Below, one piece after another: positions 1 to 64,000 of a stretch of 64,000 nucleotides of DNA. The position numbers and the translations under genes were made by a program. The stretch spans positions 229,820 to 293,819 of the forward strand of contig MTMB02000001.1 in assembly GCA_002011085.2 (NCBI GenBank), read 5' to 3'. This DNA comes from Candidatus Geothermarchaeum rappei (GTDB taxonomy: Archaea > Thermoproteota > Nitrososphaeria > Geothermarchaeales > JDFR-13). The notes below the pieces were generated by a model that did no database searches, was not told the origin of the DNA, and saw nothing but the letters and a program-made list of their open reading frames with translations. Position 1 is the stretch's first letter. Each line of letters starts with the position of its first letter.

Positions 1-1
1 G

Positions 2-808
2 TCCTTTGATAGAAAAGAAGATCCCCGAGCTTTAGAAAGTGAGGGTCATTTAGATTCTTTGGGACTATGTATATTCCTGGCTTTTGTGAAAAATTTCAAC
101 AAAGGTTGTTCTCTTGTAGTTCTTGATGACGTAGTAACTACTGTGGATGCTAATCACAGAAGTAGAATCGCTCAGCTTTTATTAACAGAGTTTAGAGATT
201 ACCAATTGATTATAACCACCCAAGACGAAGTATGGTACGAACAAATCACCAGTCTTCAAAGAGCATTGAAAATCCAAAATGAATTCATGAACCTGAAAAT
301 TGTAAGATGGGAGGTAGATACGGGGCCATTTATTGAAAAATACAAGCCCAGATGGGAGTCAATATATACTAGATTGGAAAGTGGTGATAAAATTGGAGCA
401 GGTGTTGACTGCAGAAGGTATCTTGAATGGCTTTTGAAAGAGATTTGTGAACGTTTCGAGGTTCCAGTTCGATTTAAAAAAGATAGTAAATACACAGTTT
501 CAGAATTATTCGATCCTGTAGAAAAAAGGATTAGAGACAAATTAAAAGATTGCGATCTTAAAAATAAAATCCTAGATAAACTAAAAGATCTACGTTCCAC
601 GTCGTTTATGGGAAATATTCTTTCACACGATAATACAGTGACCTTATCTTTAGAGGAAGTAAAAACATTCTGTAAAGCTGTACATGAACTTCATGAAGTC
701 TTACTATGCCCTGACTGCGGTCGGTTTTTAAAATATTTTAGAGAATCTAAAATAATAAGATGCCCTAATCTTAAATGCAGTAGCACTAACAAAATAGAAA
801 CATATTAG
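2..808 (+). CDS. C-terminal part of an ABC/SMC-type ATPase with zinc ribbon (partial, 5' end missing)
   Basis: The reading frame is open from the left edge, so this is the last 269 codons of a longer protein. It begins with an ABC-signature-like stretch (LESEGHLDSLGL), followed by a Walker B/D-loop region (LVVLDDVVTTVDANHR), which is the ATP-binding C-terminal head of RecF/SMC/Rad50-like ATPases. The last ~35 residues hold a zinc-ribbon pair (CPDCG, then CPNLKC). ATPases of this kind act with nucleases in DNA repair and in anti-phage systems. The next genes are a modified-base sensor/nuclease and a DNA glycosylase, so a defence role is plausible but inferred. The coiled coil and Walker A would lie upstream of the window. 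Codons are visibly AT-rich compared with genes after about 4.2 kb. Confidence 0.75.
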   Translation, partial: SFDRKEDPRALESEGHLDSLGLCIFLAFVKNFNKGCSLVVLDDVVTTVDANHRSRIAQLLLTEFRDYQLIITTQDEVWYEQITSLQRALKIQNEFMNLKIVRWEVDTGPFIEKYKPRWESIYTRLESGDKIGAGVDCRRYLEWLLKEICERFEVPVRFKKDSKYTVSELFDPVEKRIRDKLKDCDLKNKILDKLKDLRSTSFMGNILSHDNTVTLSLEEVKTFCKAVHELHEVLLCPDCGRFLKYFRESKIIRCPNLKCSSTNKIETY

Positions 809-834
809 TTTTGACAGCTATCCCATTAAATTGT

Positions 835-1752
835 TTAGAATATCCCTAACTTAGTCTCAAGCCTTTTTATTTTGCGTTTTGACTCATATAGTTCTTGGAT
901 ATCTTTTATTGTGAGTATTCTGAATACATTTTTTACTTCGTGGAATGATCCTTCTATCCATCTTCTTGCTTCATCAACTTTTTCTTCTGTTGTTATCAAT
1001 ACTGGTATAGCATTCCACAAGTCATATGCGTGTTTAAGTTTTATCAGATCTGAATGTAGGTTTCCTGAGATGTGTATTTCAAAGGCCATGTATGGGACGC
1101 TTTTAGCTGTTCTACGCCATACAACGTCTATAAGTTTATTTTCTATTGGATATTCCTTTTCAGGGTATTTACCTTGTATCTGTCCAATATCGTATATTAA
1201 GTCCTGAATAGTTTTATGATCGAGTTTAGTCGGACGTTTCATTATTTTATTTCTTGCTTCAAACTCATCTAGAATAGACTTGAATTTATTATATGGATAT
1301 GTTACTCCACTTTCATTAGGATCGCCGAAAACATATAATGACCATCTGTCTGATGGGGATCGGAATACGGGGATATTAAAACCAGAGGCTAGTTCTTCTC
1401 TCTTTATCGGTGTTACTGCATCAAATGCATCTAAACCGTCGTTTAACACTTCCTTAGGAATGATAAACTCCAGCTCTATCTGTAGAGGATACCCTATTGG
1501 ATTAAGAACCCAATATTTTACAGGCTCCTTATTGATATATCGATCTGATAGTCTACACTCAGCCCATATTCCTTTAACTCCCTTATGTTCGAAATATAGT
1601 AAAACGGGCATGTTCAACTCCAATCTATCAAATCTCTTTCGATTCACATTAGCTCTATCTAAAGGAAATCCCCACAATCCCTCTCTAATAATAGATTCAA
1701 AGTGTTTATGAGAACTACTCAACACATTTATCAACAAACCTTTTACTTTCAT
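835..1752 (-). CDS. EVE-like domain fused to a PD-(D/E)XK-type nuclease domain
   Basis: Residues 1 to about 115 resemble the EVE/PUA-like fold that binds modified bases: a reader-type start, REGLWGF, a spaced basic stretch, VLLYFEHKGVKGIWAEC and a later proline-rich beta strand. Residues about 190-290 look like a restriction-type nuclease core: LIDVVW supplies the Asp, and FEIHISGN after a short gap supplies the Glu, with His in place of the usual Lys. EVE-nuclease fusions are known as modification-dependent (type IV) restriction enzymes; that role is inferred here. ATG follows a GAGGAGT ribosome site. It is downstream of the helix-hairpin-helix gene on the same strand (98 nt gap) and convergent with the ATPase gene. 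The non-canonical E-x-H leaves activity open. Confidence 0.6.
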   Translation of the reverse strand: MKVKGLLINVLSSSHKHFESIIREGLWGFPLDRANVNRKRFDRLELNMPVLLYFEHKGVKGIWAECRLSDRYINKEPVKYWVLNPIGYPLQIELEFIIPKEVLNDGLDAFDAVTPIKREELASGFNIPVFRSPSDRWSLYVFGDPNESGVTYPYNKFKSILDEFEARNKIMKRPTKLDHKTIQDLIYDIGQIQGKYPEKEYPIENKLIDVVWRRTAKSVPYMAFEIHISGNLHSDLIKLKHAYDLWNAIPVLITTEEKVDEARRWIEGSFHEVKNVFRILTIKDIQELYESKRKIKRLETKLGIF

Positions 1753-1850
1753 AGTTACTCCTCGTAACCCTCTTGTTTATTAAAAATACTATTCTTAATG
1801 ATGTCTAAAATATTATTATCTCTTCTCCCAGTTGTCACTATATTTTCTGC

Positions 1851-2462
1851 CTAGGTATAGTGAAGTAAAAACCAAAGTAGAGAATCAATTGCTACCAGAT
1901 CTTCTCCTAGCATATCTCTAAGCTGATTTAAAACTCTATTTATTCTCCGATAGGTCACGCCGGGGTCTGTTGATTTAAGAGGCATTATACCTAGTTTTTC
2001 CAAGGCTCTTTCAGTTACGCTGTTCCAGACACCATACTTGTCCTCTTTATCTGTCACAAATAAAATTGCTGTCGCTATGTTTCTTCCTACTCCTTTAACG
2101 TGATACCTTCCTCCTATGGAGACTACTTCTCTTATACGGGTATCTATGCTTATGGATTCATCTTGAAGGAATTTGATTGCCTCTTTTAATTTATCAAACT
2201 CTTCCACCGCCTTTAAACCGGTTCTATATAGTTGTGTCCAGGAGTAGTTATTCTTGAAGTATAAAAACTCTATGTAATCTTCTTCAGTTAGACTATCTAA
2301 GTTCTCTACGCTGAATTTCTCGCCATATCTCTTCTTCTTATGTCTCCTCATCTCTATCCATTCTGTTCCATCCATAAATTCAACTCCTTCAGAGAACTCA
2401 AACCATTGGGTGTTCAGTAGCCGATTATAAACATTCTTAAGAAATTCACTAGTAATCTTCAC
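1851..2462 (-). CDS. Helix-hairpin-helix protein of unknown function
   Basis: A soluble 203-residue protein. Residues about 118-135 carry a helix-hairpin-helix signature (VKGVGRNIATAIL) of the type that contacts the DNA backbone, followed by a GVWNSVTERALEKLG stretch. No catalytic Asp/Lys pair of the HhH-GPD glycosylases can be assigned with confidence, so I do not call it a glycosylase. The N-terminal half is rich in aromatic and charged residues. The GTG start is chosen because AAGGTGAT sits five bases upstream. It probably shares a transcript with the EVE-nuclease gene downstream and is divergent from the DUF6884 gene. It could be the DNA-binding partner of that nuclease. Confidence 0.55.
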   Translation of the reverse strand: MKITSEFLKNVYNRLLNTQWFEFSEGVEFMDGTEWIEMRRHKKKRYGEKFSVENLDSLTEEDYIEFLYFKNNYSWTQLYRTGLKAVEEFDKLKEAIKFLQDESISIDTRIREVVSIGGRYHVKGVGRNIATAILFVTDKEDKYGVWNSVTERALEKLGIMPLKSTDPGVTYRRINRVLNQLRDMLGEDLVAIDSLLWFLLHYT

Positions 2463-2562
2463 AGGATATCACCTTCTTAATAATGATTATTTAACTTTAT
2501 CTATTAATTTTTTTATATTTGTCTTTTAGAAGATTGAATAATTTGAATGGGCGGGTGGTGTT
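2463..2562. promoter_or_regulatory. Divergent AT-rich promoter region
   Basis: This 100-base gap separates divergent starts at 2462 (minus) and 2563 (plus). A TATA-like TTTTTATATTT near 2508-2520 faces right and an AAGTTAAATAATC near 2487-2500 faces left, each at a reasonable distance from its gene. Confidence 0.5.
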
Positions 2563-3018
2563 ATGAGTGTTTTAGTAATAGTTTCATGTGGTAAATCTAA
2601 AATATGGGATAAGTTTCCAAATGCTGGGCAAACAAAGGCAAAGAACGCCTATATCAGTGGCTACTTTAAGTGGAACCGTAGGTATGCTGAGAAATTCAGC
2701 GATAGGTGGATGATCCTGTCTGCAAAATACGGCTTCATTGAGCCGGACTTCATAATTCCCGAGAATTATAATGTGAGCTTTCTCCATCCATCCACAAATC
2801 CCATATCTATCGCTGAGTTAAGGAAACAAATTAAGGAGAAGGGCCTAGATAGGTTTGACAAAATCGTCGTCCTAGGTGGGTCAAAGTATGTCGATATAGT
2901 TAGGAAGGCATTTCAAGGATATGATGTGGAAGTCGTTGCACCGACATTAGGATTGCCTCTTGGTAAGGCAATGTCACTAGTTAAAAACGCTGTCTTGTCC
3001 AGCAATTCCCTACATTGA
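2563..3018 (+). CDS. DUF6884 family protein (YaaA-like)
   Basis: The 151-residue protein opens with VLVIVSCGKSKIWD, has AKNAYISGYF about 25 residues on, then WMILSAKYGFIEPD. That set of motifs is typical of DUF6884, a small family related to the YaaA fold and found in archaea and phages. No biochemical activity is established that I can cite. The ATG start follows a GGGCGGGTGGTG stretch. It is 17 bases upstream of the AGOG glycosylase gene on the same strand, so the two are probably co-transcribed; that pairing suggests work on damaged or modified bases, which is an inference. Confidence 0.7.
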   Translation: MSVLVIVSCGKSKIWDKFPNAGQTKAKNAYISGYFKWNRRYAEKFSDRWMILSAKYGFIEPDFIIPENYNVSFLHPSTNPISIAELRKQIKEKGLDRFDKIVVLGGSKYVDIVRKAFQGYDVEVVAPTLGLPLGKAMSLVKNAVLSSNSLH

Positions 3019-3035
3019 TATGCGGTGATTGGTGA

Positions 3036-3914
3036 GTGTGTTGCGTCATTAATAGAGAGCGTGTTAAAGTCATAGGCGAGTTACTATCCGAGCTAGGTTT
3101 CGAAGGTATTGTTAAATTCGATTTGAAGGAGCCTGAATACAAGGCTTTCAAAACTTTATACGATGCTGGCGAAGACCCTAAATACATTGCTTTAATTGCT
3201 ATAATGGCCGGAACAGTCGACTACCAATTGGCTAAGGGGGGAGCGGAGAGATTCTGGAAAACACTTGTAGAGTCTTATGAAAAGATAGGGAAAATAGATA
3301 ATCTAGACGATGTTAGAAATATAATTTCAGATTTCATGGATAAACCCATCAATAAACGACTAAACAACATCAAGAAAAGACGAGTTAACACCTTATTCAG
3401 AAGCGGATTCGCAGAATGGTTCCTAAATAACTATAATGAGCTTATAAACGAGCCCATAAAAGCCTGGAGTAAGTTAGCCTATACTCTTAATACTGGAATG
3501 GAGAGGAAGACTATGGTCTTCGCCATGAAGGCATGGGACATAGCCCATCTAATATGCCATGGAGACTACCTAGACTTTCCATGGACAATACCTATACCAG
3601 TAGATTACCATGTTAAAAATATCTCAATATCATCAGGAATAATATCTCCCTGTGACCAAGACGACCCATATAGAACGGCTTGGCACGAAGTATTCAGGAT
3701 AGTCCGAAACAAGATAGATAAACACCTAACCCTTTTGAGGATAGACAGTCTAGTTTGGCAAAGTGGAAAAATAATATCTAGTTCCAACTTTACTTCGGGA
3801 ATATCAAGGCAACAACTTTATAAGTATTTCTCACAGGAGATTGGCTTAAACGATGAGATAAGCAAGAAATTAGTAAATGAATTAACAATGAACTTATATA
3901 AACTACAGAGATAG
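3036..3914 (+). CDS. N-glycosylase/DNA lyase, AGOG family (8-oxoguanine repair)
   Basis: AGOG enzymes remove 8-oxoguanine from DNA and cut the strand through a lysine Schiff base. Family motifs are visible: QLAKGGAERFW near residue 65, FAMKAWDIAHL near 162 supplying the catalytic Lys (K165), and IPIPVDYHV near 186 with the conserved Asp (D190). Length (about 292) is near or somewhat above the family norm of 240-260. The GTG start at 3036 is the first usable one, because an in-frame TGA lies just before it; translation may instead begin slightly later. It follows the DUF6884 gene closely. AT-rich codon use matches the rest of this island. Confidence 0.8.
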   Translation: MCCVINRERVKVIGELLSELGFEGIVKFDLKEPEYKAFKTLYDAGEDPKYIALIAIMAGTVDYQLAKGGAERFWKTLVESYEKIGKIDNLDDVRNIISDFMDKPINKRLNNIKKRRVNTLFRSGFAEWFLNNYNELINEPIKAWSKLAYTLNTGMERKTMVFAMKAWDIAHLICHGDYLDFPWTIPIPVDYHVKNISISSGIISPCDQDDPYRTAWHEVFRIVRNKIDKHLTLLRIDSLVWQSGKIISSSNFTSGISRQQLYKYFSQEIGLNDEISKKLVNELTMNLYKLQR

Positions 3915-3950
3915 GAATATCCTGTTACTAAACCTCTTTCTAATAACTAG

Positions 3951-4070
3951 ATAACTCAAAAAATTTCGTCTGTTAATTATACAGATGTTCAACAGGATTC
4001 TTTAATGGCATCGTTTCATATTCAAGAAGCAGAAAAGCTGTTAGAAATAATAGTAGAAAGTGAGCACTAA
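3951..4070 (+). pseudogene. Possible gene remnant in a 293-base gap
   Basis: The gap from 3915 to 4207 has no convincing gene. A short open frame ends at the TAA at 4068-4070 and reads through MASFHIQEAEKLLEII from the ATG at 4005. This looks like the amphipathic helix of a HEPN-like or similar small protein, but there is no start signal and it is only 22 codons from that ATG. It may be the 3' end of a decayed accessory gene. The rest of the gap is AT-rich with no stem-loop I can support. Confidence 0.2.
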
Positions 4071-4207
4071 GTTATATCAATTCTATAATTAGTGATGATA
4101 GTTTACTAGTTAAAGGGATCTCGAGATTCTATCGATATTAAATGATTAAACAATAAAAAACTCAGTTCAATTGAGATATATTAATAAAAATACCTTGACA
4201 TATAAAA

Positions 4208-4699
4208 TTAGTCCTCGTATATTCCTCCTTTGTGGCATTTGCTACATAACTGATAAGTGGTTTTTGGTTGGTGTGGGTTGTGGCATACTGTGCAGGGTTG
4301 TGTCCCGAATTCTTCCTCTGTATAGTGGATCCTGTGGTATTGGCTTTTCGTGAGCATCTCGTCATAGGAGTGGCATTTTAGGCAGTCATCGTATTTTGCG
4401 ATTTTCCCACTATACTTCTCCCTAATTTCTGTCGAGTTAGGGTTGTGTGTTATGTAGACTATGAACTCATTCACTACTCCGGGTGTGAGCTCGTGGCATA
4501 CGTGGCAGTTGTATTCTCCGTGTTCCGTAGCCGATATCTCCTGTACGAATGGCGTCATGCTGTGGCAGGCCTGGCATGTGGAGTTGGCCCCTGGGTCTGA
4601 GACTATGTAGCCATAGACGCCTACAGCGGATAATACGACTATCGCCAAGGCTATCAATAGGATTTTTACTTTGGTGGTGAGCTTTAGACCCTGTTTCAT
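4208..4699 (-). CDS. Membrane-anchored pentaheme c-type cytochrome (NapC/NrfH-like)
   Basis: Five CXXCH haem-binding motifs are visible at residues 42-46, 65-69, 106-110, 136-140 and 152-156. An N-terminal hydrophobic helix (about residues 11-31) should anchor it outside the membrane. Such proteins pass electrons from the quinone pool to extracytoplasmic reductases. At 163 residues it is close to NapC/NrfH proteins, which usually have four haems. No reductase subunit or cytochrome maturation gene is adjacent, so the partner is unknown. It stands alone on the minus strand and starts with ATG. Its GC content is higher than the island to its left, so the island boundary appears to lie just before it. 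Confidence 0.85.
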   Translation of the reverse strand: MKQGLKLTTKVKILLIALAIVVLSAVGVYGYIVSDPGANSTCQACHSMTPFVQEISATEHGEYNCHVCHELTPGVVNEFIVYITHNPNSTEIREKYSGKIAKYDDCLKCHSYDEMLTKSQYHRIHYTEEEFGTQPCTVCHNPHQPKTTYQLCSKCHKGGIYED

Positions 4700-4838
4700 A
4701 CCCTATAATACTCATTACAACCATGATTCTTATAAAGAATACAATGGCCCAGCCTATTCCCCACTGTATATCCAAAACACCTTGGTGTTGATATGTTTAG
4801 AAGCCTCGTAGAATATTATTTTTCTTGGTGGATGTTTT

Positions 4839-5102
4839 ATGGAGGATGTATTATACTGTCCATTATGCGGCTATCCCCTATCCATGGTGCACAGATATGA
4901 TGGTGAGACCCTTCTAATCGACATCGGCTGTGAAGACCATGCTGATGATGAGTTCACCCTCCACATAAAGATACCGTTGAAGCAGGAGGAGATAGAGTTG
5001 TTTGAAGAAGGCGATGTAATAACTAAGAAGGCTGTTATCGAGGTTATAGCAGTCAGGCCTGAACCCGATTATGACGAGGACTATGGTGAGGAGCTGGAGT
5101 AA
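4839..5102 (+). CDS. Small acidic protein with N-terminal CPLCG motif
   Basis: An 87-residue protein of unrecognised family. It begins with YCPLCGYPL, a zinc-ribbon half-site, and has a second Cys/His cluster (GCEDHAD) about 25 residues later that could complete a metal site. The C-terminal third is strongly acidic, with a DYDEDYGEELE tail. ATG follows a GGTGG ribosome site. It is monocistronic between the divergent cytochrome gene and a regulator gene. Function unknown. Confidence 0.6.
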   Translation: MEDVLYCPLCGYPLSMVHRYDGETLLIDIGCEDHADDEFTLHIKIPLKQEEIELFEEGDVITKKAVIEVIAVRPEPDYDEDYGEELE

Positions 5103-5184
5103 CACGGGGCCTAAAGCATCTATAATATGCCTGTGATGTGGGGGATTCTATAGCCTAGGCCCTGGTATATGCTGGTTTACACGG

Positions 5185-5197
5185 GTTAGAATTAAAT
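5185..5197 (+). promoter_or_regulatory. Promoter element shared by two paralogous regulator genes (copy 1)
   Basis: The 13-base string GTTAGAATTAAAT lies 39 bases before the ATG at 5237. The same string recurs at 6404-6416, 35 bases before the paralogous gene. It fits an archaeal BRE/TATA element or a shared operator. Confidence 0.55.
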
Positions 5198-5236
5198 TCT
5201 CATGTCCCAAATAATCTATTTGAGGTATATCGGGTA

Positions 5237-5653
5237 ATGGCTGCTGAGAAGTCCAGCGTCTCCCACCCCCTGAGGATAAGGATACTGGAGGTTTTATCAG
5301 CTAACCCCATGGGTTTCGAGGAGCTTAGGGAGAAGCTGGGTATAGAGACGACTATGGAGCTCGAGAATCATCTTAAGGAGCTCACAGGCCTAGTCACCGT
5401 AGACGCCTACGGCAACCTCGTCCTGACGGGAAAGGGATACGCCGCTCTAGACATGATCCTAGCCAAGAAAGTAGCCCGTATATACCTGAGGTCCTATCTA
5501 GTCAACTTTATAATCTATCTCCTCCTAAACATCTACACGTATTTCTTCATGAATGAATACTGGCTACCCGTTGTATTTCCAATTACAACGGTCTGGCTAC
5601 TCTTCTACACATACTGGGCCATAATAAGGAGGCGTATATTCAGACCGATGTAA
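5237..5653 (+). CDS. ArsR-like winged-helix regulator with two C-terminal membrane helices (paralog 1)
   Basis: Residues about 5-75 form a winged helix-turn-helix of the ArsR/archaeal type (SHPLRIRILEVLS, then GFEELREKLGI, then a wing GNLVLTGKGYAAL). Residues about 90-130 hold two hydrophobic helices ending in RRRIFRPM, so the DNA-binding domain should sit on the cytoplasmic face of the membrane. The 139-codon gene is close in length and sequence to the gene at 6452-6871. The two flank a TudS-like desulfidase gene and share the same upstream 13-mer, so they may regulate it or each other. The signal sensed is unknown. Confidence 0.75.
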   Translation: MAAEKSSVSHPLRIRILEVLSANPMGFEELREKLGIETTMELENHLKELTGLVTVDAYGNLVLTGKGYAALDMILAKKVARIYLRSYLVNFIIYLLLNIYTYFFMNEYWLPVVFPITTVWLLFYTYWAIIRRRIFRPM

Positions 5654-5769
5654 CTAGGCATAGAGAATACATTGTGTGTCAAGGGCCTCCCCATATGGAT
5701 ACCCTATTCTATAAGGTGTAAAGCTTATTGAGCCACACCCCATTCTTATCATATTTATGGTGGTTTGAC

Positions 5770-6330
5770 TTGGAGGATTCCCGAAGCGGTAAAATCGTGG
5801 TAGTATCCCACTGTATCCTAAACGTCCACTCGCTTGAAGACGGCCTAGCCATATACCCGGGGATGGAGGAGGATATAGTCAAGATACTTGTGGAGAAGGG
5901 CGTGGGCATATATCAGATACCGTGTCCCGAGACATATATCATGGGTATATTCAGGCAGCCCCTTCCAAAAGACCCATATGACAAGCCCCAGATCAGGGAG
6001 AGGTTCAGGAGCCTCGCCAAGGAGATCGTCGACCAACTCCGGTGGTATAAGAAGAAGGGATATAGCATAGTCGCTGTATTGGGGGCTGAGGGAAGCCCGA
6101 CCTGCGGCATAAACAAGGTGGGGAGGTGGAAGGACCCGGTTAAGAAAGGCAGGTTCCCAGACGACGTCATATTCGTGGAGGGCATGGGCGTCTTTATGGA
6201 GGAGTTCAAGAAGCTACTGGAGGAGGAAGGCATCAATCCAGTGTGGATAGGTATCCCAGGTAAATCCCTACGCTCCCTAGACCCATTCATATTCGAGGAG
6301 ACGCTTGAGAAGCTGAGGAAACTACTTTAA
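5770..6330 (+). CDS. TudS-related putative desulfidase (DUF523-like)
   Basis: The protein matches the TudS-related/DUF523-like group: SHCILN near residue 13, GLAIYPG, GVGIYQIPCPE near 45 and GAEGSPTCGINK near 105. Three cysteines (C15, C52, C112) are placed to bind a [4Fe-4S] cluster as in TudS, which removes sulfur from thiouracil. The substrate here is unknown. The TTG start at 5770 is preferred over an earlier TTG at 5728 because GGTGG lies six bases before it and the upstream residues do not look like the family. It sits between two paralogous membrane-anchored regulators in the same orientation. Confidence 0.7.
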   Translation: MEDSRSGKIVVVSHCILNVHSLEDGLAIYPGMEEDIVKILVEKGVGIYQIPCPETYIMGIFRQPLPKDPYDKPQIRERFRSLAKEIVDQLRWYKKKGYSIVAVLGAEGSPTCGINKVGRWKDPVKKGRFPDDVIFVEGMGVFMEEFKKLLEEEGINPVWIGIPGKSLRSLDPFIFEETLEKLRKLL

Positions 6331-6403
6331 CAGATATACTTCCGTCAAGGTAACTCTTCACTATATGGCTGGGTCAACTACTCTTGACCAGGTGGTCAAC
6401 TGC

Positions 6404-6416
6404 GTTAGAATTAAAT
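6404..6416 (+). promoter_or_regulatory. Promoter element shared by two paralogous regulator genes (copy 2)
   Basis: An exact repeat of the 13-mer GTTAGAATTAAAT found at 5185-5197. Its distance to the ATG at 6452 (35 bases) matches that of the first copy and supports the 6452 start over an upstream TTG/ATG. Confidence 0.55.
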
Positions 6417-6451
6417 CCCCGGATCCAGATTATTCTCTATGGGGTTGTGTC

Positions 6452-6871
6452 ATGAATAGCGAGAGTTTCGAGGCGATTTCCCATCCACTTAGGATAAGGA
6501 TACTCCGAATCCTCTCGAGGAAGCCGATGGGCTTCGCTGAGTTGAAGAGGGAGCTGGGTATAAAAAGCAGTGGGAAACTGGATTTCCATCTTAAGAAGCT
6601 CAAGAACCTAATCACGTTGGATGAACATGGAAACTACACGTTAACTAGGGATGGATACGCTGCGTTGGAGGCGGTCTCTACAATCGATAAATATGGCTGG
6701 CAGAAGAGGGCATATATCCTAAACCTAATACTCTATATCATCATCAATCTCTACACCTCCATTACATCATACAGCCTCTGGCTAACCATTGTATTCCCAT
6801 TATCCACGGTATGGATCGTATTCTACAGCTACTGGTCAATTGTCAAGAGAAGGATCTTCAGGGCGTTATAA
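6452..6871 (+). CDS. ArsR-like winged-helix regulator with two C-terminal membrane helices (paralog 2)
   Basis: This 139-residue paralog of the gene at 5237 has the same layout: SHPLRIRILRILS, GFAELKRELGI, a wing ending LTRDGYAALEA, then two membrane helices and a basic KRRIFRAL end. The frame is open further upstream to 6365, but the shared promoter 13-mer lies inside that extension, so the ATG at 6452 is chosen; GGGGTTGTG before it may serve as a ribosome site. It probably arose by tandem duplication around the desulfidase gene. Signal and targets are unknown. Confidence 0.75.
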   Translation: MNSESFEAISHPLRIRILRILSRKPMGFAELKRELGIKSSGKLDFHLKKLKNLITLDEHGNYTLTRDGYAALEAVSTIDKYGWQKRAYILNLILYIIINLYTSITSYSLWLTIVFPLSTVWIVFYSYWSIVKRRIFRAL

Positions 6872-7009
6872 CCCTTGATAGACTGTTAATGGACTGTGTT
6901 TGAATAGGGTTCAGTTTTAAATCCATCCTCATCCTTGTCAATACACGGATGGAAATCAATGGAAAATATAAAATCCTCTCATAGTCATTTCTATGTTTTG
7001 GGTGTGAAA

Positions 7010-7126
7010 ATGTTGAACTTCGGTTTAGCCGAGATAATCATGATATCCATATCAATAGGTATCATCGCATGGATCCTATACTGGGTTAGAAAAGCGGTTG
7101 GAATCCTCGTAGGGAGAAACGACTAA
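7010..7126 (+). CDS. 38-residue single-pass membrane peptide
   Basis: The open frame is longer (from 6935), but a TATA-like AAAATATAAAAT at 6963-6974 lies inside it and GGTGTG precedes the ATG at 7010. From there the product is 38 residues, with one hydrophobic helix (residues about 8-25) and a basic end (VRKAVGILVGRND). No family recognised. A GTG at 7004 is an alternative start. Confidence 0.4.
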   Translation: MLNFGLAEIIMISISIGIIAWILYWVRKAVGILVGRND

Positions 7127-7191
7127 GGGAATGATGCGTGTAGGGAATTATTATAGGGGGGTCTGGAGACAAGCCGATAGATAGTTGGTGC

Positions 7192-8622
7192 CTACTCCAT
7201 ACAGCAGGGCATTCTACCAATATCCCTTATAAACGCTTGGGCCGAGACCTTTATTATCTCCGAGGCCGTGGGGAATACACTGGGTGAATTTATTACATCA
7301 CCTATTTTATATCCATGCCTAATCATTAACGCAGCCTCTGCTATGAACTCTGATGCATTTGGAGCCAGTACGTGGAAGCCTTTGACAACGCCGGTATGAG
7401 GGTCGACAATGAGTTTTGCAACACCCTTCTCCATGCCTATGACACCCGCCTTTGCTAGGGAGCTGAAGCTAACCAGTCTACACTGGCATGCACCAACCTC
7501 CTTAATCACATCCACTTCTCTAACGCCTACAAACCCTACTTCAGGGTCGGTGAAGACCGCTACTGGAATATGGCTATGATCCACACTAGTTTTATCGCCA
7601 TATACAATATTCTCCGCTGCAATAGCCCCTTCTCTAGCTGATATAGTCTCCAATAAGGCTGGTTTAGATGTCGATGATACGTCGCCAGCCGCATAGATAT
7701 CTGGGTTACCTGTCTTAAGATGCCTATCTACAATAACCCTACCTACTTCATCTACCTTTACACCTGCTTTCTCAAGGAGAAGCCCATCTGTGTTAGGCCT
7801 CCTCCCCGTGGCTATAAGCAGTATATCAGCGGTTACACGCCTCACTTTATCATCATGTGAGACCCAGGCCTCAATATATCCATTCCTCTTATCCACCCTT
7901 GTGATCCTCGACCCTAGCCGTATATCAATTCCCTCATCAACCAATATCTCCCTCAATTCATCCGATATCTCCGGCTCTGTAGCTGGTATAATCCTATCCA
8001 ATACCTCAACTATAGATACCTTCACCCCCAGCCTGGAGAAGGCCTGCGCCAGCTCTAGGCCTATTGGACCTGCACCCACTATGAGCATACTATCAATATC
8101 CCTATCTAGGCTCCAAATGCTATCTGAGGTATGGTATTCAACTGACTCCAAACCAGGTATATCCGGTATAGCTGGTCTAGAGCCGGTGGCTATCAGGATC
8201 TTTCTCCCCCTTATTATCAGCTCATCGATATCCTCTACAACAACCTCATGCGGCGATCTGAAATAGGCTTTTCCAATTATGTGGTCTATATTGTCGAACT
8301 TCGTGAGAAGGTCTTCATACTTTCCTCTCCTCATATACTTAACCAAGTTCCTAACGTTTTCCATAATCCTCTTGATATCCAGGGTAGTGGGATCTATCTC
8401 AACACCAGGTATATCAATACTCCTGAGTCCATGTATCTCCTTAGCTATATAGAGTAATCGTTTAGATGGGATACATCCCACATTTACACACGTGCCTCCA
8501 AGGGGACCGTGGTTAATCAATGCTATACGGCTTTCTCCACCAGTCAACTCAGAGTACCTTACTGCCGCGGAGAATCCAGCGGCTCCCCCTCCTATAATTA
8601 CTAAATCATAGTCTTTAATCAA
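7192..8622 (-). CDS. merA: MerA-like mercuric(II) reductase (flavin disulfide reductase family)
   Basis: An FAD/NAD(P)H pyridine-nucleotide disulfide oxidoreductase of about 476 residues. The FAD-binding GGGAAGFSAA is at the N-terminus, the redox disulfide GGTCVNVGCIPSK near residue 42, a second Rossmann motif GAGPIGLELAQAF near 180 and GDV FAD contact near 310. The C-terminus ends in MPCCME, a vicinal Cys pair at the place where MerA has its mercury-delivering CC. Dihydrolipoamide dehydrogenases lack that pair. The N-terminal NmerA domain is absent, as in several archaeal MerA proteins. The TTG at 8622 is chosen because GGTGAT is five bases upstream; an earlier TTG at 8628 is too close to it. 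No mer transport genes adjoin; ArsR-like regulators are nearby. Confidence 0.75.
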   Translation of the reverse strand: MIKDYDLVIIGGGAAGFSAAVRYSELTGGESRIALINHGPLGGTCVNVGCIPSKRLLYIAKEIHGLRSIDIPGVEIDPTTLDIKRIMENVRNLVKYMRRGKYEDLLTKFDNIDHIIGKAYFRSPHEVVVEDIDELIIRGRKILIATGSRPAIPDIPGLESVEYHTSDSIWSLDRDIDSMLIVGAGPIGLELAQAFSRLGVKVSIVEVLDRIIPATEPEISDELREILVDEGIDIRLGSRITRVDKRNGYIEAWVSHDDKVRRVTADILLIATGRRPNTDGLLLEKAGVKVDEVGRVIVDRHLKTGNPDIYAAGDVSSTSKPALLETISAREGAIAAENIVYGDKTSVDHSHIPVAVFTDPEVGFVGVREVDVIKEVGACQCRLVSFSSLAKAGVIGMEKGVAKLIVDPHTGVVKGFHVLAPNASEFIAEAALMIRHGYKIGDVINSPSVFPTASEIIKVSAQAFIRDIGRMPCCME

Positions 8623-8718
8623 ACCCAATCACCATGTTATATTAATAGGACACCGCGACTATTATTATCAAATTTTCCAACATGGAAACCCCTGGCGGCA
8701 CTCGAAAATTGCTGATTC

Positions 8719-8756
8719 AACAATCTTTATATAAATATTGTTATTATATTAACAAT
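8719..8756. promoter_or_regulatory. TATA box flanked by AACAAT/ATTGTT repeats
   Basis: AACAAT at 8719-8724, its inverse ATTGTT at 8737-8742 and AACAAT again at 8751-8756 surround CTTTATATAAAT (8725-8736), a strong archaeal TATA for the gene at 8804. The inverted pair overlapping the TATA box fits a repressor operator. It lies between merA (leftward) and the membrane protein gene (rightward). Confidence 0.5.
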
Positions 8757-8803
8757 AATTTATTAGTCCCAAGGGTTTTCCTCATTTTTGCTGGTGACCC
8801 TGG

Positions 8804-9502
8804 ATGATATACTATCCACTGGCATCTACTATCGTATCGGGTATCTTCACTGTGTTGCTCGTCATACAGTATATGCGGAGGAGGAAGATTCATCAGCTTA
8901 TCTGGGCTATATCACTGTTCATGTTCTTCGTGACAACCTTCCTGGAGTTCTGGGCAGAGTACCTGTTCCTCACGGTCCCTGGAAGCATAGGCTGGACAGA
9001 GCTCTCATACAAGATATACTATATACTGACGCCCACGATGGTTGCCTTGATGGGAACGGGCTCACTCTACCTACTTACGCACAAGCCCTATGGAAAATAC
9101 TTTCTATACTATACCACAGCGGTATCCATTCCACTATTCATACTGGGCTTGTCATCCTCACTAGGAGACTCCCTATATAGCGTTGTTGCACAGCTAGGAA
9201 CCACTGAGATCGGTGGCAAGGCTATGCCGAGCTATGTAAGGATATTCTCACCATTCCTCACTGTACCTGGGGGGATTGCGCTTATAGGAGGGGCGCTGTA
9301 TAGCTTCTGGCTGGATAAGAGTAGGAAATACAACCTGCTCATCGCTTTAGGCGCTTTATTCCCATTTATAGGAGGGGTTAAGGTCAGGTTCGCAGACCCA
9401 ACATTCTTCTACTTCCTGGAGATGGTTGGAACCATACTCCTATTCCTAGGCTTCGTCCTCAGCTGGGAATATATCCGGTCTAGGAAGGCGGGCGGTAAAT
9501 AA
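8804..9502 (+). CDS. Seven-helix membrane protein of unknown function
   Basis: A 232-residue protein with about seven hydrophobic segments (near residues 5-25, 32-56, 66-92, 98-118, 148-170, 176-195 and 200-222) and a basic end RSRKAGGK. No transporter or enzyme motif recognised. ATG at 8804 follows GGTGA about 10 bases upstream, and the TATA box at 8725-8736 gives a leader of roughly 45 bases. Divergent from the MerA-like gene, so the two may answer the same signal, but this protein is not a known mercury transporter: no conserved Cys pair is visible in its helices. Confidence 0.6.
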   Translation: MIYYPLASTIVSGIFTVLLVIQYMRRRKIHQLIWAISLFMFFVTTFLEFWAEYLFLTVPGSIGWTELSYKIYYILTPTMVALMGTGSLYLLTHKPYGKYFLYYTTAVSIPLFILGLSSSLGDSLYSVVAQLGTTEIGGKAMPSYVRIFSPFLTVPGGIALIGGALYSFWLDKSRKYNLLIALGALFPFIGGVKVRFADPTFFYFLEMVGTILLFLGFVLSWEYIRSRKAGGK

Positions 9503-9598
9503 CCCCCTCCTCCCCCTCCTTTATTTCCCAATATATTACTCATATATTTGTAATGGATTTATGAGTAGGGCTTTTTCATTTAATTGTTGTGGAGCCGG

Positions 9599-10633
9599 GT
9601 GTCGAGAATAATGTTTCAAGACAACTTCCTAGCCAGATATAGTAGGCAGATAGTCCTGAGGGAGATAGGTCTAGAGGGGCAGAAGAAGCTGGGAGAAAAA
9701 TCTATTGTCATAATAGGCCTGGGGGCACTGGGCACGGTCTCCGCCAACCTCCTGGCGAGGATGGGGGTGGGGCGTATCCGGCTGGTTGATAGGGATTATG
9801 TGGAGCTGGATAACCTCCATAGACAGATACTGTATGATGAGTCGCATGTGGATAGGAAGATGCCTAAGGCCGAGGCAGCTGCGGAGAGGCTTAGAATGGT
9901 TAATTCCGATATTAGCCTTGAGCCCGTTGTAGAGGATGTCAATCACAGGACTATTGAGAAGCTTGTTAGGGATGTTGATCTCATCGTGGATGGGACGGAT
10001 AACTTTGAGACACGTTTCCTCATAAACGACGCTGCTCTAAAACATAATATTCCATGGGTTTATGCATCCGCTATTAGGACGTATGGCATGACCATGGACA
10101 TAGTCCCTGGGGAGACAGCCTGCCTAAGATGCTTCGTCTCAGAACCCCCTCCCCCAGGCTCACTACCCACGTGTGAGTCGGTGGGTGTATTACCCAGTAT
10201 AACACATATAATGGCGTCTATCCAAGTGGCTGAGGTCATCAAGATTCTACTCGGCCTGGAGTATAGCCGTGAACTCCTGGTTGTGGATGTATGGACGAGG
10301 GACTTTATAAAGGTGAATGTAACTAGGAAAGATGACTGCCCAGCCTGTGCCAAGGCCAGCTATGAGTTTCTAGAGGGTAGGGGGTATAAGGCAACGGTAT
10401 TATGTGGGAGGAACTCTGTCCAGATTATTCCCTCGAAACAAACTGATCTTGATCTGGAGAACCTGGCTGAGAGGCTTAGAAAAGTTGGGGAGGTAAAGTA
10501 CACAAAATACATGCTTCATCTAGCCGTGCCACCATATGAACTGGCTATATTCAGGGATGGACGGGCTATTGTAAAGGGGACTACAGACGAGAGCCTGGCC
10601 AGGGCGTTGTACACTAGGTATGTAGGGATCTAG
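9599..10633 (+). CDS. E1-like adenylyltransferase (ThiF/MoeB/HesA family)
   Basis: It should activate the C-terminus of a ubiquitin-like sulfur carrier (SAMP, MoaD or ThiS type) with ATP. Visible are the N-terminal FLARYSRQIVLREIG, the nucleotide-binding VIIGLGALGTVSANLLARMG, DGTDNFETR, two zinc CXXC pairs (CLRC, CPAC) and the catalytic-Cys region PTCESVGVLPS. A C-terminal extension of about 75 residues starting at TVLCGRNSVQI is typical of archaeal members. The GTG at 9599 follows GGAG; ATG at 9611 is an alternative. It precedes the cysteine desulfurase/IscU genes, consistent with shared sulfur-transfer duty. Confidence 0.85.
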   Translation: MSRIMFQDNFLARYSRQIVLREIGLEGQKKLGEKSIVIIGLGALGTVSANLLARMGVGRIRLVDRDYVELDNLHRQILYDESHVDRKMPKAEAAAERLRMVNSDISLEPVVEDVNHRTIEKLVRDVDLIVDGTDNFETRFLINDAALKHNIPWVYASAIRTYGMTMDIVPGETACLRCFVSEPPPPGSLPTCESVGVLPSITHIMASIQVAEVIKILLGLEYSRELLVVDVWTRDFIKVNVTRKDDCPACAKASYEFLEGRGYKATVLCGRNSVQIIPSKQTDLDLENLAERLRKVGEVKYTKYMLHLAVPPYELAIFRDGRAIVKGTTDESLARALYTRYVGI

Positions 10634-10699
10634 CTCCTCTTAACTTTTATCCCACCCAATGAATATTGAATTTATTGATGGGGGAGAGGGGTGGAGAAC

Positions 10700-10849
10700 A
10701 TGTCCTCAGTAGTCAGCTATGAAAAATCCATATGTAGGGAGTGCGGCTTCAACATGGGGTATATGCCGTGCTGCGACAAGGTCTTCTGCGAGAAGCATGG
10801 GCTTACAGAGGCCCGGTCATCATGCAACTCGTTTAAGAAGGAGGCTTAG
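10700..10849 (+). CDS. 49-residue cysteine-rich zinc-ribbon-like protein
   Basis: A short gene that begins MSSVVSYEKS and contains CRECG, PCCDKVFCEKHG and a last Cys near residue 43: six cysteines and one histidine in 49 residues, a likely metal-binding fold. ATG follows GGGGTGGAG. It sits between the E1-like gene and the first cysteine desulfurase on the same strand, so a role in sulfur or metal delivery is possible; no family recognised. Confidence 0.5.
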   Translation: MSSVVSYEKSICRECGFNMGYMPCCDKVFCEKHGLTEARSSCNSFKKEA

Positions 10850-10966
10850 AAAGCTGGACTCCTTTAAAAATGCTATATGGGTTTTATATTAGGCTGTGTA
10901 ATTTAATAGTTGATACTAATCTTTAATAAGTGAATAACGCTGTTATATTATTAAAAGGTGTGGGCG

Positions 10967-12187
10967 ATGGCTAATTCGGTAAAGGATTTAATGGATTTCT
11001 ACAAGGATGTGGAGAGGGAGGTCTATCTGGATATTGAGAACTCCGCTCCAGTAGCCAGCGATGTATTGGAGGAGATGCTTCCATACTTTACTACAAGGGC
11101 ATACGGAAACCCAGGTGTAACGCATAAACTGGGTTGGGAGGCCTATGAGACGGTTATGGATGCGGCTGAGACAATTGCAAAATACATCGGTGCTTCTACA
11201 GCTGAGGAGATAAACTTCACTCCAGGTGATACTGAGGCCAATAACCTTGCACTACTCGGTGTGGCATTGGCCAGTAGGAGGGATAAGGGGAAGGTAGTTA
11301 TATCGGAGATAGAGCATCTAAGCATTATAAACATTGTTCCACTCTTGAAGAGGATGGGGTTTGAGGTTGTTAAGATACCTGTTGATGGTGAGGGCTTTAT
11401 AGACCTGGATGCATTGTCGGATGCGGTTGATAAGGACACTATCCTAGTCAGCATAAACATGGCTAATCACGAGATAGGTACTATCGAGCCACTTAAGGAG
11501 GCTGTTGAGATAGTTAGGGATAGGAATCCAGATGCATATATCCATAGCGACGCCTCCGACGCTTATGGTAGGATACCTATAGACGTATCATCCCTAGGTA
11601 TAGACCTGATGACCCTGAGTAGCTATAAGATACTGGGGCCTAGGGGTGTAGGCGCATTATATGTTAGGGAGGGAGTCAGGATAGAGCGTATAATCGAGGG
11701 CCAGGTAGGTACACAGAGGCTCTGGCCCGGTATTGAGAATACTCCATTGATAGTGGGGTTTAGAAAGGCTTCTGACCTGATGTTTAAAGACTTTGAGAAA
11801 CTCAGGGGATATCTAGGGAGTCTTAGGGATAGGTTGATAAAAGGTATATTGGATAGTGTTGACGATACTATTTTAAATGGGCCCCAGGGTGATAAGAGGG
11901 CGCCCGACAACATAAACATAAGTTTTTTAAGGAGTGAGGGTGAGGCGTTGACAATCGAACTAAGCCTATACGGCGTCTATGCATCGAGTGGAAGCGCGTG
12001 TACAAGGAGGATGCTTACACCAAGCCATGTCATGACGGCTATTGGGCGGGAGTATGAGGCTGCCCATGGAAGTATCTTGATGAAGGTCACACGCCTACAT
12101 ACGATGGATGACATCGATTATGTTTTGGAGGTCCTCCCCAAGGCTGTGGAGAGGATCCGTAGTATTACACCTAGTGGAGGTGATTAA
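10967..12187 (+). CDS. Cysteine desulfurase, IscS/NifS type, variant active site
   Basis: A PLP enzyme that takes sulfur from cysteine. Visible are the N-terminal DIENSAPVASDVLEEM, PGDTEANNLALLG, HSDASDAYG, the PLP lysine in SSYKILGPRG and the persulfide Cys in ASSGSACTRR. The residue before the PLP lysine is normally His (SxHK) but is Tyr here, and the 'GNP..H' region is intact. ATG at 10967 follows GGTGTGGGCG; the frame allows GTG at 10958. It ends three bases before iscU, so the pair is co-transcribed. A second, SufS-like desulfurase follows, suggesting divided labour between Fe-S assembly and other thiolation. Confidence 0.85.
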   Translation: MANSVKDLMDFYKDVEREVYLDIENSAPVASDVLEEMLPYFTTRAYGNPGVTHKLGWEAYETVMDAAETIAKYIGASTAEEINFTPGDTEANNLALLGVALASRRDKGKVVISEIEHLSIINIVPLLKRMGFEVVKIPVDGEGFIDLDALSDAVDKDTILVSINMANHEIGTIEPLKEAVEIVRDRNPDAYIHSDASDAYGRIPIDVSSLGIDLMTLSSYKILGPRGVGALYVREGVRIERIIEGQVGTQRLWPGIENTPLIVGFRKASDLMFKDFEKLRGYLGSLRDRLIKGILDSVDDTILNGPQGDKRAPDNINISFLRSEGEALTIELSLYGVYASSGSACTRRMLTPSHVMTAIGREYEAAHGSILMKVTRLHTMDDIDYVLEVLPKAVERIRSITPSGGD

Positions 12188-12190
12188 ATT

Positions 12191-12718
12191 ATGTCTAGAG
12201 TACCACTACCATATGGAGCGAAGATCCTCGAGCTGTTTAGGAACCCGAAGAACCTTGGTAGGATGGAGGACGCGACTGTATCGGCTGTCGCGGGCAGCCC
12301 CGCCTGCGGCGACATGATAGCTATATACCTCAAGATAGATGATGATACAGAGGTTATTAGGGAGGCTACCTTCGAGAGCTATGGATGCGCCGCCAACATA
12401 GCTGCATCAAGTATATTGACTGAGATGATTAAGGGCAAGCCTATTAAAGAGGCTTGGAAGGTCAGCTGGCGGGACATCGCCGAGGAATTGGGTGGACTGC
12501 CATCCGTGAAATACCATTGTGGAATCCTGGCTGTAGGCGCCCTGAAGAGGGCTATTAGAGAATATTATAGGATGAGGGGCTTCCACCCCGACTGGCTCCC
12601 TGAGGAGCTTACTCGGGAGGAGAAGCAGGCTCTCGAGGAGGAGGAGCTTGCAAAGGTATTGACTCGTAAGATTGGTATGGGTGGGGGTAAGAAGAGTGAT
12701 AGATCTGGAGAGGATTAG
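12191..12718 (+). CDS. iscU: IscU/NifU-type Fe-S scaffold protein
   Basis: Scaffold on which Fe-S clusters are built. The three ligand Cys and the conserved Asp are visible: SPACGD (C39, D41), YGCAAN (C66) and KYHCG (H109, C110). The C-terminal ~40 residues (after YYRMRGF) form a charged extension not found in minimal IscU. Located directly between two cysteine desulfurase genes, overlapping the downstream one by 23 bases. No chaperone (HscA/HscB) genes are nearby, as usual in archaea. Confidence 0.9.
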   Translation: MSRVPLPYGAKILELFRNPKNLGRMEDATVSAVAGSPACGDMIAIYLKIDDDTEVIREATFESYGCAANIAASSILTEMIKGKPIKEAWKVSWRDIAEELGGLPSVKYHCGILAVGALKRAIREYYRMRGFHPDWLPEELTREEKQALEEEELAKVLTRKIGMGGGKKSDRSGED

Positions 12719-13934
12719 GGGGGACTTCCCCATCCTTGATAGAATCGTGAATGGACATAAACTGGTTTACTTTGATAATGCGGCTACTACCCAGAAGCCT
12801 ATACAGGTTATCAATGCAATCGTAGACTACTATAAGTTCCATAATAGTAATGTCCATAGAGGTGTACATACACTTTCTCAGGAGGCTACTGAATTATATG
12901 AATCCGCGCATGAGGAGGCCGCCAAGTTCATTGGGGCCGAGGGCCTCGAGGAGATCGTCTTCGTAAAGAACACGACTGAAGCCATAAACCTAGTGGCCTA
13001 CTCCCTAGGTATGTGGAGCCTAGAGCCTGGGGATGAGGTGGTTATCACAGCCATGGATCACCATAGTAACATTGTCCCATGGCATTTGATGTCTGAGCTA
13101 AAGGGCTTTAAACTACGGATAGTCCGTGTAAAGCAAGACGGGACTCTGGATCTCGAGGACCTCGCCGATAAGGTATCGAGTAAGACACGTATCGTCGCCG
13201 TGCCCCACGTATCCAACGTCCTGGGGGTTGTAAATGACGTTAAATCCATCGCTAAAATTGCTCATGAAGTAGATGCACTGATACTTGTGGATGGAGCCCA
13301 GTCAGTTCCACATATGCCGATTGATGTTAGGGACCTCGATATAGATTTCCTAGCGTTCTCCGGCCATAAGATGCTTGGGCCAACAGGTATAGGCGTATTA
13401 TATGGTAGGAGGGATATCCTCGGGTCCATGAGGCCATTCCTAGGCGGTGGAGACATGATAAGCGAGGTCCATAGTGATGTGGAGACAGGTAAATGCACGA
13501 TCACATATAATGCCCCGCCTTGGAGATTTGAGGCTGGGACGCCTAATATAGCTGGGGCAGTCGGGCTTGCCGAGGCCATTAGATACCTTAGGAATATTGG
13601 TATGGAGAATGTCCTACTGCATGAACGTGACTTGGTTGAATACACGCTTAGGCGTATGGAGGAGCTTGGTAAGACACATGTATATGGTCCCAGGGATCCC
13701 GGTAAGAGGCTTGGAGTCGTGTCCTTCAATGTGGAGGGACTTGATTCTCATGAGACGGCGATGATGCTTGATAGCTACGGCATCATGGTTAGAAGCGGGC
13801 TGCACTGTGCACAGCCACTTCATGAGACACTATCTATCCAGACTACCACAAGGGCCAGCTTCTACATCTATAATACCCGTGAGGAGGTGGATAGGTTTAT
13901 CGAGGCTCTTAAGGAGATTGAGATGGTGGCGTAG
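12696..13934 (+). CDS. sufS: Cysteine desulfurase, SufS (group II) type
   Basis: Second PLP-dependent desulfurase. It has the SufS signature FDNAATTQKP near the N-terminus, NTTEAINLVAYS, a PLP lysine in SGHKMLGPTG and the catalytic Cys in RSGLHCAQP. About 412 residues, the usual length. The GTG at 12696 is chosen because GGTGGGGGT lies before it; the frame is open to ATG at 12672 but that has no better ribosome site. SufE/SufU-type partners are normally required; the adjacent IscU may serve. SufBCD genes are not in the window. Confidence 0.85.
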   Translation: MIDLERIRGDFPILDRIVNGHKLVYFDNAATTQKPIQVINAIVDYYKFHNSNVHRGVHTLSQEATELYESAHEEAAKFIGAEGLEEIVFVKNTTEAINLVAYSLGMWSLEPGDEVVITAMDHHSNIVPWHLMSELKGFKLRIVRVKQDGTLDLEDLADKVSSKTRIVAVPHVSNVLGVVNDVKSIAKIAHEVDALILVDGAQSVPHMPIDVRDLDIDFLAFSGHKMLGPTGIGVLYGRRDILGSMRPFLGGGDMISEVHSDVETGKCTITYNAPPWRFEAGTPNIAGAVGLAEAIRYLRNIGMENVLLHERDLVEYTLRRMEELGKTHVYGPRDPGKRLGVVSFNVEGLDSHETAMMLDSYGIMVRSGLHCAQPLHETLSIQTTTRASFYIYNTREEVDRFIEALKEIEMVA

Positions 13935-13936
13935 CC

Positions 13937-14200
13937 ATGTTAGAAGAGTATATTGCTAAGATAGAGAAGCTATGCGGCGCTAAAAACGACTATGTAATCC
14001 TCCTAAAATACAGCTCTAAGAATGAGGCTATTGAGAAGATACTGGGTAACGTGGATAAGATCGAGCTTAAGACCGGTGTGATGAAGAAGGCTAGGCATAG
14101 GGGGAAGGAGATAAGGATATTCACGACAGGCAAGCTCATAATTAAGGATGCCGCTGACGAGGATGAGGTTAAATCGATTTTAGAGGAACTATTATCCTAA
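13937..14200 (+). CDS. Conserved-looking small protein at the end of the Fe-S operon
   Basis: An 87-residue alpha/beta protein, start ATG two bases after the sufS stop, so translationally coupled. Basic middle (KKARHRGKEIRI) and a short acidic C-terminal helix (DEDEVKSILEELL). One Cys (C13). No family recognised. Its position as the last gene of the desulfurase/IscU operon suggests a sulfur- or Fe-S-related role, but nothing in the sequence proves it. Confidence 0.55.
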   Translation: MLEEYIAKIEKLCGAKNDYVILLKYSSKNEAIEKILGNVDKIELKTGVMKKARHRGKEIRIFTTGKLIIKDAADEDEVKSILEELLS

Positions 14201-14254
14201 TTTAAAACGGATATTTGGGACCCCATTCAATGTATATACCTTGTTTTTGGAAAA

Positions 14255-14266
14255 ATTTTTATATCC
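14255..14266 (+). promoter_or_regulatory. TATA box upstream of the saccharopine-dehydrogenase-like gene
   Basis: ATTTTTATATCC preceded by purine-rich GGAAAAA (BRE-like). It lies inside an upstream extension of the downstream frame, which supports the later start at 14346. Confidence 0.45.
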
Positions 14267-14345
14267 CTTCACCATAATTCCTTCTTCAGACGCCAATGGG
14301 GCTGAACTAATTCCTGGCCCTCACCACGTCCATGGTGATCTAATT

Positions 14346-15497
14346 ATGAGGATTGTTGTACTTGGAGCAGGTAGAGTAGGTAAGAGGATAGTGGAGGATC
14401 TAGTCGAGTATTATAAGGATATTGATGAGGTGGTTGTGGGAGACATCTCCCTGGAGAGGGCTGAGGCCGCTGCCAAAGCCGATCCAGAGCGTGTAAAGCC
14501 GGTTAAGGCTGATGTAACAGACAGAGAATCGCTACACAATGTTCTTAAGGGCGCCGACGCGGTTATAAACGCCACATTCTATGGGCTGGCGATGAACGTC
14601 ATCAACGTCGCCCTAGAGCTTAGGATACCCTATACCGACCTGGGTAGCTCACTATACAGGACGAGCCCGAGGTTCATCGAGGCAGGTGTCCCAGCTGTGA
14701 TAGACACTGGAGGCGCGCCTGGCCTGATAAATATGCTCTCCAAATACCTGGTGGAGCGGATGTCCAGCGTAGAATATATCCATCTCTATGACGTGACTAT
14801 CGAGACCAAAGGCCCTAATATCACCGCACCAATTAGATGGAAGTACTCGATTGAGACGATGCTGGACGAGGCTATCATGGATGTAATTATATACAGGGAT
14901 GGGGAGTTCATAAAGACAAGGCCATTTACAGGAATTGAGGAACGCGTGTTCCCTGAGCCCATTGGAAAGGCTAGGGTATTCCACATATTCCATCCCGAGG
15001 TGGAGACACTGGCCAAGACATTCGCAGACAAGGGTATTAAGGAGGTATGGTATAAGATCGATGCATTCAGCCTTCCATGGGAAGAAGGCATGAAATGGCG
15101 TCTCCTAGCAGACCTAGGCCTGGCGGAGACGAGGGAGATTGATGTGGATGGCGTCAAGGTATCTCCTAGGAAGGTCCTCCTAACCCTCCTGAAGAACATA
15201 CCCGATGCATGGGAGGGTTGGGAAGGCTATGAAATGCTCCAGTCAGTGGCTAAAGGCGTCGTCGACGGCGAGCCTGTGGTAGGTGAGGCGACTGCAATAG
15301 CACACATCACCTGGAGGAGCGGCTCAACCCTAACAGCATGCCCAGCATCCATAACCGGCTACTGGCTTGCAAAGGGGATACTGGATAAACCCGGGGCCTA
15401 TCCAGTGGAGCAGGTTATGGATACCGATATGTTCTTCAAGGAGATGGCTAGGAGGGATGTCCAGCTGCTATATACATTCCACAAGTACATTGTATAA
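14346..15497 (+). CDS. Saccharopine dehydrogenase family oxidoreductase
   Basis: NAD(P)-binding Rossmann domain at the N-terminus (MRIVVLGAGRVGKRIV), VINATFYGLAMNVI, a TGGAPGLINMLSKYL loop and a C-terminal domain as in saccharopine dehydrogenase/carboxynorspermidine synthase-like enzymes. About 383 residues, the usual size. The ATG at 14346 is chosen because a GGTGATC ribosome site precedes it and the TATA box lies within the longer frame that begins at 14241. The substrate cannot be read from sequence: lysine or polyamine metabolism are both possible. It is monocistronic or followed by aroK with its own promoter. Confidence 0.7.
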   Translation: MRIVVLGAGRVGKRIVEDLVEYYKDIDEVVVGDISLERAEAAAKADPERVKPVKADVTDRESLHNVLKGADAVINATFYGLAMNVINVALELRIPYTDLGSSLYRTSPRFIEAGVPAVIDTGGAPGLINMLSKYLVERMSSVEYIHLYDVTIETKGPNITAPIRWKYSIETMLDEAIMDVIIYRDGEFIKTRPFTGIEERVFPEPIGKARVFHIFHPEVETLAKTFADKGIKEVWYKIDAFSLPWEEGMKWRLLADLGLAETREIDVDGVKVSPRKVLLTLLKNIPDAWEGWEGYEMLQSVAKGVVDGEPVVGEATAIAHITWRSGSTLTACPASITGYWLAKGILDKPGAYPVEQVMDTDMFFKEMARRDVQLLYTFHKYIV

Positions 15498-15527
15498 AGC
15501 CTTTTCTTAATTTCCACTATCCAAATC

Positions 15528-15537
15528 CTTTTTAAAA
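15528..15537 (+). promoter_or_regulatory. TATA box of the shikimate kinase gene
   Basis: CTTTTTAAAA, about 30 bases before the ATG at 15567; spacing implies a leaderless or nearly leaderless transcript. Confidence 0.5.
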
Positions 15538-15566
15538 GGTTATTTTTTAGCAAGAACGTATTTTAT

Positions 15567-16445
15567 ATGATGAAGGGAATAGAGGTTCTTGGACACGGTT
15601 CACTACCATTTATAAGCGGATTATCTAGTGGATATGCGGCGGCAATGGGTATCGCCCTCCCCCTCAAGATACATATAGAGACTGTACCTGATTCCCATGA
15701 TGTTGAGTTCGTCGTCATGGGCGAGTGGGATAGGGATACCAAGCTTATCGACAGGATTAAGAAGGACTTCATAAATAGATACCTTAGTAAAAAGAATTTC
15801 GGGCTTAAAATTAAGATAGAGTCGTCTATACCTGCTAATGTAGGGCTTAAAAGCGGGGCCTCAGTAGCTGTATACACGATATTTGGAGTAGCCCAGATAC
15901 TGAATCTCCCTCTCTCTGAGAACGATATAATCCATATTGCTATGAACATATCCCGGACGTCAGGATCCTATCTCCTCGGCTCTCTAGAGGGGATATATGC
16001 ATCCTTCAAGGGAGGAGTTGTCTATACCGATAATATGGGTGGTAGGGTAATATCGTGGTTTACGAATGTCCCTGACTGCTCGATAGTAATAGGGTATAAG
16101 CCTAGGGCCTATGAGAATCTCTTCCACACCACCCGTGAGATCAGGAAATATGGTGAGCTATTTAAAAAGATATTTGACGTGGGTCAGAAGGGTGGGCATC
16201 TAAAGGCTGTTACCCTAAACGGCCTTCTATTCTCCCTATTGACGAACATGGATTATGAGGTTCTTGTGGAGACGCTGAGCAGAGGGGCTGTAGCAGCAGG
16301 CATCGCTGGCACGGGACCCAGTATATCGATCTTCACCAAGCATGATGATGTAGACCACTTTAAGGAACTTCTATCTAGCAAGGGCTATAAAGTCCTTGTT
16401 ACACAGCCGACGACAAAAGGCTGTTCCTTTAACTATATTGATTAG
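15567..16445 (+). CDS. aroK: Archaeal shikimate kinase, GHMP superfamily
   Basis: Phosphorylates shikimate at the 3-hydroxyl in aromatic amino acid synthesis. Archaea use a GHMP kinase, unrelated to bacterial AroK. Key signs: the phosphate-binding IPANVGLKSGASVAV near residue 90, TSGSYLLGSLEGIYASFKGG near 133, KAVTLNGLLFSLL near 210 and AAGIAGTGPSISIF near 240, all in the order of MJ1440-type enzymes. 292 residues, normal length. It has its own TATA box 30 bases upstream. Other shikimate genes are not adjacent. Pantoate or homoserine kinase were considered, but the C-terminal motifs favour shikimate kinase. Confidence 0.8.
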   Translation: MMKGIEVLGHGSLPFISGLSSGYAAAMGIALPLKIHIETVPDSHDVEFVVMGEWDRDTKLIDRIKKDFINRYLSKKNFGLKIKIESSIPANVGLKSGASVAVYTIFGVAQILNLPLSENDIIHIAMNISRTSGSYLLGSLEGIYASFKGGVVYTDNMGGRVISWFTNVPDCSIVIGYKPRAYENLFHTTREIRKYGELFKKIFDVGQKGGHLKAVTLNGLLFSLLTNMDYEVLVETLSRGAVAAGIAGTGPSISIFTKHDDVDHFKELLSSKGYKVLVTQPTTKGCSFNYID

Positions 16446-16506
16446 ATCCCTTCTCCCCCATTTCCAAAAATTTTTTCAAAATATTTTGAAGCTTCAATCA
16501 AAAGCC

Positions 16507-16516
16507 TCTATTATAA
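16507..16516 (+). promoter_or_regulatory. TATA box of the HerA-like/RecA-like operon
   Basis: CTATTATAAG centred about 28 bases before the ATG at 16541, the spacing expected for a leaderless first gene. A T-rich stretch at 16471-16478 just upstream can end the aroK transcript. Confidence 0.45.
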
Positions 16517-16540
16517 GGGGTTTCCAACCGTCTTTTAGTG

Positions 16541-17797
16541 ATGAAGGCCATAGCCTCCCTATCAGATGTAGACATGCCTAGGCTTAAGATCGGGGATAAT
16601 GAGTTTAGAGGCGGGATACTATTCATAGGAGACTATAGAGACCCAGTTATCAGAGACGTCGTAGATATAGCTGTCGAAAAAGGATATACCCCGATTATCT
16701 ACGATCTTATGGGTCTCTGGAGGCCGGGCGACTTCAAAACTGGCTTTGGAAACCCGGTTATGGGCATCGATCTACTTCCAAACCCGTTTGAGCCACCTAG
16801 CCATATCCCCCTCCCCCTCTATACAGAGATACTGGAGACTGCTATAGACGCCTCTCTATCTCTACTGGGCCATAGAGGTATGGGGTGGAGACTCGTCTTC
16901 AGAGACTTCATAAACATTGTCTTTGAGAGGGAGGGGGGTCTAGATATCCATAGGATGTTATCAAGTCTAGAGGTGTTCCGCAACGAGTCCACGGGCCTCG
17001 AGAAACAGGCCTATACAATGCTACTAGGGATATTGAGGAGCCTATTCCCTGAGAAGCAGCGGCATCTATTCTCAGCAGACTCAACTATAGACTACAGTAT
17101 TCTAGAGAATTCACCGATGATAATAGACTACTCGATGATAGACCAGTTTTCACTGAGGATATTCACATATTTAATAACGGTCCTCCCAAGCCTACTATAT
17201 AGGAGAGGAGGTAGGACGCTGCATCTACTCTTCGAGTACAGCCACTATGTGGATAAAGGCCTGGTCAACCTACTTCTACAACGCGATAACCTAGCGGCTT
17301 ACAACAACTATCTAATGATCCACTCCCGTAGCCTCACCCAGATGCATCCCAGGGTATCAACAGTTTTCGTATCCAACATATACCTTGGCAACATATATAG
17401 ATATATCCTCCCCCAGATAGGCTTCTTCCCACCGCCTGACTCGACGCACCACTTCATCAGCCAAGGCATAGCCATACCAGTTAAATCATCTGGAGGTCTA
17501 AGCAGCTCAACACAGCTTCATAGGGCTTCTCCAGATGAAGTGGATGCGGAGCCTAGGATACTTGAGGAGATTATTAGACCGATTCTCGAGAGGGTGAGGG
17601 ACCATGGCCCAATCGGTGTAGAGGGTATATACCTCTATTTCCAGGGTTTCCCTAGGAGCGATGTATACTCAACCGTGGAGTGGCTGTGGAGAATGGGGTA
17701 TCTGAGGAAGGCTGTTGAGGGCCGTAGGGAGGCGTTTAGGATAACGGTGAAGGGCCTGATGTACCTAAGAGATGGAGGTGAGAATAATGAGTCTTGA
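16541..17797 (+). CDS. Degenerate HerA/VirB4-like ATPase homolog with C-terminal winged helix
   Basis: The order of motifs resembles HerA/FtsK/VirB4 pumping ATPases: a strand-loop-helix start (GGILFIGDYRDPVIRD), TPIIYDLMGLW where these ATPases have the sensor of bound nucleotide, then LLPNPFEPPSHIPLPLYTEIL, a helical stretch, PMIIDYSMIDQF, and TLHLLFEYSHYVD where Walker B (normally a DEAH-like end) is expected. The Walker A GxxGxGK[ST] is absent: DYRDPV stands in the loop. Residues about 340-419 look like a winged helix (GVEGIYLYF...YSTVEWLWRMGYLRK). So it is probably a non-hydrolysing relative; this is inference from motif order. First gene of a four-gene operon. Confidence 0.5.
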   Translation: MKAIASLSDVDMPRLKIGDNEFRGGILFIGDYRDPVIRDVVDIAVEKGYTPIIYDLMGLWRPGDFKTGFGNPVMGIDLLPNPFEPPSHIPLPLYTEILETAIDASLSLLGHRGMGWRLVFRDFINIVFEREGGLDIHRMLSSLEVFRNESTGLEKQAYTMLLGILRSLFPEKQRHLFSADSTIDYSILENSPMIIDYSMIDQFSLRIFTYLITVLPSLLYRRGGRTLHLLFEYSHYVDKGLVNLLLQRDNLAAYNNYLMIHSRSLTQMHPRVSTVFVSNIYLGNIYRYILPQIGFFPPPDSTHHFISQGIAIPVKSSGGLSSSTQLHRASPDEVDAEPRILEEIIRPILERVRDHGPIGVEGIYLYFQGFPRSDVYSTVEWLWRMGYLRKAVEGRREAFRITVKGLMYLRDGGENNES

Positions 17798-18785
17798 GAG
17801 GTTCCTATTAACCTCTGTACCAAAGTTAAATGAGGTCTTTAGAGGAGGCCTTGGTGAGGAGAGCCTAATCCATATATACGGGCCGTATCAGTCTGGGAAG
17901 ACCCTATTGATATTCCAGCTGATCTATGAGCTTGTAACGAAGGGGTATGGAAATGCTCTCTACATAGATACGGAGGCATCGTTTAAGAACAACTTCTCTA
18001 GTGAGATGAGGAAGAGGTTTGAGGAGCGTTTCGGTAAAGGCGTAAACATATTCGATGTAACCATAGAGAGATACGCCTCAAAAGGTAAGAAGAGGAGGGA
18101 GAAGGAGGCTGAGGTAAGGAGGTATTTCGAGGCTATCCTCGACGACCTAGGCCTGGAATATAGTAAGGAGGATCTCTACGACGCGTTAATGGCCTTTCTA
18201 AAGATCATAGAGCTCAAATCAACGAGGAGTAAGCATCCCTCGATCTATGTACTGGACACACTTGATCTCTCCGGCCTACTAAGCATCCTGAATATCGAGG
18301 CCGAGGTCACTAGAGTCGGTGAGAAGACTGAGGTCAAGATTAAGAGGGTTGGAGACCCGTTGTCAGGGGGCTTATCCAAGTTCATAAGGAGCTATAACAT
18401 TAAATTCCTGGTTTTAGACAGCCTTGGGATGATGGTCAAGGGCCTGGCAATCGGGTTAGCTGATCTACCTGCACGCGCCGCCGTCACCAACCTAATTATA
18501 GGCGGGTTAATCAGGCTTGCAAGCAACTACCGCCTAATCATCTTCGCCACAAACCATGAGAGTAGGAATCCTGTGAAGAACTACTACTCCTTCTATGGTG
18601 GGAACCCGATTGGATACGGATTCAAATACTCACTGTACCTTGGTAGGAAAGGCGTCGGCAAGAGAAGCCTGGTTGTGGAGAGGGCGCCTACAATTCCTGA
18701 GAAGTCACTGGTTATCGGCCTAGAGATTAGGGACGATGGTTTTTATCAGGTGATGGATGGGGATGATAAGAAGGGAGGTGGCTAG
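17787..18785 (+). CDS. RecA/RadB-like ATPase with a central insertion
   Basis: RecA-fold core: an N-terminal VPKLNEVFRGGL, Walker A GPYQSGKT (residues 32-39), ALYIDTEASF, and Walker B FLVLDSLG late in the protein. A charged insertion of about 100 residues after ASKGKKRREKEAEVRR separates the halves, unlike RadA or RadB. The ATG at 17787 is preferred because GGAGGTGAG precedes it; it overlaps the upstream gene by 11 bases. Family members bind ATP and usually DNA or a protein partner (recombination, KaiC-like signalling). The neighbour upstream is an apparently inactive HerA-like protein, so this could be the active motor of the pair. Confidence 0.65.
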   Translation: MSLERFLLTSVPKLNEVFRGGLGEESLIHIYGPYQSGKTLLIFQLIYELVTKGYGNALYIDTEASFKNNFSSEMRKRFEERFGKGVNIFDVTIERYASKGKKRREKEAEVRRYFEAILDDLGLEYSKEDLYDALMAFLKIIELKSTRSKHPSIYVLDTLDLSGLLSILNIEAEVTRVGEKTEVKIKRVGDPLSGGLSKFIRSYNIKFLVLDSLGMMVKGLAIGLADLPARAAVTNLIIGGLIRLASNYRLIIFATNHESRNPVKNYYSFYGGNPIGYGFKYSLYLGRKGVGKRSLVVERAPTIPEKSLVIGLEIRDDGFYQVMDGDDKKGGG

Positions 18786-19128
18786 GCTCTTTATATCTGG
18801 ATTAGCTGGATACGTCTCGTCGCGATTCGTATACATAGCTACTGGAGACCCATATATAGGCATGGTGTCTTTCGCCATAGCTTCACTACTTGCATATAGG
18901 TTAATGAGAGTATCGTCATGGATACATCGCCTTAAGATACTGGGACTAATATTGGTTATAGACATTTTCCTAGCTAGACCAGTATACCTCCTCATACCTA
19001 TTATGATACTCATTATCTACATAATGCGTAGAGGTCTTTCATCGATTCATCACCTCCTCTTTTATCTAATGGTAGTCGTGGGGCTGGTTAGGGATGTTGA
19101 GGAGGAAGAGGATACTGGTGTCAAATAG
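18757..19128 (+). CDS. Small membrane protein in the RecA-like operon
   Basis: About 123 residues with four hydrophobic stretches (near residues 10-27, 33-50, 60-80 and 82-106), a basic loop (RRGLSSIHH) and an acidic end (EEEEDTGVK). ATG at 18757 lies 29 bases inside the end of the RecA-like gene; ATG at 18763 is an alternative. Overlap at both ends shows tight translational coupling. No family recognised. It may anchor the system to the membrane. Confidence 0.5.
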   Translation: MGMIRREVARLFISGLAGYVSSRFVYIATGDPYIGMVSFAIASLLAYRLMRVSSWIHRLKILGLILVIDIFLARPVYLLIPIMILIIYIMRRGLSSIHHLLFYLMVVVGLVRDVEEEEDTGVK

Positions 19129-20035
19129 ACTGTGGAAGCTAATTGATTTAGTTAGGCAACTGGATACACAGTATACCCTATCCCTATTCTTCGGTGGGGG
19201 ATCTCTATACTCCACCCTATCCATATTATCAAAAGGAGATATACATTCCAGTCTAAAGAGAGTCGCTGGCCAGGGGATAGACCCTGATAAGACATATATA
19301 GAGGCATATCTTAGGCGGCTAAAATCCTATTGTAGCGTCGCCAGTGATACTGTGGAGTGTTACACCGGGGATCTCCTAGTAATAAACCAGTTTATTCATA
19401 GAGGGGAAACCAGGGTTAGTATATTCAGATTTTGCAGGGATGGGGGTGGAGAAAGGCTGAATCGTATAAAGAGACGTGCCTTGGTAAACAGTGTATTCTA
19501 TGGAGCTCCATTCGACACAAGTCATTATATAGCTGGAGATAGGCTGAGGAGAGTGGTATGGCAGGGTAACGAGGCTATATTAACTCCATCCACCCTACTA
19601 AGCCTCCCAAAACCAATTTTACTATGTAGTGAGATCCCTGAGGCCAAGGCCCTCCTGGAGAGAGCCTCACCAGCATGGTGTTTAATAGAGAGTATCCTGG
19701 GGCCGCTTCTAGACAAGTATCTAGAGTATCCTAGGAGCGAGTCCATGGTTAGAGACCTCGTCCAATACCTATATTCCACGACTAGATCAGCATATGTAAA
19801 TACCCTAGCCACGCTCCTCGATAAGACGCGTGTCATAGGAGACGGGGATGTCAAGCTCCTGATATTCATAGGCTTGTCAATCTACTCAACCGCCTTGAAA
19901 CTACTTCCAGATAGATTACTTGAGGACTATGGGACTCTTGTTGTGGAGAGATGCCGGTATCCTATACCTCTCCCCAGATGGACACTGATCTCATGGAATG
20001 GCTCTAAAGTATCTGTCAGTATACCCTTATCCTAA
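19094..20035 (+). CDS. Unknown soluble protein closing the RecA-like operon
   Basis: A 313-residue protein that starts 35 bases before the end of the membrane-protein gene. It has a glycine-rich patch early on (FFGGGSLYSTLS near residue 32), scattered cysteines and no helix long enough to cross the membrane clearly. I see no known catalytic motif. It ends tail-to-tail with the rhomboid gene, sharing 4 bases. Function unknown; only the operon suggests a link with the HerA-like and RecA-like proteins. Confidence 0.5.
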   Translation: MLRRKRILVSNRLWKLIDLVRQLDTQYTLSLFFGGGSLYSTLSILSKGDIHSSLKRVAGQGIDPDKTYIEAYLRRLKSYCSVASDTVECYTGDLLVINQFIHRGETRVSIFRFCRDGGGERLNRIKRRALVNSVFYGAPFDTSHYIAGDRLRRVVWQGNEAILTPSTLLSLPKPILLCSEIPEAKALLERASPAWCLIESILGPLLDKYLEYPRSESMVRDLVQYLYSTTRSAYVNTLATLLDKTRVIGDGDVKLLIFIGLSIYSTALKLLPDRLLEDYGTLVVERCRYPIPLPRWTLISWNGSKVSVSIPLS

Positions 20036-20733
20036 CCATATGTAGGCGGTGGCCATGAATAATATAGTGCTTCTAATCTCCTCCTTCTCCTATCCATGAT
20101 CCTCGTCTTGAAGAATAATGTGGCTACTGCACCGAAGATGAATCCCCCTATGTGGGCCCAGTAGGCTATCCCGCCTTCATGTGGGATGTAGATCATGATG
20201 AAGCCATATAGGAGTTGTAGGAGGAACCAGAATCCCACGAAGATATATGCCCTTATCCTCATTGTAGTAATATAGTATCCTATTGCAACCAGCGTGAGTA
20301 TCCTTGCCTCGGGAAACAGAACGATATACGCCCCCATGACTCCCGATATGGCGCCTGATGCCCCTATCCCTGGTATGGTTGAGAGTGGGTCTATAAATGC
20401 GTTTAGATATGTCCCGGCTATACCTGATAGGAGGTAGAATACTAGGAACTTGGTGTGGCCCAGGCTATCCTCCACATTATCCCCGAATATCCAGAGGTAG
20501 AGCATATTCCCAAGGAGATGGACGAATCCCCCGTGGAGAAACATGGATGTAAATAGTGTCTCAAGCTGCTTACCCTGCAGGATATAATATGGTTTAGCAC
20601 CCCATCTATAGACTATCTCTGGGTAGTTGGGGTTGAAATACGTCATTATAAATATGATGATGTTTAATGCGACAAGGATTTTGGTGACAATGGGCCTCGA
20701 GGTAGTGGGGTTGATATCCTTAATCGGAAGCAT
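20032..20733 (-). CDS. Rhomboid family intramembrane serine protease
   Basis: Cuts membrane proteins within or near the bilayer. Catalytic Ser126 in GASGAISG and His194 in AHIGGFIFG are in place; HGGFVHLLGNMLYLWIFGDNVED (residues 67-89) is the usual oxyanion/loop-1 region. Six core helices, 233 residues, standard archaeal length. No extra soluble domain. It is monocistronic, and its promoter region is shared with the divergent alkyltransferase gene. Its substrates are unknown. Confidence 0.9.
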   Translation of the reverse strand: MLPIKDINPTTSRPIVTKILVALNIIIFIMTYFNPNYPEIVYRWGAKPYYILQGKQLETLFTSMFLHGGFVHLLGNMLYLWIFGDNVEDSLGHTKFLVFYLLSGIAGTYLNAFIDPLSTIPGIGASGAISGVMGAYIVLFPEARILTLVAIGYYITTMRIRAYIFVGFWFLLQLLYGFIMIYIPHEGGIAYWAHIGGFIFGAVATLFFKTRIMDRRRRRLEALYYSWPPPTYG

Positions 20734-20782
20734 GTTATCCCTCTACAACAGACTTGGAAGACAAAAATATACTATTGCCACC

Positions 20783-20792
20783 GGGTTTTATA
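20783..20792 (+). promoter_or_regulatory. TATA box of the alkyltransferase gene
   Basis: GTTTTATAAT, about 32 bases before the ATG at 20820. Its position inside the longer open frame (from 20754) supports a leaderless start at 20820. Confidence 0.45.
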
Positions 20793-20819
20793 ATGTTGAC
20801 AACCCCTCCTAATTATTTG

Positions 20820-21287
20820 ATGAGGAACATGGAGGTACACTGCATACCCTTCTACAAGGGTTTTCTAAAGATAGTTATCAAAGGGGGATACGTAACTAGG
20901 TTGACGTATGTCGAGGAGGATTGTCAAGGTGGTTTCGACGAGTCTCTCCCCGCGGTAAAGAAACTCGTGAGTTATGTCAATGGTGAACACGTGTCATTCG
21001 AGGATGTTCCAGTGAAATACGAGTATGGATCGGACTTTGATAGGAGGGTCTGGAGTATTACGAGGACGATTCCCTATGGGGAAGTGAGGACATATGGGTG
21101 GATTGCGGAGAGGCTTGGAGGAGTTAAATATAGTAGGGCTGTGGGTAATTCACTGGGTAGGAACCCTATAATGATTATAGTCCCGTGTCATAGGGTGGTG
21201 AGGAGCGGTGGAGGCCTAGGGGGCTTCTCATCCGTAGGTGGTTTGGAGCTGAAGAAATATCTGTTGAGGATGGAGGGTGTCTATTAG
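20820..21287 (+). CDS. ogt: Methylated-DNA-protein cysteine methyltransferase
   Basis: Suicide repair protein that moves O6-alkyl groups from guanine onto its own cysteine. The active site is PCHRV with C123; RTIPYGEVRTYGWIAERLG holds the helix-turn-helix and RAVGNSLGRNP the arginine finger/asparagine hinge. About 155 residues, the usual size. The frame opens at TTG 20754 but the TATA box at 20783 places the start at ATG 20820 (or 20829). Divergent from rhomboid. The stop codon touches the proposed RNA at 21285-21357 on the other strand. Confidence 0.9.
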   Translation: MRNMEVHCIPFYKGFLKIVIKGGYVTRLTYVEEDCQGGFDESLPAVKKLVSYVNGEHVSFEDVPVKYEYGSDFDRRVWSITRTIPYGEVRTYGWIAERLGGVKYSRAVGNSLGRNPIMIIVPCHRVVRSGGGLGGFSSVGGLELKKYLLRMEGVY

Positions 21288-21357
21288 CTCAGCCTGCCCG
21301 TCTTCTACATCTACTCTCTTGCGAGAGTATCAATTCTACAATGGCTCATCATCGCCA
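21285..21357 (-). ncRNA. Candidate C/D-box guide RNA with an internal GCAA hairpin
   Basis: On the minus strand the C box GATGATGA (21346-21353) follows TGGC, and the D box CTGA (21289-21292) precedes GCTA. TGGC and GCTA can pair over four bases (one G-U), as in the closing stem of a k-turn. Inside, ATGTAGA is a C'-like box 11 bases before D, giving guide AGACGGGCAGG; ACTCTC-GCAA-GAGAGT is a perfect 6-bp stem with a GNRA loop. A TATA-like GTAAATTTAATTAG at 21380-21393 is about 30 bases upstream of the 5' end. D' is unclear. The RNA overlaps the ogt stop codon on the other strand. Confidence 0.5.
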
Positions 21358-21412
21358 GAATTATAATTTAGAGCTGTCTCTAATTAAATTTACCTCTGGA
21401 TCGGGAGTTATA

Positions 21413-22318
21413 CTATCTCGTCTTCGTTGAAGTGGCTATATCCCATATATGTCTGACGGATCCCTTAAAGACCAGGGGTATGTATGCGGCTCCCAATCCA
21501 TATGCGACGACTGTAGAAAACATGTTCCTTAATCTACTCCCCCTAGATAGGGAGAAGAATACCCTTATCTGCTCTCCTAATCCAACCCTTCTCCTAATGT
21601 ACTTGTTGACCAGGCTGGATATCTGATGATGCCCGATCACAGCCCTAAGTATCTGGCTCATCATCTCACTAATCCTCTGAGGCGGCTTGAAATATATCTC
21701 AGCATCCTCAGCATATCCTACTCTATACCCCATTTTACATGTATGACATTGTAGATATAGGTCGACGGCTATCACATGCCTAGGGATATGGAGATTCTCC
21801 ACTATATCCCTCCTTACTGCAAGTATCCTACCCATTATAGTGAACTGTGAGTCTGGATACCGTATCCTCATTTCATGGAGCCATTTACTAACCATATATG
21901 AGGCCTCAGCCGCCAATCCCCTTAGATAAATTGCCTCCGTCCTACCTCCCACAATACCATATTCCTCATTGGACAGTAGCTTCTCAACAAGGTTCTTCAA
22001 AGCCCCTCTACCAAGGATTATATCAGCGTCATATAGAACTACCACGTCTCCCATAGCCTCCCTAAATATCTCGTTCCACGCGGCTGCAACTCCCCTCCTA
22101 CTGGTGTGGTGTAGAAGCCGGATCTTAAAGGGATACTCATGTGTATCTATATGATTCTCCAGGATCATTGGTGTATCATCATTACTGTCATCGGATATAA
22201 TGACCTCGAGGATATTTAGGTTATACTCCTCCTTCTCCCGATTTATCTGCCTAAGAAGCCTTAGAATATTCCTGCCCTCGTTATACGATGGTATACCTAT
22301 TGATATACTCTCCCTCAT
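21413..22318 (-). CDS. Family 2 glycosyltransferase
   Basis: GT-A fold transferase using a nucleotide-sugar donor. The N-terminus has IGIPSYNEGRNILRLLRQ, a nucleotide-binding VIISDDSNDDT near residue 41 and the metal-binding DAD in VVLYDADIILGRG near 97. The acceptor region has the GRILAVRRDIV stretch. Near the C-terminus one hydrophobic segment (FSTVVAYGLGAAYIPLVF) may touch the membrane. 301 residues. It is second in a minus-strand operon behind the 138-residue gene (11-base gap). The acceptor is unknown. Confidence 0.8.
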   Translation of the reverse strand: MRESISIGIPSYNEGRNILRLLRQINREKEEYNLNILEVIISDDSNDDTPMILENHIDTHEYPFKIRLLHHTSRRGVAAAWNEIFREAMGDVVVLYDADIILGRGALKNLVEKLLSNEEYGIVGGRTEAIYLRGLAAEASYMVSKWLHEMRIRYPDSQFTIMGRILAVRRDIVENLHIPRHVIAVDLYLQCHTCKMGYRVGYAEDAEIYFKPPQRISEMMSQILRAVIGHHQISSLVNKYIRRRVGLGEQIRVFFSLSRGSRLRNMFSTVVAYGLGAAYIPLVFKGSVRHIWDIATSTKTR

Positions 22319-22329
22319 ATTGGATCACG

Positions 22330-22746
22330 TTATAGGGAGCCTCTCTCCTCCTCGGTCCACCACGCTGTATCAGGGTTCTCATCAATATACACGGCTACCC
22401 ACGCCTTCCCATTGTTATTCACTATCTTCAGCAGCCGTATTAGATAGTGTGTGAAACTGGGATAGTCGTATACCTCCCATATCAGGCCATACTCTATCTT
22501 TAGGGTCTCTATACCAGTGTCCATGAAGTAGCCCTCGGATACCAGTAGCTTGATTATCTCACTCCTACCCTTAAACTTCTCGAGGGACTCCTCAATCTCC
22601 TTGGTAACCTCCTCGATCTTATCCGGATGCGTCCTTATGAAGAGGCTACGTATATTCTTATATCTATTCAGCATCTTCTGCTGGGCATGCTTCTCAAGTC
22701 CACCGTATATTATATCCAGCAGTGTGCCACTATCCTGCATCGCCAT
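22330..22746 (-). CDS. Unknown protein co-transcribed with a glycosyltransferase
   Basis: A 138-residue mostly helical protein (IEEVTKEIEESLEKFKGRSEI), with an aromatic, acidic C-terminus (DTAWWTEEERGSL). No membrane helix, no metal motif, no recognised family. The ATG lies just before the divergent PPC-domain gene, with about 90 bases of promoter-like sequence between. Function unknown. Confidence 0.5.
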   Translation of the reverse strand: MAMQDSGTLLDIIYGGLEKHAQQKMLNRYKNIRSLFIRTHPDKIEEVTKEIEESLEKFKGRSEIIKLLVSEGYFMDTGIETLKIEYGLIWEVYDYPSFTHYLIRLLKIVNNNGKAWVAVYIDENPDTAWWTEEERGSL

Positions 22747-22837
22747 CCTCCACGTGTCATGTGTATCTCGGCTGTATCGTAAAATTATTTTAGATATATC
22801 CCTATTTAATTATAATTTTTGTCTAGTGGTGTCTGAT

Positions 22838-23260
22838 ATGATAGAGGCTAGTGTCAAGAGAGTTTTTGTAGGTCGGCTTGTTGAGGGTGAGGATGTCCTT
22901 GAGAAGCTTACCGAGATAGTTAGGGAGAAGAATATACCTAGTGGCGCCGTACAGCTAATTGGTTCACTGAAGGTGGTTAGAGTCGGTTTCTTCAACCGCG
23001 AGACAGGTCAATATGATGTTCTTGAGGGAGAAGGCTTCTATGAACTGGTGTCTGGACTCGGGGATATAAGCTGGAGGGATGATGAACCAGTTGTCCACGT
23101 CCATATAGCCGCGGCTTCCCATGAGGGAGAGTCTCTCGTGGGGCATCTCATGCCTGGAAACATTGCTGATGCAACGGTTGAATACGTTATATTTGAGTTT
23201 GATAAGAGGATAGACCGTAAATACGACCCTAATACGGGGTTGTATCTCATGGAGGTATAG
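22838..23260 (+). CDS. PPC/DUF296 domain protein
   Basis: About 140 residues with the DUF296 fold signs: IPSGAVQLIGSLKVVRVGFF near residue 30, GEGFYELVSGLGDIS and VHVHIAAASHEGESLVGHLMPGN, with its conserved His residues. In archaea these are stand-alone trimeric proteins of unclear function; in plants the domain accompanies AT-hook DNA-binding motifs. The frame extends upstream to 22550, but that part lies across the divergent gene, so ATG at 22838 is used. The next gene starts 2 bases after its stop. Confidence 0.75.
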   Translation: MIEASVKRVFVGRLVEGEDVLEKLTEIVREKNIPSGAVQLIGSLKVVRVGFFNRETGQYDVLEGEGFYELVSGLGDISWRDDEPVVHVHIAAASHEGESLVGHLMPGNIADATVEYVIFEFDKRIDRKYDPNTGLYLMEV

Positions 23261-23262
23261 CT

Positions 23263-24174
23263 TTGAAGACGGCTGTAGTCGGTGGCTTTACACTTGATAC
23301 CAATGAGTATAGGGGTGTTGTGAAGGAGGGTGTAGGCGGTCCTCCACACTATATATCAGGTGTCTTTATAGGCTCTGGAGTAGAGCTCCTCATATTCTCA
23401 ACAGTCGGGAGAGACTTTCCAAGGGATTACTTGGAGAGGCTGTGTAGCCATAGGGAGATAACGTGCCTCATCAATAGGGTTGACCATCCCAACATTAGGT
23501 TTAGAAACATCTATTTAGATGGGTATACCAGGATACAGTATGCAGAGTCACCTGGTTATATTGTTGAATTGGAGAGGGCGTCTAGTCTACTTAGGGATAC
23601 AAATTATATTATCGTGTCTCCCGTCTTGAACGAGGTGCCACTCGATATACTTCCATACCTAAAGAACCTTGGGAGGCTAGCCGTTGACCCCCAGGGATTT
23701 CTCAGGAGCCGTGGTGAAGATAATAGGGTTAGAATGGATAGGCTTGATATATCAGTCTTCGGCGACCCACATATTCTTAAGGCGTCTATCGACGAGCTCC
23801 CATTTATCGATGGGGGTATGGATATCCTAATGGGTAATAGGGATACCGGGATCGAGATGTTTATAGTCACGTTAGGTGAAGCAGGCTCAATAATTCATGT
23901 AGAGGGAGACCCCTATCATATACCCGCGTATCCCGTTGGAGAAGAATTTGATCCAACGGGTGCTGGAGACGTTTTTCTAGGCTCCTTGGTAATAGGATTA
24001 CTGACAGGCTACCATGGGATAGACGCGGCTGTATACGCAACTGCATATACATCTATATTCCTATCCAGTATAGAGTCTACACGTGACGAGATTAATAGGA
24101 GAATGGAGTTCATATGGAGGAGGGTTAGGAAGCTGGACTCTGGTGAGGCCGTTAAACTGGTTAGAAGCCCATGA
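23263..24174 (+). CDS. PfkB/ribokinase-family sugar kinase
   Basis: Ribokinase-fold kinase for a sugar, nucleoside or similar alcohol. The anion-hole motif is DPTGAGDVFLGSL near residue 228, with VTLGEAGSIIHVEG just before. GGFTLDTNEY at the N-terminus is the substrate-binding start; the family's usual DGN/GG signature is only partly visible. TTG at 23263 follows GGAGGT seven bases before. It is coupled to the PPC gene. The substrate is unknown; it lacks features pointing to adenosine, fructose or ribose in particular. Confidence 0.7.
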   Translation: MKTAVVGGFTLDTNEYRGVVKEGVGGPPHYISGVFIGSGVELLIFSTVGRDFPRDYLERLCSHREITCLINRVDHPNIRFRNIYLDGYTRIQYAESPGYIVELERASSLLRDTNYIIVSPVLNEVPLDILPYLKNLGRLAVDPQGFLRSRGEDNRVRMDRLDISVFGDPHILKASIDELPFIDGGMDILMGNRDTGIEMFIVTLGEAGSIIHVEGDPYHIPAYPVGEEFDPTGAGDVFLGSLVIGLLTGYHGIDAAVYATAYTSIFLSSIESTRDEINRRMEFIWRRVRKLDSGEAVKLVRSP

Positions 24175-24187
24175 CCAAAGGCTTCTC

Positions 24188-24463
24188 TTAATATATTATC
24201 CTAAAATCCCTGAACTCCCCTTTATAATCCTCCCAGTCGATCTTGACATCCTCCACGACAGCTAGGGGAGGCCCGCGGCGTAGGAGTTCAAGCATCTCAT
24301 CAACCTTATCCTTATCTCCCTCGATAACGGCCTCAACCCTGCCGTCTGGGAGATTCCTAATCCAACCCTTGATACCCAGTTCATCGGCCCACTCCTTTGC
24401 AGTTGACCGGAAGAAGACGCCCTGTACCCTGCCGGAGATAAATACGTGAGCCCTCACCTTCAT
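24188..24463 (-). CDS. acyP: Acylphosphatase
   Basis: Hydrolyses acyl phosphates. The signature VFISGRVQGVFFRSTAKEWADELGIKGW gives the catalytic Arg (R in FFRS) and GWIRNLPDGRVEAVIEG the Asn (N in IRNL). 91 residues, exactly family size. Monocistronic, minus strand, convergent with the PfkB kinase; upstream TATA-like AATTTAACA is AT-rich but not diagnostic. Confidence 0.9.
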   Translation of the reverse strand: MKVRAHVFISGRVQGVFFRSTAKEWADELGIKGWIRNLPDGRVEAVIEGDKDKVDEMLELLRRGPPLAVVEDVKIDWEDYKGEFRDFRIIY

Positions 24464-24544
24464 AGTGTCATCACAAATAATAATCTAATTTAACAATTTA
24501 ATTAAATATCTAATTTATCCATATAAAAATTATCATAATATGAG

Positions 24545-25456
24545 TCATCTAAGGGGTTCAGCGTCATATCCATAATTCCTAAGGTGCCCCGCTAATTTAT
24601 CGGCAAATCCAAACATCGTGTATACCTTCTTGGGCGACACCCTGTCGACGACCCTTATTAAGTCGTAGAAGTCGGCGTGGTCACTCAATGGAAACCCCTT
24701 TGTCCTACTCCTCACCATCCAGCCGGAGAGGGTTATCTGAATAGCCTTATATTTATCCGCTATATCCTTGGCTGATCTACTCGCCATGCTACTAATTAAT
24801 ATAAATGGCTGTGTCGGCTCCCCATCCCATTTAATACCGATGTTCTTTATCGCACCATGCGCCTCATATATCTTGTTATACCTGTATACACTGTGGGTGA
24901 CATAGGTATGTGGATACCAGTTTAGAACCTCGGATATTATCTGGGGCTTGCCCAGTGGATGAGCCTGTAAAATAATGTTCCTCCCCCTTAGGATATACCT
25001 CGATAAAGTGCCTAACAACTTATCTAGGATTTTGGGGAAATCCCCAAACCTATATCTGGTGTCGCCGTATGTAGCCTCTATAATGAGTATCTCCGCCTGA
25101 GGCGGTTTAAAGCCCTTTAGGAACAGCCTATCATATATATTTATGTCCCCCGTGTAGAGTATCTTCCCATCTATTAAGAAGGCTCTTGAGCCAAGTATAT
25201 GTCCTGAATCTATCATCTCAATATCCCTATACTTATCTTCATCAGCCTTTACATACCTACATCCACGTTCACGGGCCAGTGAGATGGTCTCGTCACTAGC
25301 TAATACCCTTATGTTACCCGCCTTGGGAAGATGGTCAGTATGTGCATGGCTAACCAGGTGTATATCCGCAGCTATATTTTTAGGCACCTTATCTATCGCA
25401 TATCTCTTTCCACCGTATTTCAGGAGCAGCCCTGAAGATGTTTTCCTAATCTCCAT
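24545..25456 (-). CDS. Metallo-beta-lactamase fold nuclease-like protein (SNM1/beta-CASP related)
   Basis: Zinc hydrolase core with HAHTDH (residues 37-42), a GSRAFL and YTGDINIYD strand, an IEATYGD motif, and a LSDHADF motif near residue 260 as in beta-CASP nucleases (motif C-like His). 303 residues, smaller than CPSF-type RNases and without the KH domains. Exonuclease on DNA or RNA is the usual activity of these small archaeal proteins, but the exact substrate is not evident. Monocistronic; divergent from the YchF-like GTPase. Confidence 0.75.
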   Translation of the reverse strand: MEIRKTSSGLLLKYGGKRYAIDKVPKNIAADIHLVSHAHTDHLPKAGNIRVLASDETISLARERGCRYVKADEDKYRDIEMIDSGHILGSRAFLIDGKILYTGDINIYDRLFLKGFKPPQAEILIIEATYGDTRYRFGDFPKILDKLLGTLSRYILRGRNIILQAHPLGKPQIISEVLNWYPHTYVTHSVYRYNKIYEAHGAIKNIGIKWDGEPTQPFILISSMASRSAKDIADKYKAIQITLSGWMVRSRTKGFPLSDHADFYDLIRVVDRVSPKKVYTMFGFADKLAGHLRNYGYDAEPLR

Positions 25457-25522
25457 TTCCCGTATTAATAATTATATCCCAGCATGTTCATATAGAAATT
25501 TGTGGAAAGAGGGTAGGTTGTG

Positions 25523-26740
25523 ATGGGTCTTATCCGAATAGGTATTATTGGGAAGACGAATACAGGTAAGACGACGTTTTTCAACGCCGCCACACTATTG
25601 AATGCAGAGGTCCAGCCATATCCATTCACCACTAAACAGCCGAATATAGGCGTCGCCCATGTATCATCGCCATGTGTATGCCGTGAATTCGGTGTCAAGT
25701 GCCAGCCTAGGAACAGCGTATGTATCAAGGGATGGCGTTTCCACCCGATTACACTCATTGACTTACCTGGTTTGATCAAGGGGGCTCACGAGGGCAAGGG
25801 ATTGGGTAACCAGTTCCTGACTGTTGCAGCACAGTCAGATGCACTTATACATCTCGTGGATGCATCTGGCAGCATCGATGCAGAGGGTAATATAGTTGAG
25901 ATTGGGCATGGTGATCCGGTCAGCGACTATTTTGATATTGAGGAGGAACTGGTTCTATGGTATCAGAAAATTATCGAGGGTAATAGGTTTAGCATTGAGA
26001 AGCATGAGAAGACGCTTGGTATCGTGGATGCATTCTACATGGTCTTATCCGGTATCAAGGTTACTAAGGAGCAGATTGAGAATGCATTGATTATAACGGG
26101 CTTGTTGGACAAGCCGTTTAAGGACTGGACTATGGAGGAGTCCAAGACATTCGCATATACAATCAGGGATATTTCTAAACCCACAATAGTCGTGGCGAAT
26201 AAAATTGATCTCGAGGGTGCTGAGAAGAACTATATCAGGCTTAGTAAGACACTGAAGGACGTCGTCGTCATACCGGCGAGCGCCGACTCCGAGTTGGCTT
26301 TGAGACGTGCCCAGCAGAAGGGCCTCGTTGAGTATGTGCCTGGAGATGAGGAGTTTAGGGTTGTTAAGCCTGATGCACTGACTAAGAAGCAGAAGAGGGC
26401 CCTGGAGTATATGGAGCGCTTCGTCTTTTCCAAGATCATGAGGACAGGTGTCCAGTTCGCTCTAAATGCATTGGTCTTTAAGGTAATGGGCTATAAATAC
26501 GTGTATCCAGTTGAGGATCCAGAGCATTTGAGTGATAAGAAGGGACGTGTACTTCCCGATGTATTCCTACTTCCTAGGCATGCTGACCTAAGAGACCTAG
26601 GTTTTGAGATACATAGTGAGATAGGTAAGAACCTGATCTACGGCGTAGACGTGAGGACAGGCCTCAAGCTTCCAAGAGACTATATTCTCCATGATAGGGA
26701 TGTCATCCACCTTGTGGTGGCAAAGCGAGGAGGGAAATGA
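25523..26740 (+). CDS. YchF/Obg-family GTP-binding protein
   Basis: Translation-factor-class P-loop NTPase with GKTNTGKTTFF (G1), a Cys-rich insertion (PCVCREFGVKCQPRNSVC, about 20 residues), LIDLPGLIKGAHEGKGLGNQFL (G3), NKIDL (G4) and a C-terminal TGS domain. The G4 NKID suits guanine. YchF and archaeal relatives act with the ribosome. About 405 residues. ATG at 25523 follows GTAGGTTGTG; GTG at 25520 is equally possible. Its stop overlaps the start of the deacetylase gene by 4 bases. Confidence 0.85.
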   Translation: MGLIRIGIIGKTNTGKTTFFNAATLLNAEVQPYPFTTKQPNIGVAHVSSPCVCREFGVKCQPRNSVCIKGWRFHPITLIDLPGLIKGAHEGKGLGNQFLTVAAQSDALIHLVDASGSIDAEGNIVEIGHGDPVSDYFDIEEELVLWYQKIIEGNRFSIEKHEKTLGIVDAFYMVLSGIKVTKEQIENALIITGLLDKPFKDWTMEESKTFAYTIRDISKPTIVVANKIDLEGAEKNYIRLSKTLKDVVVIPASADSELALRRAQQKGLVEYVPGDEEFRVVKPDALTKKQKRALEYMERFVFSKIMRTGVQFALNALVFKVMGYKYVYPVEDPEHLSDKKGRVLPDVFLLPRHADLRDLGFEIHSEIGKNLIYGVDVRTGLKLPRDYILHDRDVIHLVVAKRGGK

Positions 26741-27681
26741 AGACCCTCCTTTTTATGGATGACCTCCTCTTTAAATATGGCTTTCCAAATCATCCTCTAA
26801 CTCCCCTCAGATACGAATACTTCCGAGAATACCTTAGTGAATCCGGTTTATTGGATAATCCCGACCTAGTCACGGCCTCTTCATCGGTTGCAGATGAGTC
26901 TCTAATCGCCTTGTTCCACACAAAGCCCTATATAGAGAGGGTTAAGGAGCTCTCTGAAGTCGGGTATGGTCTCTTGGATAGAGGCGATACCCCGGCATAT
27001 AAGGGTGTGTATGAAGTCGCCGCCTCAAGTGTATACGCGACTGTGGAGGCGGTTAAGAGGGTTGTGGAGGGTGATTATCTATTTGCCCTAAACCTAGCTG
27101 GAGGCTGGCACCATGCCATGAGGAGCTCCGCCGGCGGCTTCTGCGTATTCAACGATATAGGTGTGGCGATAGAGTATCTCAAGAAGTGGAAGTCTCCCGA
27201 TTATCGAATACTTTATATTGATATAGATGCTCATCATGGAGACGGAGTATATTATCCATTTGAATCAGATCCCCATGTCTATATCTTTGACATTCATGAG
27301 GACGGTAGATACCTATATCCAGGGACGGGCTTCGCCCATGAAGAGGGCAGCGGCCCGGCGAGGGGGACGAAGAAGAATATTCCACTACCACCGTACGCTG
27401 GTGATGAAGAGCTGCTTAAATATGTTGATATGGCGTGTTCATTTGCAAGGGATATAAATCCAAGTATCATCCTCTTACAGGGAGGGTTGGATGGCTTGGC
27501 TGGAGATCCATTGACACATCTTAATTACACTGTTGATGGATATATTAATTCGGTTAGGAAGATTTTGGAGACATGTCTCGACCTCGGCATAGGCCTGGTA
27601 TTTTTAGGCGGCGGGGGTTATCAGCCTAGAGTGGTGGCTAGGACTTGGGTAGATGTAATAAAATTAATGCTGAGCCTCTAG
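26737..27681 (+). CDS. Histone deacetylase family protein (AcuC/acetylpolyamine amidohydrolase)
   Basis: Zinc-dependent deacetylase. Catalytic His pair and metal ligands are all visible: GGWHHAMRSSAGGFCVFND, DIDAHHGDGVYY, QGGLDGLAGDPL and GGGGYQP (transition-state Tyr region). 314 residues, usual length. It shares an ATGA overlap with the GTPase gene, so both are on one transcript. In archaea targets may be Alba, acetyl-CoA synthetase or acetylated polyamines; the sequence does not tell. Alba lies at 41.4 kb in this window, but that is only suggestive. Confidence 0.85.
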   Translation: MKTLLFMDDLLFKYGFPNHPLTPLRYEYFREYLSESGLLDNPDLVTASSSVADESLIALFHTKPYIERVKELSEVGYGLLDRGDTPAYKGVYEVAASSVYATVEAVKRVVEGDYLFALNLAGGWHHAMRSSAGGFCVFNDIGVAIEYLKKWKSPDYRILYIDIDAHHGDGVYYPFESDPHVYIFDIHEDGRYLYPGTGFAHEEGSGPARGTKKNIPLPPYAGDEELLKYVDMACSFARDINPSIILLQGGLDGLAGDPLTHLNYTVDGYINSVRKILETCLDLGIGLVFLGGGGYQPRVVARTWVDVIKLMLSL

Positions 27682-28697
27682 TAATAGATGGTCGACCCGG
27701 CTTTTACAATGTATTTATAGCGAGATATACAAGGCTGAGGGTCCTATATGGATTCACGGAGCTGGAGGAGCGTTTCGTATCTCTACTCCCAATAATAGAC
27801 TTTATTATAGACTCGCCTGAGCTCTCCAGACACCTTAGTTTCATGGAGAAACTCGTGATAAACGACTTCTATAGGACACCGGCTATGACATTCGCCTTAG
27901 TAGGCTTCTACGATGAAGAGGCCAGTGGGTTCCTTGAGAAACTGGTGTCTAAGCCTGTGAAGATCCCATTTTCAACTACACAATGGTATGGTTGGGAGGC
28001 TGAACTCAAGCTCGTCGACTCCGATCCATATATGGACTTCATCTTCTCATACTCTAGATACATGCCGTCCACATATAGGCCTGAGGTTATAAACAGTAGG
28101 TTTAGGATGGTGGATCTCCCCCTATACTATTGTAATGCACCTGCATTCGGGGGCTGGACCCTGGTCAGGAGCCATAAGCATGGGAAGCACCTCGATAAAC
28201 CAATTCTCCTACCGCCAAACTTCTTTAACAGGGATGACCCTGCTTCTAAAACCCTTAGGAACCTACTCTTTCTAGGGGCTGAGGATACCGGGGGAGTTGA
28301 GCCGGGAACTGACCTGGGTGGCGAGGCCATCCAGTCCCGGTTGATTGACTTCGCTAAAAGATTTCCCTCTGACGAGATTATCCTACCACATTTCAGGCTA
28401 GAGGAGGATAAACTTAGATTCTGTTATATGGTCTTACGAAATGATGAGGTTGAGGTGGTTAAGGACTGGGTATATGAGTCTGAAGGCTTTGTAATAGACC
28501 CATTCAACCGCTATAGGGGGAGGAAATACAGGGTATATTTCTCGCTTTGGAACGCCCCATATTATAGGAAGGGTTTCTCACTTAAGATCAACCTGAACTT
28601 CATGGATTATCTGATGGCTTGGTCAAGGATGTATCTAGAGCTTAGATACGGGGGGAAACTAGTATATTCCTCCTCCTCTTCAATCGGGTTGAAATAA
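27645..28697 (+). CDS. Unknown protein in the GTPase-deacetylase operon
   Basis: A 350-residue protein of no family I recognise. It has many aromatic residues, no membrane helix and no obvious catalytic motif; DTGGVEPGTDLGGEA near residue 215 is the most striking loop. The first in-frame start is TTG at 27645, overlapping the deacetylase by 37 bases; no nearer ATG or GTG is available. Polar, ends in a serine-rich SSSSSIGLK. Coupling to acuC suggests a joint task, unproved. Confidence 0.45.
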   Translation: MGRCNKINAEPLVIDGRPGFYNVFIARYTRLRVLYGFTELEERFVSLLPIIDFIIDSPELSRHLSFMEKLVINDFYRTPAMTFALVGFYDEEASGFLEKLVSKPVKIPFSTTQWYGWEAELKLVDSDPYMDFIFSYSRYMPSTYRPEVINSRFRMVDLPLYYCNAPAFGGWTLVRSHKHGKHLDKPILLPPNFFNRDDPASKTLRNLLFLGAEDTGGVEPGTDLGGEAIQSRLIDFAKRFPSDEIILPHFRLEEDKLRFCYMVLRNDEVEVVKDWVYESEGFVIDPFNRYRGRKYRVYFSLWNAPYYRKGFSLKINLNFMDYLMAWSRMYLELRYGGKLVYSSSSSIGLK

Positions 28698-28710
28698 TGG
28701 TTGTATGCCA

Positions 28711-29496
28711 TTAAAGTGTTACTAGAGGACCGTTTCTCTTTAGATATCCTTCCTCGACATATCTCCTGACTTCCCTTACCAAGGCCTCTGATACACTGTT
28801 ATCCAATCCCTCCATGATCTCCCTGTCCGTCTTATTCCTACTTATACCATATAGAATTGCGTCGATAACCTCGTCATCCACTATACCGAGGCCTGTCTTG
28901 AACCTCATCCATGTCTCGGGCTCCCTAGCCCTCCTAATATAGGGCATTATATGTAGCTCCGCCGCAACCTTCCTAAGCTGGCTAGAGTATATTGTTGTTA
29001 GAGGTAGTAGATCCATCGTCTTAGTATAGATTGGGTTGAAGGCCCCGAGTAGCCACATAGTCTTATTCGTCTCCCCCAGTAGTAGGAGCCTATGTTTGTC
29101 GGAGATCTCCCTAAGTATAAGGGCGCTTAATGACTCCCTAATATCCTCTATATCGATATTCGTATATCCAGTCATATAGTTTTTAATCGTCTTTGTAATC
29201 GAGCCTATCTCAATATACTCATACCTAACCCGTAGATAATCTAGGAGCCTGTTTAAATCGGGGGGCATCCTGTATCTCCTGCTCTGGATAAAGTATACAG
29301 TCCTAATCTCATGTGGCCTAACGGCCTTTACAGCCAGCGTAGCCAAGACCATAGATGATACTGTATCTGTTACCCTGAATAATAGGCCGTCTCTACCACT
29401 CTCATTTAATGCATCACGAATATCCTTAACTATCTTGATTATCCACTGCTGAGGATTAACCATCCTGACTCTTCTCAATAGAGGTGATGTAGGCAT
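28711..29496 (-). CDS. NadE-like NAD+ synthetase homolog with a lost PP-loop
   Basis: The C-terminal two thirds match ammonia-dependent NAD+ synthetase: GETNKTMWLLGAF, MDLLPLTTIYSSQLRKVAAEL, then an Asp-rich GIVDDEVIDAILYGI end. But the ATP-pyrophosphatase loop, normally SGGxDS, reads TDTVSS (in FRVTDTVSSMVL near residue 42), so the adenylation site is destroyed. 261 residues, normal length. The ATG follows the stop of the nicotinate phosphoribosyltransferase gene without a gap, so both belong to one transcript. It may be a regulatory or structural paralog, with the active NadE elsewhere. Annotators would call it nadE; I doubt that activity. Confidence 0.65.
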   Translation of the reverse strand: MPTSPLLRRVRMVNPQQWIIKIVKDIRDALNESGRDGLLFRVTDTVSSMVLATLAVKAVRPHEIRTVYFIQSRRYRMPPDLNRLLDYLRVRYEYIEIGSITKTIKNYMTGYTNIDIEDIRESLSALILREISDKHRLLLLGETNKTMWLLGAFNPIYTKTMDLLPLTTIYSSQLRKVAAELHIMPYIRRAREPETWMRFKTGLGIVDDEVIDAILYGISRNKTDREIMEGLDNSVSEALVREVRRYVEEGYLKRNGPLVTL

Positions 29497-30714
29497 TTAT
29501 CCTCCCCACTCCAAATCCCGTATTTTCTCAAGCTGCTGGAGGACGTAGTTCTTGGTATCCTCGATACTGGGTATCTCGATGGCTATCCTACCCTTCTCAA
29601 CAACCTTCTTTATCAATGGCTCCATTTCTGCACCGCACTTGCCACACTTGACCTTCTCCTCACTATATGGCTTGATCAGGTATCGATAGCACTTGGGGCA
29701 TCTATATACCTGCTTTCTACCAGCTATCTTCCCTCTCTTTGCGATGGGCTTTCCCTCTTTCTCAACGATGTCGAGGGCTAGGTCTAAGGTCGGTGCATTG
29801 GATACACTCGTCCCTACACCGAATCCATCGGCGCCGGCCTCTATCATCTCCATTATATTCTCGTGATTCACACCGCCTGAGACAAGTATCTTAACATGTT
29901 TATATCCCCTCAGATCCAGCTCCCATCTAATCTCCCTAATTATCTCCCCTATATTTCCCCTCCTACTCTTAGGCGTGTCTATCCTCACCCCGAATAAATT
30001 GTCTCCAAGGGCTTCAGCCGCCATCAACGCCTCTATCTTCTCATCGTAGAACGTGTCTATCAACGCTATCCTCTTAACCTTTTTATCGATGTATTTGTCG
30101 AAGGCTTTCCACGCCTCTACTTGGTCACCAATTATTATTATGAGGGCATGTGGCATGGTGCCCTGAGGCTCTAAACCGAGTTTCTTCGCGCTTAATACGG
30201 ATGAAACCCCATCGAATCCACCAATATATGCAGCGTAGTCTATCATGGGAGTTATAGCTGGATGCATTCTCCTTGCTCCGAAGGATAATAGTGTCTTGTC
30301 CCAAGCCATGTATTTTAGGTGGGCTGCATATGTCGATATACCTGAGCTCTGGCATAGCAGGCCTAGTAATGGAGTCTCATATATGGCGAATTCTCCATAC
30401 TTACCTATTAAATACCCTATCGGCATCCTCCTACCCAATTCATCCACGGGCTTGAAAAGCGTCCCCTCAGGCATTATATAGAGGTCTGCATCCATCCCCT
30501 CCAACAGCCTAATGACCTCAAGTGTACCTGATAATATCCCCCATGTCCAGCCGAAGGGGAGTTTACCGGAGGTTATCTCCATCGCGACCTCCGTATTCAA
30601 CTTACCTACCTTCTTAAGTATCTCGACCGTACGTATGAAGTAGATGTCGGTTGTCTCACCATCCTTAATCTCCTTGCCCGTGGCTATAAAGAAGTCCCTT
30701 ATCTTCTTATCCAT
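29497..30714 (-). CDS. Nicotinate phosphoribosyltransferase with C-terminal zinc ribbon
   Basis: Converts nicotinate and PRPP to nicotinate mononucleotide in NAD salvage. TDIYFIRTVEIL near residue 24, YETPLLGLLCQSSG near 106, FGARRMHP near 143, DTFYDEK and VSGGVNHENI follow the archaeal type (Thermoplasma-like). A zinc ribbon CPKC/CGKC sits near residue 345-370. About 405 residues. The frame is open to GTG 30735, but the upstream TATA-like AATTATATACC suggests ATG 30714. It is first in the operon with the NadE-like gene. Confidence 0.8.
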   Translation of the reverse strand: MDKKIRDFFIATGKEIKDGETTDIYFIRTVEILKKVGKLNTEVAMEITSGKLPFGWTWGILSGTLEVIRLLEGMDADLYIMPEGTLFKPVDELGRRMPIGYLIGKYGEFAIYETPLLGLLCQSSGISTYAAHLKYMAWDKTLLSFGARRMHPAITPMIDYAAYIGGFDGVSSVLSAKKLGLEPQGTMPHALIIIIGDQVEAWKAFDKYIDKKVKRIALIDTFYDEKIEALMAAEALGDNLFGVRIDTPKSRRGNIGEIIREIRWELDLRGYKHVKILVSGGVNHENIMEMIEAGADGFGVGTSVSNAPTLDLALDIVEKEGKPIAKRGKIAGRKQVYRCPKCYRYLIKPYSEEKVKCGKCGAEMEPLIKKVVEKGRIAIEIPSIEDTKNYVLQQLEKIRDLEWGG

Positions 30715-30813
30715 GGTGATACGCCTCTCCAACACTAAATATCCAATTAGGTATATAATTTGATGTCTAGGGTGAGCCAGCCCTATTCAAACCCAGTGTT
30801 ACATATAATTATT

Positions 30814-32601
30814 TCATGCCACGTAATAATATTCTTTTTTCTCCTTCTGCTCCCTATCCAACCTACTGTTTGGCTTGTTGATACGAGGCCTCCCACTATG
30901 CCTATCCCGCCTCAATGTTATATCGACGTCCGACAAGAATCTATTCATCCCATCCCTCTTATGCATAGGCGGTGATGCATGTCCATTTACAGCCGGCTCA
31001 CCGTCGAAGACAATGATCCTATCGCTTATGGCATCTATAACGATTAGATCATGGTCGATAACTGCAGCAGGCTTCTTATTAAGCTTGATAAACCTGTTTA
31101 TAGCAAGGGCAACCTCAATCCTATCCTCAACGTCTATGAAGGCTGAGGGCTCGTCAAGTAGATAGAGGTCTGCATCCATCAAAAGCGTGGCGGCTACAAA
31201 GACCTTCTGAAGCTCACCACCCGATAGATTCTTCACTCTACGCTCAAGGAGGTTATAGATATTCAGGGGCTTTAGCAACGCGTCTACTGAGAACTCGGAT
31301 AAAGCCTTTGAACCCGCCTTCTCAATGAGGAAGTCCTGAACAGTCCCGTCATAGTCTGTGGATAGATACTGGGGTTTATACGCCAGTTTCTCAGGCTTAA
31401 TAAGTATCTCACCATCGTCGATAGGTATCTCACCAACCAGCATACGGAAGAAAGTCGTCTTTCCTATGGCGTTGGGACCTAGTATACCAACTACCTCCCC
31501 CTGCCTAATCTCTCCCTCCTCGATATAGACTTGGAACTTACCGAACTTCTTCCTCAATCCAGTATATTTCAACGCTGGATAGTCCTCGGGCTTATGGCTT
31601 AACGCTACAGTCGTGAATACAATTGGCTTCTCCCTAAACCTAATATTGTCAGCAGGTATGAAGCCGTCTAGGAATATATTTATACCCGTCCTAACGCTCT
31701 CGGTCCTGGTGAATATACCGTATGCGCCTGGAGTACCATATACCACGCTTATCACGTCGCTGAGGTAGTCTAGGAAGGCTAGGTCATGGTCGACTACAAC
31801 TACATACTTCTTCTTAGCAAGGTTCCTGATGAATCTAGCCACCTTCATCCTCTGATACACGTCATTATAGCTACTAGGCTCGTCCAGGAGATATACATCC
31901 GCTTCCTTAAGCCCAGCCGCGGCTATTGCAAGTCTCTGCATCTCCCCACCCGACAACTCCTTAACAGACTTGTTTAGAGCGTTTCTAAGGTCAAGGGCTT
32001 CTACAACCTCATCTACCTTACCGGTCTCATCCAGCTTTTTAAGGATGGTCTTTACCTTACCCTTGATTATCTTGGGGAGGAGATACACCTCCTGCGGCTT
32101 ATACGCTATCCTAAGCCTCCCGCTATAAAGGTCTTTGAAGTAGAAGTATAGCTGTTGCCCTCTATAGTATTCAATAACCTTATCAGTCGTAGCCTCCTTA
32201 TCATATTCTCCGAAGTTTGGTATTATCTTCCCGGCCAATATCTTGATGGCTGTAGACTTCCCCGTCCCATTCCTACCTATTATACCTAGCACCTGGTTCT
32301 TCTGAGGCATTGGAAGGCGGAATAGCCGGAATTCATTCAATCCATATTGGTGGACGATCTCCTCCTCAAGCTCCTGTGGAAGGTTTACTATTGTGATGGC
32401 TTCAAAAGGACATTTCTTTACACATATTCCACATCCAATACACAGGGCTTCATTGATAATCGGCTTACCATCTATAAACTCTACAGCGGGTATCCCCATC
32501 CTAACTGGGGGGCAGAACCTCTGACATTCATGTGTACATCTATCTGGGTTACACGACTCCCTATCTATCACAGCCACTCTAAGCACGATCTTCCTACCCA
32601 T
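30814..32601 (-). CDS. ABCE1/Rli1 ribosome recycling ATPase
   Basis: Splits ribosomes after termination. It has the N-terminal [4Fe-4S] domain (CNPDRCTHECQRFC, then CIGCGICVKKCPFEA), two ABC domains with GRNGTGKST and GPNAIGKTT Walker A motifs, two LSGGE signatures and Walker B DLYLLDEP/DVYLLDEP, and the hinge GSKALSE region. 595 residues, as expected. Acts in the cytoplasm with aRF1/Pelota and aIF6. It is a single-copy core gene; monocistronic here. Confidence 0.95.
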   Translation of the reverse strand: MGRKIVLRVAVIDRESCNPDRCTHECQRFCPPVRMGIPAVEFIDGKPIINEALCIGCGICVKKCPFEAITIVNLPQELEEEIVHQYGLNEFRLFRLPMPQKNQVLGIIGRNGTGKSTAIKILAGKIIPNFGEYDKEATTDKVIEYYRGQQLYFYFKDLYSGRLRIAYKPQEVYLLPKIIKGKVKTILKKLDETGKVDEVVEALDLRNALNKSVKELSGGEMQRLAIAAAGLKEADVYLLDEPSSYNDVYQRMKVARFIRNLAKKKYVVVVDHDLAFLDYLSDVISVVYGTPGAYGIFTRTESVRTGINIFLDGFIPADNIRFREKPIVFTTVALSHKPEDYPALKYTGLRKKFGKFQVYIEEGEIRQGEVVGILGPNAIGKTTFFRMLVGEIPIDDGEILIKPEKLAYKPQYLSTDYDGTVQDFLIEKAGSKALSEFSVDALLKPLNIYNLLERRVKNLSGGELQKVFVAATLLMDADLYLLDEPSAFIDVEDRIEVALAINRFIKLNKKPAAVIDHDLIVIDAISDRIIVFDGEPAVNGHASPPMHKRDGMNRFLSDVDITLRRDRHSGRPRINKPNSRLDREQKEKKEYYYVA

Positions 32602-32774
32602 CTTACATCCCCCCAGGGGATACCCCTTACATATTTTAAATGGTCATATAATTATTCAAGACTCCATCTAAATTATTATTATCATGCCCTACACACCTAT
32701 ATATCTACATTTGAGGAGGGATATGGTGGACTGTAATGTTAATATCCCCGAATTATTTAATACTATATTTTGGT

Positions 32775-33098
32775 ATGGAGCGTCTCTATCGTAACCTATA
32801 TCACTTGTCATGGGGATTCTCAATATTCTGGCTTGGCCTATCCATCATACTAAGCTACTATACTGGCTATAACGTTATAGGCCTCTTTCTACTGGGCCTA
32901 GGGCTATATGGCGTTGTGATTAGCCTCCTCCTACTCCTCTACCTTGGGAATAAATCATATATCCTATCCTTCTCAGCAAGCCTCATAGTATCAATATTAG
33001 GCGTCTCTGTCTCCCTAAACATATTTGAGTGGATACCTCTACTGGGCATACTCCTTATTATATCTGGTGTATCGGTCCTAGCCTACTACCTCATGTAA
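32775..33098 (+). CDS. Small four-helix membrane protein
   Basis: About 107 residues from the ATG at 32775, with four hydrophobic stretches and short polar loops, hence a small integral membrane protein. TTATTTAATAC about 25 bases upstream fits a leaderless start; the frame itself opens earlier at 32736. No family recognised. Confidence 0.45.
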   Translation: MERLYRNLYHLSWGFSIFWLGLSIILSYYTGYNVIGLFLLGLGLYGVVISLLLLLYLGNKSYILSFSASLIVSILGVSVSLNIFEWIPLLGILLIISGVSVLAYYLM

Positions 33099-33155
33099 CC
33101 CCCTTTATTCAAATCTTTATTAATATTGATTACTATCCAATAGTGGATTCTGGAC

Positions 33156-35780
33156 ATGATGGAGTATGCCACTAGGCGTGCAACGAGGGAAGAGATACTC
33201 AGGCTGTTGGATGAGGATGTCGCGTGGTGGTTTAGTAGATTTGATTCTCTAACTCCTCCTCAGGAATATGGCATCCTGCCGATTGCCGAGGGTAGGAACG
33301 TATTGATAACCGCCCCAACGGGCTCAGGTAAGACTCTAACCGCCTTCATATACATCATCAGCGAGTTGTTTAAACTCGCTAAAGAAGGTTCTCTGGATGA
33401 TAGGGTGTATGCTATATATGTATCGCCTCTCAGGGCCTTGAACAACGATATCTATAAGAACCTTATGGTTCCTTTAAACGAGATTAAGGAGCATATCCGT
33501 GGAAAAGGCCTAGAGTTTAAGGATATCCGTGTAGGTGTAAGGACTGGTGACACGACTCAGTCTGAGAGAAGCCGTATGCTTAGGAACCCTCCTCATATCC
33601 TTATTACGACTCCGGAGAGCCTCGCGCTGGTGATTACAGCGCCCAAGTTTAGGCTCCTCCTAAACAAGGTTAGGTGGGTGATTATAGACGAGATACATAG
33701 TCTCTGTGAGAATAAGAGAGGCTCACATCTATCCCTCAGCCTGGAGCGGCTGGTTGAGCTGGCTGAGAAGGAGTTTGTTAGAATCGGTTTATCCGCCACC
33801 ATCAACCCACTTGATGAGGTGGCCAAGTTCCTTGTGGGATATAATGATGACGGTACCCCTAGGGACTGTGTAATAGTCGATACACGTTTCCATAAGAAGA
33901 TGGATCTCAGGCTTAGAGCTCCTGTGGAGGACTTGATATACACGTCTTCAGACAGGCTCTCAGAGGCCCTATACCACTATCTATCGAGGGTCATTAGCAA
34001 GTATAGGACTACGCTCATCTTCACAAATACTAGAAGCGGTGCAGAGAGGGTTACATACCATCTTAAGAAACTGGGTTTTATAGATGCTGATGAGCTGGGT
34101 GTACACCACTCCTCCCTCTCCAGGGAGATCCGGTTCAGTATTGAGGATAAGCTTAAGAAGGGTGAGGTCAGGGGAATCGTTACAAGCACCTCGCTTGAAC
34201 TGGGTATAGATATTGGGTATATCGATGCAGTTGTCCAGGTAGGGTCTCCCAAGAGTATTAACCGTGGTCTCCAGAGGATTGGGAGGAGTGGGCATTCGAT
34301 GGACCGTGTCTCTAAAGGCTATTTCGTCGCCCTCGATTTGGATGACTTGATCGAGGATGGTGTATTGATTAAGGAGGCGTATAAAGGGCGTCTGGACACC
34401 ATCTCCATTCCAAAGGGACCCCTCGATGTATTGGCCCAGCATATTGTCGGCATGGCTCTAGTTAAGAAGTGGAGTATAGATGAGGCGTTTAAAGTCGTTA
34501 GGAGGGCTTATCCATTCAGGGACTTGGATGAGGAGAAGTTTCTCTCTGTATTGAGATACCTCTCTGGCAAGTACTATAACTTGGAGAAGTACCGGGTATA
34601 TGGGAAGATATGGCTGGATGAGGAGACTGGGTACTTCGGTAGACGCGGCCGTTACCTGAGGCCTATCTACTTTCAGAATATCGGTACCATACCCGATGAG
34701 GTCGCTATGATCGCCTATCATGGTAGGAGGAGAATAGGCTATTTGGAGGAGCCTTTTGTAGAGAACCTTGATCCAGGGGATATATTCGTGTTAGGAGGCG
34801 GAACCTACCGCTTCCTAGGCTGTAGCGGGAACAAGGTCTTTGTAGAGCCTGTCAAGGGGCTTAGGCCGACGGTGCCAAGCTGGATATCTGAGATGCTTCC
34901 CCTAACCTTCGACCTTGGTGAGGCGGTGGCGGGCTTCAGATACGATATATGGCGGCTTTTGAGGGATGGCCGTGAGGATGAGGCGAGGAAGTATATCGAG
35001 AAGGAGATGCGGGCTAATAAATGGGCAGTTGACAACATAATTAGGTACATCAAGATACAGGGTGAGTTCCTCGAGAAACTCGGTTTAGACACTTTCCACT
35101 CTAGGGAGAACTTGATTATAGAACAGTATATCGTTTATAATGAGAGGATGAGATATATAATATTCCACACGGTCTTCGGGAGGAGGGTTAACAATGTATT
35201 GGCCCGGGCATATGCATATGTAGCTAGAGACATCACTGGAACCTCTATTAGGATGCAGGTGGATGACAATAGCTTTGTACTAATGATACCACTTAGGGTA
35301 GAGCTGGATATCCAGTCTCTACTGGAGAAGGTTAAGTCTAAGAACCTGCGTAGCCTGGTCTCTGAGGCTGTCAAGAATAGTCAGCTTATATGGCGGATAT
35401 TCAGGCATGTAGCCAATAGGGCTTTCATGATACTCTCCCACTATAAGGGTAGGAAGACTAGTTTAACTAGGCAGCAGATAAACTCAGAGATCATCTATAA
35501 CGCGGTCAGGGATATACCTGGCTTCCCATTGGTGGAGGAGGCCATTAGGGAGATTATAGAGGATAAGATGGATGTCATCAGGGCCGAGGCCGTATTAAGG
35601 GATGTTGAGGAGGGTAGGAGGCGTTGGATAGTCCTCAGGGAATATGATCTACCGTCTCCATTTGCCCACGGCGTCCTACTCAGGGGTATGCAGGATGCTG
35701 TCTTGATGGAGGATAGAGTTAAGGTACTCCAGAATCTATATAATAGGATTAGGGAGCGTATAGAGGGGATAAGAGCGTGA
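33156..35780 (+). CDS. lhr: Lhr-type large helicase-related protein (ATP-dependent DNA helicase)
   Basis: Superfamily 2 helicase, 874 residues. Walker A TAPTGSGKT (near residue 53), VSPLRALNND, a DEIH box (IIDEIHSL), SATINP, then RecA2 motifs TNTRSGAE, STSLELGIDIG and QRIGRSGH. After this come the winged helix and the Lhr-core domain 4. Lhr-core proteins unwind DNA and RNA-DNA hybrids and take part in repair and replication restart. The next gene, sharing a 4-base overlap, is the usual Lhr-associated phosphoesterase. Confidence 0.9.
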   Translation: MMEYATRRATREEILRLLDEDVAWWFSRFDSLTPPQEYGILPIAEGRNVLITAPTGSGKTLTAFIYIISELFKLAKEGSLDDRVYAIYVSPLRALNNDIYKNLMVPLNEIKEHIRGKGLEFKDIRVGVRTGDTTQSERSRMLRNPPHILITTPESLALVITAPKFRLLLNKVRWVIIDEIHSLCENKRGSHLSLSLERLVELAEKEFVRIGLSATINPLDEVAKFLVGYNDDGTPRDCVIVDTRFHKKMDLRLRAPVEDLIYTSSDRLSEALYHYLSRVISKYRTTLIFTNTRSGAERVTYHLKKLGFIDADELGVHHSSLSREIRFSIEDKLKKGEVRGIVTSTSLELGIDIGYIDAVVQVGSPKSINRGLQRIGRSGHSMDRVSKGYFVALDLDDLIEDGVLIKEAYKGRLDTISIPKGPLDVLAQHIVGMALVKKWSIDEAFKVVRRAYPFRDLDEEKFLSVLRYLSGKYYNLEKYRVYGKIWLDEETGYFGRRGRYLRPIYFQNIGTIPDEVAMIAYHGRRRIGYLEEPFVENLDPGDIFVLGGGTYRFLGCSGNKVFVEPVKGLRPTVPSWISEMLPLTFDLGEAVAGFRYDIWRLLRDGREDEARKYIEKEMRANKWAVDNIIRYIKIQGEFLEKLGLDTFHSRENLIIEQYIVYNERMRYIIFHTVFGRRVNNVLARAYAYVARDITGTSIRMQVDDNSFVLMIPLRVELDIQSLLEKVKSKNLRSLVSEAVKNSQLIWRIFRHVANRAFMILSHYKGRKTSLTRQQINSEIIYNAVRDIPGFPLVEEAIREIIEDKMDVIRAEAVLRDVEEGRRRWIVLREYDLPSPFAHGVLLRGMQDAVLMEDRVKVLQNLYNRIRERIEGIRA

Positions 35781-36520
35781 TACACCTATATAAAGACCTA
35801 TACATTGCTGATCCGTGGCCAGCTGCATATCTCAAGGATATCGATGCAATGATATTCGCAGATCTACATCTGGGTATGGAGGGAGTCCTGAGTGAGGAGG
35901 GCATCTTCCTACCTAGGAGCTTCAGTAAATCCACGATAGACATTATATTTAGATCGGTATCTAGCGTCGAGCCATCGATGGTTATATTTAATGGGGATAT
36001 TAAACATGGCTTCGGCTTATTAAACACCTCTGAATGGGCTGTATTAAGAGAGTTCTTCAGCGGGCTTAGTCAGATGAAGCTGGATATCCTAGTGATTAGG
36101 GGTAACCACGATAATTACCTTGGGGTGCTCCTCGATAAATATGGGATACCCTTTGAAAAGAGATGGGATCATACTATCTATACCATTATGCATGGGCATG
36201 AATCCATGTCTTGGGACGAGCTTGGGGAGGTCGTTATCATCGGCCATGAGCATCCATCAGTCACCTTGAGGGATGAAGTGGGTGTAAAGTTCAAGTTCAA
36301 ATGCTTTATGTGGGGGGAGTATAAAGGACATAAGATACTCGTCCTCCCCTCAGTAGGTGAATTGGCAACCGGCTCAACAATCTCCCTATATTCAGAGGAG
36401 GATATACTGTCGCCATTGCTTAGGAATGTGAATATGTCTGGATTCAAGCCATATGCTGTGGTCCCGGGTGAAATAGTCCAGGAACTCCCTCCACTAGGCG
36501 ATTTAGAGAGGCTATTATAG
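35777..36520 (+). CDS. Lhr-associated metallophosphoesterase
   Basis: Calcineurin-like phosphoesterase (COG1407 type). Metal-binding motifs: FADLHLGMEG near residue 28, GDIKHGF, RGNHDNYL and HGHE plus GHEHPS. 247 residues, usual size. GTG start overlaps the last four bases of lhr, a conserved arrangement in archaea that links it to DNA metabolism. Substrate unproved; nuclease or phosphatase both possible. Confidence 0.85.
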   Translation: MIHLYKDLYIADPWPAAYLKDIDAMIFADLHLGMEGVLSEEGIFLPRSFSKSTIDIIFRSVSSVEPSMVIFNGDIKHGFGLLNTSEWAVLREFFSGLSQMKLDILVIRGNHDNYLGVLLDKYGIPFEKRWDHTIYTIMHGHESMSWDELGEVVIIGHEHPSVTLRDEVGVKFKFKCFMWGEYKGHKILVLPSVGELATGSTISLYSEEDILSPLLRNVNMSGFKPYAVVPGEIVQELPPLGDLERLL

Positions 36521-36645
36521 TTCTTATTAGGTATGTACCTAAGTTATTTTTAGGCTTTTACTTATAGTTTTATATAACCCCCCGATTTTATATTTATGAT
36601 TAAATCCAAGATTAATATACCCCCTGGATATTATGGTGTGTTGAT

Positions 36646-37683
36646 ATGAAACCAGATAAGAAAGTAGGGATATATGGATACGGTGCATACGTGCCACGGT
36701 ATCTAATCGAGAACTCCTCTATAGCCGGTGTCTGGGGTAAACTGGCTACGCCGATTAAGAGTAAAAGCTTCCCCTCTATCGATGAGGATAGCCTTACAAT
36801 AGCTTATGAGGCGGCTAGAATAGCGATAGAATCGTCTAAGGCGCCGAGGGATAGGATTAGAGCCGTCTTCATCGGCTCCGAATCCAAGCCATATGCCGTT
36901 AAACCAAGTGGCACTGTGCTGGTGGACGCCCTTGGACTAAGTAACAAGATATTGTCAGCCGACTTTGAGTTCGCATGTAAGGCTGGAACCGAGGCTATTC
37001 AAGCGGTCTCTGGCCTCGTAGCTTCGGGCATGATCGACATGGGATTAGCTATTGGTACAGACACGTCTCAGGGACGGCCTGGCGACGAGCTTGAGTATAC
37101 CGCCGCCGCTGGTGGAGCAGCCTTTATATTATCTAGGGTTTCTGAGGGTGTTATTGCTGAAATAGAGGCTTCCCACTCCTATGTAACTGATACACCGGAT
37201 TTCTGGAGGAGGAGTGAGGAGAAGTATCCAAGGCACTTATATAGATTCACAGGTGAACCCGCATATTTTCATCACATAACTTCCTCTGTAACACAGTTTA
37301 TGGAGGAATATGGGTATAAGCCGAGCGACTTTAAATACGCGATCTTCCACCAGCCAAACGCCAAGTTCCCTCAGCGGGTTGCCAAGATCCTAGGGTTTAC
37401 TAGGGAGCAGATAATGCCTGGATTATTATCACCGATTATTGGAAACACATATTCTGGGGCTACGCTAGTAGGCTTGTCGAATGTTCTAGACGAGGCCCAG
37501 CCAGATGACTTGATACTCCTCGGCTCCTTCGGCTCTGGAGCCGGTAGCGATACATTCGTATTTAGAGTTACTGACTTGATTGAGGAGCGTAGGGCTAGGC
37601 CTCCTCTCAAGAGCTTTCTGAAGAGGATGGTGACTAGGGACTACTCGACCTATGTTAGGTATAGGGGCAAGATAGATATGTGA
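36646..37683 (+). CDS. Hydroxymethylglutaryl-CoA synthase
   Basis: Condenses acetyl-CoA and acetoacetyl-CoA for the mevalonate route to archaeal isoprenoid lipids. The catalytic Cys is in EFACKAGTEA, the Glu in GSESKPYAVKPS, and the His in IFHQPNAKFP; 345 residues as in archaeal enzymes. First gene of a three-gene operon with the thiolase-like and DUF35 genes (12-base gap, then overlap), the layout of the archaeal thiolase/HMGCS/DUF35 complex, in which the unstable thiolase product is passed directly on. Confidence 0.9.
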   Translation: MKPDKKVGIYGYGAYVPRYLIENSSIAGVWGKLATPIKSKSFPSIDEDSLTIAYEAARIAIESSKAPRDRIRAVFIGSESKPYAVKPSGTVLVDALGLSNKILSADFEFACKAGTEAIQAVSGLVASGMIDMGLAIGTDTSQGRPGDELEYTAAAGGAAFILSRVSEGVIAEIEASHSYVTDTPDFWRRSEEKYPRHLYRFTGEPAYFHHITSSVTQFMEEYGYKPSDFKYAIFHQPNAKFPQRVAKILGFTREQIMPGLLSPIIGNTYSGATLVGLSNVLDEAQPDDLILLGSFGSGAGSDTFVFRVTDLIEERRARPPLKSFLKRMVTRDYSTYVRYRGKIDM

Positions 37684-37695
37684 GGTGAATAAAGC

Positions 37696-38847
37696 ATGGC
37701 TACACCCGTTATAGTAGGATATGGTCTTACGAAGATAGGTGAGCATTGGAGGAAGGACCTGGTTAGTCTTGGATACGATGCTGCTAGAGAAGCGTTGTCC
37801 AAGGCTAAGAATCCTGATATTGACGCTATCTATGTGGGGAACATGCTTGGCATGGCTCTTGATCTCCAGGGGAATCTAGGTGGGTATCTGGCTGACGAGC
37901 TTGGATACCGGGGTGTACCTGCCCTAAGGATAGAGGCGTCAGGCGCCTCGGGAGCATATTCTATTGCGGAGGCTGCGATGGCTATTAAATCAGGGTTATA
38001 TGATTTTGTTTTGGCCGGTGGCGTCGAGAAGATGTCCGACTCCCTACCCAGTGAAGTCTATTATGCCCTGAACTTCTCTGAAGATATGTATATAATGAAC
38101 TCCACTGGATTGACAAACGCGGGTTTAAACGCGATCTTGATGAGGCTTTATATGGAGCGTTATAATGTGGCTAAGGAGAAGATAACATACCTGGCGGTTC
38201 AGGATCATGAGAATGCTCAGTATGCTCCCCATGCACAGTTTAGGAGGCCGATTACACTTGAATTGGCTATGTCATCCATAACTCTAGCTGACCCAATAAA
38301 CTTATTCGACGCCAGTCCAATTGGAGATGGAGCCGCTTTTGTAGTAATGGCCTCAAGGGAGAAGGCTGAGGATCTAGGCCTTGACTATGTTGAGGTCTCT
38401 GGAATAGGGATATCGACAAATGTCTATTCAATAGTCGAGAGGGATGATCCACTGTGGTTTACAGCAAGTAACAAGGCGTTTTCATCGGCGTTGGAGATGG
38501 CTGGAGCCTCTAAAGACGATGTTGATTTCCTTGAGATACATGATGAGTATACAATTATGGGTGTGTTAGCTCTAGAATCCCTTGGATTCTCATCTAAGGG
38601 CTTTGGTGCAGAGGATGTCTGGAGCCGTAAATACTCGCTGAAGGGCGAGACCCCAATAAATACATTTGGTGGGTTGAAGGCTAGGGGTAACCCCGTTGGT
38701 GCTACAGGTGCTTATCAGGTATGTGAGGCATTTATGCAGCTAACTGGGGAGACGGGTGAAAATAAGGTGGAGAACGCTAAAATAGGTGTTGTCCATAGCA
38801 TGGGTGGCGTGGATAATACCTCGGTTGTATTGGTTTTGAGGAGGTGA
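37696..38847 (+). CDS. Thiolase-like protein lacking the nucleophilic cysteine
   Basis: Thiolase fold of SCP2/archaeal acetoacetyl-CoA thiolase type. At the nucleophile position, normally EAxCASG, the sequence is EASGASGA: the Cys is Gly (codon GGC). The later His of GHPxG is Asn (GNPVGATG), while EIHDEYT and VHSMGG keep the family frame. These changes suggest no ordinary thiolysis or Claisen activity. 383 residues. It lies in the HMGCS/DUF35 operon where the active thiolase normally sits, so it may be structural, work on another acyl-CoA, or the true thiolase may lie elsewhere. Confidence 0.8.
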   Translation: MATPVIVGYGLTKIGEHWRKDLVSLGYDAAREALSKAKNPDIDAIYVGNMLGMALDLQGNLGGYLADELGYRGVPALRIEASGASGAYSIAEAAMAIKSGLYDFVLAGGVEKMSDSLPSEVYYALNFSEDMYIMNSTGLTNAGLNAILMRLYMERYNVAKEKITYLAVQDHENAQYAPHAQFRRPITLELAMSSITLADPINLFDASPIGDGAAFVVMASREKAEDLGLDYVEVSGIGISTNVYSIVERDDPLWFTASNKAFSSALEMAGASKDDVDFLEIHDEYTIMGVLALESLGFSSKGFGAEDVWSRKYSLKGETPINTFGGLKARGNPVGATGAYQVCEAFMQLTGETGENKVENAKIGVVHSMGGVDNTSVVLVLRR

Positions 38848-38852
38848 GTGGT

Positions 38853-39248
38853 GTGACGGAGATTAGTGATTGGAGGAAGCGTATTGAGAGGTATAGGTTT
38901 CAGGGATCAGAATGTGTAAAATGTGGCGCTAGATACTATCCCAGTAGGATCAAATGTATTAAATGTGGTTCTGAGGAGATGAGGGATGTAGAGCTCCCCA
39001 GGAGGGGGCGTGTAGTCTCCTACACAGTCATCTATAACCCACCTAAGAAATTCAGTAAATATGCTCCTTATGCAGTGGCCCTCATCGAGCTCGTGGATGG
39101 AACCAGAGTTCTAGGCCAGTTAACCGACGTCGACTTTGATAAGATCAGGGTTGGTATGGAGGTGGAGGCGACGTTCAGGAAGCTCTATGAATATGGTGAG
39201 GACGGCCACATAGTTTATGGAACCAAGTTTAGGCCAGTCGTCTCATAA
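38853..39248 (+). CDS. DUF35 OB-fold zinc-ribbon protein
   Basis: Bridge subunit of the archaeal thiolase/HMG-CoA synthase complex; binds CoA through its OB fold. Zinc ribbon CVKCG/CIKCG near the N-terminus, then GRVVSYTVIYNPP and ALIELVDGTRVLGQLTD of the OB fold. About 131 residues. GTG at 38853 has GGAGGTGA five bases upstream; the frame also allows GTG 38844, which would overlap the thiolase stop by 4 bases. Confidence 0.9.
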   Translation: MTEISDWRKRIERYRFQGSECVKCGARYYPSRIKCIKCGSEEMRDVELPRRGRVVSYTVIYNPPKKFSKYAPYAVALIELVDGTRVLGQLTDVDFDKIRVGMEVEATFRKLYEYGEDGHIVYGTKFRPVVS

Positions 39249-39779
39249 ATTTTCTTTTGCAAACGTCCTCAGTACCCACCTAATTTTTCCAAGTAGGTCA
39301 CGCCTGCGCTGCTCATCACCATAGTCGATGAACTCAACCTGGGTTAGGAAGCCGCCTTCCTCGTCTATCGTATAGATAAACCTCTTCTTAGGATCTATCT
39401 TACCCTCCTGCTCAAGCCTTAGATCCTCCTCAAAATACTTGTCCAGCTCCCTCTTCAGATAATTAACAAGCTTATGATCTATAGGGAGCTTAAGCTCTGG
39501 AGATATGTCTATCACCACCTTATGCTCATAGATATTTATCCATGCATATTCCTTCCCATTCCATACGAAGAATCTCTCCCTTCTAACCGGCCTCTCCTCC
39601 AGCTTCTCCACTTCCTCCATCACATCTATAGCGGGTTTGAAGCTTTCTCCCTCAATCAACCTATCTAAAACCCTAATCATATTCCTCAAGTCCTCTATCT
39701 CCTTCTCCAACTCCTCGATTCTACTAGCCAATTTCTCCCTAAGCTCTACAAGCCTCTCAAGATTAAATTCACTAGCCAT
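39243..39779 (-). CDS. Coiled-coil protein of unknown function
   Basis: 178 residues. Residues about 5-50 form a heptad-like coiled coil (LVELREKLASRIEELEKEIEDL), followed by a globular alpha/beta half with RFFVWNGKEYAWINIYEHKV. Strongly charged, no membrane helix or motif I recognise. It ends 6 bases inside the DUF35 gene on the opposite strand (tail-to-tail). A structural or adaptor role is guesswork. Confidence 0.5.
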   Translation of the reverse strand: MASEFNLERLVELREKLASRIEELEKEIEDLRNMIRVLDRLIEGESFKPAIDVMEEVEKLEERPVRRERFFVWNGKEYAWINIYEHKVVIDISPELKLPIDHKLVNYLKRELDKYFEEDLRLEQEGKIDPKKRFIYTIDEEGGFLTQVEFIDYGDEQRRRDLLGKIRWVLRTFAKENL

Positions 39780-39893
39780 GGCTATTAGTCACCCAATCCA
39801 TATATCCATAAATATAGTAGTAGAACCTGTATATCACTTTATAAGGGATATAGAAAACAGCTGAAAAAATAGGAGAATATGGGTGTATAGCCC

Positions 39894-41207
39894 CTAGATC
39901 TTGTCTAGGAACTCGGTTATAACCTCTCTAAGCCTACCTGTATAGTCATCTAATTCGTAGGAGATATGTATAATCGGCTTCTCTATATTGAGGTATCTCT
40001 CCAGCATTGTGGGCGTGGCTGATACAACGTAATCTGCATCAGATGAGTTTATTATCTGCTCCAGCTCCCTCATCTGCTCCCTACTATATCCAAGTGCTGG
40101 GAGAACATCCTTTAAGTGAGTGTATTTCTTAAAGGCCTCCTTTACAGTACCCACTAGATATGGCCTTGGATCAATGATCTCCGCCTCATGCTCCTTAGCA
40201 TATAGATATGCGGCTCCAAAAGGCATCTCCCCATGGGTCACTGTCGGACCATCTTCTATGACAAGGACCTTCCTTCCAGATATGTCTATGTCTTTATTCG
40301 GTTTCAGAACTATACCCGCTTTTATGATCAAGGCCCTGTTATTGATATCCCTCGCTTTTTCAATCGCCTTCCTAACATCCTCCTCAGGGGCGGTATTCAC
40401 TTTTGTAACTACTATTACATCCGCTGAGCGTACATTCATCTCCCCTGGATAGTAGGTGTCTATATGCCTCCATCTATATGGGTCGACGACCGTGATGAAG
40501 AGATCTGGCTTTATGAATGGATAGTCGTTGTTACCGCCATCCCATAATATCACGTCGCTATCCTTCTCAGCCTCCCTAAGCACCAGCTCATAATCCACTC
40601 CACTATATACTGTGAAGCCGTTTACTATATGAGGCTCATAATCCTCTCTCTCTTCGATAGTAACATCATACTTGTCAAGATCCTCTAGAGTCTCAAACTT
40701 CATTACACGCTGCTTAACCAAGTCTCCATATGGCATTGGATGCCTTATCACACCCGCTTTATACCCTCTTTCCTTGATCTCCCTAGCGATATACCTGGAT
40801 GTAGGGCTCTTACCGGCCCCTGTCCTCATGGCTACAACAGCTACAACCGGCTTCTCAGACTTTATCATCGTGTCTTCGGCGCCAAGTAAATGGAAGGAGG
40901 CCCCGCAACTGTTTACTAGGGAGGCCCTATTCATGACATATACATGAGATACGTCGCTGTAGGAGAAGAATACGTCCTGGACTCCATATTTCTCTATAAG
41001 CTCTGGAAGCATCTCCTCTGGATATATCGGTATGCCTTCTGGATACCTTGAGCCGGCTAATTCAGGGGGATACCTCCTATTCTCTATGAATGGTATCTGG
41101 GTTGCAGTGAATGCAACCACCTCATAATCAGGGTTGTTCCTGAAGAATACGTTAAAGTTGTGGAAGTCTCTACCCGCTGCACCCATTATAATTGCTTTCC
41201 TAGGCAT
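39894..41207 (-). CDS. Cyclic 2,3-diphosphoglycerate synthetase-like GTPase
   Basis: Predicted P-loop protein of the COG2403/cDPGS type. An N-terminal Rossmann-like part (PRKAIIMGAAGRDFHNFNV), then a P-loop AMRTGAGKSPTSR near residue 155, WDGGNNDYPF near 250, VVTKVNT near 290 and a C-terminal region. Related enzymes make the thermoprotectant cyclic 2,3-diphosphoglycerate, but many family members in archaea have no proved product. ATG at 41207 follows GGTGG; the frame extends further to 41276. Monocistronic. Confidence 0.7.
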   Translation of the reverse strand: MPRKAIIMGAAGRDFHNFNVFFRNNPDYEVVAFTATQIPFIENRRYPPELAGSRYPEGIPIYPEEMLPELIEKYGVQDVFFSYSDVSHVYVMNRASLVNSCGASFHLLGAEDTMIKSEKPVVAVVAMRTGAGKSPTSRYIAREIKERGYKAGVIRHPMPYGDLVKQRVMKFETLEDLDKYDVTIEEREDYEPHIVNGFTVYSGVDYELVLREAEKDSDVILWDGGNNDYPFIKPDLFITVVDPYRWRHIDTYYPGEMNVRSADVIVVTKVNTAPEEDVRKAIEKARDINNRALIIKAGIVLKPNKDIDISGRKVLVIEDGPTVTHGEMPFGAAYLYAKEHEAEIIDPRPYLVGTVKEAFKKYTHLKDVLPALGYSREQMRELEQIINSSDADYVVSATPTMLERYLNIEKPIIHISYELDDYTGRLREVITEFLDKI

Positions 41208-41249
41208 GCCTACCACCTGGATAAATAATTTCCCCGAGATTCTATTTAA

Positions 41250-41263
41250 GTTATAATTATAAC
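41250..41263. promoter_or_regulatory. Perfect 14-bp palindrome upstream of the cDPGS-like gene
   Basis: GTTATAATTATAAC reads the same on both strands and lies 43 bases upstream of the start at 41207, overlapping a TATA-like AACTTAAATAG region. It may be an operator or simply an AT-rich promoter. Confidence 0.3.
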
Positions 41264-41341
41264 AAAAACTATACAAATATGTTATGGATGTAACAATAGT
41301 GAGATGAATTAATGGGGGTGGAAAAGTAAAAGAATTAAATT

Positions 41342-41376
41342 AGAAAAAGGAAAAAATCCCCCTCGTCTCTTGGGGT
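41342..41376 (-). terminator. Terminator of the alba gene
   Basis: On the minus strand a CCCC...GGGG stem is followed by TTTTTT and TTTTT, about 15 bases after the alba stop. This fits intrinsic termination. Confidence 0.55.
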
Positions 41377-41390
41377 TCTTAGTGGGTTGT

Positions 41391-41672
41391 TTACTCCTTG
41401 GCCTCGAGAGCGATCTCGATGGTGGAAACCTTGCGTACGTTAGGCTCTTCACCGACGTCCTCTGTGTCGATCTTGCACTCGACGATCTCAACCTTGTTCT
41501 CTAGGAGCCTCCTCTTAACGATCTCGGCTACGTCAACAGCCTTGGAGATCGCCTTGCCCCTGGCCTTTAGAACGACCTTCTTTGCACCAGCGTCGAACTG
41601 TAGAAGCACTGCTAGAACATAGTTCATTACGGACTTTCTACCGACGAAAATAACGTTTCCCTGTTCACTCAT
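41391..41672 (-). CDS. alba: Chromatin protein Alba
   Basis: Abundant archaeal DNA/RNA-binding protein that shapes chromatin. Begins with GNVIFVGRKSVMNYVLAV (family signature, with the acetylatable Lys region near residue 14), KVVLKARGKAISKAVDVAEI in the middle and STIEIALE at the end. About 93 residues, usual length. ATG at 41672 has GGTGAT upstream, while the frame allows 41681. Monocistronic with a strong terminator. The AcuC-like deacetylase at 26.7 kb could in principle act on it. Confidence 0.95.
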   Translation of the reverse strand: MSEQGNVIFVGRKSVMNYVLAVLLQFDAGAKKVVLKARGKAISKAVDVAEIVKRRLLENKVEIVECKIDTEDVGEEPNVRKVSTIEIALEAKE

Positions 41673-41825
41673 TGGTATCACCTACATTGTTATTAAGTAT
41701 TAGTGATAAAACTATTAATAAATAAAATTCTGTATATATATCATATCAAATTGATTTAAATTTGTAGCATTTATTTATTCCAAAAATGATTAGCGGTATA
41801 ATCATTTTTCCAATATTTGAATTTT

Positions 41826-42125
41826 TTACAAATCGACTATCAAGTCCTCTTTCTCCGCCTCTACAAGCCACTTGACTGGTATAGGTGGATAATCCTCTTT
41901 AAACGCCAGCTTCCTCTTTATTGAGAGGGGTAGAATACCCTCCTCCAACTCCTTCTTAGCGATCTCTATTGAGGACATCTGCTTATCAACTTCTATAAAG
42001 GGTAAGGCTCCATAGTCAATCTGAACTGCTCTAACACCGATTATCCTGGCTCTCTCAAAGATCGTTAGCCTGGGTGGACCGATTGGGATTAACTCTTTAT
42101 ATTTAATCTTCTTCTTTTTAGGCAA
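41826..42125 (-). CDS. rpoK: DNA-directed RNA polymerase subunit K (omega-like)
   Basis: Assembly subunit of archaeal RNA polymerase, related to bacterial omega and eukaryotic Rpb6. Core motif PPRLTIFERARIIGVRAVQI (near residue 18), then a IEIAKKELEEGILPLSIKRKL region. 99 residues with a short C-terminal extension typical of crenarchaeal RpoK. Monocistronic; next to Alba. Confidence 0.9.
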   Translation of the reverse strand: MPKKKKIKYKELIPIGPPRLTIFERARIIGVRAVQIDYGALPFIEVDKQMSSIEIAKKELEEGILPLSIKRKLAFKEDYPPIPVKWLVEAEKEDLIVDL

Positions 42126-42299
42126 TTTTACTCACACCTTCTCATATTGCTATTATATCATGTATTTATAAATCTATAGTTTTTGGATTATCCGTGGTGA
42201 TATAAATATCTTAATTATAATTTATCCATATCCATGGCGCCACATTTATATTCTTTACTAGCATTACCACCCATTATTTATTATTGGAGGCTGGTATAC

Positions 42300-42668
42300 G
42301 TGTCATCCTTATACGTTAATTACTTGGTTGAGATCGATGGTGTCGAGAAACTTGTTATAGGGCTTTCTAGGGTTAAGGCACTTAAGATTATTAATGAGTT
42401 GAATAGGCTCCTCCCCCTATCCACATATGTATTTGTCAGAAACGGTGTTCCCTATATCTACCTAGGGATCGGTAAGGGAGGGATGATGAGTGTAGAGTGT
42501 ACGAGGGGGAAGGTGTTGTATGACGTCTCCAACGATAGTCTAATGATATGTCTAGGAGACTATAGAATCGAGTCTAGGAGATACCTCGATGTAGGTATCG
42601 TCGTTGAGGGCCTTGAGATATTGGAGTCGCTAGAGTCCCGTCGCAAGGCTGTGATTAAGAAGATATAG
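42300..42668 (+). CDS. Unknown protein, possibly cyclophilin-like fold
   Basis: About 122 residues from the GTG at 42300, chosen because GGAGG lies nine bases before it; the frame extends back to 42234 but that part is a hydrophobic leader of doubtful worth. The strand-rich middle (IYLGIGKGG, VLYDVSNDSLMICLGDY) and the end (DVGIVVEGLEILESLES) are reminiscent of cyclophilin-like folds, but this is weak. It ends 14 bases inside the S25e gene on the other strand. Confidence 0.4.
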   Translation: MSSLYVNYLVEIDGVEKLVIGLSRVKALKIINELNRLLPLSTYVFVRNGVPYIYLGIGKGGMMSVECTRGKVLYDVSNDSLMICLGDYRIESRRYLDVGIVVEGLEILESLESRRKAVIKKI

Positions 42669-42957
42669 GCACGTATATCTCAAGTTCCCTATTCTTCTCC
42701 TCCAGCTTTAGGATGCCTTCCTTAGCTAGGCTCCTAAGCAGGTCCCTTGCTAGGCTGAGCTTTACCTCGGCTCTTCTAGAGACCATGTATGGAGTAACAT
42801 ACTTCTGTTTCTTAACAAAATTTACGATATCCTGCTTCTCCTTCTCGGTTATGTACGATCTATAAGCTTCTCTCTTCTTCTCCTCCTTCTTCTTTTCATC
42901 CCTTCTACTGGCCAACTTCTTCAACTTCGATATTGTAGGCTTCTTAGTTCCACCCAT
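42655..42957 (-). CDS. rps25e: Ribosomal protein S25e
   Basis: Small-subunit ribosomal protein found in TACK archaea and eukaryotes. Lys-rich N-terminus (KKPTISKLKKLASRRDEKKK), then winged-helix core with YVTPYMVSRRAEVKLSLARDLLRSL and EGILKLEEKN. 100 residues. Its presence supports a Thermoproteota/TACK assignment. It is followed on the minus strand by ligase, separated by about 40 bases upstream. Confidence 0.9.
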   Translation of the reverse strand: MGGTKKPTISKLKKLASRRDEKKKEEKKREAYRSYITEKEKQDIVNFVKKQKYVTPYMVSRRAEVKLSLARDLLRSLAKEGILKLEEKNRELEIYVPISS

Positions 42958-43000
42958 TTACATCACCATCTTTCAGATTATTAACACTATAAACTAATAC

Positions 43001-44770
43001 TTAAGGATTTACATCCTCAACAGTATGTCTCTGGCGCTTATATATCTCTATAATCTCATCTTCTGTAGTCGCGTCTTCAGGAGCCTTGTCAAAACGATAC
43101 CGGCCTGTGAACCTCGGGAACCGTAGGGCTAGACCAACTTCTTCCTGAACCTCACTATATGCACATGTATGTATAGGGCTTAGAGTGATCTCGGCAGCCG
43201 TTATCTCAAGGACAACCTGGGGCTCAATCCACTTGTCAGGCTCTATCTTAGCGACTACCCTAGCAGGCTTATGATCCACTATAAGCGGTTTCAAGATCTC
43301 GTTCATCTGGGTGAGGTCTTCATCCTTAAACCCTGTCCCTACTTTACACACCGTTTTAAATATATCCTCCTCCTTATCATAGACCGCCATCAAAAAGCTA
43401 CTTAGCAAGCCTCCTTTCCTCCCCCTTCCATAGAATGCGCCCACGACAACGAGATCTAGTGTGTCTGTGAGCTCCGCACGATAATCTCTCTTCAGCTTTA
43501 TCCACAGCCAGCCCCTGGCCCCAGCCTGGTAGATGGATTCGGGGCCAGTGTATTTTATGACTAGTCCTTCACACCCATTCTCTATAGCTAACATGAAGAA
43601 CTCCCAAAGCTCCTTAATCTCCTTGGGATAAATCAATTCAGAAGGCTTTATGTAGTCATCTTCCTCAATTATCTCCTCCAGTATCTTCCTTCTCTCAGGG
43701 AATGGAGTCTTCAAAAGATTTTTCCCTTCATAATATACTACATCAAATACCCTTAGGGTGACGGGGATCTCCTCAATCATCCTATGTATATCGTGTTTCC
43801 TCTTTCTCCTCATCAGCTCTTGAAACGGTCTTAGCTCACCCGTCTCAGGATTGAATGCAATAGCCTCTCCCTCTATGATAGCTGTATCTGCCTTGACATA
43901 CTTCTTCACTATCTCTACTACATCTGGAAACTGGTATGTTATGTTCTCCAGTCTCCTACTGAATATATGAACCTTGTCATGATCCTTGTGTATCTGCATC
44001 CTCTCCCCATCATATTTGAAGTCCGCTGCAAGCATGCCATGTGTCTTTTCCCACGCCTCCTCAGGACTCTTTACTCTCTCCGCGAGCATGGGCCTAATCG
44101 GTATACCCAGCTGGATATCAATCTTCTTAATCCCATCCAAACCCTTATCCAGAGCCACTTCAGCTATGTAGCCTATGTCAGGCACCACATTATACGCTTC
44201 TTCCAAGATGCTCTTGTATTCCCTCGAGCCCAGTCTAGATGCTAGGGCCTCTAGGAGGGTCATATCAGCAACTCCAAGCCTAAGGGCGCCGTCAACGATC
44301 CTAGCGATATACCTGGCTTCAATAGGCTTTGCATCGACGAAGAGGCTTGCTAAGAGCTTCACCTTATCATCCACTGACCCCTCTCCAGCTGTCTTCGCGA
44401 TTTTATCCAACGTCTTATAAACCCTCTCGACGGTCAGTTCCTGTGCGAATAACGTGGCCTGCTTTCTCTTCCCAATAAATTCCTCAGCCACCTTACCAAT
44501 GTCCCCTACCTCCCCCAGCCTCTTCTCAATGGCCTTCGAGTCGTATCCAGAGGCCATTGCAATAGACCTTATTATAAGCTTCTCGCTCATACCCAGTTCC
44601 AAACCTGTATAGGGTGGATGAAGTTCTCCCAGTGTTAGGTATGTAATCATCCTAGCCTCACTGGGTGAAGTAGCCTCTACAAATAGGTTTGTAAGTATCT
44701 GGATCATCTCAAGCCTAGCGCTGGTCTCCTCAAGCCTCTGGAAATACTTTGCTAGGGTGAGGAACTTCAT
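43001..44770 (-). CDS. lig: ATP-dependent DNA ligase
   Basis: Seals nicks; joins Okazaki fragments with PCNA. The adenylation motif KYDGER is near residue 250 (catalytic Lys), followed by FNPETGELRPFQELMRRKRKH, motif III-like FDVVYYEGKN, SEGLVIKYTG-type (EGLVIKY), and motif V WIKLKRDY. The DNA-binding N-terminal domain fills residues 1-220. 589 residues from the ATG at 44770; the frame extends to 44800. Typical archaeal type I ligase. Confidence 0.95.
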   Translation of the reverse strand: MKFLTLAKYFQRLEETSARLEMIQILTNLFVEATSPSEARMITYLTLGELHPPYTGLELGMSEKLIIRSIAMASGYDSKAIEKRLGEVGDIGKVAEEFIGKRKQATLFAQELTVERVYKTLDKIAKTAGEGSVDDKVKLLASLFVDAKPIEARYIARIVDGALRLGVADMTLLEALASRLGSREYKSILEEAYNVVPDIGYIAEVALDKGLDGIKKIDIQLGIPIRPMLAERVKSPEEAWEKTHGMLAADFKYDGERMQIHKDHDKVHIFSRRLENITYQFPDVVEIVKKYVKADTAIIEGEAIAFNPETGELRPFQELMRRKRKHDIHRMIEEIPVTLRVFDVVYYEGKNLLKTPFPERRKILEEIIEEDDYIKPSELIYPKEIKELWEFFMLAIENGCEGLVIKYTGPESIYQAGARGWLWIKLKRDYRAELTDTLDLVVVGAFYGRGRKGGLLSSFLMAVYDKEEDIFKTVCKVGTGFKDEDLTQMNEILKPLIVDHKPARVVAKIEPDKWIEPQVVLEITAAEITLSPIHTCAYSEVQEEVGLALRFPRFTGRYRFDKAPEDATTEDEIIEIYKRQRHTVEDVNP

Positions 44771-44921
44771 AGTAAACCACTCAAATATTATCATAATCAT
44801 ATCGATTTAATTATTGTTTTAACCGATGTGGAAACTACAGCTGTATTAGGATTGTCTATGGGTTTATAGGAATCTCCATTTTTATATTTATTGTTCGCCT
44901 TTATTCTTAGTCGGAGGGTCT

Positions 44922-46193
44922 ATGGTGGAGATATATTCAGGACTATTCCTGTCATCAATAATAATATTCATAGGCTTCGTTGGGTCAATCCTACTCAATA
45001 GGAAGAATATCCCTGACGCAATATTCCTAATATTATTCGGATACTTCCTAGGCCCGATGACGGGCATAGTCGATCCACAGCAGCTATCAGGTGTCGCACC
45101 ATATATCGGCGCCCTAGCCCTAATCGCTATAATGTTCGAGAGTAGCCTAGACATTGATCTAAACGAGCTCCTACTATCTGCTAAACCAGCATTAATAATA
45201 TCTCTAGCAGGCTTCGTGGTGTCTGTGATCGGGACCTTTGTGATTCTCTACTACATCGTCGGCTTCATGCCTGAGAATCCATTGTATAGCCTACTTATAG
45301 GCACTATAATAGGTGGAGGTAGTGGAGCTGTAATAGCCAGTATAGCGCCAAAGATATCGATGCCGAACAGCCTCCAACTTACATTGAGTCTAGAGTCTGT
45401 ACTTACAGACGTTTATGTCATCGTGTTTACATTGACCCTCATGTCTATAATGAGCAACGAAGGCATGAATATCCAACCCAGCGAGATAGTGGGCAGTATA
45501 GCTGCAAGGTTCTCCACAAGCATGGTTCTAGGATTCATCGCAGGGATACTCTTATCGGATCTTATATACAAGTTCAAGAAGGAGCAGCATATCTATGTAA
45601 TGACATTCGCCTTCCTAATACTGCTATATGTAGGCGCAGAGTTCGCCGGTGGAAGCGGTGCAATAACAGTATTGACTGCCGGTATTGTCGTGGCTAACCT
45701 AGCATATCTCCCACAATTTATAGCGGGTAGTAACATGGTTGATGTAGTTAGATACCAGCTTTTCAGTATGGAGTCAACGCATTCTGAGCTCACACTTCTA
45801 ATTAGAATATTCTTCTTCGTTGAAGTCGGCTTACTACTTGATCTACGTAATATGGAGATAATGATGCATGCGCTTATTCTATCGCTAGTCCTCCTCTTAC
45901 TAAGGTATCCTATTGCATATGGCATCGCCAAGTCAATGGGCTTTAGGCAGAAGACAGGCATAGCAGCAGGAATTTCAAGCGTCTTCTATGCAAGGGGTTT
46001 AGCAGCTGCTGTAATGGCTGTAGTGGTTACACAGGCTACTGTAGAGCGTGCTGGGGTTGCTGTACCTCTATTACCAGATCCAGTAGGGGGATATGTAATA
46101 AGCATCGCCTCCGCCGTAGTATTGTTTACAAATATAATTTTAACAGTTGGGGTCGTGGCTTTAAAGAACAAGGTTAAGGAGCTATTAATATAG
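44922..46193 (+). CDS. Cation:proton antiporter (CPA family)
   Basis: A 423-residue integral membrane protein with roughly 12-13 hydrophobic helices; GYFLGPMTGIVDP, FESSLDIDLNELLLS (family acid pair), SSSGAVIASI-type GGGSGAVIASIAPK and YARGLAAAVMAVV near the C-terminus point to Na+(K+)/H+ antiport of CPA1/CPA2 type. No regulatory RCK domain. ATG preceded by GGAGGGT and a TATA-like TTTTTATATTTA at about 44880. Likely pH or salt homeostasis. Confidence 0.85.
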   Translation: MVEIYSGLFLSSIIIFIGFVGSILLNRKNIPDAIFLILFGYFLGPMTGIVDPQQLSGVAPYIGALALIAIMFESSLDIDLNELLLSAKPALIISLAGFVVSVIGTFVILYYIVGFMPENPLYSLLIGTIIGGGSGAVIASIAPKISMPNSLQLTLSLESVLTDVYVIVFTLTLMSIMSNEGMNIQPSEIVGSIAARFSTSMVLGFIAGILLSDLIYKFKKEQHIYVMTFAFLILLYVGAEFAGGSGAITVLTAGIVVANLAYLPQFIAGSNMVDVVRYQLFSMESTHSELTLLIRIFFFVEVGLLLDLRNMEIMMHALILSLVLLLLRYPIAYGIAKSMGFRQKTGIAAGISSVFYARGLAAAVMAVVVTQATVERAGVAVPLLPDPVGGYVISIASAVVLFTNIILTVGVVALKNKVKELLI

Positions 46194-46255
46194 CTACTAT
46201 CAGCCCTCAACCTATCTTTATCTATTTACTATAGGGACTAGGACTTTTCCTTATT

Positions 46256-46262
46256 AAAAAAA
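46256..46262 (-). terminator. T-run after the TBP gene
   Basis: Seven T on the minus strand, 12 bases past the TBP stop; U-rich stretches end archaeal transcripts without need of a hairpin. Confidence 0.4.
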
Positions 46263-46274
46263 TTGGATGAGGTT

Positions 46275-46847
46275 TTAATAGTAAATAAGCTCCTTCTCCT
46301 CAAGTTCCTCTCGTAATCGATTAACTGCTTCGTAGATATACTTTTCTCCCCTGGCGCCTGTACACACGATCTTACCGCTAGCGAATAGAAGTATAACAAC
46401 CTTAGGCTCCCTCATACTATATATCAAGCCAGGGAACTCCTCAGGCTCGTAAATCGCGTATTCAAGTGTCTCAGCAGCCTTTTCCAGGTCTATTAATCCC
46501 TTTAAGTTCCCAGATGCAACGACATTCTCGATCTTTATGTTTGGCTTGGCCCCCGAGATTATCCTCTTGGATATAAGTGTGTTTATTAGTTTTTCAACAG
46601 CTTTGTAGACATCTTCTTCAGCCTTTGCCCCTGTTATAACCATGTTTCCAGAGCCGAATATCAGGATCGCTGTCTTAGGCTTTGTAAGCCTATATACAAG
46701 TCCAGGGAATCTCTTAGGATCATATTCTGCCTGTGGAATCTTCTCTAGGATCCTTCTTAAATTAATATCCTGATTCACTTTCACTGTCGCTACTACATTA
46801 ACTATTTTAACCTCAGGTTCTGGCTTTTTAAAAATACCGCTACTCAT
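46275..46847 (-). CDS. tbp: TATA-box-binding protein
   Basis: Binds TATA boxes and recruits TFB and RNA polymerase. Two direct repeats of about 90 residues: VKIVNVVATVKVNQ...FPGLVYRL...GSGNMVITGAK and IKIENVVASGNLK...FPGLIYSM...ASGKIVCTGAR. The two-fold saddle is intact. 190 residues. Its presence fits the TATA boxes proposed through the window. Confidence 0.95.
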   Translation of the reverse strand: MSSGIFKKPEPEVKIVNVVATVKVNQDINLRRILEKIPQAEYDPKRFPGLVYRLTKPKTAILIFGSGNMVITGAKAEEDVYKAVEKLINTLISKRIISGAKPNIKIENVVASGNLKGLIDLEKAAETLEYAIYEPEEFPGLIYSMREPKVVILLFASGKIVCTGARGEKYIYEAVNRLREELEEKELIYY

Positions 46848-46964
46848 CCTTAATACACCTCTTTATAAACCCTTCATTTCACAAATAAAAATAAATGATA
46901 AGTTATAATACTATATAACTCTAACAGTATATATTGTTTAACCCTCATCACCTAGGGCTGTCAA

Positions 46965-47564
46965 CTATCCCCAGTAATCCTCATCGAACTCATCCTCTTC
47001 TTCTTCGCCGAATATAGTCTTTGCTTCATAGAGGATGAATCCAATCAAAATGAGGATGATAGTCAGATAGTTATATGGAGGCTTAAGGATCCTCGTCAAC
47101 ACCCCTAGCTTAGGTATTATCAAGATGACTTTACCAACTACATCACTTCCGGAGACAACAAATGGATCCGGAGCCAAGTTAGCGTCTCCCTTAGTCCTAA
47201 ACATAGGTGGATCCCGGCTAACTATACTTATAATTCTATGGACAATACATTGTCCCGATTCGCATGAGGCGGTATTTGAGAACTTAGGGTTCTTAAAGAC
47301 TATTATGTCTCCAACCTGGAGGGTCGAGGGGTCAACGCCCTGGACGACTATGAGGTCGTCGATGTTTATAGTTGGAACCATGCTGCCAGATACAACAACC
47401 ATTATAGGCGTATCTGTTCTAAGAACTATCTTCAAGCCATATGTAAATCCTAGGTATACAATACCCACTATAATAGCTAGTACAAGTATTTCCTTCGCCA
47501 GTGTCTTCAACCCATCCTGGTTTTCCCCACTCATTATAGTCGCCTTCATAAATATGGATGCCAC
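46965..47564 (-). CDS. Signal peptidase I (archaeal Sec11-like)
   Basis: Cleaves signal peptides of exported proteins. Catalytic Ser in VSGSMVPTI, His in CIVHRII (Ser/His type as in Sec11), then DAN-rich KGDANLAPDP. N-terminal and C-terminal membrane helices bracket the catalytic domain; a strongly acidic tail EEEEDEFDEDYWG is unusual. GTG at 47564 suits a TATA at about 47585-47591; ATG at 47534 is an alternative start. Confidence 0.85.
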   Translation of the reverse strand: MASIFMKATIMSGENQDGLKTLAKEILVLAIIVGIVYLGFTYGLKIVLRTDTPIMVVVSGSMVPTINIDDLIVVQGVDPSTLQVGDIIVFKNPKFSNTASCESGQCIVHRIISIVSRDPPMFRTKGDANLAPDPFVVSGSDVVGKVILIIPKLGVLTRILKPPYNYLTIILILIGFILYEAKTIFGEEEEDEFDEDYWG

Positions 47565-47700
47565 TTATTTCTATGTTACTAGTGGCTTATAACAGTCTCT
47601 ATTATTGAGTTAAATTCACTTAATAATCTTTATTAGGATTTAGTATAAACTTTTTCTCCACGTGTCTCAACTAATAAAAAAGTGTTGGGCGGAGCCTCCA

Positions 47701-47994
47701 CTAGATAATGGAGGCGCTTATCGCGATTGATAATATCAATAGTCCCCAGCCGAGTATCAGGATTATCTTCACCCATTTCTTAGCGGATGATATGAATTCT
47801 AGTATGAGGTAGAACGCCGTCAAACTAATTAGGAATGTAATCGCGTCTCCATAGGTCGCGGCATACTGTGGATGTTCCCTGAATAAAGTGACTTCTAGGA
47901 GGAATGCCAACGCATCTCTCAGGAAATAGTATATCGCATATAGAAAGTTGATCAACTGCTCTGGACTTATTGGAGCCATAGGCGGCGTAGCCAT
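47701..47994 (-). CDS. Small membrane protein
   Basis: 97 residues with two clear hydrophobic helices (AITFLISLTAFYLILEFI and KIILILGWGLLILSIAISASII) and an amphipathic N-terminal half. GGAGGTGATTTT before the ATG is a very strong ribosome site. No family recognised. Confidence 0.5.
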   Translation of the reverse strand: MATPPMAPISPEQLINFLYAIYYFLRDALAFLLEVTLFREHPQYAATYGDAITFLISLTAFYLILEFISSAKKWVKIILILGWGLLILSIAISASII

Positions 47995-48165
47995 CTAAAA
48001 TCACCTCCACTATAGACTTGCCACATGCATTACTCGTTTCCCAATATATTAATTGCAGGAAACTAAATTTATATCGGTTGTACCCCGAATCCCAGGGCCT
48101 GTATATCCTCTGTCTTTATAATTAATGAGCTAGGGACATGGCTTCTTTACGATAAATATTATGTC

Positions 48166-48238
48166 TTAGGCTCAGCACTCACAGGGCTCATCATTAGACC
48201 CTGGTATTCAGATCAGGGAGTTATGCATCATCGCCTAA
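48166..48238 (-). ncRNA. C/D-box sRNA (2'-O-methylation guide)
   Basis: In the 412-base gap between 47995 and 48406. On the minus strand a 6-bp closing stem TTAGGC/GCCTAA (48166-48171 with 48233-48238) surrounds: C-like box GATGATG (last base C instead of A), D'-type CTGATCTGA, then C' box ATGATGA (perfect), 12-base guide GCCCTGTGAGTG and D box CTGA, next to the stem. A TATA-like TTTTTTAAAATTC at 48254-48266 lies about 25 bases upstream of the 5' end. The C'-D guide of 12 bases is the canonical length; the first guide is less certain. Rest of the gap: AT-rich, with the promoter of the next gene. Confidence 0.65.
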
Positions 48239-48344
48239 CAAATATATAAAAAGAATTTTAAAAAATATTTTAAATTGTTGTACACTTTTATACCCGGATT
48301 GGCCTTAACTAAGCCACATTTTTTTACAAAAATGCTAGATTAAC

Positions 48345-48356
48345 GCTTATATATAG
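48345..48356 (+). promoter_or_regulatory. TATA box of the ABC importer binding-protein gene
   Basis: GCTTATATATAG, about 55 bases before the ATG at 48407. Implied leader about 30 bases, containing AAGGTG as ribosome site. Confidence 0.55.
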
Positions 48357-48406
48357 TGTTGTATCTATTAATTAAATTTGTAAGGTTATTTAAAGGTGAA
48401 TATTTT

Positions 48407-51151
48407 ATGAGAGGACGCTATATTTTCGCTATACTCTTAGTCATGGTATTCCTACTACCAGTTATCGGAGCAGCAGTTCCTATCCAGGCCCAGGCTGAGA
48501 GGCCTACAAAACAGATTACACTAAAGGCGGTCGACCCGACACAGGCCGTCGCACTAATTAAGGCAGGGCAGTTGGACGCCTATATATTCGAGGTTCCAAG
48601 AGAGATTGCTTCTGCAAACCTAGGTAGCCCAGATGTTAAGTTCATGCTGGCACCCGCAGGTATCAACGACTTCATCTTGAACCCTGCGGTGCCTAAGGAC
48701 CCGAATAAGCTGAACCCATTCGTCAGCAGGAAGATCAGGTATGCTGTAAACTACCTGGTTGACAGGTCCTTCATCGTCCAGCAGATATTCAAGGGCTTCG
48801 CTTATGAGATGTATACATTCGAGGCTCCACCTGACCCAGACTACTTCACAATAGCCGACATCGTCGCTAAGTATAAGACATCCTACAACCCAGAGTATGC
48901 TCGTCAGATAATCGACGAGGAGATGGTTAAGCTAGGTGCTACAAAGGGCGATGATGGAAAGTGGTATTACAACGGCAACCCTGTTACAATCAACTTCGTC
49001 ATCAGGATTGAGGACGAGAGGCATGAGCAGGGTCTACTGCTGGCTGATGAGCTTGAGAAACTAGGTTTCACAGTTAACAGGCTTGAGATGACATTCGGTG
49101 AGGCAATCGACCTAGTATACTACACAGACCCAGCCGACTTAGATTGGATGATCTATACAGAGGGCTGGGGTAAGGGTGGTATCGCTAAGTGGGCAGATGG
49201 TGACCCAGCGTTCTGGGGCGCACCATGGTATGGCTTGATGCCCGGTTGGCAGGAGCCCACATACTGGAACTATGAGAACTCCACTCTAGACGAGATCACC
49301 ATGAAGCTACTCTTCGGTGAGTTCTCCAGCCAGGAGGAGAGGAACCAGCTCTTCAGAGAAGCCACTGAGATGATCATTCAGGAGGCCATAAGGATATTCA
49401 CAGTAACAACCCTAGATCCTCAGCCAATGAGCGCCGATATGAAGGGCGTAACTGAGGATCGTGGTGCTGGTCTAAGGTCCCTGTACAACCTAAGGGAGAT
49501 GTACGTACCAGGTAAGCCCAACATAGAGGTCGGACACCTACACGTATATACATCTAGGACTGTATGGGGTCCGGTAGACGCTAGGAACTTCCAGTTCTTC
49601 GACGTCTACAGCGTAGACCCATGGACAGCTATACACGACCCATGGCTATGGAACCATCCACACACTGGTGAGGTCATACCATTCAGGGTATCCTTCCAGG
49701 TTGAGACCGCTGGTCCAGATGGTACACTACCCGTACCTGCAGACGCCTTCATGTGGGACGCCTCTTCAAAGACGTGGATGAATGTCGGTGACGGTATAGC
49801 CGTCAAGAGCAAGGTAACATTCGACCTATCAAAGCTACTAGGAACCAACTGGCACCATGGCCAGCCAATTACATGGGCAGACGTACTATATGACATATAC
49901 CTATTCTACGAGTGGACATATGCTGAGGATAAGCAGGCAATCGACCCAATCTGGAACGCATACTTCTCGGATGCATTGTCATACATAAAGGGCTTCAGGA
50001 TAATCGATGACACACATCTAGAGGTCTATGTAGACTACTGGCACTTCGATCCCAATGAGATAGCTGCATTCGCAACACCACCGGTGACAAGCTTCCCATG
50101 GGAGGTTAACTATGCTGTTGAGCAGCTAGTCGTCGACGGCGCATATGCCTGGAACAGGTACATGTCATCAAGCCTAGAGATTCCACAGATCAACTACGTA
50201 CTCTCTGGCCACGCCGCAGATGCTGCGGCCAAGCTACAGGAGCTATTGAACACCAACACATTCCCAGAGAATGTATTCACAGTAGGAACAACAGCCTATG
50301 CTACATGGGATGATGCACAGGCAAGGTACAACGCTGCAATCGACTGGATCAACAACAAGAACCACTTGGTAATATCAAACGGTCCGTTCTACCTAGAGAG
50401 CTTCGACGCAGCTGGAGACTCTCTGGTGATGAAGGCCTTTGAGGATGCAACATATCCATTCCCACCAGGGACATGGGTATTCGGAACATTCCTAAGGCCA
50501 AGCATTGAGAACACATTCGCTCCAACGATCAACCTAGGTTCCGAGGGTACACTAATCGTTGACATTACACAGTTGACTGTTGACTATGAGGTTGACGTCG
50601 AGTATCTAATAATTGACCCAACAACAGGTGAGGTATTGGCCAGGGGCACTGGAACAAAGGTAACTGACTTCAGGTACATGATCACGATACCTGCAGACTT
50701 CACGACACAGGTCGGTCCAGGTACATACCAGGTCGACATACTGCTATATAGCCCAGAGATGGCTCTACTAGACTATAGGACAGTATTCTTCACGATCCTA
50801 GGTGGCGGTGTACTAGAGGATGAGATCAACCAGCTAAGAGACCAGCTCGGACAGTTGTCCGACAGCCTCGGACAGGTATCCAGCACATTGGCAGCGGCAA
50901 TCGACAGCCTAAGCTCCACATTGACAGACGCCATCGGTAGCGTAGCCGACGAGATCACAGGTGTCAAGAGCGACATATCCACAGTATCCAGCGATGTAAA
51001 CGCATTATCTGGTGATGTTGCAAGCCTAGGAGACAGGGTCGGCAAGGTCGAGGGTGCAGTATCTCAGCTGAACACAATGTTGATGGTCATCGTCGTACTG
51101 GTGATAATCAACCTCGTCGCAACAGTAGCACTACAGTTCTTCAAGAAGTAA
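48407..51151 (+). CDS. ABC transporter substrate-binding protein (family 5) with permuted-looking core and coiled-coil stalk
   Basis: Extracytoplasmic receptor for peptides or sugars. Signal peptide in residues 1-30 (FAILLVMVFLLPVIGAAVPIQAQA). The usual SBP_5 order is W-(H)DG-(K/Q)P-(F/I)T first, then the RxAxxYxVDRxxI region; here RKIRYAVNYLVDRSF is at about residue 108 and WHHGQPITWADVLYD at about 480. Residues about 800-885 are a coiled coil of repeated Ser/Asp/Leu heptads, and 888-910 a membrane helix, so the domain is held on a stalk at the cell surface. ATG at 48407 has AAGGTG upstream. Four transporter genes follow. Confidence 0.8.
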   Translation: MRGRYIFAILLVMVFLLPVIGAAVPIQAQAERPTKQITLKAVDPTQAVALIKAGQLDAYIFEVPREIASANLGSPDVKFMLAPAGINDFILNPAVPKDPNKLNPFVSRKIRYAVNYLVDRSFIVQQIFKGFAYEMYTFEAPPDPDYFTIADIVAKYKTSYNPEYARQIIDEEMVKLGATKGDDGKWYYNGNPVTINFVIRIEDERHEQGLLLADELEKLGFTVNRLEMTFGEAIDLVYYTDPADLDWMIYTEGWGKGGIAKWADGDPAFWGAPWYGLMPGWQEPTYWNYENSTLDEITMKLLFGEFSSQEERNQLFREATEMIIQEAIRIFTVTTLDPQPMSADMKGVTEDRGAGLRSLYNLREMYVPGKPNIEVGHLHVYTSRTVWGPVDARNFQFFDVYSVDPWTAIHDPWLWNHPHTGEVIPFRVSFQVETAGPDGTLPVPADAFMWDASSKTWMNVGDGIAVKSKVTFDLSKLLGTNWHHGQPITWADVLYDIYLFYEWTYAEDKQAIDPIWNAYFSDALSYIKGFRIIDDTHLEVYVDYWHFDPNEIAAFATPPVTSFPWEVNYAVEQLVVDGAYAWNRYMSSSLEIPQINYVLSGHAADAAAKLQELLNTNTFPENVFTVGTTAYATWDDAQARYNAAIDWINNKNHLVISNGPFYLESFDAAGDSLVMKAFEDATYPFPPGTWVFGTFLRPSIENTFAPTINLGSEGTLIVDITQLTVDYEVDVEYLIIDPTTGEVLARGTGTKVTDFRYMITIPADFTTQVGPGTYQVDILLYSPEMALLDYRTVFFTILGGGVLEDEINQLRDQLGQLSDSLGQVSSTLAAAIDSLSSTLTDAIGSVADEITGVKSDISTVSSDVNALSGDVASLGDRVGKVEGAVSQLNTMLMVIVVLVIINLVATVALQFFKK

Positions 51152-51162
51152 ACTTTCTCCAC

Positions 51163-51188
51163 TATTTTTCTATTTTTTATAGTTTTTT
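51163..51188 (+). terminator. T-rich terminator after the binding-protein gene
   Basis: ATTTTTC and two TTTTTT runs shortly after the stop at 51151 should end or reduce transcription, giving more binding protein than permease. Confidence 0.5.
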
Positions 51189-51375
51189 GGTTAAGATAGT
51201 TCTATGCATTTAATCATTAAGAAATTATAAACTCGTCATCTAATTCTTTTCAGATGTAAATATATAAAGTATCGCTGGTAATATCCAAGCATATACCTTT
51301 ATATTTAACCTTTTTAACTATAAATTACATAATGAGTTTAGTGTTGTCCATATTATACACCTGCTGGTGATTATA

Positions 51376-52428
51376 TTGGGTGTCCCTAGATATCTCGGTG
51401 TAAAGGCTTTTAACCTTATGCTGGTGTTGCTGGGAGTACTGCTATTGACAGCTATACTCTTCGGCGCTACAGGGCTTTCAGACAAGATTCTCAGAGCTAT
51501 TATTAGTGAAGAGGTCAGGGGATACAGGGCTCAGCTATCGCAGCAGAAGGGTCTTACCCCTGAGGAGATAAACCATCTAGTCGAGGAGTATAAGAAGAAC
51601 CTCGAGATAGAATATGGACTGGACAAACCGTGGTATGTGCGATTGCCGGATATGATCCGGCGTATCGTGATCCTGGACCTGGGTACTTCGAAACACATGA
51701 CCAGCTTCACTGGAAGTAACCAGATTAGGGATATTATTGTGGAAAGGGTTCCATACACCGTCATGCTTATGACGACGGCGGTGTTAATTGTATTCGCTAT
51801 TGGACTGGGATTTGGGACATGGCTCTCTACAAAAGTCGGTTCCCTATGGGACAGGGGCCTGTCCTTCTTCGCATCGATATCCTACGCCACTCCCACATGG
51901 TGGCTAGCCTTATTATTAATACTGATATTCTCATATTATCTCGATATCCTGCCATATGGAGGACTCCTTAGCCCTAATCCGCCTAAGGAGTTCCTCCCTA
52001 GGTTATTGGACATGATGTATCACGCAATACTACCTATAATGACACTTGTACTAGCCCTTTCAGGCTCAGCTATCTATATATATAGGAGTATTCTAGTATC
52101 TACGGCTACTGAGGACTTCGTAACAGTTGCCCGAGCTAAAGGACTTCCAGAAAACCTTGTTTTGAGGAGGTATATCATTAGACCCTCTCTACACCCGATC
52201 CTAACCAACCTTGTGCTTGGACTAGCTGGGTCACTTACTGGTGCTATATTGACGGAGACGGTTTTCAACTGGCCGGGGATGGGGCGTCTATATTATGAGG
52301 CAATCCTCAATATCGATGAGCCACTTATCCTAGCCCTTACATATGTATTCACACTGATCTATGTAGCCGCTAGGTTTATTCTCGAGATTCTATACATTGT
52401 TGTTGATCCAAGGGTGACTGTGGAGTGA
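51376..52428 (+). CDS. ABC permease, DppB type
   Basis: First membrane subunit of the peptide-type importer. Residues 10-30 form the first helix, then an extracytoplasmic stretch, and the transport domain with RDIIVERVPYTVMLMTTA, HAILPIMTLVLALSGSAIYIYRS and the cytoplasmic EAA-like loop VTVARAKGLPENLVLRRYIIRPSLHPIL. TTG at 51376 has GGTGAT five bases before; GTG at 51367 is an alternative. It overlaps the next gene by 4 bases. Confidence 0.85.
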   Translation: MGVPRYLGVKAFNLMLVLLGVLLLTAILFGATGLSDKILRAIISEEVRGYRAQLSQQKGLTPEEINHLVEEYKKNLEIEYGLDKPWYVRLPDMIRRIVILDLGTSKHMTSFTGSNQIRDIIVERVPYTVMLMTTAVLIVFAIGLGFGTWLSTKVGSLWDRGLSFFASISYATPTWWLALLLILIFSYYLDILPYGGLLSPNPPKEFLPRLLDMMYHAILPIMTLVLALSGSAIYIYRSILVSTATEDFVTVARAKGLPENLVLRRYIIRPSLHPILTNLVLGLAGSLTGAILTETVFNWPGMGRLYYEAILNIDEPLILALTYVFTLIYVAARFILEILYIVVDPRVTVE

Positions 52429-53876
52429 GTGTAACACGTAGTGGTTGGCAAATTTATATAAGTAGTCTTGTGGGAAAGGCTGGGCTAATACTACTGATAT
52501 TCATGGTTGTCGCATCAATATACGTACTCGCTACCTACCCTCTCGACTATGGTATACGCGTCTGGAGTAATCCAAAGAGCTGGGCAGATAACCCTATAAC
52601 CGTACCACCCACATGGGTAGACTTCTTTACAGGGAGGGATTTGGTCACACACCATATCACTATAACTACCACTAGTAAGGGAACCGAGACTATAGCGGGG
52701 CTTAAATTCAAGGTATATGAACTGGACTATGACTTGGAGGAGGATGGTTTCCCAACATATTTAATGATCAAGATATATAACGTCAGTATGTACTCAGAGA
52801 GGGGAGTATATTTTGTTATCAATTTTACAAGGCCCGATGGAGATGAGATACGTCTAATAACATTCGCCGAAGTGCCCCCGCCAAATAGCGACCTCCCATA
52901 CATAGCCTTCTCAAAGAACGAGAAGATAATCTTCCTCTCTAAGGAGAGGTCAGTCGGATTCAGTTTACTAACATACATAAATACCAAGTACAATCTTAAT
53001 TATACTATTGACAAGCTGAATGAGATTAACTACAATAAGGTTCTCTTCGGTGTACCGACTGAGGAGGGCGGAGACGTGATTTGGAAACCGCTTAAGGGCG
53101 TCTATAAGATAAACGTCTATATGCTTGGAGAAGACAAGGATAAAATCGCTATGTTGAAGGCTGTCTTCGGAGGAGAGTCATATGGATTCCTAGGCACTGA
53201 TGATAATGGTAGGGATCTTGCACAGGGTCTTCTATTCGGGTTCCCAGTTGCATTGGCAATAGGTTTCTTCACCTCTATAGTGACAACAGCCATAGGCGCC
53301 TCCCTAGGTATCATCAGTGGTTATAAGGGCGGTAGGGTAGATGAGATTATACAGAGGATATCAGACGTCGTATACAACTTCCCGTTCCTACCGATTATAA
53401 TATTAATCGTTTTCATCATCAGCAGGATGCCTGGATTCCCAAGGCTACTAGCTATTTTCGGCGCTATAGTAGCCCTTGGATGGCCTGGGCTAACGATCCT
53501 CATCAGATCAATGGTTCTAAGCCTGAAGCAGTCACAGTTCATCGAGGCTGCTAAGGCAATCGGTGCATCAGACAGGAGGATAATGTTCAAGCACATATTC
53601 CCCAACTTGGCTCCATTCATATTCGCTCAGATGATCTTCTTCACACCCGGCGCTATCCTGGCCGAGGCCGCATTGAGCTTCCTCGGACTCGGTGACCCCA
53701 ACATACCGACTTGGGGGCAGATTATTGAGGAGTCGTTTAGGGCTGGAGCCGCCCTCAACGGATGGTGGTGGTGGGTATTGCCACCAGGTCTACTGATCAT
53801 GCTTGCAGCTATAACATTTGTGTTTATAGCTCTGGGCCTAGAGCCCATTGTAAACCCGAAGTTACAGGAGAGGTGA
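52425..53876 (+). CDS. ABC permease, DppC type, with a large extracytoplasmic insertion
   Basis: Second membrane subunit. After the first helix (about residues 14-36) there is an insertion of roughly 180-200 residues (HHITITTTSKG to about FLGTDDNGRDL) before the transport domain with six helices and the EAA loop QFIEAAKAIGASDRRIMFKHIFPNLAP. Standard DppC has about 300 residues, this has 483. The insertion is strand-rich and carries N-x-S/T sites, as in an extracytoplasmic domain. GTG at 52425 overlaps the previous stop. Confidence 0.85.
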   Translation: MSVTRSGWQIYISSLVGKAGLILLIFMVVASIYVLATYPLDYGIRVWSNPKSWADNPITVPPTWVDFFTGRDLVTHHITITTTSKGTETIAGLKFKVYELDYDLEEDGFPTYLMIKIYNVSMYSERGVYFVINFTRPDGDEIRLITFAEVPPPNSDLPYIAFSKNEKIIFLSKERSVGFSLLTYINTKYNLNYTIDKLNEINYNKVLFGVPTEEGGDVIWKPLKGVYKINVYMLGEDKDKIAMLKAVFGGESYGFLGTDDNGRDLAQGLLFGFPVALAIGFFTSIVTTAIGASLGIISGYKGGRVDEIIQRISDVVYNFPFLPIIILIVFIISRMPGFPRLLAIFGAIVALGWPGLTILIRSMVLSLKQSQFIEAAKAIGASDRRIMFKHIFPNLAPFIFAQMIFFTPGAILAEAALSFLGLGDPNIPTWGQIIEESFRAGAALNGWWWWVLPPGLLIMLAAITFVFIALGLEPIVNPKLQER

Positions 53877-53880
53877 GTAT

Positions 53881-54846
53881 ATGGTTAAGAATATACTGGA
53901 GGTAAAGGATCTCTACCTCTACTACAAGACGTATAAGGGGATTGTACAGGCCGTGGACGGTATTTCGTTCAATATACCCGAGGGGCAGACCTTAGGTATA
54001 GTCGGTGAGTCTGGATGCGGTAAGTCCAGTACAGCCAACACTATAATTAGGCTACTACCAAAGAATACATACAAGTATGAGGGGTCTATAAAGCTGGATG
54101 GCGAGGAGATCACTACCATACCTATGGATGAGTTCAGGAGGACAATTAGATGGAGGAAAGTTGCAATGGTTTTCCAGGGCGCCATGAATAGCCTTAACCC
54201 TGTTTTGAAGGTTGGTTTCCAGGTTGCCGAGCCCCTGATAGTCCATCTAGGCATGGATAAGAATGAGGCGTTGGATAGGGCTAAACAGGTCTTCGAGAAG
54301 ATTGGTTTGACACCTGCTTTCCTAGACAGGTATCCACATGAATTAAGTGGTGGTATGAGGCAGAGGATCGTTATTGCCATGGCCATGATAATGAATCCCC
54401 AGCTACTTATCCTTGACGAGCCGACAAGCGCTCTAGACGTCAGTATCCAGGCTCAGATCATGAATCTACTAAAGTCTTTGAAGAAGGAGTATAACCTGTC
54501 TATGATATTCATCACCCATGACATCGCCCTGGCAAGTGATATTAGTGACTTACTAGCTGTCATGTATGCTGGCGAGATAGTGGAGTATGGCCCAATCGAG
54601 GAGGTTCTCCTAAATCCCCAGCATCCCTACGCACAAAAGCTCATCGCCAGTATCCCGAGGTTGAGGGAGGATAAGGAGCCGGAGTTCCTACCTGGGAATC
54701 CACCTGGACTAATTAATCCACCGAAGGGATGTAGATTCGCTAGCAGGTGTCCATACAGGTTTGAGAAGTGTAGTGAGGCGCCTGGACTGGTTTGGATAAA
54801 TGGGAATCACTATGTAAAGTGTCATCTGTATTCGGAGGGGAAGTAA
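53881..54846 (+). CDS. ABC ATPase, DppD/OppD type
   Basis: Walker A GESGCGKSS, signature HELSGGMRQR, Walker B LLILDEPTSALD, H-loop FITHDIA. The C-terminal oligopeptide-transporter domain is present (PPKGCRFASRCPYRFEKC), with the Cys cluster that in some members binds Fe-S. 321 residues, standard. Gap of 4 bases after dppC and 1 base before dppF, so all are co-transcribed. Confidence 0.9.
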   Translation: MVKNILEVKDLYLYYKTYKGIVQAVDGISFNIPEGQTLGIVGESGCGKSSTANTIIRLLPKNTYKYEGSIKLDGEEITTIPMDEFRRTIRWRKVAMVFQGAMNSLNPVLKVGFQVAEPLIVHLGMDKNEALDRAKQVFEKIGLTPAFLDRYPHELSGGMRQRIVIAMAMIMNPQLLILDEPTSALDVSIQAQIMNLLKSLKKEYNLSMIFITHDIALASDISDLLAVMYAGEIVEYGPIEEVLLNPQHPYAQKLIASIPRLREDKEPEFLPGNPPGLINPPKGCRFASRCPYRFEKCSEAPGLVWINGNHYVKCHLYSEGK

Positions 54847-54847
54847 A

Positions 54848-55816
54848 GTGGTAAGGACTATTATGAAGTTGGAAAACCTCAGGACATACTACATATTGCG
54901 TAAAGGATTATTTGGGAGGCTCGTTGTCAAGGCTGTAGACGGCGTTACACTGGAATTTAAGGCGGGTGAGATCACTGCCGTAGTAGGTGAATCCGGGTGT
55001 GGTAAGACCACACTAGGAAGGACTAGCCTTAAGCTTATCGAGCCCACAGATGGAAAGATCATATTTGAGGATAAGGATATTACGCACTATAAGGGAGATA
55101 TGAAGTGGTTTAGGAAGAAGGCTCAGATAATATTCCAGGATCCATTCCAGTCTCTCAATCCATACCACAGTATCTATGAGATTTTAAGTGAGCCACTGGT
55201 CGTATTAGGTGAGAAGGACAGGAGTGTAATCGATGAGAAGATTATCTCGGTCTTGAATGAGGTTAAGATGACCCCACCTGAGGAGTATCTTACAAAGTAT
55301 CCACATATGCTCTCAGGAGGTCAGAGACAGAGGATATGTATCGCGAGGGCATTATTAGTTGATCCCATATACCTCGTTGCGGATGAGCCGGTCTCCATGA
55401 TTGACGCCAGTAGCCGTGCAGAAATACTCACTATGTTTAGGAACATCCAGAAGGAGAGGGACTTGGCTGTAATGTATATTACGCATGATATTGCCACTAC
55501 CAAATACTTTAGCGACTTAATTGCTGTGATGTACGCTGGTAAAATAGTGGAGTATGGCCCTACTAAGAAGGTTCTTAAGAACCCGCTTCACCCCTATACA
55601 CAGGCATTGATCGACGCGGTGCCAGATCCAGATCCAAACAATAGGTTTAGGATGAGGCCTGTGGTACCCGGCGAGCCGCCTAACCCGATTAACCCTCCAC
55701 CTGGATGCCGTTTCCACCCAAGATGCCCCAAGAGATTTGATCCTTGTGACAAGGACGAGCCTGTTTTAATGGAAGTAGAGAATGGGCATTATGTAGCATG
55801 TCACCTATTTAAGTAG
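54848..55816 (+). CDS. ABC ATPase, DppF/OppF type
   Basis: Partner ATPase. Walker A GESGCGKTT, HMLSGGQRQRICIA, ADEPVSMIDASSRAE, H-loop YITHDIA and C-terminal PPGCRFHPRCPKRFDPC. Walker B reads LVADEPVSMID. GTG start one base after the previous stop. Last gene of the importer operon; followed by AT-rich non-coding sequence with T-runs at 55826-55836. Confidence 0.9.
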   Translation: MVRTIMKLENLRTYYILRKGLFGRLVVKAVDGVTLEFKAGEITAVVGESGCGKTTLGRTSLKLIEPTDGKIIFEDKDITHYKGDMKWFRKKAQIIFQDPFQSLNPYHSIYEILSEPLVVLGEKDRSVIDEKIISVLNEVKMTPPEEYLTKYPHMLSGGQRQRICIARALLVDPIYLVADEPVSMIDASSRAEILTMFRNIQKERDLAVMYITHDIATTKYFSDLIAVMYAGKIVEYGPTKKVLKNPLHPYTQALIDAVPDPDPNNRFRMRPVVPGEPPNPINPPPGCRFHPRCPKRFDPCDKDEPVLMEVENGHYVACHLFK

Positions 55817-55893
55817 GCTACATTTCCTTTTTCTTAACTAACCTACATTTTCCCTTATTAACTAGATTTTATTTATTAGTTTAGCCTATATTC

Positions 55894-55919
55894 AGACTAA
55901 ATACCCAGTGTATTAGTCT
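55894..55919. promoter_or_regulatory. Inverted repeat upstream of the amino-acid permease gene
   Basis: AGACTAAATA (55894-55903) and TATTAGTCT (55911-55919) form an inverted repeat with one extra A, 37 bases before the GTG at 55956. It could be an operator, for example for an Lrp/AsnC-like protein, given the RAM-domain gene downstream. Confidence 0.4.
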
Positions 55920-55955
55920 AACTACATTTATTCGAGTAGATGAGTGTGATGTACA

Positions 55956-57845
55956 GTGCCGGAGGAATCTGAGAAGCTGCGTAGAGAGATAGGGTTCCTA
56001 GGAGCCTTTTCCATGGGCTTCGCAGATGTTGGAGCCGATGTATTCCTAGCTATCGGAATAGTAACTCTCTACGCGGCGGGATATGCTCCCTTCTCCTTTC
56101 TAATAGCCTCCATATGCTATATAACAACTGGACTAGTCTATGCTGAACTCGCCTCCCTCTATCCCTATGCAGGGGGTGGGCAGGTATATGGCATGAGGGC
56201 TGGAGGAGATATCCTTGGGTTCCTCGTCGGCTGGGCAATTCTCCTAGACTACGTCCTCGACATAGGTCTATTCTCAATCGCCAGCGCTGGTTACCTAGCC
56301 TTTATATTCCCGGAACTACATGATTATATTACCATTAACTTGGGGGTGTTTGAGTTCACCACCCCTTATATCGGTGTAACTGCTTTTATAATGGTTCTTT
56401 TCCTCATAGGAATAAATCTAATTGGCATCAAGGAATCGAGTAAATTTAATGAGCTACTTGTCATAGTCACGGTCTTCACTGAGGTGTCTATACTTATCCT
56501 GGCGTTTCTATTTGCTTTTTCACCCGAGAGGTTTATTGAGCAACTAAATTTCCTAGGAAATCCTGATCATCAAGAGCATGTGTTCTACACTGGACTGTGG
56601 GATATCCAGACTGAGAACTTTATATATGGTATAACTCTTGCAATGAGTAGCTTCATAGGTATAGAGTCCATTGCACAAGCCGCTGAAGAAACCAGGAACC
56701 CCTGGAAATATCTTCCGAGATCCTTTAAGTACTCTATAATAACTGTGTTGGTCTTCACTCTCTCATTCTCCATACTGGGGCTAGGTGTATTGGGTTGGGA
56801 GGGTCTCGCTAATTCAATATATAACCCTATTGCTCAGATAACCTCCCGGATACCTGTTATCGGGAGATATATGGCTCTAGCAGTTGCCTTCGTAGCCTTC
56901 TCAATTACATTGGTCTCTACCAATACAGGTGTGATTGGAGTCTCTAGGGTTACTTATAGTATGTCAAGATTCAAGCTTATACCCGCTGTATTTAGCAGGC
57001 TTCATAAGAAGAGGGCTGTGCCATATGTCAGTATAATATTCTTTGGATTGATAGGGGGATCTCTAGCCCTCACTGGGAATCTCGAGATGGTGGCCGGCCT
57101 ATATAACTTCGGTGCTCTTCTAAGCTATATCCTTGTCAACTATAGTCATATTAGGCTTAGGCAAGTTGATATAGAGTCGTATAGACCCTGGAAAACACCG
57201 ATAAACATACAGTTTAGGGGTAAGGAGATTAGTATAGTTGCGGTCATCGGTTTGATCGCTACAGCCTCTTTATTTACACTAGTAGTTATATATCATCCGA
57301 TGGGTAGGCTGTTGGGGACTCTCTGGGTTGTTGCGGGCTTCATCCTATTTTTATCATATAGGGTATATAAGGGATGGGGGATAACTGAGAGTATCTCGGT
57401 AAAGATACTTAAACCGACTATAACAAAGATAAAGACAATTGTGGTAGTTCCTCCACTGGTTAAGCCTGAGTTAGTATATAGGGCTATCTATTATAACCTT
57501 GAGGATATACACGATATTCACTTGGTGAGCCTAATTGAACTCCCTAAGAGGTTTAGGGAGCCTGTGCATATAAGCTGGGCTGAGATAATATCTATGAAGA
57601 GAGATGTGGAAGAGAACCTCGGGTATATCTGCGAAAGACTAAGAAAATCTGGTTTTACGTGTAAATCGCATGTAATTGTCGGGTCGAGCGATAGCCTAAC
57701 GAACTATATCGAGGGTGTGAACGCCGATACCGTGGTCTTAATAAGCGGTAAAAAGCCTAGGATAAAGGGTAAGAAGGGCTTTATATTAAATGATTTAAAG
57801 GGAGACATCAGAATCATATATTTGTTTATGCCGGAATTCGGGTGA
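55956..57845 (+). CDS. APC-family amino acid permease with C-terminal USP-like domain
   Basis: About 12 hydrophobic helices in residues 10-470, starting GFLGAFSMGFADVGADVFLAIG, with LDYVLDIGL, NLIGIKESSK and SMSRFKLIPAVF segments of the APC superfamily. Residues about 475-629 are a soluble cytoplasmic Rossmann-like domain (TIVVVPPLVKPELVYRAI and VIVGSSDSLTNYI) similar to universal stress proteins. That fusion suggests nucleotide or stress sensing. The GTG start follows an AT-rich leader with an inverted repeat. It is coupled to RAM and USP genes. Confidence 0.8.
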   Translation: MPEESEKLRREIGFLGAFSMGFADVGADVFLAIGIVTLYAAGYAPFSFLIASICYITTGLVYAELASLYPYAGGGQVYGMRAGGDILGFLVGWAILLDYVLDIGLFSIASAGYLAFIFPELHDYITINLGVFEFTTPYIGVTAFIMVLFLIGINLIGIKESSKFNELLVIVTVFTEVSILILAFLFAFSPERFIEQLNFLGNPDHQEHVFYTGLWDIQTENFIYGITLAMSSFIGIESIAQAAEETRNPWKYLPRSFKYSIITVLVFTLSFSILGLGVLGWEGLANSIYNPIAQITSRIPVIGRYMALAVAFVAFSITLVSTNTGVIGVSRVTYSMSRFKLIPAVFSRLHKKRAVPYVSIIFFGLIGGSLALTGNLEMVAGLYNFGALLSYILVNYSHIRLRQVDIESYRPWKTPINIQFRGKEISIVAVIGLIATASLFTLVVIYHPMGRLLGTLWVVAGFILFLSYRVYKGWGITESISVKILKPTITKIKTIVVVPPLVKPELVYRAIYYNLEDIHDIHLVSLIELPKRFREPVHISWAEIISMKRDVEENLGYICERLRKSGFTCKSHVIVGSSDSLTNYIEGVNADTVVLISGKKPRIKGKKGFILNDLKGDIRIIYLFMPEFG

Positions 57846-57851
57846 TGATGT

Positions 57852-58094
57852 TTGAAGGCTTTGATAGAGATTGTTGTAGAGCCGAAGAAGCTGGAGAATG
57901 TTTGTAAGAGGCTTTCTGAGCTTAAAGAGGCTGTGAAGGTATATGAGATAACAGGTGAGTTCGACGTCTTTGTAGAGCTTGACGTGGATTCGATGAATAG
58001 CCTGAGGAAGATCCTTAAGGAGAAGATTCTACGTATAGATGGTGTTAAGACCACCCATAGTAGTGTTGTATTGGGTGAATGGAAATCAGTATGA
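57852..58094 (+). CDS. Stand-alone RAM (Lrp/AsnC ligand-binding) domain protein
   Basis: 80 residues forming only the amino-acid-binding RAM fold of Lrp/AsnC proteins: IEIVVEPKKLENVCKRLSE, then VKVYEITGEFDVFVELDVD and a last strand THSSVVLGEW. No helix-turn-helix, so it cannot bind DNA alone and may sense amino acids for the permease. TTG at 57852 follows GGTGAT. It overlaps the next gene by 4 bases (ATGA). Confidence 0.8.
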   Translation: MKALIEIVVEPKKLENVCKRLSELKEAVKVYEITGEFDVFVELDVDSMNSLRKILKEKILRIDGVKTTHSSVVLGEWKSV

Positions 58095-58507
58095 AGAGGA
58101 TATTGATACCAGTTGGGGAATATACGGATCCAACTCCATTGATAAAGTTGACTGAGATTATAAAGGATCTAGAGTCTGTGGAGATCGTCCTATTTGGAGT
58201 CGTCTCAATTCCATTTACAACCTCATTGGAACAGGAGGAGATCAGGAATACCGAACCATATATAAGGATCAGGGATAAGCTGGAGGAAGTCAGCCAGTTT
58301 TTTAGATCCCTTGGGCTAAGCCCTAAGACTAGAATCGTCGTATCTAGGGATGTGCCTGAGGCCATTATTGAGGAGGCCTTGTCCGAGGAATATGATTTGA
58401 TTGTCCTTATCAAGAGGCTTAAACCACCTAGATTTGTTAGGAGGAGCGTTAGCCAGGCGATTCTATCCAAGATACCTAGTCCACTACTTATATTGACCAT
58501 GGACTAG
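58091..58507 (+). CDS. Universal-stress-protein-like protein
   Basis: About 138 residues, starting MKRILIPVGEYTD, with an alpha/beta core and a VSRDVPEAIIEEALSEEYDLIVLI strand-helix. The family ATP motif G-2x-G-9x-G(S/T) is not intact (RLKPPRFVRRSVSQ), so nucleotide binding is uncertain. ATG at 58091 overlaps the RAM gene by 4 bases; ATG 58079 would overlap by 16. Confidence 0.65.
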   Translation: MKRILIPVGEYTDPTPLIKLTEIIKDLESVEIVLFGVVSIPFTTSLEQEEIRNTEPYIRIRDKLEEVSQFFRSLGLSPKTRIVVSRDVPEAIIEEALSEEYDLIVLIKRLKPPRFVRRSVSQAILSKIPSPLLILTMD

Positions 58508-58517
58508 ACTGATTGAT

Positions 58518-59144
58518 ATGAATCCATCTCTATCTAACTTCTCGATATCCTACCTCCTCTCCCTATTATATACCTATAAATCTGATGTTGACAAGGCCTG
58601 TGAAAAATACCTTATTCCAAAGACTCTCTTCGAAGAGGTTTATGAGTTATTTAAGGAATCGCTGGAAGACCTGGATTTTAGGATAGATATTATTGAGGAG
58701 CTTCTATCTAGGGGGGAGTCCCCAGAGAAGATTGCTGAAGCCATGGATTGGAGGGACTTCGAGTACTTAGTTGGGAGATATTTTACTGAGAATGGGTTTA
58801 AAGTCGATTATAACTATAGGATACACCGTCCAAAGAGGGAGGTCGATGTCCTTGCTAGGAGAGGAGGGATGTTGATAGGTGTAGACTGTAAGAATTGGGA
58901 TAAGAGACTTACCAGATCCATGGTTAGGAATGTGGTTGAGAAGCAAGTTGAGCGCCTATCCTATTTATGTAGCCGCAGCGAGTTCCGAGGATATAAGATA
59001 TATCCTCTTGTCGTTGTCATGAGACGCGGTAGAAATATCTTCTATAATGGTGTGGGCATTATCCCCATTTCAGGACTCAGGGAATTTATACAGAACCTTG
59101 ATATATTCATAATAGAGGGGTTATTGTCACACCTACCTTGCTAG
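58518..59144 (+). CDS. Mrr-like restriction-endonuclease-fold protein
   Basis: 208 residues. The C-terminal half is a PD-(D/E)XK nuclease core: WRDFEYLVGRYFTENGFKVDYN, REVDVLARRGGMLIGVDCKNWDK giving Asp, and D-x-K (DCK). The N-terminal 70 residues are helical with a SPEKIAEA helix. Mrr-like proteins cut modified or damaged DNA; the DxCK site seems complete. Its start is 10 bases after the USP gene, so it could be an extra member of that transcript. Ends 12 bases inside rpoP, tail-to-tail. Confidence 0.7.
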   Translation: MNPSLSNFSISYLLSLLYTYKSDVDKACEKYLIPKTLFEEVYELFKESLEDLDFRIDIIEELLSRGESPEKIAEAMDWRDFEYLVGRYFTENGFKVDYNYRIHRPKREVDVLARRGGMLIGVDCKNWDKRLTRSMVRNVVEKQVERLSYLCSRSEFRGYKIYPLVVVMRRGRNIFYNGVGIIPISGLREFIQNLDIFIIEGLLSHLPC

Positions 59145-59306
59145 AACCTCTCTCGATACATCCTTCCTAACTTTCTCTAGGATCATGAACCCACATTTAG
59201 GGCATGAGAAGTAACTCATTTCAGAGATTTCTTCAGCTGTGGATACAGCTCCACACCTCAGACACCTATATTTAATGTCTCTGGAGTAGACTCTTATGTT
59301 CTTCAT
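59133..59306 (-). CDS. rpoP: RNA polymerase subunit P (Rpb12-like)
   Basis: 57 residues, too short to show in long-ORF searches. It begins MKNIRVYSRDIKY and has the zinc pair CLRCG and CPKCG with a FMILEKVRKD end, the typical layout of RpoP/Rpb12, a small subunit needed for stable pre-initiation complexes. GTGATG upstream of the ATG serves as ribosome site. Its 3' end overlaps the nuclease gene by 12 bases. Confidence 0.8.
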   Translation of the reverse strand: MKNIRVYSRDIKYRCLRCGAVSTAEEISEMSYFSCPKCGFMILEKVRKDVSREVLAR

Positions 59307-59476
59307 GGCATCATCACTACAATTTGTTAGCTATATTCTCTTTATAAATATTTTTAGACATCCTATATCCAAAATTTAGTATAGTATTATAGTTATTTTA
59401 TACCCGTCTAAAACCCTTATTAACAATATAATAGTCTTATGATTGCTATGATGCCGTGTAAGTGGGATGGTATGGA

Positions 59477-60649
59477 ATGAGGATAGCGATGTTCCTATCA
59501 AAGAGGGAGCATATCATTATGCTTTCATCAATATATCAGCTTCTAATCAGGAAGGGTCATAAGATCTATGTATTTGATATTTTGGAGGAGTCGGGATGGT
59601 TTGAAAAAGGTGTTCAATACGTCTCCCTAAACTATAATAAGCCTGAGGATGTACTGGACTATGGAATGGGTGAGAGAGAGTCAATTGACTATCTCGTAAA
59701 TATGTTTGAGAAGAATAAGATTGATCTCGTGATGTTCTCAGGCTACAGCGATTTCCTTATGAGGGTAGCTATAGCCTCCAAATTAATGAGGATCCCGGCC
59801 CTACATATTGGGTCTGGGCATAGGACCTACAACTATAGTGATGAGGATGAGGTTCTGAGGCAGGTAACAGACCACTTAATACCATTCCACGCTACCTATA
59901 CCCCTCAGAACTCTAGCAATCTCTTGGCTGAGGGGGTTGACCCTAGGTATGTTAAGCTAATAGGCTGTCCAGTCGTCGATCTAGTTAGCCAGAGGCTTTC
60001 CGAGGCCTTGGATAAATCCACTATATTGAGTGAGATGGGTGTTGATCCAGGTGAATACATAGCTGTTGTCCTAAATAAGAGGGAGTCTATCGAACATATA
60101 GATGGATTCAGGAGTTTCTCCTCTTCCTCAGGCGAATATCTAATACTGCCGTTATCCAAGGAAAATAAAAAGGCATTGATAGACCGAGATAAATATTATG
60201 AGACGATGTCCGAGTATGATATCTTGTTTATGGAGATCTTCGACTATCTTGATCACCTAAGCTTTATCTATAATGCAAAGTCGGTTATAACGGATCAGGA
60301 GTGGGTGGCGCTTGAATCAGCGGTTTTGAGGAGGCCGACGACCCTGTTGATAAGCCCTGGCTCAAGGCCACTATATATACGGGGCAACTATGTAAATATC
60401 GTCCATCTCGATGAGAGTCTATCCAAGAATATAGGTAGTGTGTATATGAAGAGGAAGACAGGTGATGTTGGTCGGTATTATGGAGGGGGAGGGGCTGCAG
60501 AGGCATTGTCGGAATATCTATATGAGGTTCCGAAGCTACGCCTCAAATATCCACAGATAGATATCTACTCGGCGGTGGATGGAGATATCTCCCGGGTATC
60601 AAAAGATGTCATACCTGAGAAGTATAGGAGGTTGTTATCGTTATCATGA
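59477..60649 (+). CDS. UDP-GlcNAc 2-epimerase-like protein (GT-B fold)
   Basis: About 390 residues, GT-B fold as in WecB. ALHIGSGHRTYNYSDEDEVLRQVTDHL near residue 110 corresponds to the family's H-x-x-x-G-x-R and Glu/Asp motif, and VKLIGCPVVDLVSQ matches the GNPVxD motif (GCP here). C-terminal VITDQEWVALESAVLRRPTT is like the GTxxxE region. Probably makes or uses an amino-sugar nucleotide for surface glycan. Some residues differ from classical WecB, so the substrate is uncertain. ATG 59477 is preferred. Confidence 0.65.
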   Translation: MRIAMFLSKREHIIMLSSIYQLLIRKGHKIYVFDILEESGWFEKGVQYVSLNYNKPEDVLDYGMGERESIDYLVNMFEKNKIDLVMFSGYSDFLMRVAIASKLMRIPALHIGSGHRTYNYSDEDEVLRQVTDHLIPFHATYTPQNSSNLLAEGVDPRYVKLIGCPVVDLVSQRLSEALDKSTILSEMGVDPGEYIAVVLNKRESIEHIDGFRSFSSSSGEYLILPLSKENKKALIDRDKYYETMSEYDILFMEIFDYLDHLSFIYNAKSVITDQEWVALESAVLRRPTTLLISPGSRPLYIRGNYVNIVHLDESLSKNIGSVYMKRKTGDVGRYYGGGGAAEALSEYLYEVPKLRLKYPQIDIYSAVDGDISRVSKDVIPEKYRRLLSLS

Positions 60650-61371
60650 GAACACTAGTCTTCCTACCCACATATAATGAACGGAATAATATAGGGCCTC
60701 TTATAGAGGCCATTCAACATATGTCGAAGGAGCAGAAGCTGGATATCGATATCCTAGTTATGGATGATAATAGCCCCGATGGAACTGCTGAGGTCGTCCG
60801 CTCCCTAACAGATGTATATGATAACCTGAGTCTTATAGTTAGGCCGGGTAAGATGGGCCTAGGCTCTGCCTTGAGGGACGGCTTTAAATATTCTTATGAA
60901 AATGGTTATGAGTCGATGGTGCTTATGGATGCTGATTTCCAGCATCCACCTGATACTATTCCCCGTCTCATCGAGGGTGTCTCCCAGGGCTATAACCTTG
61001 CCATCGCCTCAAGGTATGTAGAAGGGGGAGGCATAGAGGGATGGAGTAGGTTTAGGAGGATTATCAGCTGGGGGGCAAATACATATGCTAGGATGGTGTT
61101 ACGTTTACCCGTTAGAGACCTGACATCTGGTTTCAGGGCTTTCGACAAAGACGCGCTTGAATTCCTGTCTAAATGTAGTTTCCTCAGTAGAGGCTATGCT
61201 CTTCAAGTAGAGGTTGCGTATCTCCTGTATAGGAAAGGGTTTAAGATAGTGGAGGTGCCTTTTATATTTAGGCGGAGGCGATACGGAGCGTCTAAGCTCG
61301 ACTCAGGTGTGATAAGTGAATATTTCTATAATATATTGAGAATGAGGTGGAGAGAGTGTCCTATAGAATAG
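60646..61371 (+). CDS. Polyprenol-phosphate mannosyltransferase-like (GT2, DPM1 type)
   Basis: Transfers mannose or similar sugar to a polyprenyl phosphate. LPTYNERNNIGPLI, VMDDNSPDGT, the metal-binding DAD in VLMDADFQHPPD, ASRYVEGGGIEGWSRFRRIISWGAN and PFIFRRRRYGASKL are all typical of archaeal and DPM1 enzymes. 241 residues without the C-terminal membrane domains. ATGA overlap with the epimerase-like gene, and the nitrilase gene starts within its end. Confidence 0.85.
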   Translation: MRTLVFLPTYNERNNIGPLIEAIQHMSKEQKLDIDILVMDDNSPDGTAEVVRSLTDVYDNLSLIVRPGKMGLGSALRDGFKYSYENGYESMVLMDADFQHPPDTIPRLIEGVSQGYNLAIASRYVEGGGIEGWSRFRRIISWGANTYARMVLRLPVRDLTSGFRAFDKDALEFLSKCSFLSRGYALQVEVAYLLYRKGFKIVEVPFIFRRRRYGASKLDSGVISEYFYNILRMRWRECPIE

Positions 61372-62159
61372 GTGTTATACAGCCTAATATCGTATTTGGC
61401 GATGTAGAGGGAAATATGGAGCGGCTGCTGAAGCTGGTTAATGCACTGCGTGAATGGGATCTACTCGTGCTTCCAGAGCTAACCTTCACTGGATACGTCT
61501 TTGAATCCCGTGAAGAAGCCATTGAATATGGTAAACGGTATATGGATGAGTCACTGAAGTGGATGGAAAATATATCGGGGGAGTATGGAGGCGGTGTAGT
61601 AGCCGGGTTCGTGGAGCATGTTCATGGCAAGGTCTTCAACTCAGCAGCGATAGCTGTGGATGGGGAGATCAAGGGCGTCTATAGAAAGATACATCTATTT
61701 TATAAGGAGAAGGAGTGGTTTGACCCCGGTGATAAAGAGCCTTTTGTCGTGGATGTTGGGAAAGCAAGGGTGGGTATAATGATATGCTATGACTGGATGT
61801 TCCCTGAGGTCGCTAGGATCCTTTCTCTAGAGGGAGCCGATGTAATTGCCCATCCAGCCAATCTAGTCTATGGATATGCATATACGGCTATGAAGGCAAG
61901 GGCTATAGAGAACCTAGTATATGTTGCTACTGTTAACAGGGTAGGTAGGGATAATCGAGCTGGTATGGATATAACGTTTAAAGGAGGCAGCCAGATTGTC
62001 TCGCCTAAAATGGAGGTCTTATATAGGGCGGGTGATGGGGAGGAAGCGGGTGTAGTCGATATCGACCTAAGCCTAGCGAGGGACAAGAGGTATACTAAGC
62101 TGAACCATGTATTCAAGGATAGGCGTATAGAGCTGTATAAAAGGCTTTTAAAGCCTTAA
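61356..62159 (+). CDS. Carbon-nitrogen hydrolase (nitrilase superfamily)
   Basis: Amide or nitrile hydrolase. The Glu-Lys-Cys triad is visible in LPELTFTGYVF, VYRKIHLF and IMICYDWMFPE. About 267 residues. GTG at 61356 has GAGGTGG before it; 61347 is an earlier GTG. In other archaea such enzymes act on omega-amides or N-carbamoyl compounds. It is the last gene of the glycan operon; the connection may be amide removal from a sugar product, which is speculative. Confidence 0.8.
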   Translation: MSYRIGVIQPNIVFGDVEGNMERLLKLVNALREWDLLVLPELTFTGYVFESREEAIEYGKRYMDESLKWMENISGEYGGGVVAGFVEHVHGKVFNSAAIAVDGEIKGVYRKIHLFYKEKEWFDPGDKEPFVVDVGKARVGIMICYDWMFPEVARILSLEGADVIAHPANLVYGYAYTAMKARAIENLVYVATVNRVGRDNRAGMDITFKGGSQIVSPKMEVLYRAGDGEEAGVVDIDLSLARDKRYTKLNHVFKDRRIELYKRLLKP

Positions 62160-62224
62160 AATCTCTGTTCCACCTTTAAAATCTGTCTCTCTTATATTTA
62201 TTTTGATAGGGTGGTGTGGTTGAC

Positions 62225-63139
62225 ATGATTCCTAACCTGATTCTCCAGGTCTCTATAGACGTTGCCTCACTTCTAATAGCATTCCTAATAATCATAATTA
62301 TAGTGTCCTTCCTCTCTGCATCAATTAAAATCGTTAGGGAGTATCAGAGGATAGTTGTCTTTAGATTGGGTAGGGCGATAGGGGTAAAAGGCCCTGGAGT
62401 CGTTCTACTAATACCCATTATCGATAGGCCTGTATTCGTGGATCTGAGGGAGAGGTATCTAGAGATCACTAAACAGACCTGTATCACAAAGGATAATGCC
62501 CCTGTGGACATCGACTTCCTAATATACTTCAGGGTGTTCGACCCGCTTCAGAGCGTTATAAATGTACAGAACTTCGAGGGAGCTGCCACTGGAATAGCGA
62601 CGACGACCCTTAGGGCGGTTATAGGAGACATTAACCTAGATGATGTCCTGGCTAGGCGTGAGGAGATAAACAAGATCCTCCGTGGAAAGCTTGATGAGGT
62701 TACTGAGAGATGGGGTGTTAAGGTAACCAGCGTCGAGATACGTGAGATAATGCCTCCTAATGAGGTCCAAGACGCGATGATCAGGCAGATGAGCGCCGAG
62801 AGGAATAGGCGTGCCATGGTTACCGAGGCGAGTGGCCAGAAGGAATCCGCTATCTTGGTTGCCGAGGGTGAGAAGCAGAGCGCTATCCTGAAGGCGGAGG
62901 GTGAGAGGCAGGCGGCTATATTGAAGGCACAGGGATATGCACAGGCCCTGGAGATCTTATTCAACGTCGCTAAGAACCTTGATTCTAAGACCATGGCTCT
63001 ACAGTATATGGAGATGCTGAAGGAGATCGGCCGTGGTGAGTCGACTAAATTCGTGCTTCCTATGGAGTTCACTAAGTTCGTGGAGGACATATCAAAGTTC
63101 ATTAAAGAGATGACGGGTGAGGAGGAGAAAGAGAGTTAA
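62225..63139 (+). CDS. Stomatin/prohibitin-like SPFH protein
   Basis: Membrane scaffolding protein. One N-terminal hydrophobic helix (about residues 13-34), then the SPFH core (IVVFRLGRAIGVKGPGVVLLIPIID), FRVFDPLQSVINVQNFE, TTLRAVIGDI and a coiled-coil QMSAERNRRAMVTEASGQKESAI. About 304 residues. ATG at 62225 after GGTGGTG. It is paired with the NfeD protease gene 46 bases downstream, as in many archaea. Confidence 0.9.
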   Translation: MIPNLILQVSIDVASLLIAFLIIIIIVSFLSASIKIVREYQRIVVFRLGRAIGVKGPGVVLLIPIIDRPVFVDLRERYLEITKQTCITKDNAPVDIDFLIYFRVFDPLQSVINVQNFEGAATGIATTTLRAVIGDINLDDVLARREEINKILRGKLDEVTERWGVKVTSVEIREIMPPNEVQDAMIRQMSAERNRRAMVTEASGQKESAILVAEGEKQSAILKAEGERQAAILKAQGYAQALEILFNVAKNLDSKTMALQYMEMLKEIGRGESTKFVLPMEFTKFVEDISKFIKEMTGEEEKES

Positions 63140-63185
63140 TGGAATATATCTCCCTCTCCAACAATAATTTTTTAATGGGGGTTTG

Positions 63186-64000
63186 ATGAAGAAAACTATC
63201 ATAATCCTATCTCTGGGCATAGCCGTGATAATGCTATTTACATCTATGGGCCATATATTATACGCCCAGACCCAGGGTAGAGTCATTATATTTGATATGG
63301 AAGCGACTATAGATGCTGGTGTTGAGGATCTTCTTAGTAGGGTGATAGCGTCTGCACCTATGGATACCAAGGCAATTATAATCATATTGAATACGAATGG
63401 AGGCTATTTAAACCCGACTGAGAAGATAGTTGACTTGATCCTGAGGTCTCCAATCAAGGTTATCGTGTATATCCCCATAGGCGGTAGGGCGTTCTCCGCA
63501 GGGGCGTATATCGCATTATCATCCGATACCCTGGTTATGTCACCTGGGTCTGTAATCGGCTCGGCGGAGCCTAGAAGTATAGGTGGCACAGAGAGCGATC
63601 CAAAGGTAGTTAATGCAATGGCCAGCTGGATATCTTCTCTAGCCTCATCCAGAGGCAGAAATGAGACTGCCGCTAGGCTGATGGTCACTGAGAACATGGA
63701 CTATACTGCTGAGGAGGCTGTTGAAAACAATATCGCTGACTACCTAGTATCCTCGTTGTCCGAGTTGCTTGAGGCTGAAGGCCTAAGTGATTATAGCATA
63801 AATACGGTAGGGATGGATATTAGGTCAAGTCTTCTATCAATATTATCCGATCCATTTGTAGTTGGTCTATTGATAGATATAGCAGCCCTTCTCATACTAA
63901 TAGAGATATTCCACCCGACCTTCATTGGTGGGGTCGGGGCTGGAGTAGCCTTTGTACTGGCTTTGCTGGGATTAGGGCTAGTGGGGACAGACGCAACCGC
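63186..64000 (+). CDS. NfeD-family membrane serine protease (partial, 3' end off the window)
   Basis: Stomatin-specific protease of the ClpP class; the gene runs off the right edge. Signal-like helix in residues 4-28, then ClpP-like fold. Ser104 in AFSAGAYIAL and Lys140 in ESDPKVVNAM match the Ser-Lys dyad of PH1510. After residue 225 the first of the C-terminal membrane helices begins (VVGLLIDIAALLILIEIF), followed by a Gly-rich helix. The NfeDC OB domain should lie beyond. ATG at 63186 follows GGGGG and is the natural partner of the stomatin gene. Confidence 0.85.
   Translation, partial: MKKTIIILSLGIAVIMLFTSMGHILYAQTQGRVIIFDMEATIDAGVEDLLSRVIASAPMDTKAIIIILNTNGGYLNPTEKIVDLILRSPIKVIVYIPIGGRAFSAGAYIALSSDTLVMSPGSVIGSAEPRSIGGTESDPKVVNAMASWISSLASSRGRNETAARLMVTENMDYTAEEAVENNIADYLVSSLSELLEAEGLSDYSINTVGMDIRSSLLSILSDPFVVGLLIDIAALLILIEIFHPTFIGGVGAGVAFVLALLGLGLVGTDAT

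Follow-up and report, generated by a model that had tools for sequence, protein, structure and literature searches.

In the archaeal Ced system, DNA import requires CedD, a protein built of transmembrane helices, an N-terminal domain and a HerA-like ATPase (PMC11868833). A locus in the genome of Candidatus Geothermarchaeum rappei, lying in a stretch of 64,000 nucleotides (the window, i.e. the whole of the DNA analysed), encodes a three-part module, here called H, R and T, of which H belongs to the same motor family as CedD/CedB, while the membrane helices and soluble domain of T resemble the CedD layout. The module differs from Ced, however, in that its dead motor is split from the membrane part, a RadA paralog is added and the channel and pilin genes are missing. 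Of the resemblance to Ced/Ted-like systems raised in an earlier note on this DNA, the homology of the first protein to the CedD/HerA motor thus stands, but the likeness ends there, neither a CedA-type (CedA/VirB6) channel nor a CedA1/VirB2 pilin having been recognised in the cluster.

With the FtsK-HerA superfamily as a whole, H shares the fold and the full-length motor profile. Compared with the HerA-NurA pair, it lacks Walker A, carries a C-terminal winged helix and has no NurA next to it; none of the four open reading frames matched NurA in Pfam or NCBIfam. Elsewhere, the genome of the window has four intact HerA-family genes, one of them beside a NurA-like gene, as judged by inspection. 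Structurally, H is closest to VirB4 and TrwB/VirD4 of type IV secretion, yet it is without their ATPase site and without secretion neighbours. R has the core ATPase residues of RadA/Rad51 and of archaeal RadA paralogs, and in three families outside the class of the window it is near-canonical and includes the helix-hairpin-helix; R of the window's class differs by an insertion of ~85 residues, by the loss of the helix-hairpin-helix and by being locked to H and T. FtsK/SpoIIIE resembles the module in that a single system unites a membrane anchor, a motor of the superfamily fold and a C-terminal winged helix, but in the module these are spread over several genes, the motor is inactive by sequence and the ATPase comes from another family. 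The module is distinct from Ced, Ted, HerA-NurA and FtsK and from the known defence systems, and comparison with Ced/Ted, HerA-NurA, FtsK and PADLOC upholds the earlier statement that the set matches no known system.

Gene arrangement at the locus

The four genes all lie on the forward strand, and their coordinates bear out the successive overlaps of 11, 29 and 35 bases that had been claimed. The features are as follows:

16507..16516, +, TATA-like element TCTATTATAA, read by eye, with the ATG of ORF1 25 bases downstream
16541..17797, +, ORF1 (H), 418 aa, putative pseudo-HerA/VirB4-like protein with C-terminal winged helix (AlphaFold, Foldseek, profiles)
16628..16651, +, lost P-loop site of ORF1, GDYRDPVI, residues 30-37 (GxTGSGKS in HerA), placed by motif register, regex and alignment of 20 orthologs
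17219..17251, +, degenerate Walker B site of ORF1, LHLLFEYSHYV, residues 227-237 (model strand 226-231; alignment A9)
17564..17773, +, predicted winged-helix domain of ORF1, residues 342-411 (pLDDT ~90 in this part of the model; matches of AspA/MarR type)
17787..18785, +, ORF2 (R), 332 aa, putative RadA-paralog ATPase (NCBIfam; profiles of alignments A2 and A8 against RadA/Rad51 structures)
17880..17903, +, Walker A of ORF2, GPYQSGKT, kept in 19/19 orthologs
18069..18356, +, family-specific insertion of ORF2, approximate extent, ~85 residues, in all orthologs (two-block RadA match with longer spacing)
18408..18422, +, Walker B of ORF2, LVLDS, with D211 and S212 invariant in alignment A8
18757..19128, +, ORF3 (membrane part of T), 123 aa, about four hydrophobic helices (hydropathy, 10 orthologs)
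19094..20035, +, ORF4 (soluble part of T), 313 aa, fast-evolving, of no known family (position in relatives; dN/dS 0.19)

The start of ORF1 is an ATG, and a GTG is found 3 bases further upstream. In one close genome pair, all four genes are under purifying selection (dN/dS of 0.19, 0.04, 0.02 and 0.19 for ORF1 to ORF4).

The HerA-like and RadA-like proteins

The AlphaFold model of ORF1 (pLDDT 72, pTM 0.75) was searched with Foldseek, and the best structural matches were VirB4 (4ag6, E 9.7e-7) and TrwB (1e9s, E 1e-4), HerA being listed as well. The profile of H built from alignment A9 scored E 1e-14 to 1e-16 against intact HerA/CedD motors and 4.7e-5 against HerA of the same genome, unrelated control proteins reaching 0.052 at best; against the CedD model itself a single member gave 16 bits, the cutoff being 600. 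Model and profiles thus agree with the HerA/VirB4-like assignment made in the earlier note and indicate that ORF1 is a true HerA/VirB4-fold protein of the FtsK-HerA superfamily, RecA-like and with the helical insertion of this type. Neither regex nor alignment found Walker A in any of 20 orthologs (the single regex match falls inside the winged helix), and Walker B is degenerate in the window's class in alignment A9, so that the missing Walker A and weak Walker B read from this one protein hold for its relatives as well. A P-loop lost in 20 of 20 proteins marks H as a predicted pseudo-ATPase, in support of what had been proposed. Outside the class, H of genome G444 is without Walker A yet retains Walker B as VLVDEAH. 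The winged helix of H could serve regulation instead of DNA tethering.

In ORF2 the motifs GPYQSGKT, YIDTE and LVLDS can be read, and the catalytic glutamate (E63) is invariant in alignment A8 along with the Walker B residues. The ATPase site is thus intact as described in the earlier note, and the insertion that it reported is present, but its size of ~100 residues has to be revised: the ORF2 profile matches RadA over positions 4-65 and 200-287, two blocks separated by ~135 residues, as against ~50 in RadA, which brings the insertion nearer to 85. ORF2 matched the NCBIfam RadA model with E 6e-15 and 55 bits, below the cutoff of 259 bits, while a canonical RadA encoded elsewhere in the same genome scored 409 bits. 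Of 8 genomes checked, all but G413, which is 74% complete, have canonical RadA as a separate gene. ORF2 is thus a dedicated RadA paralog with an insertion of its own, distinct from canonical RadA, and not the generic RecA-like ATPase of the earlier description. In alignments, R of the window's class is without the helix-hairpin-helix that forms the N-terminal domain of RadA, and its binding to DNA is therefore not assured; R proteins of three families outside the class (f65, f59 and f22) score above the RadA cutoff and, by inspection, retain this domain. For the RadA paralogs of the module, a common origin was neither shown nor rejected (AU p 0.21).

The membrane part and the distribution of the module

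The hydrophobic helices of ORF3, read from hydropathy across 10 orthologs, agree with its description as a membrane protein. For ORF4, no credible match was obtained in Pfam, NCBIfam or PADLOC, in line with its earlier listing as a protein of no recognised family, and NurA was rejected as an identity for it on the same ground. Sequence searches detected no relatives of ORF4 even inside its own family, so it was traced by its position, which is the same in every relative with a contig long enough to include it. In four other families of the class, a single gene, apparently corresponding to both ORF3 and ORF4, encodes a four-helix membrane anchor together with a soluble domain without a known fold. 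ORF3 and ORF4 have no detectable sequence similarity to this fused T; by position, size and topology they appear to take the place of one membrane-anchored subunit that is fused elsewhere, which corrects their earlier treatment as two independent unknowns. In the AlphaFold model of a T protein other than the window's ORF4 (pLDDT 86), a soluble domain accompanies four transmembrane helices. Foldseek found no match to this fold below E 0.009 in the PDB and viral models, the best viral match having a probability of 0.08.

Orthologs of the RadA paralog were found in 46 genomes from five families of the window's class. H adjoins R in 45 of the 46 fetched loci, frequently with overlapping start and stop, and in 35 of the 37 loci outside the window's family T comes after R. 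The four-gene arrangement is found again in ten genomes of the order, and the arrangement with ORF3 and ORF4 apparently fused is seen in most of 36 further genomes of the class, which excludes chance. The flanking genes vary between families, so that what is conserved is the module as such. In four further families outside the class, a pseudo-HerA and a RadA paralog occur in a different gene order together with a TM-anchored protein encoded upstream; other families of the window's class are without the module. The joint conservation that the earlier note named as a check is thus borne out by the neighbourhoods, but it is not general in Thermoproteota, the tight form belonging to some families of the class and a rearranged form to the four outside it.

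The module is ancient and apparently vertically inherited. Its restriction to one family, suggested by first searches with the narrow alignment A2, proved wrong once genome G095 was added. A true absence from the sister genome G001 is likewise not supported; the ortholog of the flanking kinase is missing there too, which indicates an assembly gap. No relatives of the module were found in viral contigs, and a viral origin was rejected on that basis.

Possible function

Gene content and order, conservation, the P-loop loss in H, the catalytic residues of R and the membrane helices of T are direct observations. For the complex as such, its DNA binding and the process served, we infer, with slightly less than even confidence, that H, R and T form a membrane-anchored DNA-handling complex with R as its sole ATPase. 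The locus would be the Geothermarchaeales form of this three-part module, with ORF1 as H, ORF2 as R and ORF3 plus ORF4 as T. T would fix the complex to the membrane; H, no longer able to burn ATP, would bind DNA both with its winged helix and by forming a ring or scaffold; and R alone would hydrolyse ATP, working on DNA as proteins of the RadA family do. Its most plausible role would be in recombination, for which it would accept DNA at the membrane and retain it there, perhaps DNA on its way into the cell.

A diverged Ced-like import system, in which T and H represent a split CedD/VirB4-type protein and R energises or receives the incoming strands, is unlikely; in its favour are the relationship of H to CedD-type motors and the layout of T as membrane helices plus soluble domain. 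CedD N-termini compared with out-of-class T proteins gave E 0.003 as the best of ~78 comparisons, which is a lead only. The missing channel and pilin speak against import of this kind, as do the dead motor, the lack of any VirB4 N-terminal domain match for T in Foldseek and the presence in the window's genome of a separate, intact CedD-like gene within a VirB11/pilus-like cluster. Rather improbable is a complex for chromosome tethering or segregation, a split version of FtsK alpha-beta-gamma with its ATPase activity moved to R. Membrane helices, a HerA/FtsK-superfamily fold and a C-terminal winged helix do occur together, and inheritance is vertical through whole families, but a dead motor could not pump DNA, division here probably depends on a Cdv cluster (a VPS4-like and three CdvB-like genes), and class families without the module still have chromosomes to segregate.

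There is at best a slim chance that R acts as an ATP switch of the KaiC/ArlH kind, within a module that senses or regulates at the membrane and does not act on DNA: although R gives scores with the KaiC and ArlH models as well, is devoid of the helix-hairpin-helix domain and is accompanied by a winged helix like those of transcription regulators, its scores with RadA and RadB models are higher, the R proteins of f65, f59 and f22 pass the RadA cutoff with that domain kept, and H is related to DNA motors. An anti-virus defence system built from HerA-like and RecA-like parts is highly improbable, for, despite HerA-like proteins known from such systems and a weak match of R to the PADLOC Mad8 model (E 7e-7), H and T have no PADLOC match, no effector nuclease or toxin was recognised, viral contigs gave no match, and the chromosomal neighbourhood is stable among related genomes, the lone family member without the module also being without the flanking gene.

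Literature searches found no description of the module. It is unnamed, two of its parts are not covered by any protein-family model, and it is not listed among the Ced, Ted, HerA-NurA or defence systems searched. Many archaea carry it, and it looks like a machine handling DNA at the cell membrane; the proposed membrane-anchored complex makes a linkage of DNA and membrane testable in these members of the window's class. More tentatively, it may be a new archaeal DNA machine in which a pseudo-enzyme ring of the HerA/VirB4 type is driven in trans by a dedicated RadA paralog, perhaps ancestral within Thermoproteota, with a gradual loss of the ATP site and an increasing divergence of the RadA protein that could be followed through extant lineages. 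The module would present a member of the translocase superfamily that has lost its ATP site, seemingly paired with a RadA paralog, and G444, with Walker B kept and Walker A gone, is a possible living intermediate.

Gene layout and conservation of the module

The four overlapping genes described in the earlier note were found again at the positions claimed, with overlaps of 11, 29 and 35 bases. The genome is archaeal and consists of a single contig of 1.58 Mb; its nearest relatives include Candidatus Geothermarchaeota and Candidatus Scotarchaeum otlingeri.

Features of the module (positions in the window; coordinates of all four genes confirmed)
25 bases 5' of the ORF1 ATG: TATA-like element TCTATTATAA, read by eye
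16541-17797: ORF1, pseudo-HerA
17787-18785: ORF2, RadA paralog
18757-19128: ORF3, membrane protein
19094-20035: ORF4, soluble protein

ORF1 is present in 10 of the 11 genomes of the window's family (f1). In each of these ORF2 lies directly 3' of it with a small membrane-protein gene behind, and another gene occupies the ORF4 position wherever the contig extends that far. No sequence relative of ORF4 was detectable at the family loci, where the gene is recognised by its place. In the eleventh genome ORF1 was not found, and the module locus is probably unassembled, because the ortholog of the flanking kinase is missing too. The dN/dS values of 0.19, 0.04, 0.02 and 0.19 for ORF1 to ORF4 in one close genome pair show purifying selection on all four genes.

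A broadened profile gave full-length ORF2 orthologs in 46 of 400 sampled Nitrososphaeria genomes (10 in f1, 5 in f3, 3 in f5, 1 in f8 and 27 in f11); families f4 and f10, which the number and size of their genomes mark as probable ammonia oxidisers, gave partial RadA-type matches only. A pseudo-HerA gene adjoins ORF2 in 45 of the 46 fetched loci, and the module genes usually overlap or abut. Since the flanking genes vary between families, the module itself is the conserved unit. At the f8 locus L106 the RadA paralog and the membrane subunit are present and an upstream pseudo-HerA, either diverged or lost, was not detected. In the f11 genomes G626, G655 and G723 the RadA paralog appears at least twice, which may stem from 4-8% contamination.

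ORF1 and ORF2

The motor part of ORF1 found nothing in Pfam, NCBIfam and PDB sequence searches, and an initial HerA profile matched it weakly (E 0.07), with the alignment exactly at the lost P-loop. Its AlphaFold model (pLDDT 72, pTM 0.75; built on 10 sequences) matches VirB4 (E 9.7e-7), TrwB (E 1e-4) and the HerA of a defence complex (E 9e-4), and the C-terminus matches winged-helix proteins. The f11 orthologs align with own-genome HerA proteins over 250 columns (E 4.7e-5), the controls giving E 0.052 for the top unrelated protein and at least 0.6 for reversed HerA, while geothermarchaeal and f11 ORF1 align with each other over 362 columns (E 1.4e-6). A 20-member ORF1 profile retrieved, through the motor domain, intact HerA/CedD-type proteins across the phylum (E 1e-14 to 1e-16). 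Walker A is absent from every ortholog checked. ORF1 is a pseudo-HerA; its earlier description as HerA/VirB4-like without Walker A is borne out by model, profiles and orthologs alike. The window's genome holds four intact HerA-family genes besides ORF1, one of which adjoins a NurA-like gene; at L056 24-2484 of this genome NurA-like and HerA genes overlap each other.

ORF2 retains Walker A in all 19 aligned orthologs, and neither its catalytic Glu nor its Walker B varies. The highest scores come from RadA and RadB models, lower ones from KaiC and ArlH. Against RadA structures it matches in two blocks with some 135 residues between them, where RadA has some 50, the insertion of about 85 residues being common to the whole ORF2 family; the intact ATPase site and the insertion noted earlier stand, with a length closer to 85 than to the 100 residues given there. 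With one exception, the genomes checked each have a stronger canonical RadA elsewhere; G413 (74% complete) gave no second RadA match above the cutoff. ORF2 is a dedicated RadA paralog, a more specific label than the RecA-like ATPase proposed before.

The membrane subunit and relatives outside the class

Outside the window's family, 35 of 37 loci have behind ORF2 a single gene that encodes both membrane helices and a soluble domain. Because position, length and number of membrane helices agree, ORF3 and ORF4 are suggested to be the two halves of this subunit; no sequence similarity of either to it was detected. The predicted structure of the f11 subunit (pLDDT 86) combines four membrane helices with an alpha/beta soluble domain, for which there was no PDB match. 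ORF4 of Ca. Scotarchaeum (L027 11480-12808, 442 aa) has a C-terminus resembling a degenerate motor strand pattern (CVVIEDRLGVLDNLEEN).

Elsewhere in the phylum, the pseudo-HerA profile finds proteins lacking Walker A in families f65, f59, f22 and f35. They carry an extension or a winged helix at the C-terminus and have a RadA-family gene alongside; the protein encoded upstream combines membrane helices with a soluble domain. The upstream proteins of f65 and f22 are related to each other (E 1e-4), and the likeness of these upstream proteins to the class subunit is one of layout. The pseudo-HerA of genome G444 keeps Walker B (VLVDEAH) and lacks Walker A. The RadA-family partner is near canonical RadA in f65, f59 and f22 (423, 377 and 354 bits) and strongly diverged in f35; in G444, G419 and G388 it scores below another RadA copy. 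Over 398 phylum genomes the RadA-paralog profile gave full-length orthologs solely within the class, so the partners outside it are distant; one origin of all module RadA paralogs is neither rejected by the tree (AU p 0.21) nor demonstrated. Behind the module RadA paralog of f22 comes a RecA-like protein that is short and degenerate (L159 7149-7676, L152 1936-2613). Between pseudo-HerA and RadA paralog, f65, f59 and f22 carry a small fourth protein of 110-125 aa, related between these families (E 0.03 to 2e-4).

Fourth protein outside the class
L161 6941-7318
L160 3594-3932
L152 3445-3777

Possible role of the module

Sequence establishes that three parts occur together: a HerA-type motor that is dead and bears a winged helix, a RadA-type ATPase that is intact, and a partner anchored in the membrane. 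No description of this module was found in the open-access literature. The three components would form one complex, in which the winged helix and the RadA core would contact DNA and the RadA paralog alone would spend ATP, the anchor holding both activities at the membrane. DNA handling for recombination at the membrane is the most plausible role, given a parentage of HerA/CedD (resection or import) and RadA (recombination), and the DNA is possibly imported.

A Ced-derived importer is a rival reading, for which the CedD and Ted comparisons draw on PMC11868833 and PMC9905601. An FtsK-like tether is another, compared through the architecture of FtsK. The window's genome has separate Cdv-like and VirB11/CedD-like clusters, and there is thus no obvious need of the module for division or for pilus-type transport. 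A KaiC-like regulator also competes, KaiC being among the lower-scoring models for ORF2. A defence system is unlikely.

Both clusters lie in locus L192 (G000:C1:1188500-1208400) of the window's genome. At 4168-8613 a VirB11-like ATPase lies with TadC-like membrane proteins, a pilin-like ORF of 64 aa and a CedD-like ATPase that is intact (NF053655, E 4e-49, under that model's cutoff); together they may be a separate cluster for a pilus or for DNA transport. At 13851-17411 one VPS4/CdvC-like and three CdvB-like genes in succession make up a probable Cdv division cluster.
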